In this document: piece after piece, positions 1 to 64,000 of the stretch
Numbering within the stretch: position 1 is the stretch's first letter
How the letters are laid out: every line of letters begins with the position of its first letter
Assembly (NCBI RefSeq): GCF_002813425.1
Contig: NZ_PHUL01000001.1
Coordinates: 1,466,001-1,530,000 of the forward strand
DNA: 64,000 nt
DNA from: Cellulophaga sp. RHA19
Lineage (GTDB): Bacteria; Bacteroidota; Bacteroidia; Flavobacteriales; Flavobacteriaceae
Direction of reading: 5' to 3'
The notes under the pieces: generated by a model
Told to the model about the DNA's origin: nothing
What the model saw: only the letters and a program-made list of their open reading frames with translations
The model's database searches: none
Made by a program: the position numbers and the translations under genes

Positions 1-63
1 TTTAACGGCAATGCCTGTCATTGGTAATAGTTGTGTAAAAGGGCCAATAAGTTTTTGTTTCAT
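1..63 (-). CDS. hutI: Imidazolonepropionase, N-terminal fragment (cut by window start)
   Basis: Only the first 21 codons are inside the window; they begin MKQKLIGPFTQLLPMTGI. That opening resembles the N-terminus of flavobacterial imidazolonepropionase, which hydrolyses 4-imidazolone-5-propionate to N-formimidoyl-glutamate in histidine degradation. The ATG lies one base after the hutH stop codon, so the two genes are almost certainly co-transcribed. The identification rests on a short stretch plus the hutH context, so it is good but not certain; the zinc-binding and catalytic residues lie outside the window. Confidence 0.7.
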   Translation of the reverse strand, partial: MKQKLIGPFTQLLPMTGIAVK

Positions 64-64
64 A

Positions 65-1645
65 TTAGTAGTTTTCAAATTCGTTAGCAAATGGAATCTC
101 CATTTCTAAATTTTCTCGTTCTTTTACCTCTTCAATAGCTTTTAAAATGGTTTGGTTTTGTATCATTTGTATTCCTGCCTCAATGTCTGTTGCAAAGACA
201 CGGTCTTTATCAGCAAAGGCAACTTTTTCTCTAATTTTTTTATGTACTTCTTCTAAAAATAAGCCCGATTTTAATGGCTTTCTAAATTCAAATGCCTGTG
301 CAGCAGTTAGCATTTCTATAGCTAATATTTTTTCTACATTGCCAATTACTTGCAAAGCTTTTCGTCCGCCAATAGAACCCATACTTACGTGATCTTCTTG
401 TCCTAAAGACGTTGGTATGCTATCTGCACTAGACGGAAAACAAAGACCTTTATTTTCACTAGCCAAGGCAGCAGTAGTGTATTGCAATATCATATAACCA
501 GAGTTAATTCCGGTTTCATTCATCAGTAATTTAGGCACTCCAGGACTATTACCTTCTAAAGCTAAGTATATTCTTCGGTCAGATATGTTACCAACTTCAG
601 ATGCTGCTAAACAAGCATAATCTAGTGCCATAGCTAAAGGCTGGCCGTGAAAACTACCGCCACTAATTGTTAGTTCTTCATCTATAATAATAGGGTTGTC
701 TGTAACCGAATTTAATTCAATCTCTAACAATTCTTTTAAATGCAACCACGCATTTCTAGATGCTCCATGCACTTGCGGAATACAGCGTAAAGAGTAAGGG
801 TCTTGTACACGATTGCAATTAGCATGATCCTCCATTATCTCAGACCCCTTAAGCAAACGTTTTACTTTTTTAGCAACATACAAATTACCCTTAAAAGGTC
901 GTAATGCGTGCAGCTCATTATAAAATGGTTTAATTGAGCCTTGCAAACCTTCAATCATCATTGCACCAATAATATCTGCTTGGGCAAGGCAACTTTGTAA
1001 TTTGTCTACCACTTTTACTGCATGTGCAGCAATAAACTGTGTGCCATTAATTAGTGCTAAACCTTCTTTAGGACCTAAGTCTAGGCTTTGCATTTCTGTT
1101 TTTTCAAACAAAGAAGAGGTATCTATAACTTCACCTTTATAATCAACCTTACCCAAACCAATTAATGGTAAAAATAAATGAGAAAGTGGAGCCAAATCAC
1201 CAGAAGCACCAACAGAGCCTTGAGCAGGTACAACAGGAATAGCATCAGTATTTATATGCCATAAAATACGGTCTAAAGTTGCTTCTGCTATACCAGAATA
1301 CCCTTGTGCAAGACTATTCATTTTTAAGATAAGCATAAGTTTAGCAATCTCTTTATCTATTGGTTCTCCTACACCAACACTATGACTTTTTAAAATGTTA
1401 GTTTGTAATATTTTTGTTTCTTCTTTAGATATTTTAGTAGTACATAAAGGTCCAAATCCTGTGTTAATACCATAAACTGGATCTCCTTTTTCTACAATGT
1501 TAGCAACAGTTTTACTGCTGTTTCTTATTTTAATACGAGAAAAATCTGAAATTAAACCTTTGGTAGTGCCTCTTGCAATTGAAAGAGCAATACCAGCCGT
1601 TAAATGATCTTCTCCAAAATTAAAAGTCTTAGGTGCGTTACGCAT
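65..1645 (-). CDS. hutH: Histidine ammonia-lyase
   Basis: Converts L-histidine to trans-urocanate and ammonia, the first step of histidine catabolism, in the cytoplasm. The 526-residue protein has the Ala-Ser-Gly triad that cyclises to the MIO electrophile (GSVGASGDLAPLSH, residues 143-156), the catalytic tyrosine loop YGINTGFG (58-65), and QEDHVSMG in the second half. The SH pair in LKSHSVGVGEP (about 87-88) and the QED motif favour histidine over phenylalanine or tyrosine as substrate. Length is typical of the family. It sits directly upstream of hutI and diverges from a LysR-type regulator across 78 bp, which suggests substrate-responsive control. Confidence 0.93.
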   Translation of the reverse strand: MRNAPKTFNFGEDHLTAGIALSIARGTTKGLISDFSRIKIRNSSKTVANIVEKGDPVYGINTGFGPLCTTKISKEETKILQTNILKSHSVGVGEPIDKEIAKLMLILKMNSLAQGYSGIAEATLDRILWHINTDAIPVVPAQGSVGASGDLAPLSHLFLPLIGLGKVDYKGEVIDTSSLFEKTEMQSLDLGPKEGLALINGTQFIAAHAVKVVDKLQSCLAQADIIGAMMIEGLQGSIKPFYNELHALRPFKGNLYVAKKVKRLLKGSEIMEDHANCNRVQDPYSLRCIPQVHGASRNAWLHLKELLEIELNSVTDNPIIIDEELTISGGSFHGQPLAMALDYACLAASEVGNISDRRIYLALEGNSPGVPKLLMNETGINSGYMILQYTTAALASENKGLCFPSSADSIPTSLGQEDHVSMGSIGGRKALQVIGNVEKILAIEMLTAAQAFEFRKPLKSGLFLEEVHKKIREKVAFADKDRVFATDIEAGIQMIQNQTILKAIEEVKERENLEMEIPFANEFENY

Positions 1646-1685
1646 AGCATATATTTTAATACCATAAAATTATTGATTATGTTTG

Positions 1686-1702
1686 ATGATTACCAATATC
1701 AT
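1686..1702. promoter_or_regulatory. LysR-type dyad between hutH and its divergent regulator
   Basis: The intergenic stretch contains the interrupted palindrome ATGAT-N7-ATCAT, a T-N11-A type dyad as LysR-family regulators commonly recognise. It lies 41 bp upstream of the hutH start and 22 bp upstream of the LysR start, a position suited to control of both genes. This is a sequence-pattern call only. Confidence 0.4.
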
Positions 1703-1723
1703 ATTTATCAATAATTAATAACT

Positions 1724-2617
1724 ATGAGTTATCAAATAGAGTTACGCCATTTTCATTATTTTTTAGCTGTTGCAGAAGAATTACACTTTAGAAAAGCAGC
1801 AGAACGTTTATTTATATCACAACCCGGATTAAGTAGGCAAATAAAACAAATGGAAGAAATTCTGGAAACGCAGCTTTTTATCAGGAATAAAAAAAAGGTC
1901 ACCTTAACAGCTGCCGGAGTTTACTTAAAAGATGAAATAGAATTTATTTTAAATCATTTAGAGTTAATAAAACGGCATATAAAATTGGTAAGTCAGGGTA
2001 AGTTTGGAGAGCTTAATATTGGTTTTTTAGGCTCTGCTATGCAAACTGTAATTCCGGATTTGTTATTGAAGCTAAAAGATGCTTTTCCAGAAATTAATAC
2101 AAGTTTAGAAGAGCTCTCTAATAACGCACAGTTAAATGCAGTTTTAAAAGATGGTTTAGATATTGGTTTTGTACGTATGGTTAGGGTGCCAAAGGGTTTG
2201 TGCATTAAGCCTGTATTTAATGATACATTTTCTGTGGTTGTCCCAGCAAACCATAATATTACAGCAACTAGTTTTAAAGGAATGAAACAGTTTGAAAGAG
2301 AAAATTTTATTCTGTTTTCACAAGATTACAGTCCGTTGTATTATGATACAGTAATGAGTATTTGTGAAGATGCAGGGTTTACGCCCAAGGTGTCTCACAA
2401 GTCTGTGCATGCGCAAACTATTTTTACATTGGTAGAAAACAATTTGGGAGTTGCTATTGTACCTACTTCTTTACAGCAAGGTTTTAATATGAATGTAAAG
2501 TTTATTGAGCTTAAGAAAATACCACAACGAGCTGTATTATCTGTTATTTGGAAAGAAGACAATAGAAATCCGGTTTTAAAACATTGTATGCAGTTGTTGT
2601 TGGGTGATAAAAAATAG
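1724..2617 (+). CDS. LysR family transcriptional regulator
   Basis: A 297-residue LysR-type regulator. Residues 1-65 hold the winged helix-turn-helix (HFHYFLAVAEELHFRKAAE, then LFISQPGLSRQIKQME), followed by a linker helix and the periplasmic-binding-protein-like effector domain (about 90-290). It is transcribed divergently from hutH and hutI, so it probably controls histidine use; the effector would then be histidine or urocanate, but this is inferred from position alone. The ATG at 1724 gives the usual few residues before the HTH. No terminator-like hairpin is visible after the stop. Confidence 0.9.
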   Translation: MSYQIELRHFHYFLAVAEELHFRKAAERLFISQPGLSRQIKQMEEILETQLFIRNKKKVTLTAAGVYLKDEIEFILNHLELIKRHIKLVSQGKFGELNIGFLGSAMQTVIPDLLLKLKDAFPEINTSLEELSNNAQLNAVLKDGLDIGFVRMVRVPKGLCIKPVFNDTFSVVVPANHNITATSFKGMKQFERENFILFSQDYSPLYYDTVMSICEDAGFTPKVSHKSVHAQTIFTLVENNLGVAIVPTSLQQGFNMNVKFIELKKIPQRAVLSVIWKEDNRNPVLKHCMQLLLGDKK

Positions 2618-2653
2618 ATATATTTGAAGTAAGTAATAACTCACAAATATTTT

Positions 2654-3130
2654 ATGGCTTTTTCAAAAAAAGAATTTTTATGGTTTTTAGGTACTGTATT
2701 AACATCATTTTTAACCTTAGTATTGATATTTGGAATTGATGGATTTAAAGCTGATGAAACAATAGATATAAATATTCACGATACTTATTTTGTTTTTTCA
2801 AATACTCCTTTCTTTTGGTTTTTAGGAGCTCTTATTTTCTTTGTTATTTATTTTTTTAGAATGATAAGGGGGAAATTCAAAAATGTATTTGTAGGCATTT
2901 TAGTTCTGTTATTTTGTTTGGGTTTAATATTGCTGTTAAGTAAAATTATTTATGTTGTTGATTCTTTATTACAATCGCCCATAGGCTTTTTAGGAAATGA
3001 AGATGATAAAGAGATTTCTCCAGTAGCTAAAATATTATCAGTCTTTACTAATGTACTCTTTGCAATTAAAGTTTTATTTTTACTTGTGCTATCTTATTCC
3101 GCCTACAGAATAGGTAAAACTAGAGGGTAG
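2654..3130 (+). CDS. Membrane protein of unknown function with HDTYF motif
   Basis: A 158-residue integral membrane protein with about four hydrophobic segments (roughly residues 8-28, 50-70, 75-98 and 125-150). Between the first and second lies DINIHDTYFVF, which resembles the conserved HDTYYVVAHFH region of haem-copper oxidase subunit I but lacks the following haem-binding HFH. I recognise no family with confidence. It lies 36 bp after the LysR gene and 39 bp before a nitroreductase gene on the same strand, so co-transcription is possible. Codon use matches its neighbours. Confidence 0.75.
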   Translation: MAFSKKEFLWFLGTVLTSFLTLVLIFGIDGFKADETIDINIHDTYFVFSNTPFFWFLGALIFFVIYFFRMIRGKFKNVFVGILVLLFCLGLILLLSKIIYVVDSLLQSPIGFLGNEDDKEISPVAKILSVFTNVLFAIKVLFLLVLSYSAYRIGKTRG

Positions 3131-3169
3131 TTAAGTTTTATGTAAACTTCGATTAAATTATTATAATTT

Positions 3170-3721
3170 ATGATTTTTGATATAATAAAGAAGAGGAGAT
3201 CTGTGTTTCCTGCACAATACAATAGTAAACCAATAGCTAGAGAATTAATTGAAAAGGTTTTGGAGGCTGGTAATTGGGCACCATCTCACAAAAAAACAGA
3301 ACCTTGGCGTTTTAAAGTAATACAAGGAGAAACTAGAGCAAAACTAGGAATGTTTTTGTCCTTAAAATACATGGAAAATGATCCTAAGCCTAAGCAGTTT
3401 AAGGTTGAAAAACTAATAAACAATCCGCAAAAGGCAGGAGCAATAATAGCTATTTGTATGCAGAGAGACCCTAATGAGTCTTTACCAGAATGGGAAGAAG
3501 TTGCGGCAACAGCAATGGCTGTACAAAATATGTGGCTTACCTGTACAGATTTAGGGATAGGTAGTTATTGGAGTTCTCCTGGTTTAATAAAACATATGGG
3601 AGAATTTTTTGCAATGGAGGAAGGGGAAGCTTGTTTAGGTTTCTTTTATATGGGTTACACAGATGATGAATTACAAGATGGAGAAAGAGGAGCAGTTAAA
3701 GATAAAACAACTTGGCTGTAA
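3170..3721 (+). CDS. Nitroreductase family protein
   Basis: A 183-residue FMN-dependent nitroreductase-fold enzyme, probably cytoplasmic and dimeric, reducing nitro or quinone-like substrates with NAD(P)H. The N-terminal FMN-phosphate contact region reads KRRSVFPAQYN, followed by GNWAPSHKKTEPWRF and a C-terminal GIGSYWSSPG loop, all typical. Length matches the short (about 180 aa) subgroup. It converges with the M28 peptidase gene with only 3 bp between the stop codons, leaving no room for a terminator. The physiological substrate cannot be told from sequence. Confidence 0.88.
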   Translation: MIFDIIKKRRSVFPAQYNSKPIARELIEKVLEAGNWAPSHKKTEPWRFKVIQGETRAKLGMFLSLKYMENDPKPKQFKVEKLINNPQKAGAIIAICMQRDPNESLPEWEEVAATAMAVQNMWLTCTDLGIGSYWSSPGLIKHMGEFFAMEEGEACLGFFYMGYTDDELQDGERGAVKDKTTWL

Positions 3722-3724
3722 CTA

Positions 3725-4660
3725 TTAGAGTTCCTTAATAGTAATGTAGAGTTGCTGAATAACCGCACTCATTTTATTTATGTTTAATGTTTCAAGAGAA
3801 TCCTTATTTGTGTGATAATTCTTGTTGCGGTAAAAAGAGGTATTGGTGATCATAACTGCTGGGTAATTTAAATTCCAGTAGTTTAAATGATCCGAAAAAT
3901 CTACGCCAGTAACAAGAGAAGAGCCTTTAAAAGATACGGTAGGTATCAGTTTCTGTTTTTTCATTAAATTTTCAATTTTAGCACCAAAATTGCCGCTTTT
4001 TTCATTTTGAACGACAGTTATAAAATTAGCACGATTGCCATAAATGGTGCTCATCTCTTTAATTGGGTAGGTTTGTGTGTTGGGTTCGTCCTTGTAATAA
4101 CCAATCATTTCTAAGCAAATCATACCTTTTACGGTTATGTTGTTTTTCTTTAAGTAATTTGCATGCACATAACTTCCCATTTTTTCAGTTCTAAAAAAAG
4201 GAGGTTCTTCTAAAGTATAGGCAACAAAATCTATTCTATAATCAAGTTTCTCTTTGGATAACAAACGTGCTAATTCTAATAACCCAGCAACACCACTTGC
4301 GTTATCATCAGCACCTTCTTGATTGCCATAAACATCGTAATGGGCACCAATAATTAACCGTTCTTTATGTTCAGTACCAATAGAGGCAAGAACATTTTTA
4401 TAAGTTTCATTCTTAGCTTTATATTCTTGGTAAGCGGTAGTGTCGCACACCTTAGCAAGTTCAACTTTAATGTAGCTAGCAATTGAGTTAAGAGTTTTTA
4501 TGTTTTTATAATTCCTGCTATTTTGTGTTTTTGTAATTCTTAGCAAGTCTTTCTTAATACGTACTGTATCTATATTAGATGCAGTTTGGGTGCCGTTCCT
4601 TGTTTGTGCGCAAGAAATTAAAGAGGTAAGTAGTATAAGTGTTGATAGTATTTTTTTCAT
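3725..4660 (-). CDS. M28 family zinc peptidase (exported, probable lipoprotein)
   Basis: A zinc-dependent aminopeptidase-like M28 hydrolase. I choose the ATG at 4660 rather than one 14 codons upstream because it starts a clean lipoprotein signal (MKKILSTLILLTSLISCAQ) and avoids running into the upstream gene. Zinc-ligand motifs are GAHYDVYGNQEGADDNASG and the downstream Glu-Glu in YTLEEPPFF, then DFSDHLNYW near the C-terminus. The mature protein is about 290 residues, usual for single-domain M28 peptidases in this phylum. It probably degrades peptides in the periplasm or at the outer membrane. The gene overlaps nothing once the shorter start is used. Confidence 0.87.
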   Translation of the reverse strand: MKKILSTLILLTSLISCAQTRNGTQTASNIDTVRIKKDLLRITKTQNSRNYKNIKTLNSIASYIKVELAKVCDTTAYQEYKAKNETYKNVLASIGTEHKERLIIGAHYDVYGNQEGADDNASGVAGLLELARLLSKEKLDYRIDFVAYTLEEPPFFRTEKMGSYVHANYLKKNNITVKGMICLEMIGYYKDEPNTQTYPIKEMSTIYGNRANFITVVQNEKSGNFGAKIENLMKKQKLIPTVSFKGSSLVTGVDFSDHLNYWNLNYPAVMITNTSFYRNKNYHTNKDSLETLNINKMSAVIQQLYITIKEL

Positions 4661-4670
4661 ACGTATAATT

Positions 4671-5189
4671 TTAACTATAAAAAAACGGAAACAACTCTTC
4701 ACTGTATTCCCATACTTTAGAAATAAACAGTCCTATATATACTATAGCAACCATAAATTTTAAAAAAGTACCAGTTAAAAAGCCAATAAAAGAACCAAAA
4801 GCAGCTTTAAATGCTGTTTTTTGGTCTGCTTTGTTTAATAATTCGCCAACCAAAGCACCCACAAAAGGCCAAACTACAATACCAAATATACCAAGTACAG
4901 GAAAAAATATAGCAACAAGTAAACCAACAGTTGTTCCTATCATACCTGCTTTTGTACCTCCAAATTTTTTAGTTCCTATTGCAGGGATAATATAATCTAA
5001 GGCAAAAACTATTAGTGCTACAGCTAAGGTTATGCCAAGAAAAAGCCAGTCGTTTGGTATGGCTTTGGTTAAATAAAGCACAAGCAAGCCCAACCAACTA
5101 ATTGGAGGACCTGGTAAAACAGGTAAAAAACTACCAATTATACCTGTTAACATTAGAATAAAACCAATTACTAAAAGCGCTATATCCAT
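4671..5189 (-). CDS. DUF456 domain membrane protein
   Basis: A 172-residue, strongly hydrophobic protein with five to six predicted membrane helices. The opening (LVIGFILMLTGIIGSFLPVLPGPP) and the glycine-rich repeats (FGGTKAGMIGTTVG, FVGALVGELL) are typical of the DUF456 family. Its molecular function is unknown. It lies 10 bp upstream of the M28 peptidase gene on the same strand and is probably co-transcribed with it. The promoter must lie in the 165-bp region shared with the divergent BlaI gene. Confidence 0.85.
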   Translation of the reverse strand: MDIALLVIGFILMLTGIIGSFLPVLPGPPISWLGLLVLYLTKAIPNDWLFLGITLAVALIVFALDYIIPAIGTKKFGGTKAGMIGTTVGLLVAIFFPVLGIFGIVVWPFVGALVGELLNKADQKTAFKAAFGSFIGFLTGTFLKFMVAIVYIGLFISKVWEYSEELFPFFYS

Positions 5190-5242
5190 TCTTTAATTTA
5201 CTTGTTTGACGAAGATAACAACAATTTGTTACAAATTTTTCA

Positions 5243-5274
5243 CCTAAAATATTAGTTTAAACTAAAATATTAGT
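5243..5274. promoter_or_regulatory. Two tandem BlaI-type operator boxes
   Basis: Two near-identical 14-bp boxes with dyad symmetry lie 18 bp apart start to start: CCTAAAATATTAGT (5243-5256) and ACTAAAATATTAGT (5261-5274). The second is a perfect ACTAA-N4-TTAGT inverted repeat. The stretch between them also forms the 14-bp palindrome TTAGTTTAAACTAA (5252-5265). They lie 81-112 bp upstream of the BlaI start, where autoregulation of the blaI/M56 operon is expected. Assignment to BlaI is inferred from position and symmetry. Confidence 0.5.
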
Positions 5275-5323
5275 TATATTAGCATGAGAATATAAGATAA
5301 ATAGTACTAAATTTATATTCACA

Positions 5324-5337
5324 ATATTCTAGAATAT
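5324..5337. repeat. Perfect 14-bp palindrome in the BlaI leader
   Basis: ATATTCTAGAATAT is a perfect palindrome ending 17 bp before the BlaI start codon. It could be a further operator or a small hairpin; it differs from the ACTAA/TTAGT boxes upstream. Confidence 0.35.
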
Positions 5338-5354
5338 ACATAAAATAAAAGAGA

Positions 5355-5720
5355 ATGAAGCAGTTAACTAAGGCGGAAGAAGAGATTATGCAGGTGTTAT
5401 GGGAGTTAGAGAAAACGAGCGTAGCAGATGTAATAGAGAAGTTGCCAACACCAAAGCCAGCATACAATACAGTATCTACTATTGTACGCATTTTAGAAAA
5501 TAAGGGGTTTGTAGGTCACGAAAAGTTGGGTAGAGGTTATTTGTATTTTCCGTTGATAAAAAAGGCAGATTATAGCAACCAGTCTATTAACAAATTAATG
5601 GAGGGTTATTTTCAAGGTTCATTTAAAAGTATGGTATCGTTTTTTATGAAGAAAAATGATATGAGTTTAACTGAATTAGAATCTATTTTAAAAGATATTA
5701 AAGAAGACGATAAAAAATAA
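5355..5720 (+). CDS. BlaI/MecI/CopY family transcriptional repressor
   Basis: A 121-residue winged-helix repressor. The motif order is typical: LTKAEEEIMQVLWEL (residues 4-18), TPKPAYNTVSTIVRILENKG (about 32-51, recognition helix), and a C-terminal dimerisation region. In characterised BlaI-BlaR systems the sensor M56 peptidase triggers cleavage of the repressor. Here the repressor heads an operon of three M56-TonB proteins and a TPR protein, with 5 bp to the next gene. It probably represses its own operon through the boxes at 5243-5274. The signal is unknown; nothing nearby looks like a beta-lactamase. Confidence 0.9.
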   Translation: MKQLTKAEEEIMQVLWELEKTSVADVIEKLPTPKPAYNTVSTIVRILENKGFVGHEKLGRGYLYFPLIKKADYSNQSINKLMEGYFQGSFKSMVSFFMKKNDMSLTELESILKDIKEDDKK

Positions 5721-5725
5721 TAGTT

Positions 5726-7105
5726 ATGATACAGTATATAGTTTTAGTAATCACATTTCAGCTGTCGTTTTTAGCAATTTATGATTTGTTTTTAAAAAAG
5801 GAGACTTTTTTTCAGAGCAACCGAGTGTATTTAATAGCTACGTTTTTAGTGTCATTATTTTTACCTTTTGTAAAGTTGCCAGTATTTAAAACTGTAGTAT
5901 CACAGCAATATGCAGCCATTGTTTTAGATGAAATTGTATTAACAGCAAATTCATCTCAGGCTGCAGAAGAGAACAGTTTTCCTTGGCTCAAAGTGGTATT
6001 TGTAATTGGAGCAGTAATATCATTTGCTTTGTTTGTTTATAAAACTTATCAGATTATAAAATTGAAGCAAGCAGGAGAAAAGCAAAAATTTACAGACTAT
6101 ATAAAGGTTACAATACCTAAAAGCAATAGTGCTTTTTCATTTTACAATACTGTTTTTATGGGAGATGCGGTTATAAAAGAAAATGAAGAAGGCATTCTAG
6201 AGCACGAGTTAGTACATGTGAAGCAAAAACACACTTTAGATTTATTATTTTTTGAGGTAATGCGCATTGCCCTTTGGTTTAATCCATTAGTGTATATCTA
6301 TCAAAACAGAATAGCAGAAGTACACGAGTTTATAGCCGACTCTAATGTTAAAAAAACAAGTAAAAAAGAACAATACGAGTTATTATTATCTCAAATTTTT
6401 GAGACAAAAAATATCTCATTCATCAACCATTTTTATAAATCATCATTAATTAAAAAACGAATAGTTATGTTACAAAAATCAAAATCTGGTAAAGTTTTAA
6501 AACTAAAATATTTAGCATTGGTACCATTAGTTGCTGGTATGTTATTTTATACCTCTTGTGAAACAGAAAACAATGCTGAAATAGATGCAATAGAAGCAAA
6601 AAGTAGTGTTGATGAGGTAGAGGCATTAGATGAGGTTGTTATTGTAGGTTATGCTGCAGATCCAAGTACAATACAAACAAATTCTGATGTTAGGCTAATT
6701 AAGTATTCAAGCAATGAAGAAGCAAATAATTCTAGTGTTTTTGATGAAGAAGAAGGTGATTTAGTGCCTTTTTCAACAATAGGTACACCACCAGCTTTTC
6801 CTGGTAATGAAAATGCAGAAAACCCTAGAGAAAATTTTAATAAGTCGTTAAATGAGCACATCAGAAAAAACTTTAATTACCCAGATGAAGCTCAAGAAAA
6901 AGGAATACAAGGTAGGGTAAGTATTAGCTTTATTATAGAAGAGGATGGCTCTGTAAAAAACTTGCAAATGCGTGGTCCAGATAAACTTTTGGTAAATGAA
7001 GCTGCACGTATTATTAGCAGACTGCCTAAGTTATCTCCAGGAATGGAAAATGGTAAGGCAGTTAAAGTTCCTTTTTCATTGCCAATAACCTTTAGATTAA
7101 AGTAA
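5726..7105 (+). CDS. M56 family metallopeptidase with C-terminal TonB domain (paralogue 1)
   Basis: A BlaR1-like sensor fused to a TonB-type energy-transducer domain, 459 residues. N-terminal helices (about 2-22, 33-50, 88-106) precede the cytoplasmic zinc-peptidase domain with HELVH at 160-164 and EVHEFIADS near 198-206. A last helix ends at YTSC (about 275-278). A periplasmic linker follows, then a TonB C-terminal domain (350-459). Two oddities: the linker contains LDEVVIVGY (301-309), like the TonB box/plug motif of SusC-type receptors, and the TonB domain lacks the FPGCE...CFN cysteine pair of its paralogues (FPGNE...NFN here). The first 290 residues are nearly identical to the next gene. 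Confidence 0.88.
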   Translation: MIQYIVLVITFQLSFLAIYDLFLKKETFFQSNRVYLIATFLVSLFLPFVKLPVFKTVVSQQYAAIVLDEIVLTANSSQAAEENSFPWLKVVFVIGAVISFALFVYKTYQIIKLKQAGEKQKFTDYIKVTIPKSNSAFSFYNTVFMGDAVIKENEEGILEHELVHVKQKHTLDLLFFEVMRIALWFNPLVYIYQNRIAEVHEFIADSNVKKTSKKEQYELLLSQIFETKNISFINHFYKSSLIKKRIVMLQKSKSGKVLKLKYLALVPLVAGMLFYTSCETENNAEIDAIEAKSSVDEVEALDEVVIVGYAADPSTIQTNSDVRLIKYSSNEEANNSSVFDEEEGDLVPFSTIGTPPAFPGNENAENPRENFNKSLNEHIRKNFNYPDEAQEKGIQGRVSISFIIEEDGSVKNLQMRGPDKLLVNEAARIISRLPKLSPGMENGKAVKVPFSLPITFRLK

Positions 7106-7122
7106 TAAAAATTTAAATAAAG

Positions 7123-8367
7123 ATGGTACAGTATATAGTTTTAGTAATCACATTTCAGTTGTTGTTTTTAGCAATTTATGATTTGTTTTTAAAGAAAGAG
7201 ACTTTTTTCCAAAGCAACAGAGTGTATTTAATAGCTACGTTTTTAGTGTCTTTATTTTTACCCTTTGTAAAATTGCCTGTATTTAAAACTGTAGTATCAC
7301 AACAATATGCAGCCATTGTTTTAGATGAAATTGTATTAACAGCAAATTCATCTCAGGCTGCAGAAGAGAACAGTTTTCCTTGGCTTAAAGTGTTATTTGT
7401 AATAGGAGCAGTAATATCATTTGCTTTGTTTGTTTATAAAACGTATCAGATTATAAAATTGAAGCAAGCAGGAGAAAAGCAAAAATTCACAGACTATATA
7501 AAAGTTACAATTCCTAAAAGTAATAATGCCTTTTCATTTTACAATACTGTTTTCATGGGCGATGCGGTTACAAAAGAAAACGAAAAAAGCATTTTAGAGC
7601 ACGAGTTAGTACATGTGAAACAAAAACACACATTAGATTTATTATTTTTTGAGGTAATGCGCATCGCCCTTTGGTTTAATCCACTAGTGTATATCTATCA
7701 AAACAGAATAGCAGAAGTACACGAATTTATAGCCGACTCTAAAGTAAAAAAAACGAGTAAAAAAGAACAGTACGAGTTGCTGCTGTCTCAAATTTTTGAG
7801 ACAAAAAACATCTCATTCATCAACCACTTTTATAAATCATCATTAATTAAAAAACGAATAGTTATGTTACAAAAATCAAAATCGGGTAAAGTTTTAAAAC
7901 TAAAATATTTATCATTAGTACCATTAGTTGCAGGTATGTTATTCTATACCTCTTGTGAAACAGAAAACAATGCAGAAATAGATGCAGTAGAAGCAAAAAC
8001 GGAGGTGGTTGTAGAGACTGTGGATGTGCCTTTTTCGATTGTGGAAGAAGTTCCTGTTTTTCCTGGCTGTGAAGATGCTCTTGAAACTAGAGATTGTTTT
8101 AATGAGCAAATAAGCGAACATATTAGAAAAAACTTCAACTATCCGGAAGAAGCACAAAAAGAAGGTGTGCAAGGTAGAGTTTCTGTACGCTTTGTTATAC
8201 AAGAAGATGGTAGTGTAGAGGATATACAAATGCGTGGTCCAGATGTTAGGTTAGAGGAAGAAGCTTTGCGTATAATTAAGTTATTACCAAAATTTACTCC
8301 GGGTAAGCAAAGAGGGCAGAATGTAAGAGTTCCTTTTTCATTGCCAATTACATTTAAGCTACAGTAA
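7123..8367 (+). CDS. M56 family metallopeptidase with C-terminal TonB domain (paralogue 2)
   Basis: A 414-residue copy of the preceding gene. About ten substitutions separate the two proteins over the first 290 residues, and the DNA is similarly close, so the duplication is recent or maintained by gene conversion. HELVH lies at 160-164 and the helices match paralogue 1. After IDAVEAK the linker is shorter and lacks the EVVIVGY segment. The TonB domain keeps the cysteine pair (VFPGCEDALETRDCFN). The gene starts 17 bp after paralogue 1 and ends 15 bp before paralogue 3. It is probably an inner-membrane sensor and/or partner for a TonB-dependent receptor. Confidence 0.88.
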   Translation: MVQYIVLVITFQLLFLAIYDLFLKKETFFQSNRVYLIATFLVSLFLPFVKLPVFKTVVSQQYAAIVLDEIVLTANSSQAAEENSFPWLKVLFVIGAVISFALFVYKTYQIIKLKQAGEKQKFTDYIKVTIPKSNNAFSFYNTVFMGDAVTKENEKSILEHELVHVKQKHTLDLLFFEVMRIALWFNPLVYIYQNRIAEVHEFIADSKVKKTSKKEQYELLLSQIFETKNISFINHFYKSSLIKKRIVMLQKSKSGKVLKLKYLSLVPLVAGMLFYTSCETENNAEIDAVEAKTEVVVETVDVPFSIVEEVPVFPGCEDALETRDCFNEQISEHIRKNFNYPEEAQKEGVQGRVSVRFVIQEDGSVEDIQMRGPDVRLEEEALRIIKLLPKFTPGKQRGQNVRVPFSLPITFKLQ

Positions 8368-8382
8368 TAAAATATAAAAACG

Positions 8383-10116
8383 ATGGTACAGTACGTAATA
8401 GAAAGTCTTGCTTTTCAGTTAGTTTTCATAATTATTTATGATGTGTTTTTAAGGAGAGAAACCTTTTTTCAATGGAACAGATTGTATTTATTGGGTACCT
8501 GTGTGCTATCGTTTTTAATGCCACTAATAGCTTTAGATATATTTAAAAGTAAGGTGCCAGGTGCAGTTGCCGTTTACACACCATTTATGTTTTCTAATTA
8601 CGATTTAGACACAAATGCAGCTCTTTTAAATAATACCAATGTAGCACAACAATTAACAATGCCTTGGTATGGTATTATCTTTAGTATTGGGGTGGTGGTA
8701 GCACTTTTTTTATTTTTATTCAAAATACGCCAGCTGCATAAATTACGTAAAAGAGGAGAAAAAACAGTTTATACAGATTTTACTGAGGTTGTTTTAAAGC
8801 AAAGTAATAGTGCTTTTTCGTTCTTTAAAACTATTTTTTTGGGTGATAAAATAAAAACTAAAGAGTATGCTAATATTATTGAGCATGAGTTAGTACATAT
8901 TAGACAAAAACACACAGTAGATTTATTGTTTTTTGAGGTATTACGTATTGCTCTTTGGTTTAATCCTCTGGTTTATATTTATCAAAGTAGAATATCAGAA
9001 GTACATGAGTTTATTGCAGACGCAAAAGTAGCTAAGATTCATAGAAAAGAACAGTATGAGTTATTATTGTCTCAAGTTTTTCAAACAGAAAATATCTCAT
9101 TTATAAATCACTTTTTTTCATCATCATTAATTAAAAAACGAATTAAAATGTTACAAAAAAAACAATCTAAAAAAATATGGGCAAGTAAGTATTTGTTATT
9201 GTTGCCAACTATAGTATGTATTCTTTTTTATACATCTTCTAAAGGGCAAGAAAAAGATACAAATACAGAAAGCGATATTCAGGAAGTAAAAGATACTCCA
9301 GTTAAACAGGATGAAATGGCAGATGTGCCTTTTTCTGTAATAGATGAGGTTCCTGTTTTTCCAGGTTGTGAAAATGCTACAGATAAAAGAGCTTGTTTTA
9401 ATGATAAAATAAATGAACATATTAGAAAACATTTTAGTTATCCAGAATCTGCACAAAAAGAAGGGGTACAAGGTAGAGTTTCTGTGCGTTTTGTTATGAT
9501 GGAGGACGGTAGCATTGGTAAAATTCAGATGCGTGGACCAGATGTTAGATTGGAAGAAGTTGCGTTGAATATTATAAAAAAAATACCAAATGTTACGCCA
9601 GGTAAGCAAAGAGGAAAAGCCGTGAAAGTTCCTTTTTCATTGCCAATTACATTTAAGTTAACACCAGAGAGTGATAAAGAAAAACTAACTAAAGATGTAA
9701 AGGCAGCTTTATTACGTAAAGAACAAGAAGAAAAAGATAGGTTGTATAAAGACGCAAAAGAAGTTCCTTTTTCTGTAATAGATGAGGTTCCTGTTTTTCC
9801 AGGTTGTGAAAATGCTACAGATAAAAAAGCTTGTTTTAATGATAAAATAAATGAACATATTAGAAAACATTTTAGTTATCCAGAATCTGCACAAAAAGAA
9901 GGAGTACAAGGTAGAGTTTCTGTGCGTTTTGTTATGATGGAGGACGGTAGCATTGGTAAAATTCAGATGCGTGGACCAGATGTTAGATTGGAAGAAGTTG
10001 CGTTGAATATTATAAAAAAATTACCAAATGTTACACCAGGTAAGCAAAGAGGAAAAGCCGTAAAAGTTCCTTTTTCATTGCCAATTACATTTAAGCTGCA
10101 GAAAAAAAATGACTAA
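8383..10116 (+). CDS. M56 family metallopeptidase with two C-terminal TonB domains (paralogue 3)
   Basis: A 577-residue diverged paralogue of the two preceding genes. HELVH is at 168-172, with the same pattern of membrane helices. Unlike the others it ends in two almost identical TonB C-terminal domains (residues 316-425 and 462-571), joined by a charged linker rich in Lys and Glu. Both keep the cysteine pair (FPGCENATDK followed by ACFN). At DNA level the copies at 9328-9658 and 9766-10096 differ by only a handful of bases, indicating a very recent internal duplication. The stop overlaps the start of the next gene by 8 bp. Confidence 0.88.
   Translation: MVQYVIESLAFQLVFIIIYDVFLRRETFFQWNRLYLLGTCVLSFLMPLIALDIFKSKVPGAVAVYTPFMFSNYDLDTNAALLNNTNVAQQLTMPWYGIIFSIGVVVALFLFLFKIRQLHKLRKRGEKTVYTDFTEVVLKQSNSAFSFFKTIFLGDKIKTKEYANIIEHELVHIRQKHTVDLLFFEVLRIALWFNPLVYIYQSRISEVHEFIADAKVAKIHRKEQYELLLSQVFQTENISFINHFFSSSLIKKRIKMLQKKQSKKIWASKYLLLLPTIVCILFYTSSKGQEKDTNTESDIQEVKDTPVKQDEMADVPFSVIDEVPVFPGCENATDKRACFNDKINEHIRKHFSYPESAQKEGVQGRVSVRFVMMEDGSIGKIQMRGPDVRLEEVALNIIKKIPNVTPGKQRGKAVKVPFSLPITFKLTPESDKEKLTKDVKAALLRKEQEEKDRLYKDAKEVPFSVIDEVPVFPGCENATDKKACFNDKINEHIRKHFSYPESAQKEGVQGRVSVRFVMMEDGSIGKIQMRGPDVRLEEVALNIIKKLPNVTPGKQRGKAVKVPFSLPITFKLQKKND
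9328..10096 (+). repeat. Direct duplication of a TonB-domain coding unit
   Basis: Two copies of about 331 bp (9328-9658 and 9766-10096) are offset by 438 bp, exactly 146 codons, so the reading frame is kept. By eye the copies differ at about five positions, mostly silent (for example ggg/gga and acg/aca). Confidence 0.9.
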
Positions 10117-11266
10117 AAGTTTTTATGCAATACAATTAATTGTTCTGTTTTTAACTTTAAAAGCTGGGGCGCAATCCTCGGCTTTTAAAATTGCAGACAG
10201 TTTATATAATACCGGTAATTATACTGCTGCAATTAACCAGTATGCTAAAATAAATAATGCGAGTGCAAATCTTCAAATTGCAAAAGCATACAATGCTATT
10301 GGTAATTATGACAAAGCTATTGCTCAATACAATAGTATTGTAACAAAAGACACAAGTTTATTGGTTGCTAGATTTAACTTAGGTAAGTTGTATTTAAAAA
10401 CTAATAAGTTTAAACAAGCAAATAGCCTTTTTGCTAAACTTGTAACTATATCTAAAACTAACCCAGAGTACAGTTATAACCTAGCAAGATCTTTTAGTGC
10501 AATAAATGAAGAAAATAAAAGTGTATTGTGGTATAAAAAAACACTTGATATAGATAGTACACACTTACGAGCATTACAGCGCTTAAGTATACATTATGTA
10601 GGTGAACATGAAAATCATTTTGCATTAAAATATGCAGATCAAGGGTTAAGTTTTTTTGAGAACGATCCTGTACTTATAAATGTAAAGGCATTAGCATTAT
10701 TTAATAGAGGAAGTTATAAATCGTCTATTAAGTGTTATGAAAAATTACTAAGTCTAGGTAAAAAAGATCAAAAGGTGTACAACAGATTAGGTTACGCATA
10801 TAATAGTATAGAAAATTATGAGAAGTCTATAGAAAACTACAAACAATTACTAGAATACGATTTAGAAAACATAAAAGTTTTACGTATGATTAGTGAGGTG
10901 TATAGAAAAGATAAAAAACTAGATAGTGCAACGGTGTATATAAAAAAGGCAATAGATGCACATTCTTATAAATTAGACCAAGAATATGAGGTTGCAGCCC
11001 GTATTGCTGTAGATAAGAAAGACTATAAAACGGCAATAAAATATTATAATATGGCTTATACTGAAAATCCTACTAAAGTATTGTATTTGTACCAAGCCAG
11101 TATTTACGCAGACAAATATTATAAAGATCCCAAGCTAAAACTTAATTATTACACTAAGTTAAAGCAAAAATCAGAGTCTAAAGACTCTAGTAGTCAGTAT
11201 TTTGTAGTGTTTGCAGAAAAACGAATTTCAGAATTAAAGAGTGAGATTTTTGCGAAAGGCGGATAA
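10109..11266 (+). CDS. Tetratricopeptide repeat protein, exported
   Basis: A 385-residue TPR protein with an N-terminal signal peptide (SFYAIQLIVLFLTLKAGAQ). It carries about eight degenerate 34-residue helical repeats, for example YNAIGNYDKAIAQYNSIV and YNSIENYEKSIENYKQLL. It overlaps the third M56 gene by 8 bp, so it is the last gene of the BlaI operon and is probably translationally coupled. The role is likely protein-protein interaction in the periplasm, perhaps with the TonB/M56 proteins. No enzyme domain is visible. No convincing terminator follows the stop. Confidence 0.85.
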   Translation: MTKSFYAIQLIVLFLTLKAGAQSSAFKIADSLYNTGNYTAAINQYAKINNASANLQIAKAYNAIGNYDKAIAQYNSIVTKDTSLLVARFNLGKLYLKTNKFKQANSLFAKLVTISKTNPEYSYNLARSFSAINEENKSVLWYKKTLDIDSTHLRALQRLSIHYVGEHENHFALKYADQGLSFFENDPVLINVKALALFNRGSYKSSIKCYEKLLSLGKKDQKVYNRLGYAYNSIENYEKSIENYKQLLEYDLENIKVLRMISEVYRKDKKLDSATVYIKKAIDAHSYKLDQEYEVAARIAVDKKDYKTAIKYYNMAYTENPTKVLYLYQASIYADKYYKDPKLKLNYYTKLKQKSESKDSSSQYFVVFAEKRISELKSEIFAKGG

Positions 11267-11391
11267 ATTTTAGTAGATAATTGTCAATTTCTTCAATCTA
11301 AGACAAATTTAAAATCACAATCTGCTTTTATTATTTTAGAATATTGTTTTTTATATGTACATTCATCTGTTAGAAAAAAACAAAGTTCATT

Positions 11392-12411
11392 TTGAAAAAA
11401 GTTATCACCCTTAAACACATAGCAAGAGAGTTAGAAGTGTCTATATCTACTGTTTCTAAAGCACTTAAAAATAGTGAAGAAATAAGCAGAGATACCAAAG
11501 AGCGTATACAAGCTTATGCAAAACTTTACAACTACAGACCAAACAATATTGCAATTAGCTTAAAAAATAAGCGAACAAAAAATATAGGGGTAATTATACC
11601 AGATATTGTACATCATTTTTTTACAACTGTAGTACGTGGTATAGAGAGTTATGCCAATTCTAAAGGGTATAATGTTATTGTTTGCCTTTCTGATGAGTCT
11701 TTTGATAAAGAAGTTATAAATATGGAAATGCTTGCCAATGGTAGTATAGATGGTTTTATAATGTCTTTGTCTGTAGAAACACAATTAAAAAATGACTACA
11801 ATCACCTTAAAGAAATTACAGACCAAGGTATTCCTTTGGTAATGTTTGATAGGGTTACTGATGAAATTGAGTGCGATAAAGTAATTATAAATGATAGAGA
11901 AGGTGCTTATTTAGCAGTTAAAAAATTAATAGCAAACGGACGTAAAAAAATTGCATTAATTACCACAGATAATTATTTAAGTATTGGTAAACAGCGTACA
12001 GAAGGATATTGTGATGCTTTGCGTGACCATGGTTTAGAGGTAAATGAAAACCTAATTTTAAGTTTACCACAAATGAAAATGGATGAGCAAGCCATTAGCG
12101 ATTTTTATGACAGAGAAGAGGTAGATGCTGTTTTATGTGTACATGAGTTATTTGCAATGTATAGTATGCGTGTAGCACTTAAAAGAGGATTAAAAGTGCC
12201 AGAAGATATAGAGTTTATTGGCTTTACAGATGGTAATTTGTCTAAATACGCTTATCCAAGTTTAACTGCAATTGCACAACATGGAGAGCAAATGGGAGAA
12301 ATGGCTTCTAAAATGCTAATAGAAAAAATTGAAAGCGAAAAAGAAGAAGAAACCTATGTTACAGAGGTGTTGCAATCTACACTAGTAGAACGCGAGTCCA
12401 CTAAAAATTAA
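11392..12411 (+). CDS. LacI family transcriptional regulator
   Basis: A 339-residue LacI/GalR-type regulator. Residues 5-55 form the DNA-binding domain (TLKHIARELEVSISTVSKAL and the hinge YRPNNIAISLKNKRT), followed by a sugar-binding-protein-like effector domain (NIGVIIPDIVHHFF onward). Translation starts at TTG; no ATG lies upstream in frame at a sensible distance, and TTG AAA AAA places the HTH at the usual spot. Such regulators control sugar catabolism in this group. The gene stands alone between a TPR gene and a phosphodiesterase gene, so its target is not evident here. A strong terminator follows. Confidence 0.9.
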   Translation: MKKVITLKHIARELEVSISTVSKALKNSEEISRDTKERIQAYAKLYNYRPNNIAISLKNKRTKNIGVIIPDIVHHFFTTVVRGIESYANSKGYNVIVCLSDESFDKEVINMEMLANGSIDGFIMSLSVETQLKNDYNHLKEITDQGIPLVMFDRVTDEIECDKVIINDREGAYLAVKKLIANGRKKIALITTDNYLSIGKQRTEGYCDALRDHGLEVNENLILSLPQMKMDEQAISDFYDREEVDAVLCVHELFAMYSMRVALKRGLKVPEDIEFIGFTDGNLSKYAYPSLTAIAQHGEQMGEMASKMLIEKIESEKEEETYVTEVLQSTLVERESTKN

Positions 12412-12430
12412 GAATTAAAAATAGAAGACA

Positions 12431-12462
12431 AAGGACTAAAGCTAAGTTTTAGTCCTTTTTTT
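12431..12462 (+). terminator. Rho-independent terminator after the LacI gene
   Basis: Ten-base stem AAGGACTAAA / TTTAGTCCTT with a 7-nt loop, followed by a run of eight T. It starts 20 bp after the stop codon. Confidence 0.88.
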
Positions 12463-12517
12463 ATGCAGTTTTTTTACAATTTTACTTTGTGTATTTTTAC
12501 TGTAAATACTAGTTTGT

Positions 12518-13210
12518 ATGACTAAAAAATTACTTGTTATTGGCCATAGAGGAGCAATGGGTCATGAGACCGAAAATACTTTGGCTTCTATTAAAAAAGC
12601 CTTAGAATTAAAGGTTGATATGATAGAGATTGATGTTTTTAAAATTAAAAGCGGAGAAATTATTGTATTTCATGATGGTGAGGTAAATAGACTAACAAAT
12701 AGTACAGGCAGGGTTGAGGATTATACGTGGCAACAACTACAAGAGCTTACCCTTATAGGCAACCATAAAATACCCTTACTAACAACTGTTTTAGACACTA
12801 TTAATGCTAAAGTTCCTGTAAATATTGAGCTAAAAGGAGCAGGCACAGCAAAAGATGTAAACACAATACTAGAGGGTTATATCAATACAAAAAACTGGAA
12901 ATTGGACCATTTTTTTATTTCTAGCTTTAATTGGGATGAGCTAATAGCAATGAGATCAATTAATAGCAAAATAGCTATTGGTGTGTTAACAGAAGAAGAT
13001 CCGTTACAAGCAATACCTATGGCAAAACAATTGGGAGCACTAAGTATAAACCCAGATGAAAAAGATATTACAGCAGCTGTTGTAGCTACTATAAAAGGAG
13101 AAGGTTTTAAACTGTATACGTACACTGTTAATGCCCCAGAAAATATAATAAAAATGAAAAATTTACTTGTAGATGGTATATTTACAAATTATCCAGAACG
13201 TATATATTAA
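12518..13210 (+). CDS. Glycerophosphodiester phosphodiesterase family protein
   Basis: A 230-residue GDPD/PLC-type TIM-barrel enzyme that hydrolyses glycerophosphodiesters to glycerol-3-phosphate and an alcohol. The catalytic signatures are in order: IGHRGAMGHETENT (catalytic His, residues 8-21), DMIEIDVF (metal ligands) and VFHDGEVNRLT (second His). No signal peptide is present, so it acts in the cytoplasm. The stop codon shares one base with the start of the next gene (TAATG), indicating coupling with the flavoprotein. The length is that of short bacterial GDPDs. Confidence 0.9.
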   Translation: MTKKLLVIGHRGAMGHETENTLASIKKALELKVDMIEIDVFKIKSGEIIVFHDGEVNRLTNSTGRVEDYTWQQLQELTLIGNHKIPLLTTVLDTINAKVPVNIELKGAGTAKDVNTILEGYINTKNWKLDHFFISSFNWDELIAMRSINSKIAIGVLTEEDPLQAIPMAKQLGALSINPDEKDITAAVVATIKGEGFKLYTYTVNAPENIIKMKNLLVDGIFTNYPERIY

Positions 13211-14490
13211 TGTTTGATGTTATTATAATTGGCGGAGGCGCCGCAGGTTTTTTTACAGCTATACAAATTGCAGAACAAAATAGTAGTTTAAAAGTTGCTA
13301 TTTTAGAGCGTGGTAAAACAGTTTTAGCCAAAGTAAAAGTTTCTGGTGGTGGTAGATGTAATGTAACGCATGCCGAGTTTAATCCGGCAGATTTGGTACT
13401 TAATTACCCGCGTGGAGAAAAAGAGCTATTAGGACCTTTTCATAGTTTTTGCACAGGAGATACTATGGCCTTTTTTGATGAAAGAGGTGTGCCATTAAAA
13501 ATAGAAGAAGACGGTCGTATTTTTCCACAAAGCGACTCATCACAGAGTATAATAGACTGTTTTATTAATGAAACCCAACGTTTGGGCATTAAGGTAATGA
13601 AACTTTGTCCGGTTTCTAATATTGCTTATGCAGATAAAAACAAGCCAGAATTAGGCTTTTTTGTAACTACTCCTAAAAAAGAGTTTCAAGCTAAAAAAGT
13701 AGTTGTAGCAACAGGTAGTAATCCTAAAATATGGAATTTACTAGAAGGTTTGGGGCATAAAATTGTGCCGCCAGTACCATCGCTTTTTACATTTAATATA
13801 AAAGATAGTCGTATTACAGGTATTCCAGGTGTAAGCACCACAGCTAGGGTAACTGTTTTTGACTCTAAAAAAGGCAAAACAAAGGTGTCTAACAAAATAA
13901 AAACTACGGTTAGTAAAAAACCATTGTTAGAGGCAGAAGGTCCTTTGTTAATTACACATTGGGGAATGAGTGGGCCAGCAATTTTAAAATTATCTGCTTG
14001 GGGAGCAACGCTATTGCATGCAAAAAATTACCAGTTTATAGTACAAGTAAATTGGTTGCCAGATATGGTTCCGGGTGCAGTTTTAGAGTATTTAAATTCG
14101 GTAAAAGAAACAGATCCTAAAAAAACAATTTTGCGTACAAAAATATTAGATATTCCTAGGCGTTTGTGGGTAAACTTGGTTAAAGCAGCAGACATAGATG
14201 AAACTGTAAAATGGGCTACAGCTACCAAAATACAGCTGCAAAATTTAGCAGATCAGTTAACAGAAAGTGAGTTTTCTGTAAACGGAAAAAGCACCTTTAA
14301 AGAGGAATTTGTAACCGCTGGCGGTATAGATTTAAAAGAGGTGAACTTTAAAACATATGAAAGTAAAGTAGCAAAAAACCTGTATTTTGCTGGGGAAGTT
14401 ATAAATGTAGATGCCATAACTGGAGGTTTTAATTTTCAGAACGCGTGGACAGGTGGTTTTATAGCAGCACAAGCAATTTCTAAATTATGA
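13210..14490 (+). CDS. NAD(P)/FAD-dependent oxidoreductase (HI0933/YhiN family)
   Basis: A 426-residue flavoprotein of the HI0933/YhiN family. The N-terminal Rossmann motif is DVIIIGGGAAGFF (residues 3-15), followed by KVKVSGGGRCNVTH, typical of this family, and a C-terminal FAD-binding AGEVINVDAITGGFNFQNAW. The substrate is unproven for most members. It overlaps the preceding gene by 1 bp and the following DUF1697 gene by 4 bp (ATGA), so all three are read as one unit. Confidence 0.88.
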   Translation: MFDVIIIGGGAAGFFTAIQIAEQNSSLKVAILERGKTVLAKVKVSGGGRCNVTHAEFNPADLVLNYPRGEKELLGPFHSFCTGDTMAFFDERGVPLKIEEDGRIFPQSDSSQSIIDCFINETQRLGIKVMKLCPVSNIAYADKNKPELGFFVTTPKKEFQAKKVVVATGSNPKIWNLLEGLGHKIVPPVPSLFTFNIKDSRITGIPGVSTTARVTVFDSKKGKTKVSNKIKTTVSKKPLLEAEGPLLITHWGMSGPAILKLSAWGATLLHAKNYQFIVQVNWLPDMVPGAVLEYLNSVKETDPKKTILRTKILDIPRRLWVNLVKAADIDETVKWATATKIQLQNLADQLTESEFSVNGKSTFKEEFVTAGGIDLKEVNFKTYESKVAKNLYFAGEVINVDAITGGFNFQNAWTGGFIAAQAISKL

Positions 14491-15029
14491 TAACTTATAT
14501 AGCGCTTTTAAGAGGTATAAACGTTAGTGGTAAAAATAAAATTTTAATGGCAGATTTAAAGCAAATGCTATTACAATTAGGACTCTCTAATATTACAACC
14601 TACATACAAAGTGGTAATGTTGTTTTTACTTCTGATGAGGTTGATGCAAATGTTTTATCAGAAAAAATACACACTAAAATTTTAAACACTTTTAAGTTAG
14701 ATGTTCCTGTTTTAGTGATAGCATCATCAACCTTACAAGCAATTTTTAATAACAATCCGTTTTTGTCTGAAGAAGAAAAAGAAATTTACTTTGTATTGTT
14801 GACAACTAAACCTAACGCAACGTTAGTATCAGAAATAAACAAAGGAACATATGCTACAGAAAAGTTTACAATTACAGACCATTGTGTGTATTTGCATTGC
14901 TTAAACGGTTTTGGTAAGGCAAAATGTAACAATAACTTTTTTGAGCGTAAACTAAAAGTGCAAGCCACAACCAGAAACTACAAAACAATGGCTAAGCTTA
15001 TAAGTTTATGTGAGGCTTTAGAAGCTTAA
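14487..15029 (+). CDS. DUF1697 family protein
   Basis: A 180-residue cytoplasmic protein opening with YIALLRGINVSGKNKILM and TYIQSGNVVF, the hallmark of DUF1697. The C-terminus ends in TTRNYKTMAKL, also characteristic. Function is unknown. The start overlaps the stop of the flavoprotein gene by 4 bp, and a gap of 74 bp with its own -7 box follows before mvaD. Confidence 0.85.
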   Translation: MITYIALLRGINVSGKNKILMADLKQMLLQLGLSNITTYIQSGNVVFTSDEVDANVLSEKIHTKILNTFKLDVPVLVIASSTLQAIFNNNPFLSEEEKEIYFVLLTTKPNATLVSEINKGTYATEKFTITDHCVYLHCLNGFGKAKCNNNFFERKLKVQATTRNYKTMAKLISLCEALEA

Positions 15030-15080
15030 AATATATTTTTATATTGCTATATAACCCAAATCTACTGGGAATTTTCTTTT

Positions 15081-15088
15081 TATATTTG
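15081..15088 (+). promoter_or_regulatory. Bacteroidota -7 promoter box before the mevalonate genes
   Basis: TATATTTG matches TAnnTTTG 15 bp upstream of the mvaD start. I do not see a clear -33 TTTG at matching distance. Confidence 0.5.
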
Positions 15089-15103
15089 CTAAAATTTTAA
15101 AAT

Positions 15104-16186
15104 ATGACCCAAGAGGAGTTTGTGCCTAAAGCGTATACAAATGCAGCTTTAGAAGGAACCGTAAAATGGAAATCGCCCAGTAATATTGCTTTGGTAAAAT
15201 ATTGGGGTAAAAAAGATAATCAAATTCCTGCAAACCCATCTATTAGTTTTACTTTAGATGCCTGTGCTACAACAACCTCTGTTACGTATGAAAAGTTAGA
15301 TAGTAAGGCTGATAATTTTTCATTCGATTTATTTTTTGAAGGAAAACCTAAAGAAGATTTTAAACCAAAAATTGAAACTTTTTTAACTAGAATTGAAGCT
15401 TATCTTCCGTTTTTAAAGGAGTATCATTTTAAGATAGAAACATCAAACTCTTTTCCGCACAGTAGTGGTATAGCGTCATCTGCTAGTGGTATGTCTGCTT
15501 TGGCGTTGTGTTTTATGAGTTTAGAGAAAAAACTAAATCCGTCTATAACAACAGCATTTTTTAATAATAAAGCATCATTTTTAGCACGTTTGGGCTCTGG
15601 TAGTGCTTGCCGTAGTATAGAAGGTCCGTTGGTACAATGGGGAAATCATGAAAAAACAGAAGGTAGTACAGATTTGTTTGGTATAAAATACCCAAACGAG
15701 GTGCACTCTGTTTTTAAAAATTACCACGATACTATACTGTTGGTAGACAAAGGACAAAAGCAAGTAAGCAGTACAGTTGGTCATAATTTAATGCACAACC
15801 ACCCATTTGCTAAAGAACGTTTTGCACAAGCACATACAAATTTAGACGAGTTGCAAACAGTTTTTAAAGAGGGTAATTTAAAAAGATTTGTAGAAATTGT
15901 AGAGAGTGAGGCGTTAACCCTGCACGCTATGATGATGACAAGTATGCCGTATTTTATTTTGATGAAACCTAATACATTGCAGATTATCAATAAGATATGG
16001 GAATTTAGGGCAATAAATAAGTCAAATATTTGTTTTACCTTAGATGCAGGTGCCAATGTACACGTTTTGTACCCAGAGAGCGAGAAAGAGCAAGTATACC
16101 AGTTTATTAAAGATGAGCTTGTTGCATATTGCGAAAACGAGCAGTATCTTTGTGATAGAATTGGTTTAGGCGCTAAACAATTGTAA
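15104..16186 (+). CDS. mvaD: Diphosphomevalonate decarboxylase
   Basis: The ATP-dependent enzyme that turns mevalonate 5-diphosphate into isopentenyl diphosphate, last step of the mevalonate pathway. The 360-residue GHMP-fold protein has SPSNIALVKYWGKKD (about 25-39), the substrate-binding NPSISFTLD, and the ATP loop PHSSGIASSASGMSAL. A conserved CRSIEGPLVQWG segment and the C-terminal DAGANVHVLYP are also family signatures. It is followed 22 bp later by mevalonate kinase and then a prenyltransferase. A -7 box at 15081 probably starts this transcript. Confidence 0.93.
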   Translation: MTQEEFVPKAYTNAALEGTVKWKSPSNIALVKYWGKKDNQIPANPSISFTLDACATTTSVTYEKLDSKADNFSFDLFFEGKPKEDFKPKIETFLTRIEAYLPFLKEYHFKIETSNSFPHSSGIASSASGMSALALCFMSLEKKLNPSITTAFFNNKASFLARLGSGSACRSIEGPLVQWGNHEKTEGSTDLFGIKYPNEVHSVFKNYHDTILLVDKGQKQVSSTVGHNLMHNHPFAKERFAQAHTNLDELQTVFKEGNLKRFVEIVESEALTLHAMMMTSMPYFILMKPNTLQIINKIWEFRAINKSNICFTLDAGANVHVLYPESEKEQVYQFIKDELVAYCENEQYLCDRIGLGAKQL

Positions 16187-16208
16187 ATTAGTAATTAGAT
16201 ATTTAAAA

Positions 16209-17144
16209 ATGAAAGGACCTTTATTTTACTCAAAAATTCTATTATTTGGAGAGTACGGAATCATAAAAGATTCTAAAGGGCTTTCTATACCTTATAATTT
16301 TTTTAAAGGAGCATTAAAATCTTCTGATGAATTAACTGATGAGGCTAAAAAATCTAACGAGAGTTTACAGCGTTTTGCTCTTTATTTAGAAAAAGTATCT
16401 GCAGAAGATAATAGCTTTTCTTTTGATATTGAAGCTTTAAAAGCAGACGTTGAGCAAGGTATGTATTTTGATAGCTCTATACCGCAAGGGTATGGAGTAG
16501 GTAGTAGTGGCGCGCTTGTTGCTGCTGTTTATCATAAATATGCACACAATAAAATTACTGTTCTAGAGAATTTAACTAAAGATAAATTGCTTACGCTTAA
16601 AGGGATTTTTGGTAAAATGGAATCTTTTTTTCACGGTAAATCTTCTGGTTTAGATCCTTTAAATAGTTATTTAAGTTTACCAATTTTAATAAACTCTAAA
16701 GATAATATAGAGTCTACAAGTATACCGTCTCAAAATAACCAAGGTACAGGAGCTGTATTTTTGTTAGATAGTGGTATAATTGGCGAAACTGCGCCAATGG
16801 TGCAGCTTTTTATGGAGCGTATGAAAGAAGATGGTTTTAGGCATATGCTTAAAGACCAGTTTATAAAATATACAGATGCTTGTGTTGAAGATTTTATTAG
16901 CGGTAACGTAAAATCTTTGTTTGGTAATATAAAACAACTATCTCACGTAGTGTTAGATCATTTTAAACCAATGATTCCGTCTCAGTTTCATAAACTATGG
17001 AAACACGGTATAGACACTAACAAATACTACTTAAAACTTTGTGGTTCTGGCGGCGGCGGTTATATCTTAGGTTTTACAGAGGATATAGATAGTGCACGTA
17101 AAGAACTTAAAGATTATAACTTAGAGGTAGTTTATAATTTCTAA
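16209..17144 (+). CDS. Mevalonate kinase (GHMP kinase)
   Basis: A 311-residue GHMP kinase, most likely mevalonate kinase: it opens with SKILLFGEYGIIKDSKGLSI and has the ATP loop PQGYGVGSSGALVAAVY (about 94-110), a central HGKSSGLDPLNSYL and a C-terminal LCGSGGGGYILGF. Position between mvaD and a prenyltransferase supports the mevalonate route. Phosphomevalonate kinase is not separately recognisable here; the GYDIA-type kinase at 55351-56274 may supply that step. Substrate is inferred from family and context. Confidence 0.85.
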   Translation: MKGPLFYSKILLFGEYGIIKDSKGLSIPYNFFKGALKSSDELTDEAKKSNESLQRFALYLEKVSAEDNSFSFDIEALKADVEQGMYFDSSIPQGYGVGSSGALVAAVYHKYAHNKITVLENLTKDKLLTLKGIFGKMESFFHGKSSGLDPLNSYLSLPILINSKDNIESTSIPSQNNQGTGAVFLLDSGIIGETAPMVQLFMERMKEDGFRHMLKDQFIKYTDACVEDFISGNVKSLFGNIKQLSHVVLDHFKPMIPSQFHKLWKHGIDTNKYYLKLCGSGGGGYILGFTEDIDSARKELKDYNLEVVYNF

Positions 17145-17162
17145 AATTTTCATTTTTACTTT

Positions 17163-18068
17163 ATGCTTAACAGAAAGAACAAACACCTTGTTTTAAAGTT
17201 CTTAAGTCTGTTTTCTGTGGTTAGAGGTTACAATATTTTAGTAATTGCTCTGGCTCAATATTTGGCATCAATTTACATACTGGCGCCAAACTTACCATTG
17301 CGTAGAGTAGTTTTTGATCTTAATTTATTTATAATAGTACTTGTATCAGCAATGGTTATTGCATCGGGCTACATTATTAATAATTTTTACGACTCGGAGA
17401 AAGACCTTATAAACAAACCTAAAAAAACAATGTTAGACAGGTTGGTGAGTCAGCGTACCAAGTTAACAACCTATTTTGTACTTAACTTTTTAGCTGTGTT
17501 TTTTGCCAGTTACGTATCATTTAAAGCTGTACTTTTTTTCTCGTCTTATATTTTTGGAATCTGGTACTATTCACACAAATTAAAAAAGATACCATTTTTA
17601 GGTAACTTTGTGTCTGCAACATTGGCTATAACACCTTTTTTTGTGGTTTTTGTGTATTATAAAAACTTTGAAACAGTAATTTTTGTACACGCAATTTTCT
17701 TGTTTTTACTCATTTTAGCACGTGAAATGATAAAAGATTTAGAAAACATAGCAGGAGATTTAGCTCAAAATTACAAAACAATTCCTGTGATTTACGGTGC
17801 AAAAACCTCTAAAATTGCAATTACTATTCTTATAGCATCTAGTCTTGTACCATCATTATTACTTATTTATAATTTTGATGTTGGCCATATGCACTACTAC
17901 TTTAAATTGGCGGTTTTACTATTAGTTATTTTTTTAATATTTCTATGGAAATCAGACACCAAAAAGCAATACAATACATTACATAATATCTTAAAGTTTG
18001 TAATTATAAGCGGTGTTTTTAGTATTTTGTTGGTCGATATAAATCTCGTCCTAAACAGAATTTTATAA
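17163..18068 (+). CDS. UbiA-family prenyltransferase (geranylgeranylglycerol-phosphate synthase-like)
   Basis: A 301-residue polytopic membrane protein with about eight helices. The two metal/diphosphate-binding motifs of the UbiA superfamily are visible as NNFYDSEKDLINKPKKT (first Asp-rich motif) and EMIKDLENIAGD (second). Flavobacterial relatives are often annotated as geranylgeranylglycerol-phosphate geranylgeranyltransferase, but a menaquinone or other aromatic acceptor is also possible. It follows the mevalonate kinase by 18 bp and shares one base with the start of the next gene. A role in prenyl-lipid formation is likely; the acceptor is uncertain. Confidence 0.82.
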   Translation: MLNRKNKHLVLKFLSLFSVVRGYNILVIALAQYLASIYILAPNLPLRRVVFDLNLFIIVLVSAMVIASGYIINNFYDSEKDLINKPKKTMLDRLVSQRTKLTTYFVLNFLAVFFASYVSFKAVLFFSSYIFGIWYYSHKLKKIPFLGNFVSATLAITPFFVVFVYYKNFETVIFVHAIFLFLLILAREMIKDLENIAGDLAQNYKTIPVIYGAKTSKIAITILIASSLVPSLLLIYNFDVGHMHYYFKLAVLLLVIFLIFLWKSDTKKQYNTLHNILKFVIISGVFSILLVDINLVLNRIL

Positions 18069-19018
18069 TGAACAACATTTTAAAAGTTGGTTTGGCTCAA
18101 ATTTCTCCGGTTTGGCTAGACAAAGAAGCTACATTAAAAAAAATAGAACATACAATTGTTGCAGCCGCAGAACAAAAAACAGAACTTTTAGTTTTTGGAG
18201 AAGCATTGTTACCTGGTTACCCTTTTTGGTTGGCGCACACCAATGGTGCTTCATGGGATTTAAAAGTAAATAAAGAAATACACGCACATTATGTGCGCAA
18301 TTCTATACAAGTAGAGGCAGGAGAGTTAAACAGCATATGCGCATTAGCTAAAACTCATAAAATGGCTATTTATTTGGGTATTATGGAACGTGCTAAAGAC
18401 AGAGGCGGACACAGTATTTATTGTTCTTTAGTATACATAAATGAAAAAGGTGAAATAAAATCTGTACACAGAAAATTACAACCAACGTATGATGAGCGCT
18501 TAACTTGGGCGCCGGGAGACGGCAACGGTTTGCAAGTACACCCTTTAAAAGATTTTACGGTTGGCGGCTTAAATTGCTGGGAAAATTGGATGCCTTTACC
18601 AAGAGCAGCATTGTACGGTTTAGGAGAGAATTTGCACATAGCAGTTTGGCCAGGTAGCGATTACAATACCAAAGACATTACAAGGTTTATAGCACGTGAG
18701 TCTCGTAGTTTTGTTATTTCTGTATCATCTTTAATGAGAAAAGAAGATTTTCCTAAAAGTACACCACACTTAAGTAAAATTTTAGAAAATGCTCCAGATG
18801 TTTTAGCAAACGGAGGCTCTTGTATTGCAGGTCCAGATGGCGAGTGGGTAGTAGCACCTGTTTTACACAAAGAAGGAGTAATCTGCCAAAAAATAGACTT
18901 TAATAGGGTGTATGAAGAACGACAAAACTTTGATCCCGTTGGGCATTACTCAAGACCAGATGTTACTAATTTACAGGTAAATAGAGAACGACAAAGCACT
19001 GTTACGTTTAAAGATTAA
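18068..19018 (+). CDS. Carbon-nitrogen hydrolase (nitrilase superfamily)
   Basis: A 316-residue nitrilase-fold hydrolase. The catalytic triad can be read: Glu in LVFGEALLPGYPFW (residues 40-53), Lys in HRKLQPTYDERLTW, and Cys in GGLNCWENWMPL. The arrangement is closest to nitrilases/cyanide hydratases rather than amidases, but the substrate is unproven. It overlaps the prenyltransferase by 1 bp and ends the operon. Its last 20 codons are duplicated 1.4 kb downstream (20350-20413), flanking an AT-rich insert. Confidence 0.87.
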   Translation: MNNILKVGLAQISPVWLDKEATLKKIEHTIVAAAEQKTELLVFGEALLPGYPFWLAHTNGASWDLKVNKEIHAHYVRNSIQVEAGELNSICALAKTHKMAIYLGIMERAKDRGGHSIYCSLVYINEKGEIKSVHRKLQPTYDERLTWAPGDGNGLQVHPLKDFTVGGLNCWENWMPLPRAALYGLGENLHIAVWPGSDYNTKDITRFIARESRSFVISVSSLMRKEDFPKSTPHLSKILENAPDVLANGGSCIAGPDGEWVVAPVLHKEGVICQKIDFNRVYEERQNFDPVGHYSRPDVTNLQVNRERQSTVTFKD

Positions 19019-19020
19019 TT
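18957..19020 (+). repeat. Left 64-bp direct repeat: the nitrilase 3' end
   Basis: The last 62 bp of the nitrilase coding sequence plus 2 bp recur at 20350-20413 with 61 of 64 bases identical. The two copies bracket the 59-aa ORF and the beta-propeller gene. Confidence 0.93.
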
Positions 19021-19100
19021 TTTTAGTTTAAATATTTATTTAACGGCACAAGCAAGATGCTTGCGCTAGCGGTGGTAGAGTCTATTTAAAAGATAACTTT

Positions 19101-19280
19101 ATGAAAATGCTAAAATCTGATGAAGGCAGAAAGGCTTTGGAAGGATTAGATAAAACTAAACTTGGACAATTATTAAATTACAATAATATTAAAATTCAAA
19201 CATCTACAAAAGCACAACTTGTCGAAGATTTAATTTTTAATTTAGATATACCTAGCAATTTTAATTCAATATTTCGATGA
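19101..19280 (+). CDS. Small hypothetical protein, 59 aa, coupled to the beta-propeller gene
   Basis: An ATG-initiated ORF opening MKMLKSDEGRKALEGLDKTK and ending FNSIFR. Its TGA overlaps the ATG of the next gene (ATGA at 19277-19280), which argues that it is translated. The sequence is charged and helical (KTKLGQLLNYN, then KAQLVEDLIFNLD), like the tail of a larger protein or a small DNA/RNA-binding SAP-like unit. I do not recognise a family. It is AT-rich, lies inside the repeat-flanked insert, and is preceded by a small GCAAG-ATG-CTTGC hairpin at 19051-19063. It may be the remnant C-terminus of a larger gene. Confidence 0.5.
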   Translation: MKMLKSDEGRKALEGLDKTKLGQLLNYNNIKIQTSTKAQLVEDLIFNLDIPSNFNSIFR

Positions 19281-20284
19281 TTTATAAAGCAAACATTAGA
19301 AAAATATCGAGTCAATTAATACTAATTGAAGATAAAATATTTTACATCGACGATGAAAATAATTTTTGTATTGATGGAGAAATCTTCTTAAAGGGGAATT
19401 ACAGCATTTCTTATTCAATTAAAAATAAAATTGCATTACTAGATGAAAATAATTTTAAAACAATCTTGATTAATGCAATAAACAATAAAATAGAAAATTT
19501 AGATTATGTCTTAATTTTATTAAATGATACGAATGGAATTTTCTTATCTAATGAAAACAATAAATGGAATATAATAAGAGTAATAAAAAAAAATAGTGAA
19601 ATTATAAATAATAAATTCGACTTAAACTTAATTAACAAGATACTTGATAATAATACTTTTCTTTCAACAAAAGAAAACAATCTAAGTTGCCATCAGTTAG
19701 AAAATGCAGAGGAACTATGGAAATTAGATGTTTCTAAATTAGGAGAGTATCTACATTTAAAAGGTACAGAACACGAAGAATTACGTGCAGGTACTGTGCA
19801 CGAGATATACAATTACAAAACTGTATTAGTAGCACTATTGCGTAATGATACTATTATTGGTATTGATAGCGCTACAGGAGATGTGTTATGGCAAAAACCA
19901 CTTTTTTTATTTATATCTAGACCAGTACAGTTAAATGATAAACTATATCATATTATTACTGGTGTTGATGTTAAAAATATGCTACAAGTATATGATTTAG
20001 CAACTGGTAAATTAGAACGTGAGGTAGAAATTACACACCCAGTTCTTAAGGAAAATACATTTTTTACCAAACGCTTTATTAATGATACGTATATAGCACT
20101 CACTGCTACCAAAACAGGTGAAATTTTAGTAATAAACCATAGAACCGCAATAGTTGAAGATTACGCTAAATTACCAAACCTAAAAGAAAAAATACCAATA
20201 GATAATATACCGCAAATTCATCAGAACAAAGTTTATCAGTTAGATGGAGAAGGAACCCTCTACATTCTTGAAAAAGAAGAATAA
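19277..20284 (+). CDS. PQQ-like beta-propeller protein within a repeat-flanked insert
   Basis: A 335-residue soluble protein without a signal peptide. The C-terminal half shows propeller-type blades, for example IGIDSATGDVLWQKPLF and LQVYDLATGKLEREVEI. The N-terminal half is strikingly rich in Asn, Ile and Lys (for instance NNKIENLDYVLILLND), with more AT-biased DNA than the rest, as if the gene were chimaeric. It is coupled by ATGA to the 59-aa ORF. Flanking 64-bp repeats mark the segment as inserted. An immunity-like or cargo role would fit such cassettes, but no toxin is identifiable; function is unknown. Confidence 0.75.
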   Translation: MIYKANIRKISSQLILIEDKIFYIDDENNFCIDGEIFLKGNYSISYSIKNKIALLDENNFKTILINAINNKIENLDYVLILLNDTNGIFLSNENNKWNIIRVIKKNSEIINNKFDLNLINKILDNNTFLSTKENNLSCHQLENAEELWKLDVSKLGEYLHLKGTEHEELRAGTVHEIYNYKTVLVALLRNDTIIGIDSATGDVLWQKPLFLFISRPVQLNDKLYHIITGVDVKNMLQVYDLATGKLEREVEITHPVLKENTFFTKRFINDTYIALTATKTGEILVINHRTAIVEDYAKLPNLKEKIPIDNIPQIHQNKVYQLDGEGTLYILEKEE

Positions 20285-20349
20285 ATTAGCTTAACTAAAG
20301 AGTATTAGGAGCGTTGTAAATTTAGTAAACTAAAATAGTAATTCTAATT

Positions 20350-20413
20350 CAGATGTTACTAATTTACAAGTAAATAGAGAACAATAAAGCACTGTTACGT
20401 TTAAAGATTAATT
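20350..20413 (+). repeat. Right 64-bp direct repeat (relic of the nitrilase 3' end)
   Basis: Second copy of 18957-19020 with three substitutions. One turns the Arg-Gln codon pair into Gln-stop (gaacgacaa becomes gaacaataa), so this copy is non-coding. It ends 60 bp before the RluB-like gene. Confidence 0.93.
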
Positions 20414-20449
20414 AGTTAAACTATTATATAGTTATTCAAATTCCTTTGC

Positions 20450-20457
20450 TACCTTTG
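20450..20457 (+). promoter_or_regulatory. Bacteroidota -7 promoter box before the RluB-like gene
   Basis: TACCTTTG matches TAnnTTTG 16 bp upstream of the start codon at 20474. Confidence 0.55.
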
Positions 20458-20473
20458 CAAAAAATATAATACA

Positions 20474-21310
20474 ATGAGTAAATCTGACTATAATAAGGAC
20501 AGAAAATCTTCAGGAAAGGATAATGGAGGAACAAGAAAGAGGAATTTTACTGGTTCAGGTGCTCCAAAACCAAAAAATACTCCAAAGCCATTTAATCCAG
20601 ATTCTATAAGATTAAATAAATATGTTGCTAATTCTGGAGTATGTTCTAGAAGAGAAGCAGATGTTTTTATTGCTGCTGGTAGTGTTACCGTAAATGGTAA
20701 AGTAGTATCAGAAATGGGATATAAAGTAAAACTATCAGACGTTGTTAAGTTTGACGGTAGACACTTAAATCCGGAAAAAAGAGAATACGTTTTATTAAAC
20801 AAACCAAAAGACTTTAGTACAATGGTAAGAAACGAGCAAGGGAAAAGAAACGTTGCTGGTTTAATTTCTAATGCATCTAAAGCTACGTTATTGCCAGTAG
20901 ATAAAATGGCAAAAGCATCTACAGGATTATTGTTGTTTACTAATGATATGGAACTAACAAGACGTTTAGTTAACCCTAAAAATGGTTTGCGTAAAATTTA
21001 TCATGTAGAATTATCTAAAGCATTAAGTGCTGCAGATTTAAAAAAGATTCAAGACGGTATTGCTATTGATGAAAAAGTAGTAAACGTACACGATATTAGT
21101 TATGTAGATAACGCACCTAAAAACCAAGTTGGTATTGAACTTTTTAGTAGTAGAAGTAATATTGTTACTAAAATTTTTGAACACCTAGGTTATGAAGTCG
21201 CTAAATTAGACAGAGTAATTTACGGTGGTTTAACTAAAAAAGATTTACCACGTGGACACTGGCGTTACTTAACAAAACAAGAAGTTGTTAACCTAGGAAT
21301 GGTTAATTAA
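20474..21310 (+). CDS. RluB/RsuA-type pseudouridine synthase homologue lacking the catalytic Asp
   Basis: A 278-residue protein with a basic, disordered N-terminal tail (1-43), an S4 RNA-binding domain (IRLNKYVANSGVCSRREAD, 45-63) and a RsuA/RluB-type synthase domain. The conserved motif is normally PVGRLDxxTTGLLL, with Asp as the nucleophile. Here residues 141-154 read PVDKMAKASTGLLL, so alanine 146 (codon 20909-20911, gca) replaces the catalytic aspartate. The following LFTNDMELTRRLVNP and KIYHVEL are otherwise normal. It is therefore probably an RNA-binding or assembly factor rather than an active enzyme, unless another residue substitutes. It has its own promoter and a strong terminator. 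Confidence 0.85.
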   Translation: MSKSDYNKDRKSSGKDNGGTRKRNFTGSGAPKPKNTPKPFNPDSIRLNKYVANSGVCSRREADVFIAAGSVTVNGKVVSEMGYKVKLSDVVKFDGRHLNPEKREYVLLNKPKDFSTMVRNEQGKRNVAGLISNASKATLLPVDKMAKASTGLLLFTNDMELTRRLVNPKNGLRKIYHVELSKALSAADLKKIQDGIAIDEKVVNVHDISYVDNAPKNQVGIELFSSRSNIVTKIFEHLGYEVAKLDRVIYGGLTKKDLPRGHWRYLTKQEVVNLGMVN

Positions 21311-21311
21311 T

Positions 21312-21347
21312 AAAAAAAGCCGTGTTTTAAAAAACACGGCTTTTTTT
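21312..21347. terminator. Bidirectional terminator after the RluB-like gene
   Basis: Long stem AAAAAAAGCCGTGTTTT / AAAACACGGCTTTTTTT, with A-tract and T-tract giving function in both directions, directly after the stop codon. Confidence 0.93.
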
Positions 21348-21358
21348 ATTTCTAATAT

Positions 21359-21418
21359 TTAACAGACACTTAATACCAAAATAGCAGCAAGGATAATATA
21401 AACAAGAATAGCTTTCAA
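21359..21418 (-). CDS. Possible 19-aa hydrophobic peptide
   Basis: A TTG-initiated ORF encoding a single hydrophobic helix (read L-KAILVYIILAAILVLSVC) between the two terminators at 21312 and 21491. It has the length and composition of a small membrane peptide, but no ribosome-binding signal or promoter is clear and no ATG is available. Could be chance in AT-rich DNA. Confidence 0.25.
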   Translation of the reverse strand: MKAILVYIILAAILVLSVC

Positions 21419-21490
21419 ATGTTACATTTTTAGATTGATGTAAAATTAGCTAGAGAAAAATATTTTTAATAGCTGACTTATAGCCAAAAT

Positions 21491-21514
21491 AAAACCCCTG
21501 AGATCAGGGGTTTT
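21491..21514. terminator. Terminator of the arginine operon
   Basis: Eleven-base stem AAAACCCCTGA / TCAGGGGTTTT, loop GA, with T-rich flanks on both strands. It lies 29 bp after the argH stop codon on the minus strand. Confidence 0.88.
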
Positions 21515-21542
21515 ATTTTTGTTTGGGGAAAAGGTGTAAAAT

Positions 21543-22817
21543 TTAATCAATTAATTTATTTCTAATTTCTTGCAAGCATAAATTACCCAAGCTGCCTTGG
21601 TGTGTGTATTTAATATCTTTTTTAGGAGCAAAAGTACCTTCGTTAATTTCTTTGCCCATTTTTTTATAAGCATCTCTAAATGGCACACCGTTTAAAACCA
21701 ACTCGTTTAAAGTGTCTACACTAAATAAATAATCATATTTAGGATCCTCTAAAATGGTTTCATTTACACGTACTTCTTTTAAGCTAAAAGTCAGTATTTC
21801 TAAACAAGCTTTAATATCTTGCATGGCAGGTATAATAACTTCTTTTACCAATTGTAAATCTCTGTGGTAACCACTAGGTAGGTTATTAGTTATTAAAATT
21901 AACTGGTTTGGTATAGCTTGTAGTTTGTTGCATTTACCACGTATTAGCTCAAAAACATCTGGGTTTTTCTTATGTGGCATAATGCTAGAACCTGTTGTAA
22001 GCTCGTCTGGGAAAGAAATAAAATTAAAATTCTGACTCATATACAAACAAATATCCATTGCCATTTTAGATAGGGTAGCGGCTACATTGCTAATGCCAAA
22101 AGCAGTAGCTTTTTCTACTTTACCACGGCTCATTTGTGCAGCAACAACATTGTATTTTTGTGTAGCAAAGCCCATTTTTTTAGTAGTAAAATCTCTGTCT
22201 ATAGGAAAAGAACTTCCGTAACCAGCAGCACTACCAAGCGGATTTTGATCTGCTATTTTGTATGCAGCATCAACAAAATATAAATCATCTATTAAACTCT
22301 CTGCATAGGCAGAAAACCAGAGTCCAAAGGAAGATGGCATAGCAATTTGCAAATGCGTATAACCAGGTAATAGTACACCTTTATATTTTTCGGCAAGGTT
22401 TAAAAGCAGGTCAAATAAAACTTTTACTTCGCTCTTAATTTCTTGTAATTCATCTTTTAAATACAAATGCATAGCCACTAAAACCTGATCGTTTCTAGAA
22501 CGTGCTGTATGTATTTTTTTGCCAGTATCTCCTAGTTTTTCGGTTAGTATAAACTCTATTTTAGAGTGCATATCCTCAAAAGAATCTTCAATAACAAAAG
22601 TTCCTTTTTCTATAGTTTTTGCAATTTCATTAAGCTCTTTTACCAAACTTTCTGCTTCTTGTGCTGTAATAAGCCCTATTTTGCCAAGCATTTTTGCATG
22701 AGCTTTAGACGCTATAACATCGTATTTAGCAAGTAGCAAATCTAATTCTCTATCGTTGCCAACAGTAAAGTGATCTATTTTTTTATCGGTACTAAATCCT
22801 TTATCCCAAAGTTTCAT
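21543..22817 (-). CDS. argH: Argininosuccinate lyase
   Basis: Cleaves argininosuccinate to arginine and fumarate, the final step of arginine synthesis. The 424-residue protein belongs to the fumarase/aspartase superfamily; the signature GSSIMPHKKNPD (about 275-286) is present, with HTARSRNDQV and PGYTHLQIAMP earlier in the chain. It is slightly shorter than the 450-460 residues of many ArgH proteins. It is the last gene of the nine-gene operon, 30 bp after the argE-like gene, and is followed by a terminator. Confidence 0.95.
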   Translation of the reverse strand: MKLWDKGFSTDKKIDHFTVGNDRELDLLLAKYDVIASKAHAKMLGKIGLITAQEAESLVKELNEIAKTIEKGTFVIEDSFEDMHSKIEFILTEKLGDTGKKIHTARSRNDQVLVAMHLYLKDELQEIKSEVKVLFDLLLNLAEKYKGVLLPGYTHLQIAMPSSFGLWFSAYAESLIDDLYFVDAAYKIADQNPLGSAAGYGSSFPIDRDFTTKKMGFATQKYNVVAAQMSRGKVEKATAFGISNVAATLSKMAMDICLYMSQNFNFISFPDELTTGSSIMPHKKNPDVFELIRGKCNKLQAIPNQLILITNNLPSGYHRDLQLVKEVIIPAMQDIKACLEILTFSLKEVRVNETILEDPKYDYLFSVDTLNELVLNGVPFRDAYKKMGKEINEGTFAPKKDIKYTHQGSLGNLCLQEIRNKLID

Positions 22818-22847
22818 AATCTTTTTGTTTTTATAGTTGATTGCTTA

Positions 22848-23909
22848 TTACAGAAACCCGTTTAATATTTTAATATATAAATCTATACCTTCTTCAATTT
22901 CATTTACATAAATAAATTCATCTGCAGAATGTGATCTAGTGCTGTCACCTGGACCTAATTTTAAAGATTGACACGTAAGTGCCGCTTGGTCTGATAGTGT
23001 TGGTGAACCATAAGTTTCTCTTCCTAAAGCAATGCCAGATTGCACTAAAGGGTGGCTAATATCTATAGCTGATGAATTTAATTTTAAACCACGCGGAGTA
23101 AGCTTGCAAGGAGCTTCTTTTTGTAACATCTCTGCAACCTCTTTATTTGTATATTTATCATTAACCCTAACATCTATAACCAAGTCTACTTTAGCAGGTA
23201 CAACATTATGTTGCTTGCCAGCATTAATTTGTGTTACCGTAAGTTTTACTTCGCCTAAAACATCAGAAACTTTAGAAAAAGTATAATTTTTAAACCACTC
23301 TAGTACTTTTATACTGTTGTAAATAGAATTATCATTATTAGGGTGCGCTGCATGAGATGGTGTTCCTTTTACTTCTGCGTCAAAAACAACAAGTCCTTTT
23401 TCTGCAATAGCCAACTGCATTAAAGTAGGTTCACCTACAATAGCAACATCTACTTTTGGTAGTTTGGGTAGTAAACCTCTTAAGCTATTTGGTCCGGCAG
23501 ATTCCTCTTCCATAGATGCAACCATAAGTATGTTGTGGTTTAAGTTCTCTGCGTTGTAGTAGTGAACAAATGTAGCCAATAAAGACACCAAACAACCACC
23601 AGCATCATTACTACCTAAGCCGTATAATTTACCGTCTTCTATATGCGGATTAAATGGATCTTTTGTGTAAGCAGAGTTTGGTTTTACAGTGTCATGATGC
23701 GAGTTTAAAAGTAGAGTTGGTTTGCTATTATCCCAATATTTATTTTTTGCATAAACATTGTTATTGTCTCTAGTAAACGGAATATTAAAACTTGTAAACC
23801 AGTTTTCTATTGCATTTGCAGTTTTATCTTCTTCAGAAGAGAACGATTGTATAGATATTAGTTCCTTTAATAAATCTATAGCCTTTTCTGTAAGCTGTTT
23901 TTGTTCCAT
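22848..23909 (-). CDS. argE: M20 family deacylase, N-acyl-ornithine/citrulline deacylase-like
   Basis: A 353-residue zinc metallohydrolase of the M20 family. Metal-ligand motifs are LLNSHHDTVKPN, GSNDAGGCLV and the catalytic VASMEEESAGPNS, with GEPTLMQLAIAEKG after them. In this operon, which uses an N-acyl-ornithine carbamoyltransferase, the natural reaction is removal of the acyl group from N-acetyl- or N-succinyl-citrulline. The symbol argE is used by role. It sits 1 bp after argB and 30 bp before argH. Confidence 0.85.
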   Translation of the reverse strand: MEQKQLTEKAIDLLKELISIQSFSSEEDKTANAIENWFTSFNIPFTRDNNNVYAKNKYWDNSKPTLLLNSHHDTVKPNSAYTKDPFNPHIEDGKLYGLGSNDAGGCLVSLLATFVHYYNAENLNHNILMVASMEEESAGPNSLRGLLPKLPKVDVAIVGEPTLMQLAIAEKGLVVFDAEVKGTPSHAAHPNNDNSIYNSIKVLEWFKNYTFSKVSDVLGEVKLTVTQINAGKQHNVVPAKVDLVIDVRVNDKYTNKEVAEMLQKEAPCKLTPRGLKLNSSAIDISHPLVQSGIALGRETYGSPTLSDQAALTCQSLKLGPGDSTRSHSADEFIYVNEIEEGIDLYIKILNGFL

Positions 23910-23910
23910 T

Positions 23911-24690
23911 TTATAATGTTATAGTGGTGTAAAGCGTTTCATTTTTATTTAACATAGAAACATCTCCTATGCAAACCGTAGTTACTTTTTTGTGCAATGC
24001 ATTAAAGCAGTTCTCAAGTTTTGGGAGCATACCATCTGCAATTATCTTACTATCTAAAAGTTCTTTGTAAGTGTCTGTATTTAATTGTTTTACTACAGAG
24101 TTATTATTAGTTACGTCTAATAAAACACCTTTTTTCTCAAAGCAATAATACAAGGTAGTATCATATAAGCTACTCATTGCAATTGCAATTTCAGAAGCAA
24201 TAGTATCTGCATTGGTATTTAATAATTGCCCAGATTTATTATGCGTAAGTGCACAAAAAACAGGAGTCCAGTTGTTTTGTAGCATAGTATTAATAGCGTT
24301 GCTATTAACAGTTACAATATCACCTGCAAAGCCATAATCTATGTCTTTTACTGGTCTTTTTACTGCTTGTATAACATTAGCATCTGCACCGCTTAATCCT
24401 ATAGCGTTACAATTTATACTTTGTAATTTAGACACAATGTTTTTATTAGCCAAACCACCATATACCATTGTAATTAACTCTAAACTTTGTGCGTCTGTAA
24501 TACGTCTTCCGTTTATAAGTGTAGATTCTATACCTAGTTTTTTTCCGAGTTCTGTAGCTAATTTTCCGCCACCGTGAACTAATATTTTTAGGCCTTCAAT
24601 TTTAGAAAAAGCAATTAAAAACTTACTTAGTTCTTCTTTGTTCTCTATTACGTTGCCGCCAATTTTTACAATGGATAATTTTTGTGCCAT
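23911..24690 (-). CDS. argB: Acetylglutamate kinase
   Basis: Phosphorylates the gamma-carboxyl of N-acylglutamate. The 259-residue amino-acid-kinase fold protein has IVKIGGNVIENKEEL at the N-terminus, LVHGGGKLATELGKKLG (about 37-53), and LSGADANVIQAVKR. The C-terminal arginine-sensing extension of feedback-inhibited argB enzymes is not obvious, and the length matches the short form; feedback inhibition may therefore be weak or act elsewhere. It is spaced 1-2 bp from both neighbours. Confidence 0.93.
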   Translation of the reverse strand: MAQKLSIVKIGGNVIENKEELSKFLIAFSKIEGLKILVHGGGKLATELGKKLGIESTLINGRRITDAQSLELITMVYGGLANKNIVSKLQSINCNAIGLSGADANVIQAVKRPVKDIDYGFAGDIVTVNSNAINTMLQNNWTPVFCALTHNKSGQLLNTNADTIASEIAIAMSSLYDTTLYYCFEKKGVLLDVTNNNSVVKQLNTDTYKELLDSKIIADGMLPKLENCFNALHKKVTTVCIGDVSMLNKNETLYTTITL

Positions 24691-24692
24691 AG

Positions 24693-25631
24693 TTACTGGT
24701 TTTCTAATATTTTTTTTAGTGCTATTTGTGCAGCAAAAGTTCTGTTATTGGCCTGTTCTATTACTAAAGATTGGTTGCTGTCTAAAACAGCATCTTCTAC
24801 AATTACATTTCTGCGTACAGGCAAGCAGTGCATAAATTTAGCAGCTCCTAATTTTTTTAAAGTAATTGTCCAGTTTTTATCTTGATTTATAGTTTTACCA
24901 TAATCTTGATAACTACTCCAGTTTTTAACGTATACAAAATCAGCGTTTTCTAAAGCCTTCTCTTGGTCATATTCTATAGTGGTATTTTTTGTAATATCAG
25001 TATTTAACTCGTACCCTTTTGGGTGTGTAATTACAAAGTCAGCATCTTGCAAATGCATCATTTCTACAAAAGAATTGGCAACTGCGTGCGGTAAAGCTTT
25101 AGGATGTGGAGCCCAAGAAAGTACAACTTTTGGTTTAGGTTTTGTGTTGTTTTCTGCCAAAGTAATAGCGTCTGCCAAAGCTTGTAACGGGTGGCCAACA
25201 GAACTTTCCATATTTAAAATAGGAACTGTGGCGTGTTTTATAAATCCGTTAATAACCAATTCTGCCTCATCTTCTTCTTTATCTTGTAAATTTGCAAAGG
25301 CTCTAATACCAATAACATCACAGTACTGAGAAACTACCTGTGCAGCTTCTTTTACGTGTTCAGATTTACCTTGGTCCATTACAGTACCATCTGTAAATTC
25401 TAGTGTCCAACCTTCAGAACCAAAATTCATTACAATAACCTCCATACCTAGGTTCTGGGCAGCCTTTTGTGTACTTAACCGTGTTCTTAAACTGTTATTA
25501 AAAAATAATAATACAATAGTTTTGTCTTCCCCTAAGTTTTTATATTTTTTAGGGTTTTTCTTTAATTCTATGGCTTCATCAACCCAATTGGGAAGAGAAT
25601 CTATATCTGTTATGGAAACGTAATTTTTCAT
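24693..25631 (-). CDS. argF': N-acyl-ornithine carbamoyltransferase (acetyl- or succinylornithine)
   Basis: A 312-residue transcarbamylase that makes N-acyl-citrulline from N-acyl-ornithine and carbamoyl phosphate. Carbamoyl-phosphate loop: NNSLRTRLSTQKAAQNLG (about 45-62). Further signatures are SSVGHPLQALADAITLAE, SWAPHPKALPHAV and FMHCLPVRRN. The proline-rich and tryptophan-bearing EGWTLEF replaces the free-ornithine motif of normal ArgF. The residue that, from memory, separates acetyl- (Glu) from succinyl- (Pro) specific enzymes is Ser90 here (QGKSEH), so the acyl group is undetermined. It overlaps argD by one base. Confidence 0.88.
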   Translation of the reverse strand: MKNYVSITDIDSLPNWVDEAIELKKNPKKYKNLGEDKTIVLLFFNNSLRTRLSTQKAAQNLGMEVIVMNFGSEGWTLEFTDGTVMDQGKSEHVKEAAQVVSQYCDVIGIRAFANLQDKEEDEAELVINGFIKHATVPILNMESSVGHPLQALADAITLAENNTKPKPKVVLSWAPHPKALPHAVANSFVEMMHLQDADFVITHPKGYELNTDITKNTTIEYDQEKALENADFVYVKNWSSYQDYGKTINQDKNWTITLKKLGAAKFMHCLPVRRNVIVEDAVLDSNQSLVIEQANNRTFAAQIALKKILENQ

Positions 25632-26764
25632 TATAGTTTATTTAATTCGGCTTGTAAAGCATCAAAAAACACATCTATTAAAGCTGTGGTTATGTTTAGC
25701 GCAGGCAGAATACGCAACAAGGTTTTATCTTTAGCTCCGCCAGTAAATACAAACTGATTGTATATCATTTTTTTTCTAAGTTCGCTAACTTCAAAATCAA
25801 ACTGAAGCCCCAACATTAATCCGCGACCTTTTACTTTTTTTATTTGGGGTACGGTAGCTGCTTTTTTCAAAAAGTAAGCATTCATTTTAGCAGCATTGCG
25901 TAGTAAATCTTCTTGTTCTATAACTTCTAAAACTGCTAATGATGCTGCACAGGCCAAATGATTACCACCAAAAGTAGTTCCCAATAAACCGTATGATGCT
26001 TTTATTTTTTCTTGAATTAGAACACCGCCTACAGGAAAACCATTACCCATACCTTTGGCAATTGTTACAATATCTGGTTTTATATTATGATGTTGATAAG
26101 CAAAAAACTCGCCAGTTCTTCCGTAGCCAGACTGTACTTCATCTGCAATTAAAACAACATTGTGTTTTTTACATAATGCTTCTATATTTTGATAAAATTC
26201 TGTTGTAGGCTCGTCTAAACCACCAACGCCTTGTACTGCCTCTAAAATAACAGCACAAACATCATTTTTTTCAATTTCAGTAGTAAAAGATTCAATATCA
26301 TTAAATGCTAAAAAAGTTACTTTCTGTTGTTTGTTTATAGGTGCATTTATAGCAGCATTGTCTGTGGCAGCAACAGCAGCAGATGTTCTACCATGAAATC
26401 CGTTATTAAAAGCAATAACTCTAGATTTGTTGGTGTAGAATGATGCCAATTTTAATGCGTTTTCATTAGCCTCTGCACCAGAATTACATAAAAATAAATT
26501 GTAGTCTGCACAATTAGATAATTGTACTAATTTCTCTGCCAACTCTCCTTGTAATGGGTTTTGCACAGCATTGCTGTAAAAGGCAATTTTATCTAATTGT
26601 TCTTTAATTCTACGTACGTAATGCGGATGAGAATGTCCTATAGAAATAACCGCGTGACCACCGTAAAAATCTAAATATTCCTGACCTTTATCATCTATAA
26701 CCTGACTGCCTTTTGCAGAAACAGGAGTAACATTATATAAAGGGTATACATCAAATAAATTCAT
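25631..26764 (-). CDS. argD: Acetylornithine aminotransferase
   Basis: A 377-residue PLP-dependent class III aminotransferase converting N-acylglutamate semialdehyde to N-acylornithine. LFLCNSGAEANENALKLA and AFNNGFHGRTSAAVAAT (phosphate-binding loops), VLIADEVQSGYGRTG (Asp that holds the PLP nitrogen) and the Schiff-base lysine region VTIAKGMGNGFPVGG are all present. It lies 2 bp after proC and overlaps the carbamoyltransferase gene by one base. Confidence 0.94.
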   Translation of the reverse strand: MNLFDVYPLYNVTPVSAKGSQVIDDKGQEYLDFYGGHAVISIGHSHPHYVRRIKEQLDKIAFYSNAVQNPLQGELAEKLVQLSNCADYNLFLCNSGAEANENALKLASFYTNKSRVIAFNNGFHGRTSAAVAATDNAAINAPINKQQKVTFLAFNDIESFTTEIEKNDVCAVILEAVQGVGGLDEPTTEFYQNIEALCKKHNVVLIADEVQSGYGRTGEFFAYQHHNIKPDIVTIAKGMGNGFPVGGVLIQEKIKASYGLLGTTFGGNHLACAASLAVLEVIEQEDLLRNAAKMNAYFLKKAATVPQIKKVKGRGLMLGLQFDFEVSELRKKMIYNQFVFTGGAKDKTLLRILPALNITTALIDVFFDALQAELNKL

Positions 26765-26766
26765 AC

Positions 26767-27564
26767 TTAATTTTTTACTTTAAACTCACTTATTTTATCA
26801 AACGAAGCCACAATTCCTCTAATTAAAGAAGAACTTAGTCCTTGATGTTCCATCTCATTTAAACCTTTAATAGTGCAACCCATAGGCGTTGTTACACGGT
26901 CTATTTCTTGCTCTGGATGATTGCCAGATTCTATTAATAAACTAGCGGCACCGTTACACGTATGCATTGCCAATTCTTGTGCTTCTTTAGCATCAAAACC
27001 TAGTTGTATTGCTCCTTGTGTAGTAGCACGTATTAATCGCATCCAAAAAGCTATTCCGCTTGCACAAATAACAGTTGCAGCTTGCATTTGACTTTCAGGA
27101 ATTTCTAAAGAATGTCCCATTCTGTTAAAAATAGCTTTAGCCAATTCTATACGTTTTTTACCCATTTCATTGCTACAAACACAGGTCATAGACTGCCCAA
27201 CAGAAATTGCTGTGTTAGGCATACTTCTAATAATATAGGTGTCTTTACCAAGCACAGCTTCAATTTTTTCAATGCTAAAACCGGTTATGGTAGATATTAC
27301 AATATGCTTTTCGGTAAGCAAATCTTTAACATCATTTAAAATAGCTTCAAAATGATTGGGCTGTACAGCAAAAATTAATACGTCAGAATTTTTTACAGCC
27401 TCTCTATTGTCTGCAGTAACAGTTACGTTGCCATAAGTTTTATACTCTTCAATACTTTCTGTACTTCTTTTTGTTAAATACATTGTAGTTGCACCGTTAG
27501 AATTTAAAATTCCTTTGGCAATAGATAATCCTAAGTTTCCTGCACCTATAATAGCTAATTTCAT
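26767..27564 (-). CDS. proC: Pyrroline-5-carboxylate reductase
   Basis: NAD(P)H-dependent reduction of pyrroline-5-carboxylate to proline. The 265-residue protein has the dinucleotide fold IIGAGNLGLSIAKGIL (residues 4-19), SMPNTAISVGQSMT, and the C-terminal active-site region ATTQGAIQLG through TTPMGCTIKGLNEME. Its place between argC and argD links proline and arginine synthesis, which share glutamate semialdehyde chemistry. No separate promoter is seen. Confidence 0.92.
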   Translation of the reverse strand: MKLAIIGAGNLGLSIAKGILNSNGATTMYLTKRSTESIEEYKTYGNVTVTADNREAVKNSDVLIFAVQPNHFEAILNDVKDLLTEKHIVISTITGFSIEKIEAVLGKDTYIIRSMPNTAISVGQSMTCVCSNEMGKKRIELAKAIFNRMGHSLEIPESQMQAATVICASGIAFWMRLIRATTQGAIQLGFDAKEAQELAMHTCNGAASLLIESGNHPEQEIDRVTTPMGCTIKGLNEMEHQGLSSSLIRGIVASFDKISEFKVKN

Positions 27565-27590
27565 ATCGGTTTTTATTTTTTAGATTGATG

Positions 27591-28565
27591 TTAAAATGCG
27601 GATGCTTTTAAGTTTAGACCTTCATTTTCATTAAAACCGTACATTAAATTCATATTCTGTACAGCTTGTCCAGAGGCACCTTTTAGTAAATTATCTATAG
27701 CAGATGTAACTAATAAATTGCCATTGTGTAGGTGTAAATGCAAGTGACATTGGTTTGTGTTTACTACTTGTTTTAAATGAATTTCTGTATCAGATATGTT
27801 TGTAAACTTTGCATTAGCATAAAAATTAGTATATAACTCATAAGCATCTTGTATACTACCTTTATATTTTGTGTAAGCAGTAGCAAAAATACCTCTGGCA
27901 AAGTTTCCTCTTTGTGGGAGAAATAGTAGCTCGCCAATTTCATTTTTAAAAGACTGCAAACTTTCGCCTATTTCACCTAAATGTTGGTGTGTAAATGGTT
28001 TGTACCAAGACACATTATTGTTACGCCAGCTAAAATGGGTAGAGTCGCTTGGTTTTACACCAGCACCAGTACTACCAGTTACAGCATTTATATGCACATC
28101 ATTATGCAAAATATTTGCTTTTGCCAATGGCAGTAATGCAAGCTGAATTGCTGTAGCAAAACAACCTGGATTTGCAATGTAATTAGCTGTTTTTATTTTG
28201 TCTTTATTAGTTTCTGGTAGGCCGTAAATAAATTCCTTCCCGTTTAAAGTAGCATCATTATGTAGCCTAAAATCATTACTTAAATCTATAATTTTAGTGT
28301 TACTTGAAAATGAATTTTCTGTTAAGAAAGTGGTAGAGTTACCGTGACCAAGGCACAAAAAAACAAGATCTATATTTAAGTTTACATCGCCAGTGAACTT
28401 AAGATCTGTTTGTCCTAGCAAATCTGGATGTGCTGTTGTAATATTTTTACCAGCTCTAGTTGTGCTGTAAATGAAATCTATATTTACTTTAGGGTGATTT
28501 AAAAGTAACCTTATTAACTCACCACCTGTGTAACCAGAACCACCAATAATACCTATGTTAATCAT
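27591..28565 (-). CDS. argC: N-acetyl-gamma-glutamyl-phosphate reductase
   Basis: A 324-residue semialdehyde dehydrogenase that reduces N-acylglutamyl phosphate with NADPH. The nucleotide-binding motif is IIGGSGYTGGELIRLL (5-20), and the active-site cysteine lies in YIANPGCFATAIQLALLPLA. VTGSTGAGVKPS and the His in FTHQHLGEI are also family features. It sits 5 bp after argG and 26 bp before proC. Confidence 0.94.
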   Translation of the reverse strand: MINIGIIGGSGYTGGELIRLLLNHPKVNIDFIYSTTRAGKNITTAHPDLLGQTDLKFTGDVNLNIDLVFLCLGHGNSTTFLTENSFSSNTKIIDLSNDFRLHNDATLNGKEFIYGLPETNKDKIKTANYIANPGCFATAIQLALLPLAKANILHNDVHINAVTGSTGAGVKPSDSTHFSWRNNNVSWYKPFTHQHLGEIGESLQSFKNEIGELLFLPQRGNFARGIFATAYTKYKGSIQDAYELYTNFYANAKFTNISDTEIHLKQVVNTNQCHLHLHLHNGNLLVTSAIDNLLKGASGQAVQNMNLMYGFNENEGLNLKASAF

Positions 28566-28570
28566 CCTAT

Positions 28571-29755
28571 TTAATTTTTATTTACGTGATTGTATATTTT
28601 ACCAGAGTTAGATAAAATTTTAATAAACCCTTTTGCGTCGTCAGCTGTCCATCCTTTATTCATTTCGCCATAACTACCAAAAGAAGCATTCATAAGATCG
28701 TGTTTAGATGCTATTCCATTAAGCTCAAACCTGTATGGATGTAGCGTGATAAATACATCTCCGGAAACATTTTTTTGAGTGTCTTTAAGAAAAGCTTCAA
28801 TGTTACGCATTACTTCATCTAGGTAATTACCCTCATGTAATAACATACCATAAAAGTTACCTTGTTGTTCTTTTTGGTATTGTTGCCATTTTGTAAGTGT
28901 GTGTTTTTCTAACAAATGGTGTGCTTTTATAATTAGTAATGATGCAGCTGCCTCAAAACCAACTCTACCTTTAATACCAATAATTGTATCGCCAACGTGT
29001 ATATCTCTACCAATAGCAAATTTAGAAGCAACATCATTTAACTTTGTAATGTTGTTAATAGGCTTATCTTGTTCATCATTAATAGCGGTAAGTTCTCCTT
29101 TAGTAAAAGTTAACTTAACGTCTAAGGGGTTATTTTCTGTAAGCTGACTAGGATATGCAGTGTCTGGCAATGGAGAATGTGATGTTAGTGTTTCATCACC
29201 ACCAACAGAAGTTCCCCAAAGCCCTTTGTTAATAGAGTATTTTGCCTTTTCCCAAGGGTAGTCAACACCATTTTCCTTTAAATATGCAATTTCTACTTCT
29301 CTAGATAATTGGTTGTCTCTAATAGGAGTAATAATTTCTATTTCAGGAGCAATTATCTGAAAAATCATATCAAACCTAACCTGGTCATTACCAGCACCTG
29401 TACTACCGTGCGCAATATATTTTGCACCTATTTTTTTAGCGTGATTTACAATTTCTATAGCTTGTACAATACGTTCAGCACTAACAGATAATGGGTATGT
29501 ATTGTTTTTTAAAACATTACCAAAAATTAAATACTTTACAACTTTGTTATAAAAAGTCTGCACGGCATCTATAGAAGTATAGCTACTTGCGCCTAATTCT
29601 ATGGCTTTCTTTTTAATGTTAGAAATTTCTTGTGTAGAGAAACCGCCAGTATTTACACTAACAGCGTGTACCTCAAAACCTTTGTCTTTTGATAAATATT
29701 TTGCGCAGTAAGACGTATCTAAACCACCGCTATATGCTAAAACTAATTTACTCAT
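28571..29755 (-). CDS. argG: Argininosuccinate synthase
   Basis: ATP-dependent joining of citrulline and aspartate. The 394-residue protein opens with the pyrophosphatase loop LVLAYSGGLDTSYCAKYL (3-20) and contains HGSTGAGNDQVRFD and the citrulline/aspartate-binding segment WGTSVGGDETLTSH. The length is normal. It overlaps the upstream GNAT gene by 8 bp and is the second structural gene behind the leader. Confidence 0.95.
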   Translation of the reverse strand: MSKLVLAYSGGLDTSYCAKYLSKDKGFEVHAVSVNTGGFSTQEISNIKKKAIELGASSYTSIDAVQTFYNKVVKYLIFGNVLKNNTYPLSVSAERIVQAIEIVNHAKKIGAKYIAHGSTGAGNDQVRFDMIFQIIAPEIEIITPIRDNQLSREVEIAYLKENGVDYPWEKAKYSINKGLWGTSVGGDETLTSHSPLPDTAYPSQLTENNPLDVKLTFTKGELTAINDEQDKPINNITKLNDVASKFAIGRDIHVGDTIIGIKGRVGFEAAASLLIIKAHHLLEKHTLTKWQQYQKEQQGNFYGMLLHEGNYLDEVMRNIEAFLKDTQKNVSGDVFITLHPYRFELNGIASKHDLMNASFGSYGEMNKGWTADDAKGFIKILSNSGKIYNHVNKN

Positions 29756-30374
29756 CTTTATTTTTCTTTTTTAAGAACAATTGTTCTTTTATGCTTTTTA
29801 ATCTTTTAAATACTTTGCCATCTACCTCTTTTTTTTGGGTAGCTTTTTGTTTTGCAGCAGGATCGTACAACATACCAGTGCACAAACACATTTTTTGTTC
29901 TGTTCTGGTTAGTACATCAAAATTTTTACAAGTTTGGCAGCCTTTCCAAAATTCAGGGTCGTCTGTAAGTTCAGAAAATGTAACAGGTTTGTAACCAAGC
30001 TCGTAGTTCATTTTCATAACAGCTAAGCCTGTAGTAATACCAAATATTTTTGCGTCAGGAAATTTTTCTCTAGAGAGCTTAAAAATTCGTTCTTTAATTT
30101 GTTTTGCAAGTCCAAGATTTCTAAAATCTGGATGAACAATAAGTCCAGAATTGGCAACAAATTTATTGTGTCCCCAAACCTCTATGTAACAAAAACCTGC
30201 AAATTTTTCTCCGTCTAATGCAATAACAGCATTACCATTTTGTAGCCTTTTTAAAATATATTCTGGCGTACGTTTGGCAATACCAGTACCGCGTACTTTG
30301 GCAGAATCTGTTATTGTATCAGAAATTATTTGCGCATATTTAATATGCGATGCATTAGCAATTACAATTCTCAT
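29748..30374 (-). CDS. GNAT N-acetyltransferase, candidate N-acylglutamate synthase
   Basis: A 208-residue acetyltransferase-fold protein heading the arginine operon. The acyl-CoA loop is RNLGLA (85-90) within IVHPDFRNLGLAKQIKERIF. No classical ArgA or ArgJ is present in the operon, so this protein is the obvious candidate for the first step (glutamate N-acylation). A second feature is a cysteine cluster, C146-X2-C149 and C163-X-C165 (GCQTCK and MCLCTG), suggesting bound zinc or iron-sulfur. The C-terminus is a lysine-rich tail. It is the first gene after the leader at 30418-30563. Confidence 0.78.
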   Translation of the reverse strand: MRIVIANASHIKYAQIISDTITDSAKVRGTGIAKRTPEYILKRLQNGNAVIALDGEKFAGFCYIEVWGHNKFVANSGLIVHPDFRNLGLAKQIKERIFKLSREKFPDAKIFGITTGLAVMKMNYELGYKPVTFSELTDDPEFWKGCQTCKNFDVLTRTEQKMCLCTGMLYDPAAKQKATQKKEVDGKVFKRLKSIKEQLFLKKKNKDE

Positions 30375-30417
30375 TGAATGTTGCTTTTATGTTAGTATTG
30401 TAAAATTTTATGTCTTG

Positions 30418-30445
30418 AAAAACGGAATTGGACTCACCTAATTCC
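30418..30445 (-). terminator. Attenuator-like hairpin in the arginine-operon leader
   Basis: On the minus strand GGAATT (30445-30440) pairs with AATTCC (30429-30424) and is followed by G and five T (30422-30418). It lies 44 bp before the GNAT start and 18 bp after the leader-peptide stop. The hairpin is modest (6 bp plus one more G-C inside), so termination would be conditional rather than strong. Confidence 0.55.
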
Positions 30446-30463
30446 TATATAGAAGTAATACCC

Positions 30464-30547
30464 TTACGGGCGGCGGCGTGTAGGAACAAGCGTAGCTAAG
30501 GGTGTAGAAACCCTGCTAATAAATAATATGTTTGTGTTCTTGTTCAT
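30464..30547 (-). CDS. Arginine-operon leader peptide (27 aa, ends in Arg-Arg-Arg-Pro)
   Basis: An ATG-initiated minus-strand ORF of 27 codons that starts MNKNTNILFI and ends LVPTRRRP followed by TAA. The three consecutive arginine codons are all CGC (30478-30470), in an operon whose genes mostly use AGA and CGT. Placement just ahead of a hairpin with a T-tract and the first arginine gene is the classic layout of ribosome-mediated attenuation: arginine shortage would stall the ribosome on the CGC run. A second structure, ACCCTTA (30503-30497) with TAAGGGT (30466-30460), encloses the codon run. The peptide itself needs no function. Confidence 0.75.
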   Translation of the reverse strand: MNKNTNILFISRVSTPLATLVPTRRRP

Positions 30548-30555
30548 TACAAGAT

Positions 30556-30563
30556 CAAATGTA
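30556..30563 (-). promoter_or_regulatory. Bacteroidota -7 box for the arginine operon
   Basis: On the minus strand TACATTTG matches TAnnTTTG, ending 8 bp before the leader-peptide ATG. The -33 region shows only TTAG at a fitting distance. Transcription from here would start close to the leader ATG, giving a very short or absent 5' UTR for the peptide. Confidence 0.5.
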
Positions 30564-30577
30564 CAAATTAAATTGAG

Positions 30578-31957
30578 CTAGCCTAATTTAGAAGTTTCTT
30601 TTTTTGAATATAATAAGTTTTGTCTTTTTAACTTAAGTATTTCGTAAATAATAACACCAAATATTGCAATATACTCAATTGTGAGTATTCCTAAATGCTC
30701 TTTAAAATCTGGGTTTGCATATGCCCAATAGCTTAAGAAAACAGCTGCGGACCATATAATAGCAAATCTAAACTTAGTAAATACACTAAGTAATATTAAA
30801 AATATAATGTACCAAGGGTGTACTGTAGTAGATATAAAATAGTAAATAGTTAGTACCCAAAGCATACTAGTAAATAAGCTGGTAATGGTTTTATTGTTTT
30901 TTATAAATGAAAAAAGCAAGACCATAATAATAGTTATGTAGGGAGAGATTTTACCAAAAGCCTTTATAGTTTCCCAGTCTTTACTACCTTTAATTTCGGC
31001 AACTTTTTTAATAATATTATAGATGCTAGCATTAAACTCAAAATTACTAAACCAAAGTCCTATAGTTGTGGTATAATTATTTATAAATTCTGATGAATAA
31101 AAAGGGATTAAAAGAGCAAGAACTGTAACACCAATAATAGTATAAAACGGAATTGCTTTTTTTAAACCTAGATGTCTTATAAAAAGAGGTAGAAAAATAA
31201 GAGGAACCAACTTTGTGGCTATTGAAAGTGCTAAAATTGGCGCAGCTAACAAATACTTTTTTTGAGCAAGCAAGTACATACTCCATATAAAAAAGAAAAG
31301 CATTACACCTTCAAAATGAAGATTTCCGGTAAGCTCTATAATAACTAGCGGGTTTAAAAAATACCAAAATAGTAAATGTGATGATAAGTTTAGCTTTGCT
31401 AGTAATTTGCGGCCAAAATATAGAATGCCAATATCTGCAAGTATAATAATAATACGCATTGTTAGTATGCCTCCAAGCATACTTTTACCACTAAAAAATG
31501 CAGCTAAGGCAAATATAAACTGATTTAAAGGAGGGTAGTTACTAAAATTTTTAGCACTAATTTCTCCCATACTAGCATACAGGTGAGTAGCATTATCTAT
31601 GCTAATTTTTCCTAGATCTACAATGGTGTCTGGAGTTTGTAAATAAGGGTTTAAACCCTGTAATACTAATTCTCCATCCCAAATAAACCTATGAAAATCC
31701 TGAGAAAGCATTGGCTCTACAAACAAAAACACAAGTCTAAATAATACACCAGCAGTGAATAATAGTTTTAAGTTCCATTTTTCAAACTGAATAAGCTTGT
31801 AGCATAAAAAGAATAGTGCTGCAGCTAATGTAATTAACTTAGGAAAATCTGTGCGTACCAAATGGTAAGCAAAAGTGTAGTAAAATAGTAAGCTAGCAAG
31901 TAGTAATAATATAGGTATTTTGTGTAACCTATAATATGATAAAATTTTTACTTGCAT
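30578..31957 (-). CDS. Polytopic mannosyltransferase-like membrane protein
   Basis: A 459-residue protein with about eleven to thirteen membrane helices and no soluble domain. A GT-C type catalytic loop is suggested by the SQDFHRFIWDGELVLQGLNPY segment (split here: SQDFHRFIWDGE, about 104-115), with an acidic pair in the first periplasmic loop, followed by NYPPLNQFIFALAAFFSG. This pattern is that of DUF2029/GT87 polyprenyl-phosphate mannosyltransferases. It lies downstream (same strand) of a cellulose-synthase-like GT2 gene and a dolichyl-phosphate-mannose-synthase-like gene, so it could use their lipid-linked sugar. Confidence 0.78.
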   Translation of the reverse strand: MQVKILSYYRLHKIPILLLLASLLFYYTFAYHLVRTDFPKLITLAAALFFLCYKLIQFEKWNLKLLFTAGVLFRLVFLFVEPMLSQDFHRFIWDGELVLQGLNPYLQTPDTIVDLGKISIDNATHLYASMGEISAKNFSNYPPLNQFIFALAAFFSGKSMLGGILTMRIIIILADIGILYFGRKLLAKLNLSSHLLFWYFLNPLVIIELTGNLHFEGVMLFFFIWSMYLLAQKKYLLAAPILALSIATKLVPLIFLPLFIRHLGLKKAIPFYTIIGVTVLALLIPFYSSEFINNYTTTIGLWFSNFEFNASIYNIIKKVAEIKGSKDWETIKAFGKISPYITIIMVLLFSFIKNNKTITSLFTSMLWVLTIYYFISTTVHPWYIIFLILLSVFTKFRFAIIWSAAVFLSYWAYANPDFKEHLGILTIEYIAIFGVIIYEILKLKRQNLLYSKKETSKLG

Positions 31958-32132
31958 TACAAAAATTATAATTTACATTAAGTCTCCTAAAGTACTAAAA
32001 ATTATGCAATTCTATGTTTGTAATCCTCTGAGAATAAAAATATGAATCTAGAATTTTAAGCAGAGTAAACCTATATCACCCTAATAAAAATTAGAATAAA
32101 TTAATGTGTTATAATTTAATGGTAAAATTAGT

Positions 32133-33617
32133 TTATGCCTTTGCTGTAAGCGAGTTAAAGAAAACGTAACCAAAGCCTAAAAACAACATAAAATGGAATG
32201 GAAAAAGACCAAAATCGTTTAAAGGAATTGCAGAGTACATACCAAATAAGAAATATAACATTAGTCCAAATTCTATAATCATATTTGGAGATAATTTTTT
32301 AGCAAGGTATTTGTTCCCTTTCCAACTATCAGAAATATTATTGATATTAAATTTAGGAGTACGTACAAATTCGCTTCTTTTTCCTCTGTGACCTTCTAAA
32401 ACAGCAAGTGTATTGTGTAAAGAAAAACCTAGAGCAATAGAAAAGAATGTAAAGAAAAGTCTTATATAGTCTATAAACTTACTAAGGCTACTACCTTGTA
32501 TACTTTTAAAAGTAAACCAGTAGCATACAAATAGTATAACTGTACTTAAAATAAAGAAACTAGTTACTTCAAAAACCCAACCTAAAGATTCGTTTCTACT
32601 TTTAATGTATAACATAGGTATGCTTAAAAGTGCTACTAAAAATACGCACAAAAACATAGAACTATTTAAAAGATGCATTACTCCGTGAAACTTAGTTTTA
32701 AAAGAGATGTTTTTAGCAGAAACAACGCTAACCACAGATTTTCTAAAGTTTTCTGCACCACCTTTGTTCCATCTAAATTGCTGAGAACGAGCAGCAGAAA
32801 TAACAACAGGTAATTCTGCAGGTGTTTCTACGTCTTCTAAATATTTAAACTTCCAATTTTTTAATTGTGCACGGTAACTTAAATCTAAATCTTCAGTTAA
32901 AGTGTCGCCTTCCCAGTTACCAGCATCTATAATACAGGTTTTTCTCCATATACCTGCTGTCCCGTTAAAATTTATAAAGTGTCCTTTTGCGTTACGCCCA
33001 ACTTGTTCTAATGTAAAGTGTGCATCTAAAGCAAAAGCTTGTATTCTTGTTAAAACAGAATAATCTCTGTTAATGTGTCCCCATCTAGTTTGTACAACAC
33101 CTATTTCTTCGTCTTTAAAGTAAATAACTGTTTTCTTTAACCAATCTGAGTCAGGTAAAAAGTCGGCGTCAAAAATGGCAATAAAATCACCTTTTGCAGA
33201 TATTAAACCTTCTTTTAGGGCTCCGGCCTTGTAGCCTTGCCTGTTTGTTCTTCTAATATGTTGTATATCTAGACCTGTTTCTTGTAAAGCTTCAATTTGT
33301 CTAGCTGTTTCAATTACAGAGTCATCTGTAGAATCATCTAAAACTTGAATTTCTAATTTGTTACTAGGGTATTCAATTTTAGCAATGTTTTCTAACAATC
33401 TTTCTACAACGTATTCTTCATTGTAAATAGGAAGTTGTATTGTTACATAAGGAACTTCTTTAGCGTCTAAAAGGTTGTATTTAGGGGCTTCTTTGTTTCT
33501 TCTTTTATAACCCAAATAATTAACAAGTAAGTTAAGTTGAGCTAAACTGTAGAAGAAAATCAGTAGAAGAGCTAAACTGTATATACCTATAATTATGTAT
33601 GTAATTGCAATTTCCAT
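32133..33617 (-). CDS. Glycosyltransferase family 2, cellulose-synthase-like membrane protein
   Basis: A 494-residue processive GT2-type enzyme: one N-terminal helix (about 5-28), a GT-A catalytic domain, and four C-terminal helices. The D,D,D,QxxRW motifs are visible as VLDDSTDD, AIFDADFLPDSDW, LTEDLDLSYRA and SQQFRWNKG. Relatives add sugars to polysaccharide or glycolipid on the inner face of the membrane; some act as ceramide-type or beta-glucan synthases. No PilZ domain is visible. It lies 2 bp downstream of the GT2 gene at 33620 and belongs to the same minus-strand operon. Confidence 0.88.
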   Translation of the reverse strand: MEIAITYIIIGIYSLALLLIFFYSLAQLNLLVNYLGYKRRNKEAPKYNLLDAKEVPYVTIQLPIYNEEYVVERLLENIAKIEYPSNKLEIQVLDDSTDDSVIETARQIEALQETGLDIQHIRRTNRQGYKAGALKEGLISAKGDFIAIFDADFLPDSDWLKKTVIYFKDEEIGVVQTRWGHINRDYSVLTRIQAFALDAHFTLEQVGRNAKGHFINFNGTAGIWRKTCIIDAGNWEGDTLTEDLDLSYRAQLKNWKFKYLEDVETPAELPVVISAARSQQFRWNKGGAENFRKSVVSVVSAKNISFKTKFHGVMHLLNSSMFLCVFLVALLSIPMLYIKSRNESLGWVFEVTSFFILSTVILFVCYWFTFKSIQGSSLSKFIDYIRLFFTFFSIALGFSLHNTLAVLEGHRGKRSEFVRTPKFNINNISDSWKGNKYLAKKLSPNMIIEFGLMLYFLFGMYSAIPLNDFGLFPFHFMLFLGFGYVFFNSLTAKA

Positions 33618-33619
33618 AT

Positions 33620-34309
33620 TTATTTAAAACTGTATTTAAATATCCATCCAAGGATCTTTACACCGGCAAATATAGTACCTTTTACTGTGCCTGAGACCTT
33701 TGATACACCAATTCTTTTTTTATAACGTACAGGAACCTCTAAATATTTTAACTTTTTCTTTAGAATTTTGAGTTGCATTTCTACGGTCCATCCATAGGTT
33801 TTGTCTTGCATTTCTAAATCTAAAAGTGTATTGTATTTAATGGCTCTAAATGGCCCAAGGTCTGTAAAATTAGCACCAAAGAAAATTTTCATTAACACGG
33901 TGGCAAGCTTATTTCCAAAAACCTGCTGTGGTGTCATACTACCATTTTCTCTACCTTTTTTGGTTCTGGCACCAACAACAAAATCTACTTTATTTTTTAG
34001 TATGGGATCTACAATTTTTATCAGTTCTTCTGGATAATCTGAGTAATCTCCGTCAATAAATACGATAATATCTGGCTTGTTGGACTTTTTTGCAATGTAA
34101 TCCATACCTTTTAAACAGGCATAACCGTATCCTTTTCTGTTTTCAGTAAGCACGGTAGCACCTGCTTCTTCTGCATTACTAACGGTGTTATCTGTAGAAT
34201 TGTTGTTCACAACAATAATTTCGGAAACAATTGATGGTATGTCTTTTATAACTTTACCTATAGAATCGGCTTCATTATAAGCCGGAATAATTACGTTTAT
34301 TTTTGTCAT
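33620..34309 (-). CDS. Glycosyltransferase family 2, polyprenyl-phosphate sugar synthase-like
   Basis: A 229-residue GT2 enzyme without the two C-terminal helices of bacterial DPM-like flippases, apart from one weak segment. It opens INVIIPAYNEADSIGKVI and has the nucleotide-sugar DxD at FIDGDYSDYPEE. The closest type is dolichyl-phosphate mannose/glucose synthase, which loads a sugar onto a polyprenyl phosphate; this could feed the GT-C protein at 30578. It overlaps the MORN-repeat gene by one base. Confidence 0.86.
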   Translation of the reverse strand: MTKINVIIPAYNEADSIGKVIKDIPSIVSEIIVVNNNSTDNTVSNAEEAGATVLTENRKGYGYACLKGMDYIAKKSNKPDIIVFIDGDYSDYPEELIKIVDPILKNKVDFVVGARTKKGRENGSMTPQQVFGNKLATVLMKIFFGANFTDLGPFRAIKYNTLLDLEMQDKTYGWTVEMQLKILKKKLKYLEVPVRYKKRIGVSKVSGTVKGTIFAGVKILGWIFKYSFK

Positions 34310-34791
34310 TACCTTAAATCGGATAAATTGTTTTCCTTTTTAAAACCTGCAAAACTAAACCATTCTTTAATTTTTTTACCATTTTTATATTTTTCGGCAG
34401 AGGAAAGCTTTTCATTTTTATACTTTAAGCAGTATCCATTTTTAACATTATAGGCTAATTGGCATTTGTGGTTAATTTTACCATCACTAGTATAAAATAG
34501 CCACCAACCAGTTTTATCACCGTTTTTATAATGGCCTTCTTTTTCTAGTGTTCCTTTTGGGGTGTAAAAGTACCAATAGTTTTCTTGTTTATTATTGGTG
34601 TAATGTCCTTGTTTGGCAAGAGTTTTATTCTCATTATAAAATTTCCAAAAACCTTCTTTATTATCATTATTTACCCATCCTTCTGCTTTTAGCACACCAG
34701 AAGCATAATATTCTTTACGGTATTCTTTAGTATCTACACCATTAAGGTTTGCAAATATGACAAGTGAAATTAAGACTAAACGGAATAACAT
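34309..34791 (-). CDS. MORN-repeat protein (YwqK-like)
   Basis: A 160-residue exported protein: signal peptide (LFRLVLISLVIFANLNG) then four MORN-type repeats of about 22 residues, such as YASGVLKAEGWVNNDNKEGF, TNNKQENYWYFYTPKGTLEK and KNGDKTGWWLFYTSDGKINH. Database entries call such proteins YwqK-family antitoxins, but here there is no toxin partner and a periplasmic or surface role is more likely. It is read together with the GT2 gene (1-bp overlap) and the 4Fe-4S gene 3 bp upstream. Confidence 0.82.
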   Translation of the reverse strand: MLFRLVLISLVIFANLNGVDTKEYRKEYYASGVLKAEGWVNNDNKEGFWKFYNENKTLAKQGHYTNNKQENYWYFYTPKGTLEKEGHYKNGDKTGWWLFYTSDGKINHKCQLAYNVKNGYCLKYKNEKLSSAEKYKNGKKIKEWFSFAGFKKENNLSDLR

Positions 34792-34794
34792 AAT

Positions 34795-36375
34795 TTATTT
34801 TTTGTTAACCAAGTCCATTAAGTCAACATCGTTACCTAATAAAACTTCAGTAGGGTTAATACGTCCTTCTTCTGGTCCGTTTTCTAATTTTAAAACTCCA
34901 CGTGGACAAACAGCAGAACATACACCACAACCAACACAGCTAGAGCGTACAATGTTTTCTCCTTTTTGAGCATATGCACGTACATCTATTCCTTGTTCAC
35001 AGTAAGTAGAACAGTTACCACATGATATACACTGGCCACCATTAGTTGTGATTCTAAACCTAGATTTAAAGCGTTGCACAAAACCTAGGTAAGCAGCTAA
35101 TGGACAGCCAAACCTACACCAAACTCTGTTGCCAAAAATTGGGTAAAAACCTGTACCAATAACACCTGCAAAAATAGCTCCTATTAAAAGGCTGTACACG
35201 TTTTGTACGGTTTGTGTTTTTATACCTAAAACAGTACTAGATTCAGCAAAAAAGCTGTAAAGTGTCATAAGCGTCATCCCAACTGCAAAAACTAAAACAG
35301 CGTGTATTAACCAGCGTTCTACTTTCCAAGAAAATAAAGATTTGCTAGAGTGTTGCCTGTATGGGTCTCCTAATGTTTCTGCTAAACCACCACAGCCACA
35401 TACCCAAGAGCAATACCATCTTTTACCAAAGAAATAGACCATTATTGGTACAATAATCAAGGTTAGAGCTATACCCCAAACAAGAATAAAAATACCAATG
35501 CCACCATTAGCAATAAGGTCTTTTAAATTCCATTGAAAAAAGAAATCGTAATCTAAAGGAAATGCATTTTTAAAATCATAATACGGCATTTGCAAGCGCA
35601 CCATAATTTCTGGAATTAAGAATGCAAATACTATCTGAAAAAATAAAACAGACGTAGTACGAAAAATTTGGTACATATTATGTCTGTATTTAATGTACAT
35701 ACGTACAGCCATTACCGTCATAACTACACAATACATAAAACCATATACAAACCAATGGCCCGCAGGGTTGCCGCTAAGAGACTCACTAATTGGGTCTACT
35801 AAAAATGTCCAGTTTACTGCGTATTCAGAATAAAAATAAAGTATAATATAAAAACTAACTAAAAAGAAGAAAACTAGCCAAGCAACTATACCACGGTTTG
35901 TAGCACTTTTTAAATAAATGCCATCATTTTTTATTCCTTTTTTGCCTAGTAAAACTACATTAGGTAGTATAAACATTAGAGCTCCAATAATACCTAATCC
36001 AAAGGTTAAAAACCACATTGTACCTTTGTTTTCTGGTATAAAACCATAACTAGAAGCTTTACGAATTGCCGCCGCCATATTGTCTCCACTAGCATATGTT
36101 TTTTTGCCCCATTCTTTATTTTTTATGTGCGTGGCATTTGCTTTGTCTATAGCATCATCAAGCACGGGAGCTAAAAAAGTTGAGCTAGAAAAATCTTTGC
36201 CAACTAACTTAGATTCAAGATCTTTAATTAACAGTTCGCTTTTAACACCTTGACTGCTAATTGTTTCATCAAAGGTTTTTTGGTCTAGTTTAAAATTTCC
36301 TAAAAAAGGAGTAGCTGCAAAAATGCCCAATCCTACTAAAAATATAACAAGGCCTAAATATTTAATTGTTTTCAT
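34795..36375 (-). CDS. 4Fe-4S membrane protein (NapH/NosR-like), electron-transfer component
   Basis: A 526-residue inner-membrane iron-sulfur protein. The N-terminal part has a helix (5-25), a soluble segment, and then about seven further helices. Cysteine motifs near the membrane read WYCSWVCGCGG and VWCRFGCPLAAY. Two C-terminal ferredoxin-type clusters follow: CISCGNCSTYCEQG and CVGCGVCSAVCPRG. This is the NapH/NosR/CcoG arrangement for moving electrons between the quinone pool and a reductase. The next gene upstream is an FAD-dependent oxidoreductase (13 bp away), likely its partner. The final acceptor is not encoded nearby. Confidence 0.86.
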   Translation of the reverse strand: MKTIKYLGLVIFLVGLGIFAATPFLGNFKLDQKTFDETISSQGVKSELLIKDLESKLVGKDFSSSTFLAPVLDDAIDKANATHIKNKEWGKKTYASGDNMAAAIRKASSYGFIPENKGTMWFLTFGLGIIGALMFILPNVVLLGKKGIKNDGIYLKSATNRGIVAWLVFFFLVSFYIILYFYSEYAVNWTFLVDPISESLSGNPAGHWFVYGFMYCVVMTVMAVRMYIKYRHNMYQIFRTTSVLFFQIVFAFLIPEIMVRLQMPYYDFKNAFPLDYDFFFQWNLKDLIANGGIGIFILVWGIALTLIIVPIMVYFFGKRWYCSWVCGCGGLAETLGDPYRQHSSKSLFSWKVERWLIHAVLVFAVGMTLMTLYSFFAESSTVLGIKTQTVQNVYSLLIGAIFAGVIGTGFYPIFGNRVWCRFGCPLAAYLGFVQRFKSRFRITTNGGQCISCGNCSTYCEQGIDVRAYAQKGENIVRSSCVGCGVCSAVCPRGVLKLENGPEEGRINPTEVLLGNDVDLMDLVNKK

Positions 36376-36387
36376 TTTTTTTATTGA

Positions 36388-37731
36388 TTAAGCGATGTTG
36401 AATATTCTTTTTAAACTTTTCTTTTTTGCTGATAAATTGGTGTTGAATTCAGCATTGTATTTTGATAAAATTTCGGTTTCATATTGTTTATAAAACTCGG
36501 GGTCAAAATTGGCATCTTTTAAATGTTGAAGCACAAATTCTATATCCTTTTTTTGAGTAAGCCATTTGTTAAAAACCTCGTGACGCATACGAATACCAAA
36601 GGTGTTAATGCCTAAAAACTCTTTAGTGTCTTTATGGTAAGCAATTGTTATGCAAATATTTTCTTTAGGGTGTCTCCAATGAAAATGTGCTTCATAATCT
36701 TGTTTGTTACGCTCGCTAAAAACCCAACCATAAGTTTGGTATTCTATATCTAAAAACTTAGCAGAGTTAAACCAATGCCCTGGTTTGTATTCTAATTTGT
36801 TACCGCAAATGGTTTGGGCTAAGGTTTCGCCCATCATTCTACCAGTGTACCAAACAGCTTCAATAGGTCTTCTGTTTCCTATGCTTTGGTGTTGTTCTGC
36901 ACAATCTCCAACGGCATAAATATCTTTAATGTTTGTTTCTAAAAACCTATTTACTTTAACACCACGGCCTAATTCTATACCAGATTCCTTTAAAAAATCT
37001 ATGTTAGGAGATACGCCTGCTGTTAAACCAACAACAGTGCACTCTATGGTTTCTCCTTTATCTGTGGTAATAGCTTTAGCTCGCCCGTTTTCATCGGCAA
37101 TAATTTCTACTAAATTGGTGTTTAAACGTAAATCTATGTGGTGATCTAAAATATGTTCGTTTATAAGTTCAGACTCTCCTTTTGGTAAAACACCGTTCCA
37201 AAAACTAGTTTCTCTTACTAAAAAGGTAACAGGTATTTTGCGTGAGCGTAGCATTTCTGCCATTTCTATACCAATTAATCCGCCACCAACTATTACAGCT
37301 CTTTTACAAGTTTTATTGTCCGGAGCGTTTTTTTGTAACTGTTCTAAATCTTGTTTAGAGTATAAACCTTGCACACCTTTTAAATCTTGTCCTGGCCAAC
37401 CAAATTTATTAGGTTTAGAGCCAGTTGCAATAATTAGTTTGTCATAAGAAATAGATAAATTTTCTAAATCTACCTTTTTATTGGTTAGGTCTACATTGTT
37501 CACATATCCGTTTACAAGTTCAATTCTGTTTTTTTTCCAAAACCAATTTTCATAAGGCTGTGTGTGTTCAAACTTCATATGACCCATATACACATACATA
37601 AGCGCAGTTCTAGAAAAAAAGTACTCAGATTCAGCAGAAATAATTGTAATTTTTTTGTCAGATAATTTCCTAATGTGTCTTGCGGCAGTTACGCCTGCAA
37701 TACCATTACCAATAATAACAATGTGCTCCAT
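36388..37731 (-). CDS. FAD-dependent pyridine-nucleotide oxidoreductase
   Basis: A 447-residue flavoprotein of the NirB/rubredoxin-reductase type. The FAD-binding motif is IVIIGNGIAGVTAARHI (4-20), the NAD(P)-binding one is AVIVGGGLIGIEMAEML (about 144-160), and the second FAD site is DIYAVGDCAEQHQ. A C-terminal domain of about 120 residues of unknown fold follows (WHPKENICIT region). It probably passes electrons from NAD(P)H to the 4Fe-4S protein encoded directly downstream. It is the first gene of the minus-strand operon that runs to 30578. Confidence 0.87.
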   Translation of the reverse strand: MEHIVIIGNGIAGVTAARHIRKLSDKKITIISAESEYFFSRTALMYVYMGHMKFEHTQPYENWFWKKNRIELVNGYVNNVDLTNKKVDLENLSISYDKLIIATGSKPNKFGWPGQDLKGVQGLYSKQDLEQLQKNAPDNKTCKRAVIVGGGLIGIEMAEMLRSRKIPVTFLVRETSFWNGVLPKGESELINEHILDHHIDLRLNTNLVEIIADENGRAKAITTDKGETIECTVVGLTAGVSPNIDFLKESGIELGRGVKVNRFLETNIKDIYAVGDCAEQHQSIGNRRPIEAVWYTGRMMGETLAQTICGNKLEYKPGHWFNSAKFLDIEYQTYGWVFSERNKQDYEAHFHWRHPKENICITIAYHKDTKEFLGINTFGIRMRHEVFNKWLTQKKDIEFVLQHLKDANFDPEFYKQYETEILSKYNAEFNTNLSAKKKSLKRIFNIA

Positions 37732-37835
37732 AGTTTTAAATATTAAGGTGTCTGTCGGGTTTAAAGATCTAAACTTAACGTTGAAAAGTTTATTTATATA
37801 TTTTCTAAATAAGAATAAACTTGATTTCGTTTTGT

Positions 37836-37850
37836 TATCAAAATGTGATA
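37836..37850. promoter_or_regulatory. Short dyad in the divergent promoter region
   Basis: TATCA-N5-TGATA is an inverted repeat in the 214-bp region between the FAD oxidoreductase and the DUF547 gene. The region is otherwise AT-rich with no clear -7 box; a Crp/Fnr-like site is possible but the spacing is not standard. Confidence 0.25.
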
Positions 37851-37945
37851 CTTAACAAGTTTCTTTGCTTCAAATAAAATTAAGATGTTGTTGTATGTTT
37901 TAATAAAAAGCAGCGACACACTTATTAAATAATACCAAAAGTAAT

Positions 37946-38665
37946 ATGAAAAATACTATTAAAATATCGGTCTTACTTATTCTATTTAGTATGGCAACTG
38001 GTTTTTCTCAAGATACAAACAACTTTTTTACTAAAGCTAATGCTTTTTTTAATACCAATGTTATGAATGGTAAAGTAGCTTATAAAAGTATTAAAGAGTC
38101 GCCTAAAGAGTTAAACAACCTTGTAGAGCAAATGAAAACCATAAAAGTAGCTAAGAGTGATGTTGCTACCTACCAGGCTTTTTGGATTAATGCTTACAAT
38201 ATTAGTGTTATAAAAAATGTAGTAGAAAATTACCCGTTAAAATCTCCTTTAGATAAAACAGGTTTTTTTGATAAAATAAAACATACTGTAGCAGGCTAAG
38301 AGCTTACTTTAAATGATATGGAGCATAAAATGCTACGTGCAGTTTTTCCTAAAGAGCCACGTTTTCATTTTGTACTGGTTTGTGCAGGTTTAGGTTGTCC
38401 TCCAATTATTAACAAAGCCTATATGCCAAGTATAATAGAGGATCAATTGCAAATGCAAACAGAAATAGCCATTAACAATCCTAGCTTTATTATGGTGAAT
38501 AAAAATAAAGTGAAGCTTTCTCAAATTTTTGAGTGGTATAAAGGAGATTTTACACAAGACGGTACATCTTTAATAGACTTTGTAAATCTTTACAGAAAAG
38601 ACAAAATTGATGCTAAAGCAAAAGTGTCTTTTTATGCATATGACTGGACACTAAATAAGCAATAA
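37946..38665 (+). pseudogene. DUF547 gene interrupted by one in-frame stop
   Basis: Two ORFs (37946-38299 and 38318-38665) lie in the same frame and together cover a normal exported DUF547 protein of about 239 residues, with signal peptide KISVLLILFSMATGFSQ. They are separated by a single TAA at 38297-38299 (VAG-stop-ELTLND). The expected residue is probably lysine (AAA to TAA, one base). The cysteine motif of the second half, CAGLGCPPI, is intact. So this is a recent nonsense mutation, or a sequencing error. An intact paralogue lies at 44341-45093. It is downstream of its own divergent promoter region. Confidence 0.85.
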
Positions 38666-38703
38666 AAATAAATAAGTAAAACAACAAACAACAATAAAAG
38701 AAT

Positions 38704-39582
38704 ATGAAACAATTAAAAACAATAGCCTTACTGTTAGGTTTACTAACTACGTTTGCAGGATACTCCCAAGAAGATGAAGACGATGCTCAAAAAAGTAATA
38801 TACAGCAGTATACACCATCTAAATTAATAGGAAAAGGACAGTTTGATATTAAATGGTTTAATAATATCTACACAGAAACAGAAAGTACATTTACAGACGG
38901 TAAGCAGCCAAGACAAACATTTTTTACCTCTACATTAGAAGGTTATACAGGCGTAGGACAAAACAATAGATGGAATGTAGGTGTAATATTAAAAATACGC
39001 TCTAATACCATTAATGGCTCTGAAACTTTAGATGCTTTAAAATTTAAGAGTGAAGACGGTATTTCTAGAGCTGGTTTAACATCTTTTGCGCCATCTGTAA
39101 AATTTGTGCCTTTTGAATCTGTGGGTAATTTTTCTATACAGAGTTCTCTATATATTCCTTTGGTAGATAATGAAACAGAGAACGATGTTTTTTTAGATCA
39201 AAACGGATTTATATGGCAAAACAGGTTTTTTTATGATTATACTTTTCCTGGAGATAAGTGGCAATTATTTACAGAGTTAAACACAGAACTTAATTTTGGA
39301 GACAAAGAAAAGAGCTTTGCTAACAATAGTTTAGGGTTAACTCCTGGTGTTTTTCTAAGTTATTTTCCGGCAAATAAATTTACGGTTTTGGCTTTAGCGC
39401 AACACTCACAACGTATAGATTTAGGAAATAATTTTAGTCAGAACTACACAGCTTTAGGTGGTGGAGCAAAATACCAATTAACAAATGCACTTAACTTAGA
39501 GTTGTTGTATACCAATTTTGTTGGAGGTGATAATACAGGATTGGGTGAAACATTTAACTTAGGACTAAGGGCAATTTTTTAG
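38704..39582 (+). CDS. Outer-membrane beta-barrel protein of unknown function
   Basis: A 292-residue exported protein with signal peptide KQLKTIALLLGLLTTFAGYSQ. The mature part is rich in alternating amphipathic strands and aromatic residues (YTGVGQNNRWNVGV, LTPGVFLSYFPANKFTVL) and ends in a terminal phenylalanine (GLRAIF), consistent with a BAM-assembled barrel of about ten to twelve strands. I know no precise function. It follows the broken DUF547 gene by 38 bp, in the same direction. Confidence 0.72.
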   Translation: MKQLKTIALLLGLLTTFAGYSQEDEDDAQKSNIQQYTPSKLIGKGQFDIKWFNNIYTETESTFTDGKQPRQTFFTSTLEGYTGVGQNNRWNVGVILKIRSNTINGSETLDALKFKSEDGISRAGLTSFAPSVKFVPFESVGNFSIQSSLYIPLVDNETENDVFLDQNGFIWQNRFFYDYTFPGDKWQLFTELNTELNFGDKEKSFANNSLGLTPGVFLSYFPANKFTVLALAQHSQRIDLGNNFSQNYTALGGGAKYQLTNALNLELLYTNFVGGDNTGLGETFNLGLRAIF

Positions 39583-39607
39583 ACACTAACATTAAATACC
39601 TTAATTT

Positions 39608-39649
39608 AGGAGGTTTAAAATTATAGTTTGTGAAAAAATTAGGCCTCCT
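39608..39649 (+). promoter_or_regulatory. SD-like AGGAGG that can pair with CCTCCT inside the next gene
   Basis: AGGAGG (39608-39613) is complementary to CCTCCT (39644-39649), enclosing the GTG start at 39630 in a 30-nt loop. A perfect Shine-Dalgarno sequence is unusual in this genome; here it could be sequestered. The spacing to GTG (16 nt) is longer than optimal. Confidence 0.35.
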
Positions 39650-40631
39650 TATATTGTTTTGTTTGCAATTCTCATGCAATAGCCAAGTAGAAAAAAAGAT
39701 AAACGGAATAAGCTTTGTCTCTTCAAGAGATAAAGTTACTCAGAAAAATATAGCTCCTATTTTAGCTATAAATGCAAACGCAGCATCTGTTATGCCATTT
39801 GGTTTTATAAGAGATGTTAATGAGCCCGATTTAATTTACAACTCGGACAGGCAATGGTTTGGAGAACGAAGAGATGGTATAAAGCATTATGTAGATATTT
39901 TACATAAAAATAAGATGAGTATAATGCTAAAGCCTCAAATTTGGATTAGAGATGGCAAGTTTACGGGTACATTAGAAATGAAAACAGAGGAGCATTGGCA
40001 GAAGTTTGAAAAAAAGTACTCAGATTTTATCTTAACATACGCTGCATTAGCAGAAGAAGTTAATGTAGATATTTTTTGTATTGGTACCGAGCTTGAAAAA
40101 TTTGTACTGCATAGACCAGATTTTTGGAACAAATTAATAACAGATGTCAAAAAAGTATATAAAGGTAAGTTAACCTATGCGGCCAATTGGGATGAGTATC
40201 CTAGAGTTCCTTTTTGGAAAAGTATAGATTATGTTGGTGTAGATGCATATTTTCCTTTGTCTAAAGAGCAACACCCAACTGTAGATCAATTAAAAGCAGG
40301 ATGGCAACCACATAAAAAGGCATTAAAACAAATGTCTAACACTTTAAATAAACCAATTTTATTTACTGAATATGGTTACAGAAGTATGGACTTTACAGGA
40401 GAAAAACCTTGGTTGGTAGACCGTAACCAGACTAAAGTAAATTTAGAAGCACAATCTAATGCTACTAAAGCTATTTTAGAGATGTTTTGGACAGAGGATT
40501 GGTTTGCTGGAGGCTATGTTTGGAAATGGTTTATAGACCACGACAAGGTTGGTGGTGAAGATGATAATAGGTTTACACCGCAAAATAAACCAGCGGAATT
40601 GGTTTTAAAACAATATTATGGATTTAAGTAA
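39630..40631 (+). CDS. Glycoside hydrolase family 113-like, exported
   Basis: A 333-residue lipoprotein-like enzyme (signal ILFCLQFSCNSQ, with Cys as the lipidation site). The TIM-barrel region has the acid/base Glu in FCIGTELEKF (about 155) and the nucleophile Glu in LFTEYGYRSM, the pattern of GH113 beta-mannanases. VGVDAYFPLS and YVWKWFIDHD are further conserved pieces. A cell-surface or periplasmic role in glycan hydrolysis is likely; mannan specificity is an inference. Translation starts at GTG. It overlaps the next gene by 14 bp. Confidence 0.82.
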   Translation: MKKLGLLILFCLQFSCNSQVEKKINGISFVSSRDKVTQKNIAPILAINANAASVMPFGFIRDVNEPDLIYNSDRQWFGERRDGIKHYVDILHKNKMSIMLKPQIWIRDGKFTGTLEMKTEEHWQKFEKKYSDFILTYAALAEEVNVDIFCIGTELEKFVLHRPDFWNKLITDVKKVYKGKLTYAANWDEYPRVPFWKSIDYVGVDAYFPLSKEQHPTVDQLKAGWQPHKKALKQMSNTLNKPILFTEYGYRSMDFTGEKPWLVDRNQTKVNLEAQSNATKAILEMFWTEDWFAGGYVWKWFIDHDKVGGEDDNRFTPQNKPAELVLKQYYGFK

Positions 40632-41352
40632 ATTAAAATATTTTCTTCTTTTTTTAATTTTGATAACCTACGGTTGTTCAGAAGATGGATTATCTAGTTT
40701 ATCTTCATTAAAATTTGCATTAGACGGTGAGACTGTGGTTAAAGACAATGTTATTGCTTGTGCAGCTAGTGGAGACAAACAAGGAGAAGTAAATGTGTTT
40801 TTTTACCCAAGGGAAGGAGCTACCAATTTTAGGTATTTTGAAACAGAAAATATAGCTGCAGATAAAAATAATTTTGAAGCATATACAGAGTTAGCTCCTG
40901 ACATATTTAATGTTTTTAACGGAAAAATAAAGCGTTTCTTAATTAACTCTTCAGAAGAAAAATGGGTTATTGTGTCTTTTAAAGAAGATGGTAAAATACA
41001 TATATGCAACCCAATACGCTTAAAACATATTACTAAACCTACAGAAAAAATTAATACAGTATCTGTTGATGAAACAGAACCTACAATGCCAATTTTTTCT
41101 TGGGAAGATGGCTTGTATACAGATTCTGTTATTTATTTTCAGGTAGTAACAGATAATCAAAATAACTTTTTGTCGGGCACGTATACTAATGACAAAATGT
41201 TTCAGTATTACAAACTAGACAATGTAGTGCTTAACATTACAACTAAAGAACCACCAACTTTAAATAAAACACAAACCTACGGTTTTACTTTAATGGCAGT
41301 TAGCCAAGATAATTGGGTTAACTTATTAACAGAAACCGACTTTTCTCCTTAA
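40618..41352 (+). CDS. Lipoprotein of unknown function
   Basis: A 244-residue protein with lipoprotein signal LKYFLLFLILITYGCSED (Cys about 20). The mature part is predicted beta-rich; PTMPIFSWEDGLYTDSVIYF is the most distinctive stretch. No family recognised. It overlaps the GH113-like gene by 14 bp and ends 3 bp before the outer-membrane protein gene, so the three are translated as a unit and may form a surface complex. Confidence 0.75.
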   Translation: MDLSKLKYFLLFLILITYGCSEDGLSSLSSLKFALDGETVVKDNVIACAASGDKQGEVNVFFYPREGATNFRYFETENIAADKNNFEAYTELAPDIFNVFNGKIKRFLINSSEEKWVIVSFKEDGKIHICNPIRLKHITKPTEKINTVSVDETEPTMPIFSWEDGLYTDSVIYFQVVTDNQNNFLSGTYTNDKMFQYYKLDNVVLNITTKEPPTLNKTQTYGFTLMAVSQDNWVNLLTETDFSP

Positions 41353-41355
41353 ATT

Positions 41356-42618
41356 ATGAAAAAACTAATTTATTTATTTTGTTTCCTTTTTTGTGGAATT
41401 ATAGTTTCTCAAGAACTAAAAATTGCTGATGTTAGTTTTGTTGGAGCTAAAAAAACCAAAGTATCATTCTTAAAAAATATAGTGCCAATAACTCCAGGTG
41501 CTGTTACAGATTCTACTGCTATTTTAGAGGCTGTTAATCAGCTTAAAAAATTACCTTCAATAGCAAATGCTGCTTTTCAATTGGTTAACAATACTGTAGA
41601 TAAAGCGTATAATTTGGTTTTTACAGTAGAAGAAAATTTTACCATAATACCATTTGCAAATTTGTATACTTCTTCTAATGATGATTTTGCTTTTAGGATA
41701 GGTATACAGGAGTTTAATTTTACGGGTCGTAATATTACTATAGGTGGTTTTTATCAGAAAGATATATTTAACTCTTATGGTTTGCTTTTTAGAGCTCCCT
41801 ATTTGTTTAGTGCAAAAGCGGGTTTAGCTGTAAGCTATAACAATTTAAAAACACAAGAGCCTATTTTTTTTGATAACAGCACCGCAGATTACAAGTACCA
41901 TAATGAAGCTGTGGAGATCTTGGGCTTGTATCAATTTAATCAAAGACATAGCTTAGATTTGGGTATGAATTTTTTTACTGAAAAATACAACTACATACGT
42001 GGAGCAACTAATGTAAACGTGCCACAAGCATTAGATGTAAATAAGTTTTCATATAAGGCAATTTATAAATACAGTAATATACAATATCATTATCAATATT
42101 TAGACGGATTTAAAAGTACTTTAAATGCTCAATATGTGCATAGCTCTACAAAAGAACTAGATAATTTTGTAGTTGCTTTTAACGACTTTGTTTACTACAA
42201 AAGAGTAGGTGAACGTGGTAATTGGGCTAATAGGTTACGAGTAGGTTTAGCTACTAATGATGAAACACCTTTTGCTCCGTTTTCTGTAGATAATAATATA
42301 AATATAAGAGGCGTTGGTAATATAATAGATAGAGGTACGGGATCTATTGTTTTAAATACTGAATACAGATATACTCTGGTAGATAAAAATTGGTTTGTAT
42401 TACAAGGAAATACATTTGTAGATGCTGGTACTTGGCGTAATCCAGGCGGGGAATTGGATGATTTTATAGATTCAGATAATTTAAGAGTATATCCAGGTGT
42501 TGGTTTACGTTTTATTCATAAAAAGATTTTCAACGCAATTTTTAGGATAGATTATGGGTATGGTGTAACAAAAAATGCATCAAAAGGCTTAGTTTTTGGA
42601 ATTGGGCAGTATTTTTGA
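41356..42618 (+). CDS. POTRA-containing outer-membrane protein (BamA/TamA superfamily)
   Basis: A 420-residue exported protein with signal peptide LIYLFCFLFCGIIVSQ. A single POTRA-like domain follows (LKIADVSFVGAKKTKVSFLK through VFTVEENF, about 20-95), and then a bacterial surface-antigen barrel ending in a terminal phenylalanine (VFGIGQYF). That places it with the BamA/TamA/Omp85 superfamily, shorter than BamA itself. It could insert the lipoprotein or GH113 partner into the outer membrane. It overlaps nothing and sits 3 bp after the lipoprotein gene. Confidence 0.82.
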   Translation: MKKLIYLFCFLFCGIIVSQELKIADVSFVGAKKTKVSFLKNIVPITPGAVTDSTAILEAVNQLKKLPSIANAAFQLVNNTVDKAYNLVFTVEENFTIIPFANLYTSSNDDFAFRIGIQEFNFTGRNITIGGFYQKDIFNSYGLLFRAPYLFSAKAGLAVSYNNLKTQEPIFFDNSTADYKYHNEAVEILGLYQFNQRHSLDLGMNFFTEKYNYIRGATNVNVPQALDVNKFSYKAIYKYSNIQYHYQYLDGFKSTLNAQYVHSSTKELDNFVVAFNDFVYYKRVGERGNWANRLRVGLATNDETPFAPFSVDNNINIRGVGNIIDRGTGSIVLNTEYRYTLVDKNWFVLQGNTFVDAGTWRNPGGELDDFIDSDNLRVYPGVGLRFIHKKIFNAIFRIDYGYGVTKNASKGLVFGIGQYF

Positions 42619-42642
42619 TAATATTTGTGTAAAAGTCCACTA

Positions 42643-43659
42643 ATGATATTGAAAAAATATGCAATTTTAAGTATAATGCTAGTAATAGCAGTTACTCAGC
42701 TCTATTCTCAAGATAAAGAAAAAACGGTTGTAGCTCAAAAAGGAGAGGGTATTTACACCTTACTTCGTAAGTTTGATATGAGTCCGTCTAAATATTATTC
42801 AGATTTTATTGCTTTAAACGAAAAAAACTTAAGAAACGGCAAACATTTATACGAAGGTAGAACTTATATTATACCAGATAGACTTATAAAAGTTGATGGA
42901 GAAGAAAAATTACCAGCAATAGTAAATGGGTATCCTATTTTTGGAAGAAAGCACGCTACAGTGCAACAAAAAAGCACAAAACTTAAAGGTGCTGTTTATT
43001 ATTTAATTTCTGGTCACGGTGGGCCAGACCCTGGAGCCGTAACTAAATATGGTAAAAAACTAATTTCTGAAGATGAGTATGCTTATGATATTACATTGCG
43101 TTTGGGTAGAGAGTTAATTTCACACGGAGCCTTAGTGTATATTATTATAAGAGATGAAAATGATGGAATTAGAGATGATAAAATTTTACCCTTAGATTAT
43201 GATGAGGTTTGCTATCCTAATAAAACTATTCCGTTAAACCAGGTACAGCGTTTAAAGCAGCGCGTAGATGCTGTAAATGATTTGTATTTAAAAAATAAAG
43301 GTAAATACCAAAGGTTAATAGTTACACATATAGACAGTAGAAGTGTTGGGCAAAATATAGATGTTTTCTTTTACCATCATGAGAAAAGTAGTAATGGTAA
43401 ACGCTTAGCAGAAAGCATTCACAAAACATTTGATTCTAAATACAGAGAATACCAGCCAAACAGAGATTATACAGGTACATTTTTAGATAGGAGTGGTTTG
43501 TATTTAGTTAAAAATACCATACCTGCTATGGCTTATATAGAGATAGGGAATATTAAGAATAAAAAAGATCAAAAAAGAATATTGGTTGCAGAAAACAGAC
43601 AAGCACTTGCAAAGTGGATTAGTGAAGGTGTTTTGCTAGATCATTCTAGAAACAACTAG
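42643..43659 (+). CDS. N-acetylmuramoyl-L-alanine amidase family protein with LysM-like domain
   Basis: The ATG at 42643 gives a 338-residue exported protein (signal KKYAILSIMLVIAVTQLYSQ); a TTG 6 codons upstream is less likely. A LysM-like segment (KGEGIYTLLRKF to LYEGRTYIIPD) precedes an amidase_3 domain with the zinc His/Glu pattern YLISGHGGPDPGA, DEYAYDITLRLG, VTHIDSRSVG and MAYIEIGN. Such enzymes cleave the stem peptide from N-acetylmuramic acid in the periplasm, for instance during cell separation. It converges with the next gene with a 4-bp CTAG overlap of the stop codons. Confidence 0.85.
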   Translation: MILKKYAILSIMLVIAVTQLYSQDKEKTVVAQKGEGIYTLLRKFDMSPSKYYSDFIALNEKNLRNGKHLYEGRTYIIPDRLIKVDGEEKLPAIVNGYPIFGRKHATVQQKSTKLKGAVYYLISGHGGPDPGAVTKYGKKLISEDEYAYDITLRLGRELISHGALVYIIIRDENDGIRDDKILPLDYDEVCYPNKTIPLNQVQRLKQRVDAVNDLYLKNKGKYQRLIVTHIDSRSVGQNIDVFFYHHEKSSNGKRLAESIHKTFDSKYREYQPNRDYTGTFLDRSGLYLVKNTIPAMAYIEIGNIKNKKDQKRILVAENRQALAKWISEGVLLDHSRNN

Positions 43660-44354
43660 TTAGCTATATTTTTTTTGTAGTAATTATGTAATTCCTGCGG
43701 AGTTTTGCCTAAAATTTTTTTAAGGTGAATAACACCAAAGTGGTATTGTAATTTTACCATTCCTTTTTCTTGGTATTTACGTGCAGATGTAGTTACCTTA
43801 TCTTGTATTACGCTAAAATTTGTGGCTTTATATAGTCGTTCTATAAATTCGCCATCTTCATAAATTATGTACTCTTCGTTAAAGCCATTAAGTTTAAAGA
43901 ATAAATCTTTGGTAATAAATAATGATTGATCACCGCCTCTACATACTTTGTGATTAATACGAGTAAACCACGCAAAAAATTTCAGAAAAATACTTTTACT
44001 ATCAAATTGCATTCTAAAGCTACCAGCAGCATTTTGGTCTGTTATGGCTTTTAATATTTTACAGTCAAATTGATAAGGAGGAATTGTGTCTGCGTGTAAA
44101 AAATAGAGAATATCACCATTGGCTACTTTTGCACCTGCATTCATTTGCTTGGCGCGTCCTTTTTCTGAAGAAATAACAGTTACATTTAAAGTAGTAGCAA
44201 CAGTGGTAGTATTATCTGTACTACCACCATCTACAACTATTATTTCATCTATTTGTTTAAAGGTGCTACGTGTGTTAATCTCTTTAATTAGTTTGGCAAT
44301 AGATGCCTCTTCATTAAAAACGGGTATTATAATGCTTAGCTTATTTTGCTTCAT
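43656..44354 (-). CDS. TIGR04283-type arsenosugar-associated glycosyltransferase
   Basis: A 232-residue GT2 enzyme with LSIIIPVFNEEASIAKLIKE at the N-terminus, DEIIVVDGGSTDNT, and DxD-type FLHADTIPPYQFD. This matches the TIGR04283 subfamily, described as a radical-SAM/selenodomain-associated transferase in arsenosugar-type loci. It overlaps the DUF547 gene upstream by 14 bp and shares the operon with PNP and a second arsenosugar-type transferase. The expected role is to add a sugar to an arsenic-containing nucleoside derivative, inferred from the family. Confidence 0.82.
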   Translation of the reverse strand: MKQNKLSIIIPVFNEEASIAKLIKEINTRSTFKQIDEIIVVDGGSTDNTTTVATTLNVTVISSEKGRAKQMNAGAKVANGDILYFLHADTIPPYQFDCKILKAITDQNAAGSFRMQFDSKSIFLKFFAWFTRINHKVCRGGDQSLFITKDLFFKLNGFNEEYIIYEDGEFIERLYKATNFSVIQDKVTTSARKYQEKGMVKLQYHFGVIHLKKILGKTPQELHNYYKKNIAN

Positions 44355-45093
44355 TTAAGCTCCAATTATAATCAATATATTTAACCTTGGCGTTATCTTT
44401 TACTTGTGTAGAGGAGTATTTGTTTATAAAGCCAATTAAAGTTGTATTCTCTGTAAAATCGCTCTTAAACCATTTAAAAATTTCAGACAATTCTACTTTA
44501 TTCGTGTTAATGATGTTTCGTTTTTTATCAGCAATAAAATCTACAGCAGCAGTTTCTAATTGTGCGTCCATAGTATCTGCTAAAAAGGCTTTATTAACTA
44601 GTTTAGGACAAGAGTAAGATGCGCAATTTATAGCAAAATGTATGCGAGGTTCGTTCATTTTGCGCAAAACCTTGTGTTCTACATAGCCCAAAGAATACAT
44701 TTTGTCGCCAATGGCAACAACATCTTTATCCCAAGGAGATTTAATGTCTTTAATGCTTTTAGTAGGGTAGTTGTCTATAATTAATTTTACAGTCCCAGCA
44801 TTGTAAAGGTTTATATAATAAGCTAATTTTTGGTTTTTAGACCAATTTTTAGCAGGAGCATTTTTTTGCAATAGTGTTAGGTAGGCTTCTAGTTCTTTTT
44901 TATCATTTACAAAAGTCTTGTAATTAACATCGCCATTAGAGTTTACATTTTTTTGTAATAATGTATTCCATTTTTGGTGACTAGGTACCTCGCTAAAATT
45001 TTCTTCTATTATTTTAGGTGTAGACCCAAAATAAAAGAACCCTATTATTGATAAAAATGCAGCTACCGCAGATATTTTATAAACCATTTTCAA
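44341..45093 (-). CDS. DUF547 domain protein (intact paralogue)
   Basis: A 250-residue exported protein with an N-terminal membrane/signal segment (ISAVAAFLSIIGFFYFG). The DUF547 core holds the conserved LAYYINLYNAGTVKLIID, HKVLRKMNEPRIHFAINCAS and SYSCPKLVNKAF. The function is unknown; members accompany arsenosugar genes. It is the paralogue of the interrupted gene at 37946 and ends overlapping the TIGR04283 gene. Confidence 0.88.
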   Translation of the reverse strand: MKMVYKISAVAAFLSIIGFFYFGSTPKIIEENFSEVPSHQKWNTLLQKNVNSNGDVNYKTFVNDKKELEAYLTLLQKNAPAKNWSKNQKLAYYINLYNAGTVKLIIDNYPTKSIKDIKSPWDKDVVAIGDKMYSLGYVEHKVLRKMNEPRIHFAINCASYSCPKLVNKAFLADTMDAQLETAAVDFIADKKRNIINTNKVELSEIFKWFKSDFTENTTLIGFINKYSSTQVKDNAKVKYIDYNWSLNEAK

Positions 45094-45132
45094 AATGTAT
45101 TTTTATAGTTTGTCCTTTTTAAGCTTTAAAAC

Positions 45133-45948
45133 TTACAGAGTTTTAATTAGCTCTTTAAAAAGTTTAATCATTTTTGGTTCTGTTTCTCCTGCTATTTTAA
45201 TTATTTCTTTAATGTCTGCAGTTGCTAAATTATCTGGGTCACACTCATCTGTTAGTACAGAAACGGCAATTATAGGTAATTTTAAATGGTTTGCTACAAT
45301 TACTTCTGGTACGGTACTCATACCTACGGCATCTGCTCCAATAATTTTTAACATTCTATATTCTGCCTTTGTCTCTAGTTGAGGTCCAAGTACAGCAGCA
45401 TAAACACCAGAGTGTAATGTAATACCTTCTTTTTTAGCAATGTTTTTTAAGGTATTAGTCATTTCTGTATCGTAAGGGTTACCCATATCTACAAAACGTT
45501 CTCCAAACTGTGAAACTCCTTTAAAAGCAAGTGGAGAGCCTCCTAAAAGATTAATGTGATCTTCTAGCAACATCATATCGCCCTTTTTAAAATCTAGATT
45601 TATTGCACCAGCAGCATTAGATATAAAAAGCTTTTTAATCCCAAGTTTATGCATAACGCGTATTGGGTAGGTAACGTCTTGCAAGTCGTACCCTTCATAC
45701 ATATGAAAACGTCCTTGCATAACAACAACAGTTTTACCTTGTAATGTGCCGTAAATAAGCTTACCAGAATGAAACTCTACTGTTGCTAATGGGAAAAAAG
45801 GAATATGGTTATAATGAGCCTCAATAGGATTTTCTATTTCGTTAGCTAAGTTGCCTAAGCCAGTACCTAAAACTATTCCAATTTCTGGGGCATTAAATCC
45901 TTTGTTTTGTAAATATGCTACAGAATCTTCAATCTCTTGTTTAATCAT
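45133..45948 (-). CDS. punA: Purine nucleoside phosphorylase
   Basis: A 271-residue trimeric-type PNP that splits purine nucleosides by phosphate. Signatures are IGIVLGTGLGNLANEIE, MQGRFHMYEGYD, AVLGPQLETKAEYRML, and GADAVGMSTVPEVIVANH with VLTDECDP downstream. In the arsenosugar scheme a PNP releases adenine from the 5'-deoxyadenosyl intermediate; it may equally serve ordinary purine salvage. It sits 39 bp downstream of the DUF547 stop and 1 bp after the TIGR04282 gene. Confidence 0.92.
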   Translation of the reverse strand: MIKQEIEDSVAYLQNKGFNAPEIGIVLGTGLGNLANEIENPIEAHYNHIPFFPLATVEFHSGKLIYGTLQGKTVVVMQGRFHMYEGYDLQDVTYPIRVMHKLGIKKLFISNAAGAINLDFKKGDMMLLEDHINLLGGSPLAFKGVSQFGERFVDMGNPYDTEMTNTLKNIAKKEGITLHSGVYAAVLGPQLETKAEYRMLKIIGADAVGMSTVPEVIVANHLKLPIIAVSVLTDECDPDNLATADIKEIIKIAGETEPKMIKLFKELIKTL

Positions 45949-45949
45949 T

Positions 45950-46597
45950 TTATATATTTTTTAAAAAAGGTTTAAAAGCATCAATGTCTTTTATATCTTC
46001 ATAGTAATCAACATCGTTTTTAGCTTCTAATAAAATTGTTTTTTCGTCTTTTAAATTATTTAATGTGTCTTTTAAAACAGTGTCAGTACCCCATTTTTTG
46101 TTTTTAAAAATAGCTGAATTAAGTTTTTTCATTCCTAATAAATAGTAGCCGCCATCTGTTGCGGGACCAATAACAAAGTTATTTTTATTTAACTGATTAA
46201 AAGCATTTTCTAGATCTGCTTTTGTAATATCATACATATCACTACCAATAATTATTATGTTTTGGTAACCATCTGCAAACCCCTGCTTAAAAGCATTTTC
46301 CATACGTATACCAAGATCGTCGCCATTTTGTAATTTTTTATTATAAATGCTGGCGTCCCAGATATCGTTTTCTCTTATGGCAACAGAATAATGAACCTGC
46401 TTGTCTATATTTTTTAAATTTTGCGTAACAGAAACTGTATGGTCTAATAAAAATTTGTAAATATCCAATGCAGTTTTATCTCCCGTTTTTGCAGCTAAAC
46501 GGGTTTTGCATTTTCCTAATTCTGGGTTACGGGTAAAAATTAACAGTAAGTTTTTATTCAATTTTTTCAAAATATAATTAATAAATTTTCTCGGCAT
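45950..46597 (-). CDS. TIGR04282-type arsenosugar-associated glycosyltransferase (DUF2064)
   Basis: A 215-residue nucleotidyltransferase-fold protein: NLLLIFTRNPELGKCKTRLA near the N-terminus, then IIIIGSDMYDITKADLE and GPATDGGYYLLGM. That is the TIGR04282/DUF2064 pattern, described in the same arsenosugar-type loci as TIGR04283. The annotated start overlaps the rhodanese gene by 20 bp; a start nearer LNKNLLLIFTRN is possible. It precedes the PNP gene by one base. Confidence 0.8.
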   Translation of the reverse strand: MPRKFINYILKKLNKNLLLIFTRNPELGKCKTRLAAKTGDKTALDIYKFLLDHTVSVTQNLKNIDKQVHYSVAIRENDIWDASIYNKKLQNGDDLGIRMENAFKQGFADGYQNIIIIGSDMYDITKADLENAFNQLNKNNFVIGPATDGGYYLLGMKKLNSAIFKNKKWGTDTVLKDTLNNLKDEKTILLEAKNDVDYYEDIKDIDAFKPFLKNI

Positions 46598-47075
46598 TGG
46601 TCACTAATTTAGACCAATACTTACTGTGTGTATGTATTTTGTTTGTCTCTAGGCTGTCTTTAGAGTAAACAGGATTGTTTTTGTTTTTCCATTCAAAAAT
46701 ACCTCCGTATAGATTTTTAATGTTAGTGTAGCCAGCTGCAGCTAGTTTTTCTCCAATATCTTCAGATCTTATACCAATAGAGCAATAAACTACTATTTCT
46801 GTGTCTTTATTTTTTATTGTTGATGTTACTTTTTCAATATTAAAAAAATCATAACCAACACAAATAGCATCTTTAATGTGGCTAACGTTGTATTCTTTCT
46901 CTTCTCTGGTGTCTAGTAAAACATACTCTTTTTTGGTTAAAAGGGAATCTAATGTAATGTATGGTATACTTTCTTTATTATGCTTTTTAAGTAGTTTTTT
47001 TATAGTTGGTTGTGCAGTACTTAAAAGCGGAACCAGCAGAAAAAGGTAAAAAAGTAATGTAAGTTTTTTAATCAC
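46578..47075 (-). CDS. Rhodanese-like domain protein, exported
   Basis: A 165-residue protein with signal peptide LTLLFYLFLLVPLLSTAQ and a single rhodanese domain (about 40-140). The active-site loop is VVYCSIGIRSEDIG, with Cys as the persulfide/thiolate carrier. VLLDTREEKEYNVSHIKDA is the usual N-terminal half. Exported rhodaneses can act on thiosulfate, cyanide or, in related settings, arsenate/selenate-type oxyanions; here the substrate is unknown. It is the first gene of the arsenosugar-type operon. Confidence 0.83.
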   Translation of the reverse strand: MIKKLTLLFYLFLLVPLLSTAQPTIKKLLKKHNKESIPYITLDSLLTKKEYVLLDTREEKEYNVSHIKDAICVGYDFFNIEKVTSTIKNKDTEIVVYCSIGIRSEDIGEKLAAAGYTNIKNLYGGIFEWKNKNNPVYSKDSLETNKIHTHSKYWSKLVTNAEKIY

Positions 47076-47196
47076 AAGTATGCATATTTTAGGTAAAGAT
47101 AAGATTTTGTGTTTTGTTATAAAACCAATAAAATTAAAATAACGTTCAGGGTTAATAAACTTAAATTAAAGATAACTTTTTCAATCAATATTTTTT

Positions 47197-47355
47197 TCAG
47201 AATACAATTTTCCAATCTTTAGCGCTTTTAATAAAGCTATGTTTGTAATGCTGTTCTTGGTGCAGAATTAACCTATTTTTAAGGTTGTAAGTTTTTCCAA
47301 TATAAAATCTATCAATAGATTTACTGTAAAGAAAATAGATAAAGTGTTGTTGCAT
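47197..47355 (-). CDS. Truncated GIY-YIG nuclease-like ORF (52 aa)
   Basis: A 52-residue ORF starting MQQHFIYFLYS and containing the GIY-YIG core FYIGKTYNLKNRL. Full-length members have about 80-100 residues, with the conserved Glu and Asn after the point where this one ends (DWKIVF-stop). It is therefore probably a truncated remnant. It lies downstream of tRNA-Phe and its terminator. Confidence 0.6.
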   Translation of the reverse strand: MQQHFIYFLYSKSIDRFYIGKTYNLKNRLILHQEQHYKHSFIKSAKDWKIVF

Positions 47356-47370
47356 AGGGTATAAAAAAGA

Positions 47371-47400
47371 AAAAACCCGAACATTTCTGATCGGGTTTTT
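47371..47400 (-). terminator. Terminator of the tRNA-Phe transcript
   Basis: On the minus strand, stem AAAAACCCGA / TCGGGTTTTT with a 10-nt loop, followed by T-rich sequence. It begins 4 bp beyond the tRNA 3' end. Confidence 0.85.
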
Positions 47401-47404
47401 AAAG

Positions 47405-47477
47405 TGGTGCCTCCAGGAATCGAACCAGGGACACATGGATTTTCAGTCCATTGCTCTACCAACTGAGCTAAGGCACC
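47405..47477 (-). tRNA. tRNA-Phe (GAA)
   Basis: A 73-nt cloverleaf on the minus strand. The acceptor stem is GGTGCCT / AGGCACC with discriminator A; the D-arm, anticodon loop CTGAAAA (anticodon GAA) and T-arm GGTTCGATTCC are all intact. CCA is not encoded. Confidence 0.97.
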
Positions 47478-47575
47478 ATGCCGTTAAGCGGGTGCAAATA
47501 TAAGAGCTATTTTCGTATATCCAAACAAAAAATAAAAAAAGATTTTATTTTTTTAAATTTTATAATATTTGTAAA

Positions 47576-48304
47576 ATGAATTTAATTGTAGATGCAGGTA
47601 ATACCTCAGTAAAACTGGCGGTTTATAAAGGAAAGGAACAAGTTTATTTTGATTCAATAAAACTAAATAGTTTTTTAGACCAGGTACAAAAGACATTTTT
47701 AGCATTTCCAGATATTAAAGATGCTATTGTATCATCTGTAGGAGCATTGGGAGAAGAACAAATAACCAAACTTGCGGTGTATTGTAATGTGCACACATTA
47801 AGCGCATCAACCAAAATACCTTTTAAAAACTTGTACGGTACACCAAAAACGTTAGGTGTAGACCGTATAGCATTGGCTACAGCGGCATTTTATCAATATA
47901 CAGGAAAAAATACATTGGTTATAGATGCGGGTAGTTGTGTTACATATGATTTTATAAATGAAAAAGGAGAATATCTTGGTGGTGCAATTTCTCCGGGAAT
48001 AGCAATGCGGTTTAAAGCAATGCATAACCAAACAGCTAATTTGCCATTATTAGATAAAGAAGGTGAAATACAGTTAATTGGTGATTCTACAATATCTAGC
48101 ATGAAAAGTGGAGTAATTCACGGAATTTGTTTAGAAATTGATGGTGTTATTAAAGAATATAAGGTTAGATTTGCAGATTTAACAGTTATTTTAACAGGCG
48201 GCGACGCTCATTTTTTGTCAAAACGATTAAAAAATACCATATTTGCGCATTCCAATTTTCTCCTAGACGGACTTAATTATTTGCTGGAATACAACAAAGA
48301 CTAA
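47576..48304 (+). CDS. coaX: Type III pantothenate kinase
   Basis: Phosphorylates pantothenate in the first committed step of coenzyme A synthesis. The 242-residue protein opens NLIVDAGNTSVKLAVY (2-17) and has GVDRIALATAAFYQY, VIDAGSCVTYDFI and GGAISPGIAMRFKAM, the type III signatures. No other pantothenate kinase is visible here. It ends immediately before the next gene and heads a co-directional block up to 55298. Confidence 0.94.
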   Translation: MNLIVDAGNTSVKLAVYKGKEQVYFDSIKLNSFLDQVQKTFLAFPDIKDAIVSSVGALGEEQITKLAVYCNVHTLSASTKIPFKNLYGTPKTLGVDRIALATAAFYQYTGKNTLVIDAGSCVTYDFINEKGEYLGGAISPGIAMRFKAMHNQTANLPLLDKEGEIQLIGDSTISSMKSGVIHGICLEIDGVIKEYKVRFADLTVILTGGDAHFLSKRLKNTIFAHSNFLLDGLNYLLEYNKD

Positions 48305-49582
48305 ATGATAAGAAAAATAATTATTGCAATAGTATGCTGTATGGCAGGTACTATTTATGCTCAAAACGGCACAGTTTCTCCTTATTCTTACTTTGGAATA
48401 GGTGATTTAAGATCTATAGGATCAGTAGAAAATCAAATGATGGGTGGTATAAGTATGTATGCAGATAGTATACACGTGAACCTAAATAACCCAGCTGCTT
48501 ACGGTTTACTAGGAAGAACAACTTACACGGCATCTTTATCTAGAAAAGAATTAAGTTTAAAAAGTACAGGTGGTTCTCAAAACTCTTCTGTAACAAGTTT
48601 AGATTATTTAGCTATTGGTTTTCCAATTGTTTTAGGTAAACTAGGACTTGGTTTTGGTATAAAACCATTTACATCTGCAGGTTATGAGGTTGAAAATACA
48701 TTTAGCACCGCAGATAATGGAGAAATTACAAATGTATATTCTGGCGAAGGCGGTGTAAATTCTGTTTTCTTTTCTGTAGGGGGTAAAATTATTGAAGATT
48801 TAAGTGTTGGTATTACAGCAAATTATTACTTTGGTGTTGTAGAAAGCAGAAGAGTGCAAGATGTAGAAGATGTACAATACGGTACTTTTGATTTTAGAGA
48901 ATCTAAAGTTAATGGTGCTAACTTTAAAATATCTGCAAACTATACTCCAATGCTTACAGATAAAATTAGAATGAATACTTATTTTGGTGTAGAAACACAA
49001 AATAACTTATCATCAGATAACACAAAAACTATTGGGTCTTTTTCTTCTAGTACAGGACAAGAGATAGAAACTATAGATGTAGATTTAGACAACGTTGGTT
49101 TAGCAAGTAGAGGAGTAACAATACCAACAACAACTACAGTTGGTTTGGGTTTTGGTCAAGACAGAAAATGGTTTTTTGGAGCAGAATACGGAGCTCAGAA
49201 GTTTGAAGATTATACAGCTCCATTTTTTGCAGTTGATAATTTAGAATATGAAGATGCATCTAGAATTGCATTTGGAGGTTTTTATACACCAGACTACACA
49301 TCTTTTACAAATTACTTTAAGAGAGTAACTTACAGGGCAGGAGCTAAGTTTGTTAACTCTGGTATGGTTGTTAATAATGAAGACATAAAAGACTTTGGCA
49401 TAACTTTTGGATTAGGTTTACCAATGAACGCACCAAACGATCCTTTTTCTAACATTAATATTGGATTTGAAATTGGAAAAAGAGGAACAACAAGTGCAGA
49501 CCTAATTCAGGAAAACTATTTTAAAGTTAACCTTGGAATATCTCTAAATGCCAAGTGGTTTGGTAAGAGAACAATAAATTAA
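48305..49582 (+). CDS. Outer-membrane barrel protein, transporter-like
   Basis: A 425-residue exported protein (signal KIIIAIVCCMAGTIYAQ). It begins with the conserved SPYSYFGIGDLRSIGSVENQ and NPAAYGLLG, and the remainder is amphipathic strand pattern typical of an Omp-P1/FadL-like barrel in this phylum. It starts right at the coaX stop and is followed by a TPR gene, lptC and a PpiD-like foldase, so an envelope-biogenesis role is likely. Precise function unknown. Confidence 0.78.
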   Translation: MIRKIIIAIVCCMAGTIYAQNGTVSPYSYFGIGDLRSIGSVENQMMGGISMYADSIHVNLNNPAAYGLLGRTTYTASLSRKELSLKSTGGSQNSSVTSLDYLAIGFPIVLGKLGLGFGIKPFTSAGYEVENTFSTADNGEITNVYSGEGGVNSVFFSVGGKIIEDLSVGITANYYFGVVESRRVQDVEDVQYGTFDFRESKVNGANFKISANYTPMLTDKIRMNTYFGVETQNNLSSDNTKTIGSFSSSTGQEIETIDVDLDNVGLASRGVTIPTTTTVGLGFGQDRKWFFGAEYGAQKFEDYTAPFFAVDNLEYEDASRIAFGGFYTPDYTSFTNYFKRVTYRAGAKFVNSGMVVNNEDIKDFGITFGLGLPMNAPNDPFSNINIGFEIGKRGTTSADLIQENYFKVNLGISLNAKWFGKRTIN

Positions 49583-49620
49583 AAAGAGTTTATAACCATT
49601 AATAATAAAAACCAATTAAG

Positions 49621-51009
49621 ATGAAAAAGAAACTTTACTTTATAGCGATTGCTTTTATAAGCGTTATGGGTGTAAGCTATGCTCAGGAAACAGCTGCTGC
49701 TACAGTTGATAAGTCAGAATGTAAAAATAACTTTCAATTATATGCGCAGGATGCAAAAGTTAAAAATTATGATGCTGCATACGGGCCTTGGAAAAAGGTT
49801 TATGATGCATGCCCAGATCATCATCAAGCAAACTTTCAGTACGGAGAGCGTATTTTAAAGCATAAAATAAAAAATGCCTCTGGAGCAGAAAAAACTGAGT
49901 TTATAAATATGTTATTAGGGTTGTATGATAATTATATTAAATACTATCCTACAAAAACATCTAAGGCAGAAGTTATAATAGACAAGCAGTTATTAAAGTA
50001 TGATAACAAAATGTCTACTGATGAAGAGGATTATGCTGAATTAGGTAAGGCTTTTACGGAAGACAGAGCTAACTTTAAAAGTGTAAAAGCATTATACTTA
50101 TATTTTTCTAGCCTTGTAAACTTGCATAAAGCTGGTAAAGAGGAGTTACAAACTGTTTTTGATGTATATGATGATGTAACAGAAAAGATTGAAGAAGATA
50201 ACAAAGCTTTAACTGCTAAAATTAGTACATTGTTGGCTAAAGAAGATGCTGGTACAATTACTAAAAAAGAAGCTAATAACTTAAGAGTTTACAGTGCAAA
50301 CTCTGGTAATTACGGTAAAGTATCTGGTAGTATAGACTCTAAATTAGGGGATTTAGCTAACTGTGAAAACTTAATACCATTATACGAGAAAAACTTTGAG
50401 GCTAAGCAAAATGACCTTAAGTGGGTAAAAAGAGCGGTAGGAAGAATGTACTCTAAAGATTGTTTAGATTCTCCAATGTTTAAAAAATTATTTGAAAAAC
50501 AATTGGCAATGGAGCCATCTGCAAGTGCTTACTTATACTCAGCTTCTTTAAAATTAAAGTCAGGAGATAACAAGGGTGCTTTAGCAGATTTTACAAAAGC
50601 TAGTGAGTTAGAAACGGATTCTTATAAAAAAGCAGATATTTTATATAAAATTGCTGCTAGATATAGCAGAATTAGCAAGTCTACATCTTACAAATATGCT
50701 AACAAGTCATTACAAGCAAACCCATCAAATGGTAAAGCTTATTTACTTATGGCTAGCTTAGTGTCTAGTAGTGCAAACTCTTGTGGGTCTACTAAGTTTG
50801 AGAAATTAGCTGTAAATTGGAAAGCTGCAGAATTAGCTAGAAAAGCGGGTAGAGTAGATCCTTCTTTAGGTTCTGCTGCAAAATCAGCTGCTAGTAGATA
50901 TGTACAGAGAGCGCCAACAAAAACAGATATTTTCTCTAACAACATGCAGGGCAAAACAGTTAGCTTTAATTGTTGGGTTGGTGGTAGTGTAAAGGTGCCT
51001 AACCTATAA
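49621..51009 (+). CDS. Exported TPR protein
   Basis: A 462-residue protein with signal peptide KLYFIAIAFISVMGVSYAQ. After an acidic region it has helical TPR-like units, for example SASAYLYSASLKLKSGDNKG and YANKSLQANPSNGKAYLLMA, and a basic C-terminus rich in Ser and Ala. It fits the periplasmic scaffold type found with outer-membrane proteins in flavobacteria. It is followed one base later by lptC, so the two are co-translated. Confidence 0.82.
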   Translation: MKKKLYFIAIAFISVMGVSYAQETAAATVDKSECKNNFQLYAQDAKVKNYDAAYGPWKKVYDACPDHHQANFQYGERILKHKIKNASGAEKTEFINMLLGLYDNYIKYYPTKTSKAEVIIDKQLLKYDNKMSTDEEDYAELGKAFTEDRANFKSVKALYLYFSSLVNLHKAGKEELQTVFDVYDDVTEKIEEDNKALTAKISTLLAKEDAGTITKKEANNLRVYSANSGNYGKVSGSIDSKLGDLANCENLIPLYEKNFEAKQNDLKWVKRAVGRMYSKDCLDSPMFKKLFEKQLAMEPSASAYLYSASLKLKSGDNKGALADFTKASELETDSYKKADILYKIAARYSRISKSTSYKYANKSLQANPSNGKAYLLMASLVSSSANSCGSTKFEKLAVNWKAAELARKAGRVDPSLGSAAKSAASRYVQRAPTKTDIFSNNMQGKTVSFNCWVGGSVKVPNL

Positions 51010-51010
51010 G

Positions 51011-51616
51011 ATGATCACAATAAATACATATAAATTTTTAAAGAGCATTGCCATAATTTGTTTTATGGCAATGCTTTTTTCGTGTAAAGATAATTACAAG
51101 CGTGTTGGTGTAGAGGCTACTAAATTAGTCTACCCGCAAGGGGTTGCCAATGATTTGGTGTTTACATATACAGAAACTAAAGATCCTGTAAAGAATGAAA
51201 AAGAAGTAACTACTAGGGTTATGGCAGTGTTAACAGCTCCAGTTAGGGAAGATTTTAATAACCTTACATTTCCAAAAGAGGTTTTTCCAAAGGGGTTGCA
51301 AGTGGAGTTTTTTGATGATAAAAACCAGAAAAGCACAATAACTGCAGATTACGGTATTAGTTATTCTTCTACAAAATTAATAAGTTTACGAGGTAATGTT
51401 GTAATACATACACATGACGGTAAGCAATTTAAAACACCACAGTTGTTTTATGATCAGGTTAATAGATGGATTTTTACTCAGGAAAAATTTGAGTTTATAA
51501 ACCCGGAAGATGAATCTGTAATGTATGGCGAAGGGTTTGATTCTGATAAAGATTTAAAACAAGTAAATGCACACAAAACAACAGGCTTAAAAACAATAAA
51601 AGACGAGGAAATATGA
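51011..51616 (+). CDS. lptC: LptC-like LPS export protein
   Basis: A 201-residue lipoprotein-like protein (IICFMAMLFSCKDN, Cys about 25) with an OstA-type beta-jelly-roll: VEFFDDKNQKSTITADYGIS and LRGNVVIHTHDGKQFKT. Its role is to receive lipopolysaccharide from LptBFG and pass it to LptA. A Cys-type signal in place of a simple membrane anchor is common in Bacteroidota. It is coupled to the next small gene by a 4-bp overlap. Confidence 0.85.
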   Translation: MITINTYKFLKSIAIICFMAMLFSCKDNYKRVGVEATKLVYPQGVANDLVFTYTETKDPVKNEKEVTTRVMAVLTAPVREDFNNLTFPKEVFPKGLQVEFFDDKNQKSTITADYGISYSSTKLISLRGNVVIHTHDGKQFKTPQLFYDQVNRWIFTQEKFEFINPEDESVMYGEGFDSDKDLKQVNAHKTTGLKTIKDEEI

Positions 51617-51813
51617 TGAAAATTTTAAAGTATACAGAGGTTTTATATTTGGTAGTGGCTATACTAGCATCTGTAAAAATGTATACACTTTGGAGAGCAG
51701 GGCAAGACTTTTATTTATTTGCTTTTTTTGCTGTAATTTCTATTGGTATGTTCTTTTTTAGAAGACATTATCGTAAAAAGTTTGAAAGTAGAAAACAAGA
51801 TAATAACTCATAA
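51613..51813 (+). CDS. Small membrane protein, 66 aa
   Basis: Two predicted transmembrane helices (about 7-22 and 30-48) with short polar ends, finishing in a basic tail. It overlaps lptC by 4 bp and ends 2 bp before the CNNM gene, so it is part of this operon. No family recognised. Confidence 0.78.
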   Translation: MMKILKYTEVLYLVVAILASVKMYTLWRAGQDFYLFAFFAVISIGMFFFRRHYRKKFESRKQDNNS

Positions 51814-51815
51814 CC

Positions 51816-53105
51816 TTGGTAACATCAATCATTATTATTGTTGTATCATTATTGCTTTCTGCATTTTTCTCAGGAATGGAGATTGCATTTATATCTGCTA
51901 ACAGAATACATTTAGAGATCGAGAAAAAACAAGAAGGGTTTTTGTCTACCGTATTATCTAAATTAACAGCCAAACCTTCTAAGTTTATTGCCACTATGTT
52001 AATTGGTAATAATATAGCTCTTGTTATATATGGTATGTATATGGGAGATTTGCTTATGAGTTGGTTTACTGGCTTATTGCCTACAAGTAGTGGTTTTGTA
52101 GATTTGTTACTAACAGATTTTGGATTATTATCTCAAACCATAATTTCTACTTTAATCATTTTAATTACGGCTGAGTTTTTGCCAAAAGTGTTTTTTCAAA
52201 TTTATGCAAACTCTTTTTTAAAGGTTTTAGCAATACCTGCTTATTTCTTTTACGGATTATTTTCTTGGATCTCTAATTTTGTAATCAGTGTATCAGACTT
52301 TATTTTAAAAACATTTTTTAAAACAGACGGTGATCATAGTCAACTTGCTTTTAGCAAAGTAGAATTAGGAGATTATATTACAGAACAGTTAGAGACTGTA
52401 AATTTAGAGGATGAAGTAGATTCTGAAATACAAATTTTTCAGAACGCGTTAGAATTTGCAGCGGTAAAAGCAAGAGAAGTAATGGTGCCGCGTACAGAAA
52501 TTGTTGCGGTAGAGTTACATGATACACCAAAAAATTTAACCAAATTATTTACAGAAACTGGTTTTTCTAAGATAATGGTGTACAAAGAAACTATAGACAA
52601 TATTATTGGTTATGTACATTCTTTTGAGTTGTTTAAAAAACCAAAAACAATAAAGAGTATTCTGCTTCCTATAGAATTTGTGCCAGAAACTATGTTGGTT
52701 AGTGATATTTTAGATTCGCTTACAAAAAAAAGAAAAAGTGTAGCTGTTGTGTTAGATGAGTATGGTGGCACGGCAGGTATAATGACGGTAGAAGATATTG
52801 TAGAGGAATTGTTTGGTGAAATAGAAGATGAACATGATACCACAGATTTGGTAGAAGAGCAGTTAAAAGATGATGTTTATAAGTTCTCTGCAAGACTAGA
52901 TGTAGACTATATAAACGAAAATTATAAATTAGAATTGCCAGAGAGTGATGAGTATGAAACGCTTGGTGGTTTAATAGTAAACGAAACTGGAGAAATACCA
53001 GAAAAAGATTCAGAAATTAAAATTGAAAACTTCAATTTTAAAATAATAGAAGTGTCAAATACTAAGATAGATTTGGTAACCCTACATATACTTGAAAAAG
53101 AGTAG
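51816..53105 (+). CDS. Hemolysin/CNNM family protein with CBS and CorC-type domains
   Basis: A 429-residue protein: N-terminal DUF21/CNNM membrane domain (about 1-170, with SAFFSGMEIAFISANRIHLE), two CBS domains (about 200-330, ending in DEYGGTAGIMTVEDIVEEL), and a C-terminal CorC_HlyC domain (LPESDEYETLGGLI). It starts at TTG. Relatives influence magnesium or cobalt transport and membrane stress. It lies 2 bp after the small membrane protein gene. Confidence 0.85.
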   Translation: MVTSIIIIVVSLLLSAFFSGMEIAFISANRIHLEIEKKQEGFLSTVLSKLTAKPSKFIATMLIGNNIALVIYGMYMGDLLMSWFTGLLPTSSGFVDLLLTDFGLLSQTIISTLIILITAEFLPKVFFQIYANSFLKVLAIPAYFFYGLFSWISNFVISVSDFILKTFFKTDGDHSQLAFSKVELGDYITEQLETVNLEDEVDSEIQIFQNALEFAAVKAREVMVPRTEIVAVELHDTPKNLTKLFTETGFSKIMVYKETIDNIIGYVHSFELFKKPKTIKSILLPIEFVPETMLVSDILDSLTKKRKSVAVVLDEYGGTAGIMTVEDIVEELFGEIEDEHDTTDLVEEQLKDDVYKFSARLDVDYINENYKLELPESDEYETLGGLIVNETGEIPEKDSEIKIENFNFKIIEVSNTKIDLVTLHILEKE

Positions 53106-53161
53106 GTTTTTAGTGTTAAAAATTTGATAAAAATTAAATTTTAAAACCCAAAAAGAAATGG

Positions 53162-53169
53162 TATTTTTG
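53162..53169 (+). promoter_or_regulatory. Bacteroidota -7 box before the PpiD-like gene
   Basis: TATTTTTG matches TAnnTTTG and lies 26 bp upstream of the start codon at 53196. Confidence 0.45.
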
Positions 53170-53195
53170 CCCACTGATTTTAAACATTTTATAAA

Positions 53196-55298
53196 ATGGC
53201 GATTTTAGAGAACATAAGAAAGAGAACAACTGTATTAATCCTAATTATAGGTTTAGCCTTATTTGCGTTTGTTATCTCTGGTATTTTTAGTGCAGATGGT
53301 ATGTCTGGTGCAAAAACAGGTACTACTGTAGCAGAAATTAACGGAAAAGATATTTCTATTGATAAATTTAGAAGAGAGGTAGAAGCCGCTTCTAACCGTT
53401 TTGGAGCTGGTGCAACTTCTATGCAGGTTGTAAACAGTGTTTGGGATCAAGAAGTAAGAAATGCTGTTTTAAGTGATGAGTTTGATGATTTAGGAATCTC
53501 TATAGAGCAAGACCAAATCATAAACTTTATAGCTTCTAACCCAGGATTTGCTCAAAACCCACAATACCAAAATGAAAATGGTGTTTTTGATGAGTATATT
53601 TTTAAAGAATTTATTTCTACTTTAAAAACAGAAAACCCTGGACAGTATGCATTGTGGATTCAGCAAGAGCAGGCTATTATGCAAGCTGCTAAAGAGCAAA
53701 CTTACTTTAACTTAATTAAAGCAGGTTTGGGAGCTACTTTAAAAGAGGGTGAGTTAGACTATAAATTGGCTAACGATAAAATAGATATTAAATACGTAAG
53801 AGTACCTTACACTTCTATAGCAGATAGTTCTGTTGCAGTTAGTAAAGATGAAATCTCTTCATATATTAACGATCATAAAGAAGATTTTAAACAAGAAAAA
53901 GCTAGAGATTTTCAGTTTGTTTATTTTGAAGAAAAACCATCTTTAGAGGATGAAAAAGCTGTAAAAGAAAAAGTACTTAGTTTACTTAATGATAAGGTAG
54001 AGTACAATGACACAATTTTAGGATTTAGAAATACTAAAAATGTAGAAGAATTTTTAGATCGTAATTCAGATTTAAAATATGACACTATATACAAAACTAA
54101 AAATGTTCTTGCTCCAAAATTTGCTGATACTTTAATGGCATTAAATGTTGGTGATATTTACGGACCTTACCGTGATGGTAATTTCTTTAAAGTATCTAAA
54201 ATGATAAGCAAGAAAAAAGACGGTAATGTAAAAGCTAGTCATATACTTGTTGCTTGGGAAGGTGCAGAAAGAGCAAATCCAGAAGTTAAAAGAACAAAAG
54301 AAGAAGCTAAGAAAAGAGCAGATGAGTTATTAAAAGATGCTAAAAAAGGAGATGTAGAATTTTCTGTATTAGCTCGTGATAATTCAGATGGTCCTTCAGC
54401 AACAAGAGGTGGAGATTTAGGATATAGCCAACAAGGTAGAATGACTCCTAAGTTTGATGAGTTTATGTTTAGCAACAATGTAGGTACTATAGGTATGGTA
54501 GAAACAGAATTTGGTTACCATATTGTAAAGGTAGATGACAAGCAAGACTTAGTTCGTATTGCAACTTTAGCAAGAGCTATTGAGGCTTCAGAAGCAACTA
54601 TAAACTCTTTATTTACTCAGGCTACTCAATTTGAAAGTGATGCCAAAGACACGGATAAAACATTTTTAGAATTATCTAAAGAGAAAAAATACGTTGCAAG
54701 ACCAGTAAATAAAATTAAGGCTATGGATGAAAACCTTCCTGGCTTATCTGCTCAAAGAGCAATTGTACAATGGGCTTTTAACGATGATTCTAATGTAGGT
54801 GATATTAAACGTTTCTCTGTAAATAATGGTTATGCAGTAGTGCAATTAACTGGTAAATATGCAGAAGGTTTAATGTCTGTAGAGGATGCATCTTTTATGG
54901 TGTTACCAAAATTAAGAAAAGAGAAAAAAGCAGCTCAAATTATTGCAGCTAATAAAGGTAAAGATTTAGATGCTATTGCTAAGGCTAATAATGTATCTGC
55001 TTCTACAGCATCTGCATTAACTATGAAATCTCCAACAATACCTGGTGCAGGTAGAGAGCCGTTTGTGGTAGGTAATGCTTTTGGTCTTAACCAAGGAGAA
55101 ACTTCTGGTTTATTAGAAGGTGAAACTGGTGTATTTATGGTATCGGTTACTAAAAAGGAAGAAGCTCCTAAATTAGAAAACTATAGTACATATGCTAATA
55201 TGGTACAAACAACAGCTACACAGAGAGTAAATTCTGCAGTTTATAATGCATTAAAGAAATCTGCTGAGATTGAAGATAACAGAGCAATGTTCTACTAA
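53196..55298 (+). CDS. PpiD/SurA-type peptidyl-prolyl isomerase
   Basis: A 700-residue envelope foldase. One N-terminal helix (VLILIIGLALFAFVISGIF) anchors it in the inner membrane, followed by a SurA_N-like chaperone region and a parvulin domain (ASHILVAWEG, then RGGDLGYSQQGRM and FGYHIVKVDD). That architecture is PpiD's. It probably helps fold outer-membrane proteins as they leave the Sec channel, matching the outer-membrane genes around it. It has its own -7 box and is followed by a strong terminator. Confidence 0.9.
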   Translation: MAILENIRKRTTVLILIIGLALFAFVISGIFSADGMSGAKTGTTVAEINGKDISIDKFRREVEAASNRFGAGATSMQVVNSVWDQEVRNAVLSDEFDDLGISIEQDQIINFIASNPGFAQNPQYQNENGVFDEYIFKEFISTLKTENPGQYALWIQQEQAIMQAAKEQTYFNLIKAGLGATLKEGELDYKLANDKIDIKYVRVPYTSIADSSVAVSKDEISSYINDHKEDFKQEKARDFQFVYFEEKPSLEDEKAVKEKVLSLLNDKVEYNDTILGFRNTKNVEEFLDRNSDLKYDTIYKTKNVLAPKFADTLMALNVGDIYGPYRDGNFFKVSKMISKKKDGNVKASHILVAWEGAERANPEVKRTKEEAKKRADELLKDAKKGDVEFSVLARDNSDGPSATRGGDLGYSQQGRMTPKFDEFMFSNNVGTIGMVETEFGYHIVKVDDKQDLVRIATLARAIEASEATINSLFTQATQFESDAKDTDKTFLELSKEKKYVARPVNKIKAMDENLPGLSAQRAIVQWAFNDDSNVGDIKRFSVNNGYAVVQLTGKYAEGLMSVEDASFMVLPKLRKEKKAAQIIAANKGKDLDAIAKANNVSASTASALTMKSPTIPGAGREPFVVGNAFGLNQGETSGLLEGETGVFMVSVTKKEEAPKLENYSTYANMVQTTATQRVNSAVYNALKKSAEIEDNRAMFY

Positions 55299-55322
55299 AA
55301 GAAATTGTTTTATTAATCATAT

Positions 55323-55352
55323 AAAAAAAGCCTCCAACTTGGAGGCTTTTTT
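55323..55352. terminator. Bidirectional terminator between the PpiD-like and GYDIA kinase genes
   Basis: Stem GCCTCC / GGAGGC (extendable on A/T-tracts), loop AACTT, with A- and T-tracts on each side. The two genes converge here. Confidence 0.93.
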
Positions 55353-56274
55353 ATTTTATTAAATCTGTATATTTAAAGATGGTATTGTAACCCTTTTGTT
55401 TAAAATAGGAGGGAGTTTCTTTGTTTCCTGTGGCAAGTATAAAGTCGCCACCCCAGGCTCCTAAACTTTTTATGGCGCCGTTATAATCTGCAAACAATAA
55501 CTCTTTAACGGTTGTTGTTTTTAAGGCGTTAGACAGTAGTTCTTCGTGCTTGTTAATAAGAGTCTCAAAAGTGGTTAAAAGTGTTGCGGAAGCTATTTTT
55601 TTGGTAATTTCTGTAATGTCTTTTATTAGTTCTTCTTTGTTAAAAGTACATTCTTTATATGCGGCAATGGCATCTCTGCTATTTTGTTTTTTATTTAAGT
55701 GAATAAAATATAAATGATCAACAAACAGAGGATTAAACTCTATAATCTTAACAGTAGGTATGCTATTTATTTTTTGATAGAAAATAGGAGTATTGTTTTG
55801 AGCACAAGCAATATCATAACCACTGCCTCCCATTGTGTTTTCTAATAATTTAAAAGCATCTACTTTAGCCCAAGTTGCAATATTATTTATTAAGGTAGAT
55901 GAAGATCCAAGTCCCCAGTCTCTAGGGAAATCTAATTTAGTTTCTACTGCTAGGCCTTTAGTGTTTTTTAAAAAGCCAGAATTTAACAGTTGAGCTTCTT
56001 TTAAAATAGATTGTAATGTTTTGGCAGTATCAATCCAAGTTTTATCTTTTTCTTCGGTATTTAGTATATGTAAATCGCTACATCTAAAATTAGTGCTAAA
56101 CCAAGTATTGTTATTAACGTCTATGCTTTTCCAAGTAATGGTAGCGTTACTTGTTTTTGTTACCGTTAAATTTTGACCGTATATTGTAGGTACAGCTAAA
56201 CTTGTAGCGCCATCTAAAACAACATATTCTCCTGTAAGTAATAATTTGCCGTTACTATAAAATTCCTTAGTCAT
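55351..56274 (-). CDS. GYDIA-family GHMP kinase, candidate phosphomevalonate kinase
   Basis: A 307-residue GHMP-fold kinase. The N-terminus reads KLLLTGEYVVLDGATSLAVP, the ATP loop RDWGLGSSSTLINNI (about 130), and the family-defining GGSGYDIACAQ. It is read downstream of HMG-CoA reductase with an 8-bp overlap, so it belongs to the mevalonate pathway; because mevalonate kinase and diphosphomevalonate decarboxylase are encoded at 15-17 kb, the missing phosphomevalonate kinase step is the natural assignment. That is inferred from position, not from substrate-specific residues. Confidence 0.83.
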   Translation of the reverse strand: MTKEFYSNGKLLLTGEYVVLDGATSLAVPTIYGQNLTVTKTSNATITWKSIDVNNNTWFSTNFRCSDLHILNTEEKDKTWIDTAKTLQSILKEAQLLNSGFLKNTKGLAVETKLDFPRDWGLGSSSTLINNIATWAKVDAFKLLENTMGGSGYDIACAQNNTPIFYQKINSIPTVKIIEFNPLFVDHLYFIHLNKKQNSRDAIAAYKECTFNKEELIKDITEITKKIASATLLTTFETLINKHEELLSNALKTTTVKELLFADYNGAIKSLGAWGGDFILATGNKETPSYFKQKGYNTIFKYTDLIK

Positions 56275-57586
56275 TTTTTAAATTGTTGTAAGCAGAAACT
56301 ACCGCGCTATGTGTAACCGTATTTGTTTTAAAATGGTTGGTAAGTGTCTTTTTTTCTTCGTCTGTAGCACCAAGCTGATTTAAAATATTTAACAAGTGCA
56401 TTTTCATATGGCCCTCTTGTATACCAGTTGTTACTAAAGAACGCAGCGCTGCAAAATTCTGAGCCAAACCAGTTGCTGCCACAATTTGCATTAATTCTGT
56501 TGCAGACGGTTTTTGTAAAATGTCTAGCGCAACTTTTACTAATGGATGTAAATTTGTTAATCCACCTACGGTTCCTAACGCTAATGGTACATCAATCCAA
56601 AATTTAAAAACCCCATTTTCTATACTAGCATCTGTTAAACTGCTGTACTTTCCGTTTTTACTAGCATAGGCGTGTATGCCAGCTTCAATAGCTCTAAAGT
56701 CGTTTCCTGTAGCTAAAATAACAGCATCAATACCATTCATGATGCCTTTATTATGGGTAACGGCCCTGTAGGTTTCTACTTTTGCTATAGTAACCGCTTG
56801 TACAAGTTTTTCTGCTAAATGTTGTGCTTCTTCAATGTTGCCTTCGCTTAGCTCTTCAATTGTACAGCTAACCTCTGCTCTAACAACGCAATTTGGAACG
56901 TAGTTAGATAAAATGCTCATTACAACTTCAATATTTTTTTCATCATCAGAAAAATCAGCATAAACTAATGCTTCTGTTTTTAAAGTTTTAGCAAACTGTT
57001 CTAGACAAGAGTTTATAAAGTTGGCGCCCATTGCATCTAATGTTTCAAAAGTGCAATGTAGCTGGTAATAGTTCTCTAAATCTTCAGTTTTATTACGGAG
57101 TTCTATATTTGTAATTCCGCCACCACGTTTTTTCATACTAGTGGTAAGCTCATCGGCATCTGTGTAAATTTTAGATTTAATAGTATTAAAAAAAGCTTCT
57201 AACTTTTTTTCATCACCCTTAAAAATAAAATGAACCTGACCTACTTTTTCTGTCCCTAGAATAGTAGTTTTAAATCCGCCTCTAGATAACCAAAACTTAG
57301 CAGATTTACTAGCTGCGGCAACTACAGAACTTTCTTCTATAGCCATTGGTACAGCATAAAGCTTGTTGTTAATTAAAAAGTTAGGAGCAATACCTAAAGG
57401 CAAATAATAGTTAGATATGGTATTTTCTATAAACTCATCATGCAGTTTTTGTAGTTTGGTATCAGAATTCCAATACACTTTTAATACTTCTTTTGTGTGT
57501 TCAGTATTAAGGGTGTAATTATTTGCAATCCAGTTTATTTTTTCTTCTTTGCTTAGTTTAGAGAATCCTTGTATAGGGGCAGTCAT
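56267..57586 (-). CDS. Hydroxymethylglutaryl-CoA reductase, class II type
   Basis: A 439-residue enzyme (start taken at 57586, the Met of MTAPIQGFSKLSKEE; an upstream Met adds 11 unlikely residues). Catalytic motifs are EESSVVAAASKSAKFW (Glu), NKGIMNGIDAVILATGND (Lys, Asp) and the C-terminal EGHMKMH (His). GTVGGLTNLHP and LDAMGANFINSCLE are further class II signatures. It reduces HMG-CoA to mevalonate; in this organism it serves synthesis, despite the family's degradative label. It overlaps the GYDIA kinase by 8 bp. Confidence 0.9.
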   Translation of the reverse strand: MTAPIQGFSKLSKEEKINWIANNYTLNTEHTKEVLKVYWNSDTKLQKLHDEFIENTISNYYLPLGIAPNFLINNKLYAVPMAIEESSVVAAASKSAKFWLSRGGFKTTILGTEKVGQVHFIFKGDEKKLEAFFNTIKSKIYTDADELTTSMKKRGGGITNIELRNKTEDLENYYQLHCTFETLDAMGANFINSCLEQFAKTLKTEALVYADFSDDEKNIEVVMSILSNYVPNCVVRAEVSCTIEELSEGNIEEAQHLAEKLVQAVTIAKVETYRAVTHNKGIMNGIDAVILATGNDFRAIEAGIHAYASKNGKYSSLTDASIENGVFKFWIDVPLALGTVGGLTNLHPLVKVALDILQKPSATELMQIVAATGLAQNFAALRSLVTTGIQEGHMKMHLLNILNQLGATDEEKKTLTNHFKTNTVTHSAVVSAYNNLKND

Positions 57587-57848
57587 AGTTGGTTTTTTAC
57601 AAGTGTCAAAGATAAACATAATGTGGCAACTTTTTTAGACTCATATATCTGTGAGTTTTGCCTGTCTAATTACAATATTTAAGATAAAAAGTTTACTATT
57701 TATTAAAATTATTAGTAAACTTGAAATTTTTATCTCATTTTTGATAAAATCGTAATAGTGTAGATTTATATACTGTATCAATGGGATGTAATTTTGCTAA
57801 TGGTTTTAGTTTATTGCAACCCCACTAATAAATTAATTTTTTATAATT

Positions 57849-59381
57849 ATGGAAAACACTGTTAAATCAGTTGAAGAACAAGAGCTTTTTGGACATCCAA
57901 AAGGATTGTTTTATTTATTTTTTGCGGAGTTATGGGAGCGTTTTAGCTTCTATGGAATGCGTGCTTTGCTAACACTATATATGGTAGATGTTGTTTTTGC
58001 AGCTTTAGCATCTAGAGATTTTGCAGCAGCAGCAGTATACGCATCTTACGGCTCTTTGGTTTATGCTTCTACGGTAATTGGAGGTAGAATCTCTGATAAG
58101 ATATTGGGAATGCGAAAGTCTATTTTTTTAGGAGGTATTTTAATGTCTGTAGGACATTTTGTTTTAGCCATAGAACATGATATTACTTTCTTTTTAGCAC
58201 TTGCATTAATTGTTGTTGGTAATGGTTTTTTTAAACCAAATATATCAACATTTGTTGGCTCGTTATACAAGGACGGCGATAGTAGAAAAGATTCTGGTTT
58301 TGTAATTTTTTATATGGGGATTAATATCGGAGGTTTTGTTGCACCTTTAATTTGCGGTTATTTAGGTAAAACTTTTGGTTGGCATTATGGATTTGGACTG
58401 GCAGGTATTGGTATGCTATTGGGGCTTATATTCTTTTATAGTGGAATTAAAAAGAATGTTTTTGGAGATAGAGGTTTACCGCCTGTTAAAGGAGTTTTGG
58501 AAAAGACAATTTTAGGTGTTAAACAAGGTATAATGATTCCTATTTTGGCTATTTTATCTGCTCCTGTTATTGCTTATTTACTGTCTTCTTATAAGTCTTT
58601 AGGAGAAAAGGGTACTTTTTTAGAAGATGATAACATTGTTAATATTATATTTTATTTAATTGCTATAGGTATTGCGGTTTTTTTAATAAATGTTTTAATA
58701 AAAGCTACAGTAGATGAACGTAAAAAGCTAATTGTAGCTATTTTGATTACGTTTTTTATGACACTTTTCTGGGGTTTTCATGAGCTTTCTGGTAGTGTAA
58801 TAACGTTGTTTGCAGAAAGAAATGTGAATCTTACCTTTATCGACGCTTCACAAACTAATGCATTAAATTCAATGTTCATAATTATATTATCAATTCCAAT
58901 ATCAATGCTTTTTGCTTATTTGAGGAAAAAGAAAATGGATCCTAGAACACCATACAAATTTGGTTTAGGACTTGCTTTTGCCGGTATAAGTTTCTTTATA
59001 CTTTCTTTAAGCAGTGGTAGTGCAGATGCAGACGGGATGGTTCCTTTTTCTTATTTGTTAATTATGTACTTTCTAATTTCTGTTGGGGAGTTGTTTATGT
59101 CTCCAGTAGGTTTATCTAAAATTACAGACCTTTCTCCAAAGCGTATTGTAGCTTTTATGATGGGAATTTGGTTTTTAGCTTCAGCATTTGCATTTCAAAT
59201 TGTTGGTTTTATTAGTAAGCAATTGGCTGTTGAAAGTGATGATAAAAACGTAGGAGGGTTAGATACCTTAGGTATATACACAGACGGTTTCTTGTTAATA
59301 TCTAAATATGCACTAGGTGCAGCTGTTATTGTTTTAGTGCTTTCTCCTTTAATTAAAAAACTAATGGGTAAAGTTCATTAA
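57849..59381 (+). CDS. POT/PTR family peptide:proton symporter
   Basis: A 510-residue, 14-helix MFS transporter. The proton-coupling motif ExxERFxxYG is present as ELWERFSFYGM (27-37), and the second signature reads FVIFYMGINIGGFVAPL. It imports di- and tripeptides. A 229-bp region upstream, without a gene, should hold its promoter; no clear -7 box was found. A terminator follows the stop. Confidence 0.9.
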   Translation: MENTVKSVEEQELFGHPKGLFYLFFAELWERFSFYGMRALLTLYMVDVVFAALASRDFAAAAVYASYGSLVYASTVIGGRISDKILGMRKSIFLGGILMSVGHFVLAIEHDITFFLALALIVVGNGFFKPNISTFVGSLYKDGDSRKDSGFVIFYMGINIGGFVAPLICGYLGKTFGWHYGFGLAGIGMLLGLIFFYSGIKKNVFGDRGLPPVKGVLEKTILGVKQGIMIPILAILSAPVIAYLLSSYKSLGEKGTFLEDDNIVNIIFYLIAIGIAVFLINVLIKATVDERKKLIVAILITFFMTLFWGFHELSGSVITLFAERNVNLTFIDASQTNALNSMFIIILSIPISMLFAYLRKKKMDPRTPYKFGLGLAFAGISFFILSLSSGSADADGMVPFSYLLIMYFLISVGELFMSPVGLSKITDLSPKRIVAFMMGIWFLASAFAFQIVGFISKQLAVESDDKNVGGLDTLGIYTDGFLLISKYALGAAVIVLVLSPLIKKLMGKVH

Positions 59382-59400
59382 TTTTTATAAATACAATAAA

Positions 59401-59435
59401 AAAATCCCTTTTTACAATCTGTAAAAAGGGATTTT
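59401..59435. terminator. Bidirectional terminator between the peptide transporter and aquaporin genes
   Basis: Stem AAAATCCCTTTTTACA / TGTAAAAAGGGATTTT with a 3-nt loop and T-tract, between convergent genes. Confidence 0.93.
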
Positions 59436-59457
59436 TAGTTTTAATAATCTTATTAAA

Positions 59458-60186
59458 TTAACTTAAAGCAAGCATTAAAAAAGCAGCTAAAGAAGCTCCT
59501 AATATTGGTCCTACAACAGGAATCCAAGCATAGCTCCAATCGCTTTTAGCTTTATTTTTTATAGGTAATAATGCGTGTACAATTCTAGGTCCTAAATCTC
59601 TTGCAGGGTTAATAGCATAGCCTGTAGTGCCACCTAATGATAAGCCTATAGCCCAAACTAAAAATGCAACCGGAATTGCTCCTACAGAGCCTAAACCAAT
59701 AGTTGTATTAGATTCAGTTAATATAGCGTCAGAAAAATAAAAGATAGTTAGTAATAATACAAAAGTGCCTATAACCTCACTAAAAACATTGGTAAATGTA
59801 TTTTTTATGGCGGGTGCAGTACAAAAAACGGCTTTCTTTGCATCAGCATCTTCTGTGGCATCAAAATGATTTTTGTATGTTAACCATACAGTAGTGGCGC
59901 CAAGCATAGCACCAATAAATTGCGCAAGAATATACATAGGTACTTTAGACCAAGCAAATTTACTTGCAATTGCCAAGCCAATACTTACCGCAGGGTTTAA
60001 GTGTGCACCACTATATGGCCCAGCTATAACAACGCCAACATAAACAGCAAGTGCCCAACCAGTTGTTATAACAATCCAGCCACTATTATGACCATTTGTG
60101 TTTTTTAAAACAACGTTGGCAACAACACCGCCACCAAGTAAAATAAGAATAGCAGTACCTATAATTTCAGCAATAAATGGAGTCAT
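59458..60186 (-). CDS. Glycerol facilitator (aquaporin family)
   Basis: A 242-residue MIP-family channel with six helices. The two half-membrane loops carry GAHLNPAVSIGLA and GYAINPARDLGPR. The Asp following the second NPA-Arg is the aquaglyceroporin mark, pointing to glycerol rather than water alone. No glpK or glpD is nearby. It has its own region upstream (60187-60290), with comEC ending just before. Confidence 0.87.
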   Translation of the reverse strand: MTPFIAEIIGTAILILLGGGVVANVVLKNTNGHNSGWIVITTGWALAVYVGVVIAGPYSGAHLNPAVSIGLAIASKFAWSKVPMYILAQFIGAMLGATTVWLTYKNHFDATEDADAKKAVFCTAPAIKNTFTNVFSEVIGTFVLLLTIFYFSDAILTESNTTIGLGSVGAIPVAFLVWAIGLSLGGTTGYAINPARDLGPRIVHALLPIKNKAKSDWSYAWIPVVGPILGASLAAFLMLALS

Positions 60187-60290
60187 TTTTTTATTTTTAT
60201 TTTAAGATTGTTCAATATTAAAGAGCATTAATGGTTTGGTATATATTTCTCTATTTTTTTTAATATAGGTGTAAAGGTAAATATCTGTAA

Positions 60291-62294
60291 CTAATAAAAT
60301 GTGTAATATCCTTTTTCGCCAGTATAATAAAAAGGAATGTTTCTTTTTGAGCAAGTAGCTCTCCAAAGTGCTATTGTACTTTTGTAATTACTACCGTCTG
60401 CAATTATTTGCCTAGGTTTAATTTCTGTAATTAACCTATTTAAATTTAGTTTTGCAGACTGTGTAAGTAACACAATACTATTTTCTTTTTTTGGGTAAAC
60501 GGCTAAACTATCTACAATAATTAGTAGGTTGTTTTTGTACCTATAATTATTTTTAAGTATAAATTTTGCTACAGAATCTATACGCTCTGCAGTGCTAATA
60601 TTTGCTAAAGTTTGATTGTTTTTTAAATTGATATTAGAATGTACATTTAGTTCTTGTCCAGATTGATGAACCAAAATTGTATTTCTGTTTTGGTGTAATA
60701 CATATAGTTGATCTTTGGTAGTGGAGTTGTAATTATAAAATATAATACAGGCCTGAAAAAGAAGTATACTGCCAAGTAAAAAAGCGGTTCTTTTAAAATT
60801 TCTTTTCTCAAAAAACATAAGCAATAGTACTAAAAACAGGTAACTTATTGCAATCTGAATTTTATTAAAAGAGATGGCTTTTATTAAAAAGTTTTCTTGT
60901 AATGCTACCCATTTCACAATACTATTCATTGCAAAAATAATACTGTTATAAATTGAAACTAGAAATGGTGGTAATGTATTACACAATGCTAAAACAAGCA
61001 CTAGAATACCTGTGCTTAGTATAATTCCTAAAAACGGAATTATGGCTAAGTTGGTAATAAAAAATAGTCCAGGAAACTGATGAAAGTAGTATAAACTAAT
61101 AGGTAATACACCCAGCTGTGCAGCAAAACTAACCGTTAACAATTGCCATATTTTGTTTGTAATATAATATTTGGGTTGCAACAGTTTTTGAAAAATAGGA
61201 TTAAAAAGAATTATAGAAAATACCGCAGCATAACTCATTTGTAAACCAACAGAAAATAAAAGATTTGGTTGTAGTAATAGGATAAAGAAAAGTGACAATG
61301 CTACTATATTAAACGAGCTTGTTGGTCTATTTAAATACATAGCATAAGCTACAAATGTAAACATAGTTACGGCTCTAACTAAAGAGCTAGATAAACCAGC
61401 AAGTAAAGCAAAACTCCACAAGAAAATAACTATTACAACTAGTTTAATTGTTTTACCTTTTGGGAGGTACTCTAAAGGAGAAAATATAAATTGTAATATT
61501 AATAAAAGAATACCTATATGTAAACCAGATAGTGCTAAAATATGTATCGCGCCAGCATTTTTATAAGCATCTAAAGTCTCTGCTTGTATAGTGTTTCGTT
61601 CTCCTAATAAAAGTGCTTTTATAATGCTAAGTTCTTCATTACCAAAACCAGCATTGTTTAGTTTGTTTGTTATTTTAGTTCTAACAGATGCCGCTATACC
61701 TTTAATTGTTTTGTTTGTAGATAGTAACTGTTTGTAGTTTTTTTTAATATCTATTTTATGGTAGACACCTAAATCCTCTAAATACGCTGCGTAATTAAAT
61801 TGGTGTGGGTTTAGAGGTTTATTTATATTTTTTAGTTCAGAATAAACAGCAAGTTCGTCATCAACTAAAAAAGTAGTATTTGTAGAGTCTTTGGGTAAAT
61901 TAATTAAAAAAACACCTTTAGTTTTTGTGTCATCTAGATTAATTAAAGTAGCAATGTATTTATGGTTATATGTATTAGATTTTAGGACCTCACTTATTTT
62001 TATATGCCACAAATGTGTATTGGCAAAATCTTTATTACTATAGTGTAATTTATTATTTTTTGGAGTGGCTAAGCTAGCTGTAAATACGCCAAGAAAAATA
62101 ACTGAAAGTATTGTAAAAATACCAAAAGATAAAGCTCTTTTTTTAGATGTTTTAAAAAGAAAACCGAGACCTGTTAAAAAGAATATTAACAAGCAAAAGG
62201 AAGTAAGTATTGGTAATTTTAGTATGGTTTGTATCAGAATTCCGGTAATTAAGCATAGTGTTAATTTTACCGAAATAAACTGAAACGGTTTCAT
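60291..62294 (-). CDS. comEC: ComEC/Rec2-type competence channel protein
   Basis: A 667-residue polytopic membrane protein for DNA uptake. The competence domain signature GAIHILALSGLHIGILLLIL is present (about 238-257), with nine or more helices. The N-terminus holds a DUF4131-like region. The C-terminal part (about 530-667), where a metallo-beta-lactamase-like domain is usual, keeps the fold outline (LNLNRLITEIKPRQIIADGS) but no HxHxDH metal motif, so it is probably not a nuclease. It lies 3 bp after the NlpC/P60 gene. Confidence 0.88.
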   Translation of the reverse strand: MKPFQFISVKLTLCLITGILIQTILKLPILTSFCLLIFFLTGLGFLFKTSKKRALSFGIFTILSVIFLGVFTASLATPKNNKLHYSNKDFANTHLWHIKISEVLKSNTYNHKYIATLINLDDTKTKGVFLINLPKDSTNTTFLVDDELAVYSELKNINKPLNPHQFNYAAYLEDLGVYHKIDIKKNYKQLLSTNKTIKGIAASVRTKITNKLNNAGFGNEELSIIKALLLGERNTIQAETLDAYKNAGAIHILALSGLHIGILLLILQFIFSPLEYLPKGKTIKLVVIVIFLWSFALLAGLSSSLVRAVTMFTFVAYAMYLNRPTSSFNIVALSLFFILLLQPNLLFSVGLQMSYAAVFSIILFNPIFQKLLQPKYYITNKIWQLLTVSFAAQLGVLPISLYYFHQFPGLFFITNLAIIPFLGIILSTGILVLVLALCNTLPPFLVSIYNSIIFAMNSIVKWVALQENFLIKAISFNKIQIAISYLFLVLLLMFFEKRNFKRTAFLLGSILLFQACIIFYNYNSTTKDQLYVLHQNRNTILVHQSGQELNVHSNINLKNNQTLANISTAERIDSVAKFILKNNYRYKNNLLIIVDSLAVYPKKENSIVLLTQSAKLNLNRLITEIKPRQIIADGSNYKSTIALWRATCSKRNIPFYYTGEKGYYTFY

Positions 62295-62297
62295 AAA

Positions 62298-62855
62298 TTA
62301 AAGTATTCTTGTAGCTTTTACAAAGGCATAATTCCAATATCCTTCTCTTAAAGATGATACAATTACACCTCTAGAAGTGCTTGCGTGTATAAATTTAATT
62401 TCGTCGTTATCTGTAGCAACAACCAATCCAACGTGGTTAATTCTTTTTCTTTTTTTTGATGTCCTAAAAAAAAGTAAATCTCCTTTTTCTACATCTTTAA
62501 CCCTAACTTCTTTTCCTTCTTCTGCCATAACATAAGACACTCTAGGTAAAGATATGTCGTTTTCAGAAAAAGCAACGTAGAGTAGACCAGAGCAGTCCAT
62601 TCCTCTTTTTGTGGTTCCTCCAAATTTATAAGGTGTGCCAGAAAAGGCTAAGGCAGAATTTATAATTTTGTCTGCTTTGCGCTCAACAGCAATTTCTTCA
62701 GCTTTTCTTTTAGACCTAGGAGAGTTTCCTTTTTCTATAATTGTTTTAGAAGGCGCAACACTTACTTTGCGCTCTTTATTGTAGGTAGTTTTCTTTTTAG
62801 AGCCACAACTGGCCAAAGAAATAATTAGCAGGAAAAAAGTTATTTTACGGATCAT
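62298..62855 (-). CDS. NlpC/P60 cysteine peptidase lipoprotein
   Basis: A 185-residue C40-family peptidase with lipoprotein signal KITFFLLIISLASCGSKKK. Catalytic Cys in RGMDCSGLLYVAF, His in RINHVGLVVATD, and the third polar residue in IKFIHASTSRGV give the full triad. It cleaves peptidoglycan stem peptides in the periplasm. It is followed 3 bp later by comEC, perhaps linking wall opening to DNA uptake. Confidence 0.88.
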   Translation of the reverse strand: MIRKITFFLLIISLASCGSKKKTTYNKERKVSVAPSKTIIEKGNSPRSKRKAEEIAVERKADKIINSALAFSGTPYKFGGTTKRGMDCSGLLYVAFSENDISLPRVSYVMAEEGKEVRVKDVEKGDLLFFRTSKKRKRINHVGLVVATDNDEIKFIHASTSRGVIVSSLREGYWNYAFVKATRIL

Positions 62856-62909
62856 TCCAAGAAAAATTTAGGACACTTGCTTACCAAATTTAGTAAATTT
62901 AATTGGTTT

Positions 62910-64000
62910 TTATTCTTTAGGTTTTGTATTGGTAACAATTAATTCTGCCGCTTTTTTACTTGCACCTGCGCCTCCTAATTTTTTTTCGAGCTGATAATAT
63001 TCTTCAAATACCTTTGTTCTGGTGTCTTTAGATAAAATTTTGTTTAGCTCAATAGTTAAACTTTTTGTATTTAAATCGTCCTGAATTAACTCCTTTATTA
63101 CCTCTTTATCCATTATTAAATTTACTAATGAAATATATTTTAAAGTAATAATTTTTTTGGCAATATAGTATGATAGCCAGTGGGCCTTGTAACATACAAC
63201 TTGTGGTACTTTAAATAATGCAGTTTCTAGGGTTGCAGTACCGCTTGTAACTAGTGCCGCTGTAGATAAAGTTAGTAAATTGTAAGTTTGGTTAGCGACA
63301 AAACCAACTTGTGGATTTTTTAGAAAAGGTTTATAAAATTCTAAATCCAAGCTAGGAGCACCAGCAATAACAAACTGGTAATTTGTAAAGGATTTGGTTA
63401 CAGAAAGCATTACGTCTAGCATTTTTTGCACTTCTTGCTTTCTGCTACCAGGTAAAAGAGCAATAATTTGCTTTTTAGGGTCTAAATTATTGTTAGCTCT
63501 AAACTCAGTTTCATTGGGTAGTTTTTGTTTGCTTATAGCGTCTAATAAAGGGTGGCCAACAAAGTGTACTGGGTAATTGTGTTTTTTTTCGTAAAAATCT
63601 TTTTCAAACGGAAGAATAACATGCATAGCATCTATATCTCGTTTTATTTTAGAAATTCTACCTTCTCTAGAAGCCCAAATTTGTGGAGAAATATAGTAAT
63701 TAGTACGGTAGTTTTGTTCCTTAGCCCATTTTGCAATACGTAAATTAAAGCCAGAGTAATCTATAAAAATAATAGCATCTGGTTTAAAAGCATCAATATC
63801 AGTCTTGCAAAATTTTAAATTTTTAGATATTTTATTAATATTACTTATAACCTCTATAAAACCCATAAAAGCCATACTTTTATAGTGTTTTACTAGTTCA
63901 CCGCCAGCTTGTTGCATAAGGTCACCACCCCAGCACCTTATATTGGCACTAGTATCTGCATTTTTTATAGCTTTTATAAGGTTAGATCCGTGTAAATCTC
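62910..64000 (-). CDS. lpxB: Lipid-A-disaccharide synthase (N-terminus outside the window)
   Basis: The open frame runs to the window end; the internal Met at 63917 is not the true start because the upstream frame continues with DLHGSNLIKAIKN and RCWGGDLMQQAGGEL, which belongs to the LpxB N-terminus. Motifs MGFIEVISNINKI, IDYSGFNLRIAKW, YISPQIWASREGRI, ALLPGSRKQEVQKM and TSGTATLETALF are conserved. It joins UDP-diacylglucosamine to lipid X in lipid A synthesis. At least 363 residues are present. Confidence 0.92.
   Translation of the reverse strand, partial: DLHGSNLIKAIKNADTSANIRCWGGDLMQQAGGELVKHYKSMAFMGFIEVISNINKISKNLKFCKTDIDAFKPDAIIFIDYSGFNLRIAKWAKEQNYRTNYYISPQIWASREGRISKIKRDIDAMHVILPFEKDFYEKKHNYPVHFVGHPLLDAISKQKLPNETEFRANNNLDPKKQIIALLPGSRKQEVQKMLDVMLSVTKSFTNYQFVIAGAPSLDLEFYKPFLKNPQVGFVANQTYNLLTLSTAALVTSGTATLETALFKVPQVVCYKAHWLSYYIAKKIITLKYISLVNLIMDKEVIKELIQDDLNTKSLTIELNKILSKDTRTKVFEEYYQLEKKLGGAGASKKAAELIVTNTKPKE

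Follow-up and report, generated by a model that had tools for sequence, protein, structure and literature searches.

Organization of the arginine operon and its leader

The window analysed is a stretch of 64,000 nucleotides from the genome of Cellulophaga sp. RHA19. A nine-gene arginine operon lies on its minus strand, downstream of a short leader, and ends with the gene at 21543-22817. By profile scores, the genes encode in order a GNAT-family protein, ArgG, ArgC, ProC, ArgD, an N-acetylornithine-carbamoyltransferase-like protein, ArgB, an ArgE/DapE-type deacylase, and ArgH, several of these assignments scoring below the curated cut-offs of NCBI. The proC-like gene (26767-27564) links the operon to proline synthesis. 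No curated N-acetylglutamate synthase model matched the GNAT gene, for which NCBIfam gave only PRK07757, far under its cut-off. This gene is the sole evident candidate for the first step within the operon, and it may encode the first-step enzyme, N-acetylglutamate synthase.

The leader contains a 27-codon open reading frame (ORF) with three consecutive arginine codons close to its end (Table 1). The ORF, arginine run, hairpin, and T-run described in the earlier note proved exact when the sequence was read again; two further hairpins, P1, which spans the final arginine codon together with the stop, and P0, were absent from that description. The box TACATTTG, which we take to be a -7 promoter box by its consensus, lies so near the ATG that the leader mRNA would be almost leaderless. 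A TAnnTT box was located 5-8 nt upstream of the ATG in 103 of the 135 leaders classed as one-ORF (see below). The genome scan detected AGGTGNGTCC twice in this genome; the other copy lies in an apparent coding sequence and is not accompanied by the element, so that a dispersed repeat, raised in the earlier note as an objection, was ruled out.

Table 1. Positions of the leader features and operon genes within the window
Feature	Position	Strand	Basis
Putative -7 promoter box TACATTTG, 8 nt ahead of ATG	30556..30563	-	sequence
Leader ORF MNKNTNILFISRVSTPLATLVPTRRRP-stop, 27 codons, ATG at 30547, TAA at 30466-30464	30464..30547	-	sequence and relatives
Hairpin P0 (AGGGTTTCTACACCCT), 3' end 20 nt ahead of the first arginine codon of the run	30499..30514	-	stem search and codon shuffles
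Arginine run CGC CGC CGC	30470..30478	-	sequence and relatives
Hairpin P1, CGCCC-GTAA-GGGTA, with last Arg and Pro codons, stop codon in loop	30459..30472	-	alignments A1 and A2
Hairpin P2, GGAATT (30445-30440)/AATTCC (30429-30424), bulged A (30439), GG/CC, loop TGAGT	30424..30445	-	alignments A1 and A2
TTTTT after P2, one G between	30418..30422	-	sequence; in L001-L005 and scattered others
GNAT-family protein, operon gene 1	29748..30374	-	profile scores
argG	28571..29755	-	profile scores
argC, proC, argD, carbamoyltransferase, argB, argE/dapE-like, argH	21543..28565	-	profile scores

Conservation of the leader in Flavobacteriaceae

Of 60 relatives, 37 had a GNAT homologue, and 30 of these were made into loci. 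A further 80 named GNAT loci, the best 80 among the matches listed, represent Cellulophaga, Zobellia, Maribacter, Arenibacter, Muricauda, and others. Together, these 110 GNAT-chosen loci comprise 103 distinct upstream segments, with some genomes represented twice and a bias to near relatives. The core GGTGNGTCC was present shortly upstream of the GNAT gene in 109 of the 110, and an ORF with an in-frame ATG, ending in RRP-stop 60-130 nt ahead of that gene, was present in 101 (all except L021-L023, L026-L030, and L056). An ORF with an arginine run near the GNAT gene or argG, which the earlier note proposed to look for in this family, is widespread. Reading frame and run are kept upstream of the GNAT-argG-argC operon, and the conservation of the leader is far beyond chance.

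From 96 aligned segments, we derived a covariance model with 72 positions and 13 pairs; searches of more than 40 genomes were run with stricter filters. Among 299 Flavobacteriaceae genomes, 191 gave a match at E<=0.1 (weaker than 0.001 in 10 of these), and the other 108 gave none. In the order-wide search of 246 genomes, all 16 places at E<=1e-4, the window itself included, were within Flavobacteriaceae, and the best match in another family reached only E 0.0037. The class-wide search of 198 genomes gave three strong matches, all in Flavobacteriaceae, and a best value outside the family of E 0.0048. One hundred loci were fetched from the Flavobacteriaceae match list, among the matches listed (down to E 5.4e-9). 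All of them lead into argG, with the GNAT gene between in 98. In L125 and L145, the element is followed by argG, and no GNAT gene was recognisable by tblastn. Secondary matches of the model (R1) occurred in 21 genomes and were weak, the best reaching E 1.6e-4 and most lying above 0.001; in the three that were read, including the two strongest, no arg gene was found by tblastn and both hairpins were not present together.

For counts across leaders, 226 oriented leaders were chosen by GGTGNGTCC, of which 195 are distinct; the set is hence silent on the invariance of the P2 loop. All 195 also carry CGCCC or CGCAC in the 60 nt ahead of GGTGNGTCC. The core is absent from L030, L177, L193, L201, L207, L232, L235, and the GNAT loci L250-L275, which lie outside the set. 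Judged by sequence, the leader seems to serve family-wide, within Bacteroidota, as an element by which arginine controls its own biosynthesis.

One-ORF and two-ORF layouts

Near relatives of Cellulophaga mostly have a single, nearly leaderless ORF. In the other layout, to which a heuristic split assigned 60 of the 195 leaders (a few of the calls lying inside the end of the upstream gene), a first ORF with an arginine run of its own (e.g., MKNLKNKIRC..PGLP.RNRRRF-stop) is typically located 125-146 nt further upstream (extremes 120 and 176), and the second ORF terminates as (F)PRRP-stop on P1. A TAnnTT box precedes the first ORF by 4-6 nt in 51 of the 60. By eye, many two-ORF leaders (L142-L217) likewise enclose the stop codon of their first ORF in a small hairpin of the GCUAA...UUAGC type, with a recurring U-rich stretch after this hairpin.

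Arginine run and codon choice

Of the 195 distinct leaders, 12 have a run of one arginine codon, 57 of two, 89 of three, and 37 of four, so that at least two consecutive arginine codons are present in 183. Apart from the codon within P1, the run codons were CGT (212), CGC (127), CGA (6), and CGG (1), and AGA or AGG occurred at 0 of 346 positions. By comparison, the arginine codons in the 51 long ORFs of the window are AGA (270), CGT (127), AGG (53), CGC (32), CGA (25), and CGG (4), giving an AGA/AGG share of 323/511 (63%). The share was about half (1320/2708) in 302 open frames, some of them spurious, from 80 relatives' loci, and in the 11 codons immediately ahead of the run it was 30/246. tRNA-Arg genes with the anticodons ACG, TCT, and TCG were found when 30 of 35 tRNA places were made into loci and scanned; CGY codons are read by tRNA-Arg(ACG).

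Run codons beyond P1 vary between CGC and CGT, and the amino acid stays arginine. The codon bias may partly reflect a constraint on the RNA, but the exchange of C and T outside P1 suggests that decoding is under selection. Near the end of the peptide, Arg-Pro stands immediately ahead of the stop codon in 179 of 195 leaders, a stop does not directly follow the proline in 13 further leaders, and Phe and Pro recur upstream of the run.

Conserved hairpins P1, P2, and P0

Covariation was assessed on two alignments. A1 (96 rows) was aligned without the covariance model, but its structure was drawn from that model; it admits only segments with GGTGNGTCC and CGCCC and left out L021, L030, and near-duplicates. 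A2 (99 rows) was fitted to the model and so leans towards it. With the caveat that related sequences can exceed such shuffles, 96.1% of the cells pair in A1 versus 93.6% in shuffles, with two-sided changes at 6 of 13 pairs (25 cells versus 4.7). Under the same caveat, 96.7% of the cells pair in A2 versus 88.6% in shuffles, with two-sided changes at 8 of 13 pairs (89 cells versus 21.4). Further pair types in A2 were the weakest measure (18 versus 15.3, reached in 7 of 500 shuffles).

In P2, two-sided changes were observed at all six pairs of the lower stem and at one of the two apical pairs (G-C to A-U in 3/99 rows) in A2. The bulge contains zero to three bases across leaders, and the loop is UGNGU; four of the 100 fetched loci (L177, L193, L201, and L207) differ from GGUGNGUCC, as do L232 and L235. 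The distance from the P1 arginine codon to the P2 core is 31-37 nt, being 33 or 34 nt in 142 of 195 leaders.

P1 pairs CGCCC with GGGUG in the consensus and mostly contains the stop codon in its loop. In the window, its outermost pair is an unpaired C-A, and the same position is unpaired in 18/96 and 24/99 rows of the relatives. As a helix, P1 has good but thinner evidence behind it than P2, because P1 is mostly invariant (C-G to A-U in 2/99 and G-U to G-C in 7/99 rows of A2) and shows no two-sided change in A1. In the divergent L021, L184, and L197, the stem is kept by compensation as CGCAC/GUGCG. An obligatory GNRA tetraloop in P1 was rejected, since the loops GUUA, UUAA, CUAG, and GUUU occur.

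Among 61 non-redundant one-ORF leaders whose run has at least three codons, a third stem, P0, ends 19-21 nt ahead of the run in 34, against a mean of 3.4 and a maximum of 9 in 200 codon shuffles; in the other 27 it was not found at this distance. The distance from P0 to the first arginine codon peaks at 20-21 nt for runs of three and four alike, and the size and sequence of P0 vary. Since about 20 nt is roughly the span from the rear edge of a ribosome to its A site, P0 could refold as the ribosome reaches the run. An anchored-column covariation scan, which is blind to helices of shifting position such as P0, revealed no other helix.

Terminator, antiterminator, and predicted folding

The earlier note had described P2 as a T-tailed hairpin. 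This holds for the genome in which it was noticed, with its five T, but is not general: TTTT follows P2 within 9 nt in only 26 of the 195 leaders, this genome among them, so that an intrinsic terminator is not the rule. Most relatives lack the T-run, additional members of the genus among them, and the mean T content after P2 is about 0.27 versus 0.37 further downstream. A simple terminator scanner, whose loop and G-C limits may exclude P2, did not list it (7 terminators found versus 7.2 in shuffles).

The two longer switch pairings suggested before were not conserved. TTCCTA/TAGGAA paired in 49.7% of cells versus 49.0% in shuffles and TTACTT/AGGTGA in 41.5% versus 41.5%; as a switch, both were rejected as no better than shuffles. 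Pairing of the arginine codons with GGUG of P2, predicted above 0.3 in only 4/80 and 4/56 leaders, was likewise rejected, as was a fixed upstream partner of P2, none being found in the one-ORF or the two-ORF group. Neither covariation nor folding revealed a mutually exclusive antiterminator, a search in which weak or variable pairings could be missed.

The predicted formation of P2 reached medians of 0.82 (one-ORF) and 0.38 (two-ORF) in the ribosome-free leader, 0.90 and 0.76 with a ribosome at the first arginine codon, and 0.97 and 0.90 with a ribosome at the stop codon. In the free leader, the competitors of P2 vary between species. In these models, the ribosome effect on folding is strongest in the two-ORF group and favours P2 whenever the run or the stop is occupied. 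The predicted response lacks the kind of difference that a classical attenuator requires, and P2 looks like an output element rather than a switched helix. P1 would be blocked alike by a ribosome at either place.

A check against Rfam 15, which the earlier note had also put forward, yielded no family, T-box included, either for the element as it stands in the window (E up to 5) or for the loci of six relatives (E up to 1).

Other possible arginine leaders nearby in the phylogeny

In genus g147 (probably Flavobacterium), 12 of 15 loci of the best GNAT match (L250-L261) have a different leader. By eye, its ORF (SRTN.P.TSPEVR) carries CGG arginine codons beside small hairpins, and P2 is absent. 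This alternative leader was not seen in L262, L263, and L265. It is possibly an independent arginine leader. In other families of the order (L030, L266, L264, and L269-L271), arginine-containing ORFs, with ends such as MNLRRRRPVRR and RFFRRPLWVLN, were seen by eye ahead of the same operon, again not accompanied by P2. In L030 and L266, a hairpin with the loop UACGU follows, and L271 has a P1-like hairpin.

Proposed mechanism and alternatives

The earlier note had read the leader as an arginine leader peptide in cis ahead of the arginine operon. This reading has gained from the conserved frame and run, from the finding that the segment is not a dispersed repeat, and from the near restriction of the run codons to CGY. 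With a probability of roughly 0.7, we consider the leader to be an arginine-responsive leader-peptide element that acts in cis on the arginine operon with the ribosome as sensor, because its location, the run, its codon choice, and the overlap of P1 with the run fit this reading. Under a shortage of charged tRNA-Arg for CGY, the ribosome would stall at the run, P1 would be prevented, P0 would refold just behind the ribosome, and the operon would be expressed. When arginine is plentiful, the ribosome would complete the peptide and depart, P1 and P2 would coexist, and expression would be lower. Counted against this reading are the missing U-tract in most species, the failure to find a conserved mutually exclusive pairing, the predicted formation of P2, which stays high with a ribosome at the run or the stop and drops in the free leader, contrary to the switch required, the 12 leaders with a single arginine, the AGA/AGG codons that are used just ahead of the run, the 108 genomes with no match to the model, the lack of two-sided changes in P1 on A1, the 27 leaders in which P0 was not found at 19-21 nt, and the equal blocking of P1 by ribosomes at run and stop.

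It is possible, though doubtful, that P2 is a site for a putative RNA-binding protein or ribosomal component, whose action would be combined with ribosome position. Apical GG, UGNGU, and CC recur in 109 of 110 GNAT-chosen loci above a lower stem that varies and covaries, and the bulged A, two pairs, and small loop resemble the operator of the MS2 coat protein, which has this layout. However, there is no candidate protein, the variants L177, L193, L201, and L207 exist, and a role of the loop in folding or in contacting RNA is just as conceivable. A classical transcription attenuator of the trp/his type, with P2 as intrinsic terminator and an opposing antiterminator, is unlikely; it would account for the five or six T after P2 in L001-L005, this genome included, but not for the rarity of TTTT and the low T content after P2 elsewhere or for the failure of covariation and folding to reveal an antiterminator.

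Metabolite-sensing arrest peptides such as TnaC and SpeFL are a model for stalling at Pro-stop. A peptide F.P.RRRP-stop that senses free arginine in this manner would agree with the frequent Arg-Pro ahead of the stop (179/195) and with the recurring Phe and Pro. But the proline is replaced by threonine in L021, L184, and L197 while the P1 stem stays, 13 further leaders do not place the stop right after the proline, and codon choice is constrained beyond the amino acid, and nascent-peptide arrest is accordingly given little credence. Decay control in the style of Salmonella speF, in which ribosome progress over the arginine codons would set a ribonuclease-sensitive fold, shares the logic of consecutive arginine codons and downstream folds (PMC6386406); the gene and the fold differ from speF, however, and this appears improbable.

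For ribosome-mediated sensing in cis, premature transcription termination, factor-assisted in most species and perhaps intrinsic here, carries about one half of the weight as the output, and RNA decay or protein binding at P2 carries the rest. As a rather tentative extension, a two-part sensor may be envisaged, in which a CGY-bound ribosome controls P1 and the UGNGU loop of P2 is recognised by a trans-acting factor, leader peptide and protein- or ribosome-binding hairpin deciding jointly with no terminator/antiterminator pair. This group of bacteria makes little use of Shine-Dalgarno sequences. The leader would offer a clean system for leader-peptide control of an operon in which the usual terminator and antiterminator are apparently missing, and the strongly conserved P2 loop could serve as bait for the putative factor.

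Comparison with known systems

In attenuators of the trp/his type, a leader ORF carrying consecutive codons for the product precedes the biosynthesis operon, and the arginine leader resembles them in this arrangement. Unlike them, it has no general U-tailed terminator, no antiterminator was found by covariation or folding, and the P2 loop is strongly conserved. We class it as a variant of control by leader peptides, not as a classical attenuator, because the terminator feature was tested and is absent in most members. Ribosome-mediated attenuators of the trp/his type are the subject of a screening paper (PMC2965389). Actinobacterial cys leader peptides likewise have a codon run near the stop and no evident terminator; no conserved terminator-capable hairpin is reported for them, whereas two to three conserved hairpins are present here (PMC1262725).

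Within the phylum, structured 5' regions of Flavobacterium psychrophilum provide clues for leader-peptide attenuation at amino-acid operons, and the main-text section names pheA, hisG, and others, with no arginine operon among them (PMC9723704). GUCCY-hairpin and Bacteroid-trp are conserved RNA motifs listed for Bacteroidetes (PMC2864571); the likeness consists in this listing. In the literature searched, which excluded supplements and most subscription papers, we found no description of a leader peptide for arginine biosynthesis in Bacteroidota.

In that literature, arginine-codon leader peptides are known from speF and rbfL, not from arginine biosynthesis. The consecutive arginine codons of orf34 in the Salmonella speF leader sense arginine and choose between mRNA folds, and the run in the present leader ORF is like them by description (PMC6386406). 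The speF system differs in that an ornithine decarboxylase is controlled, transcription starts 516 nt ahead of speF, and the mechanism works via Rho, masking of the ribosome-binding site, and RNase G (PMC6386406). Similarly, arginine codons in the leader peptide of Staphylococcus aureus rbfL sense arginine shortage, but these are AGA/AGG codons, and the leader is described as blocking the ribosome-binding site of a biofilm regulator (PMC13009471).
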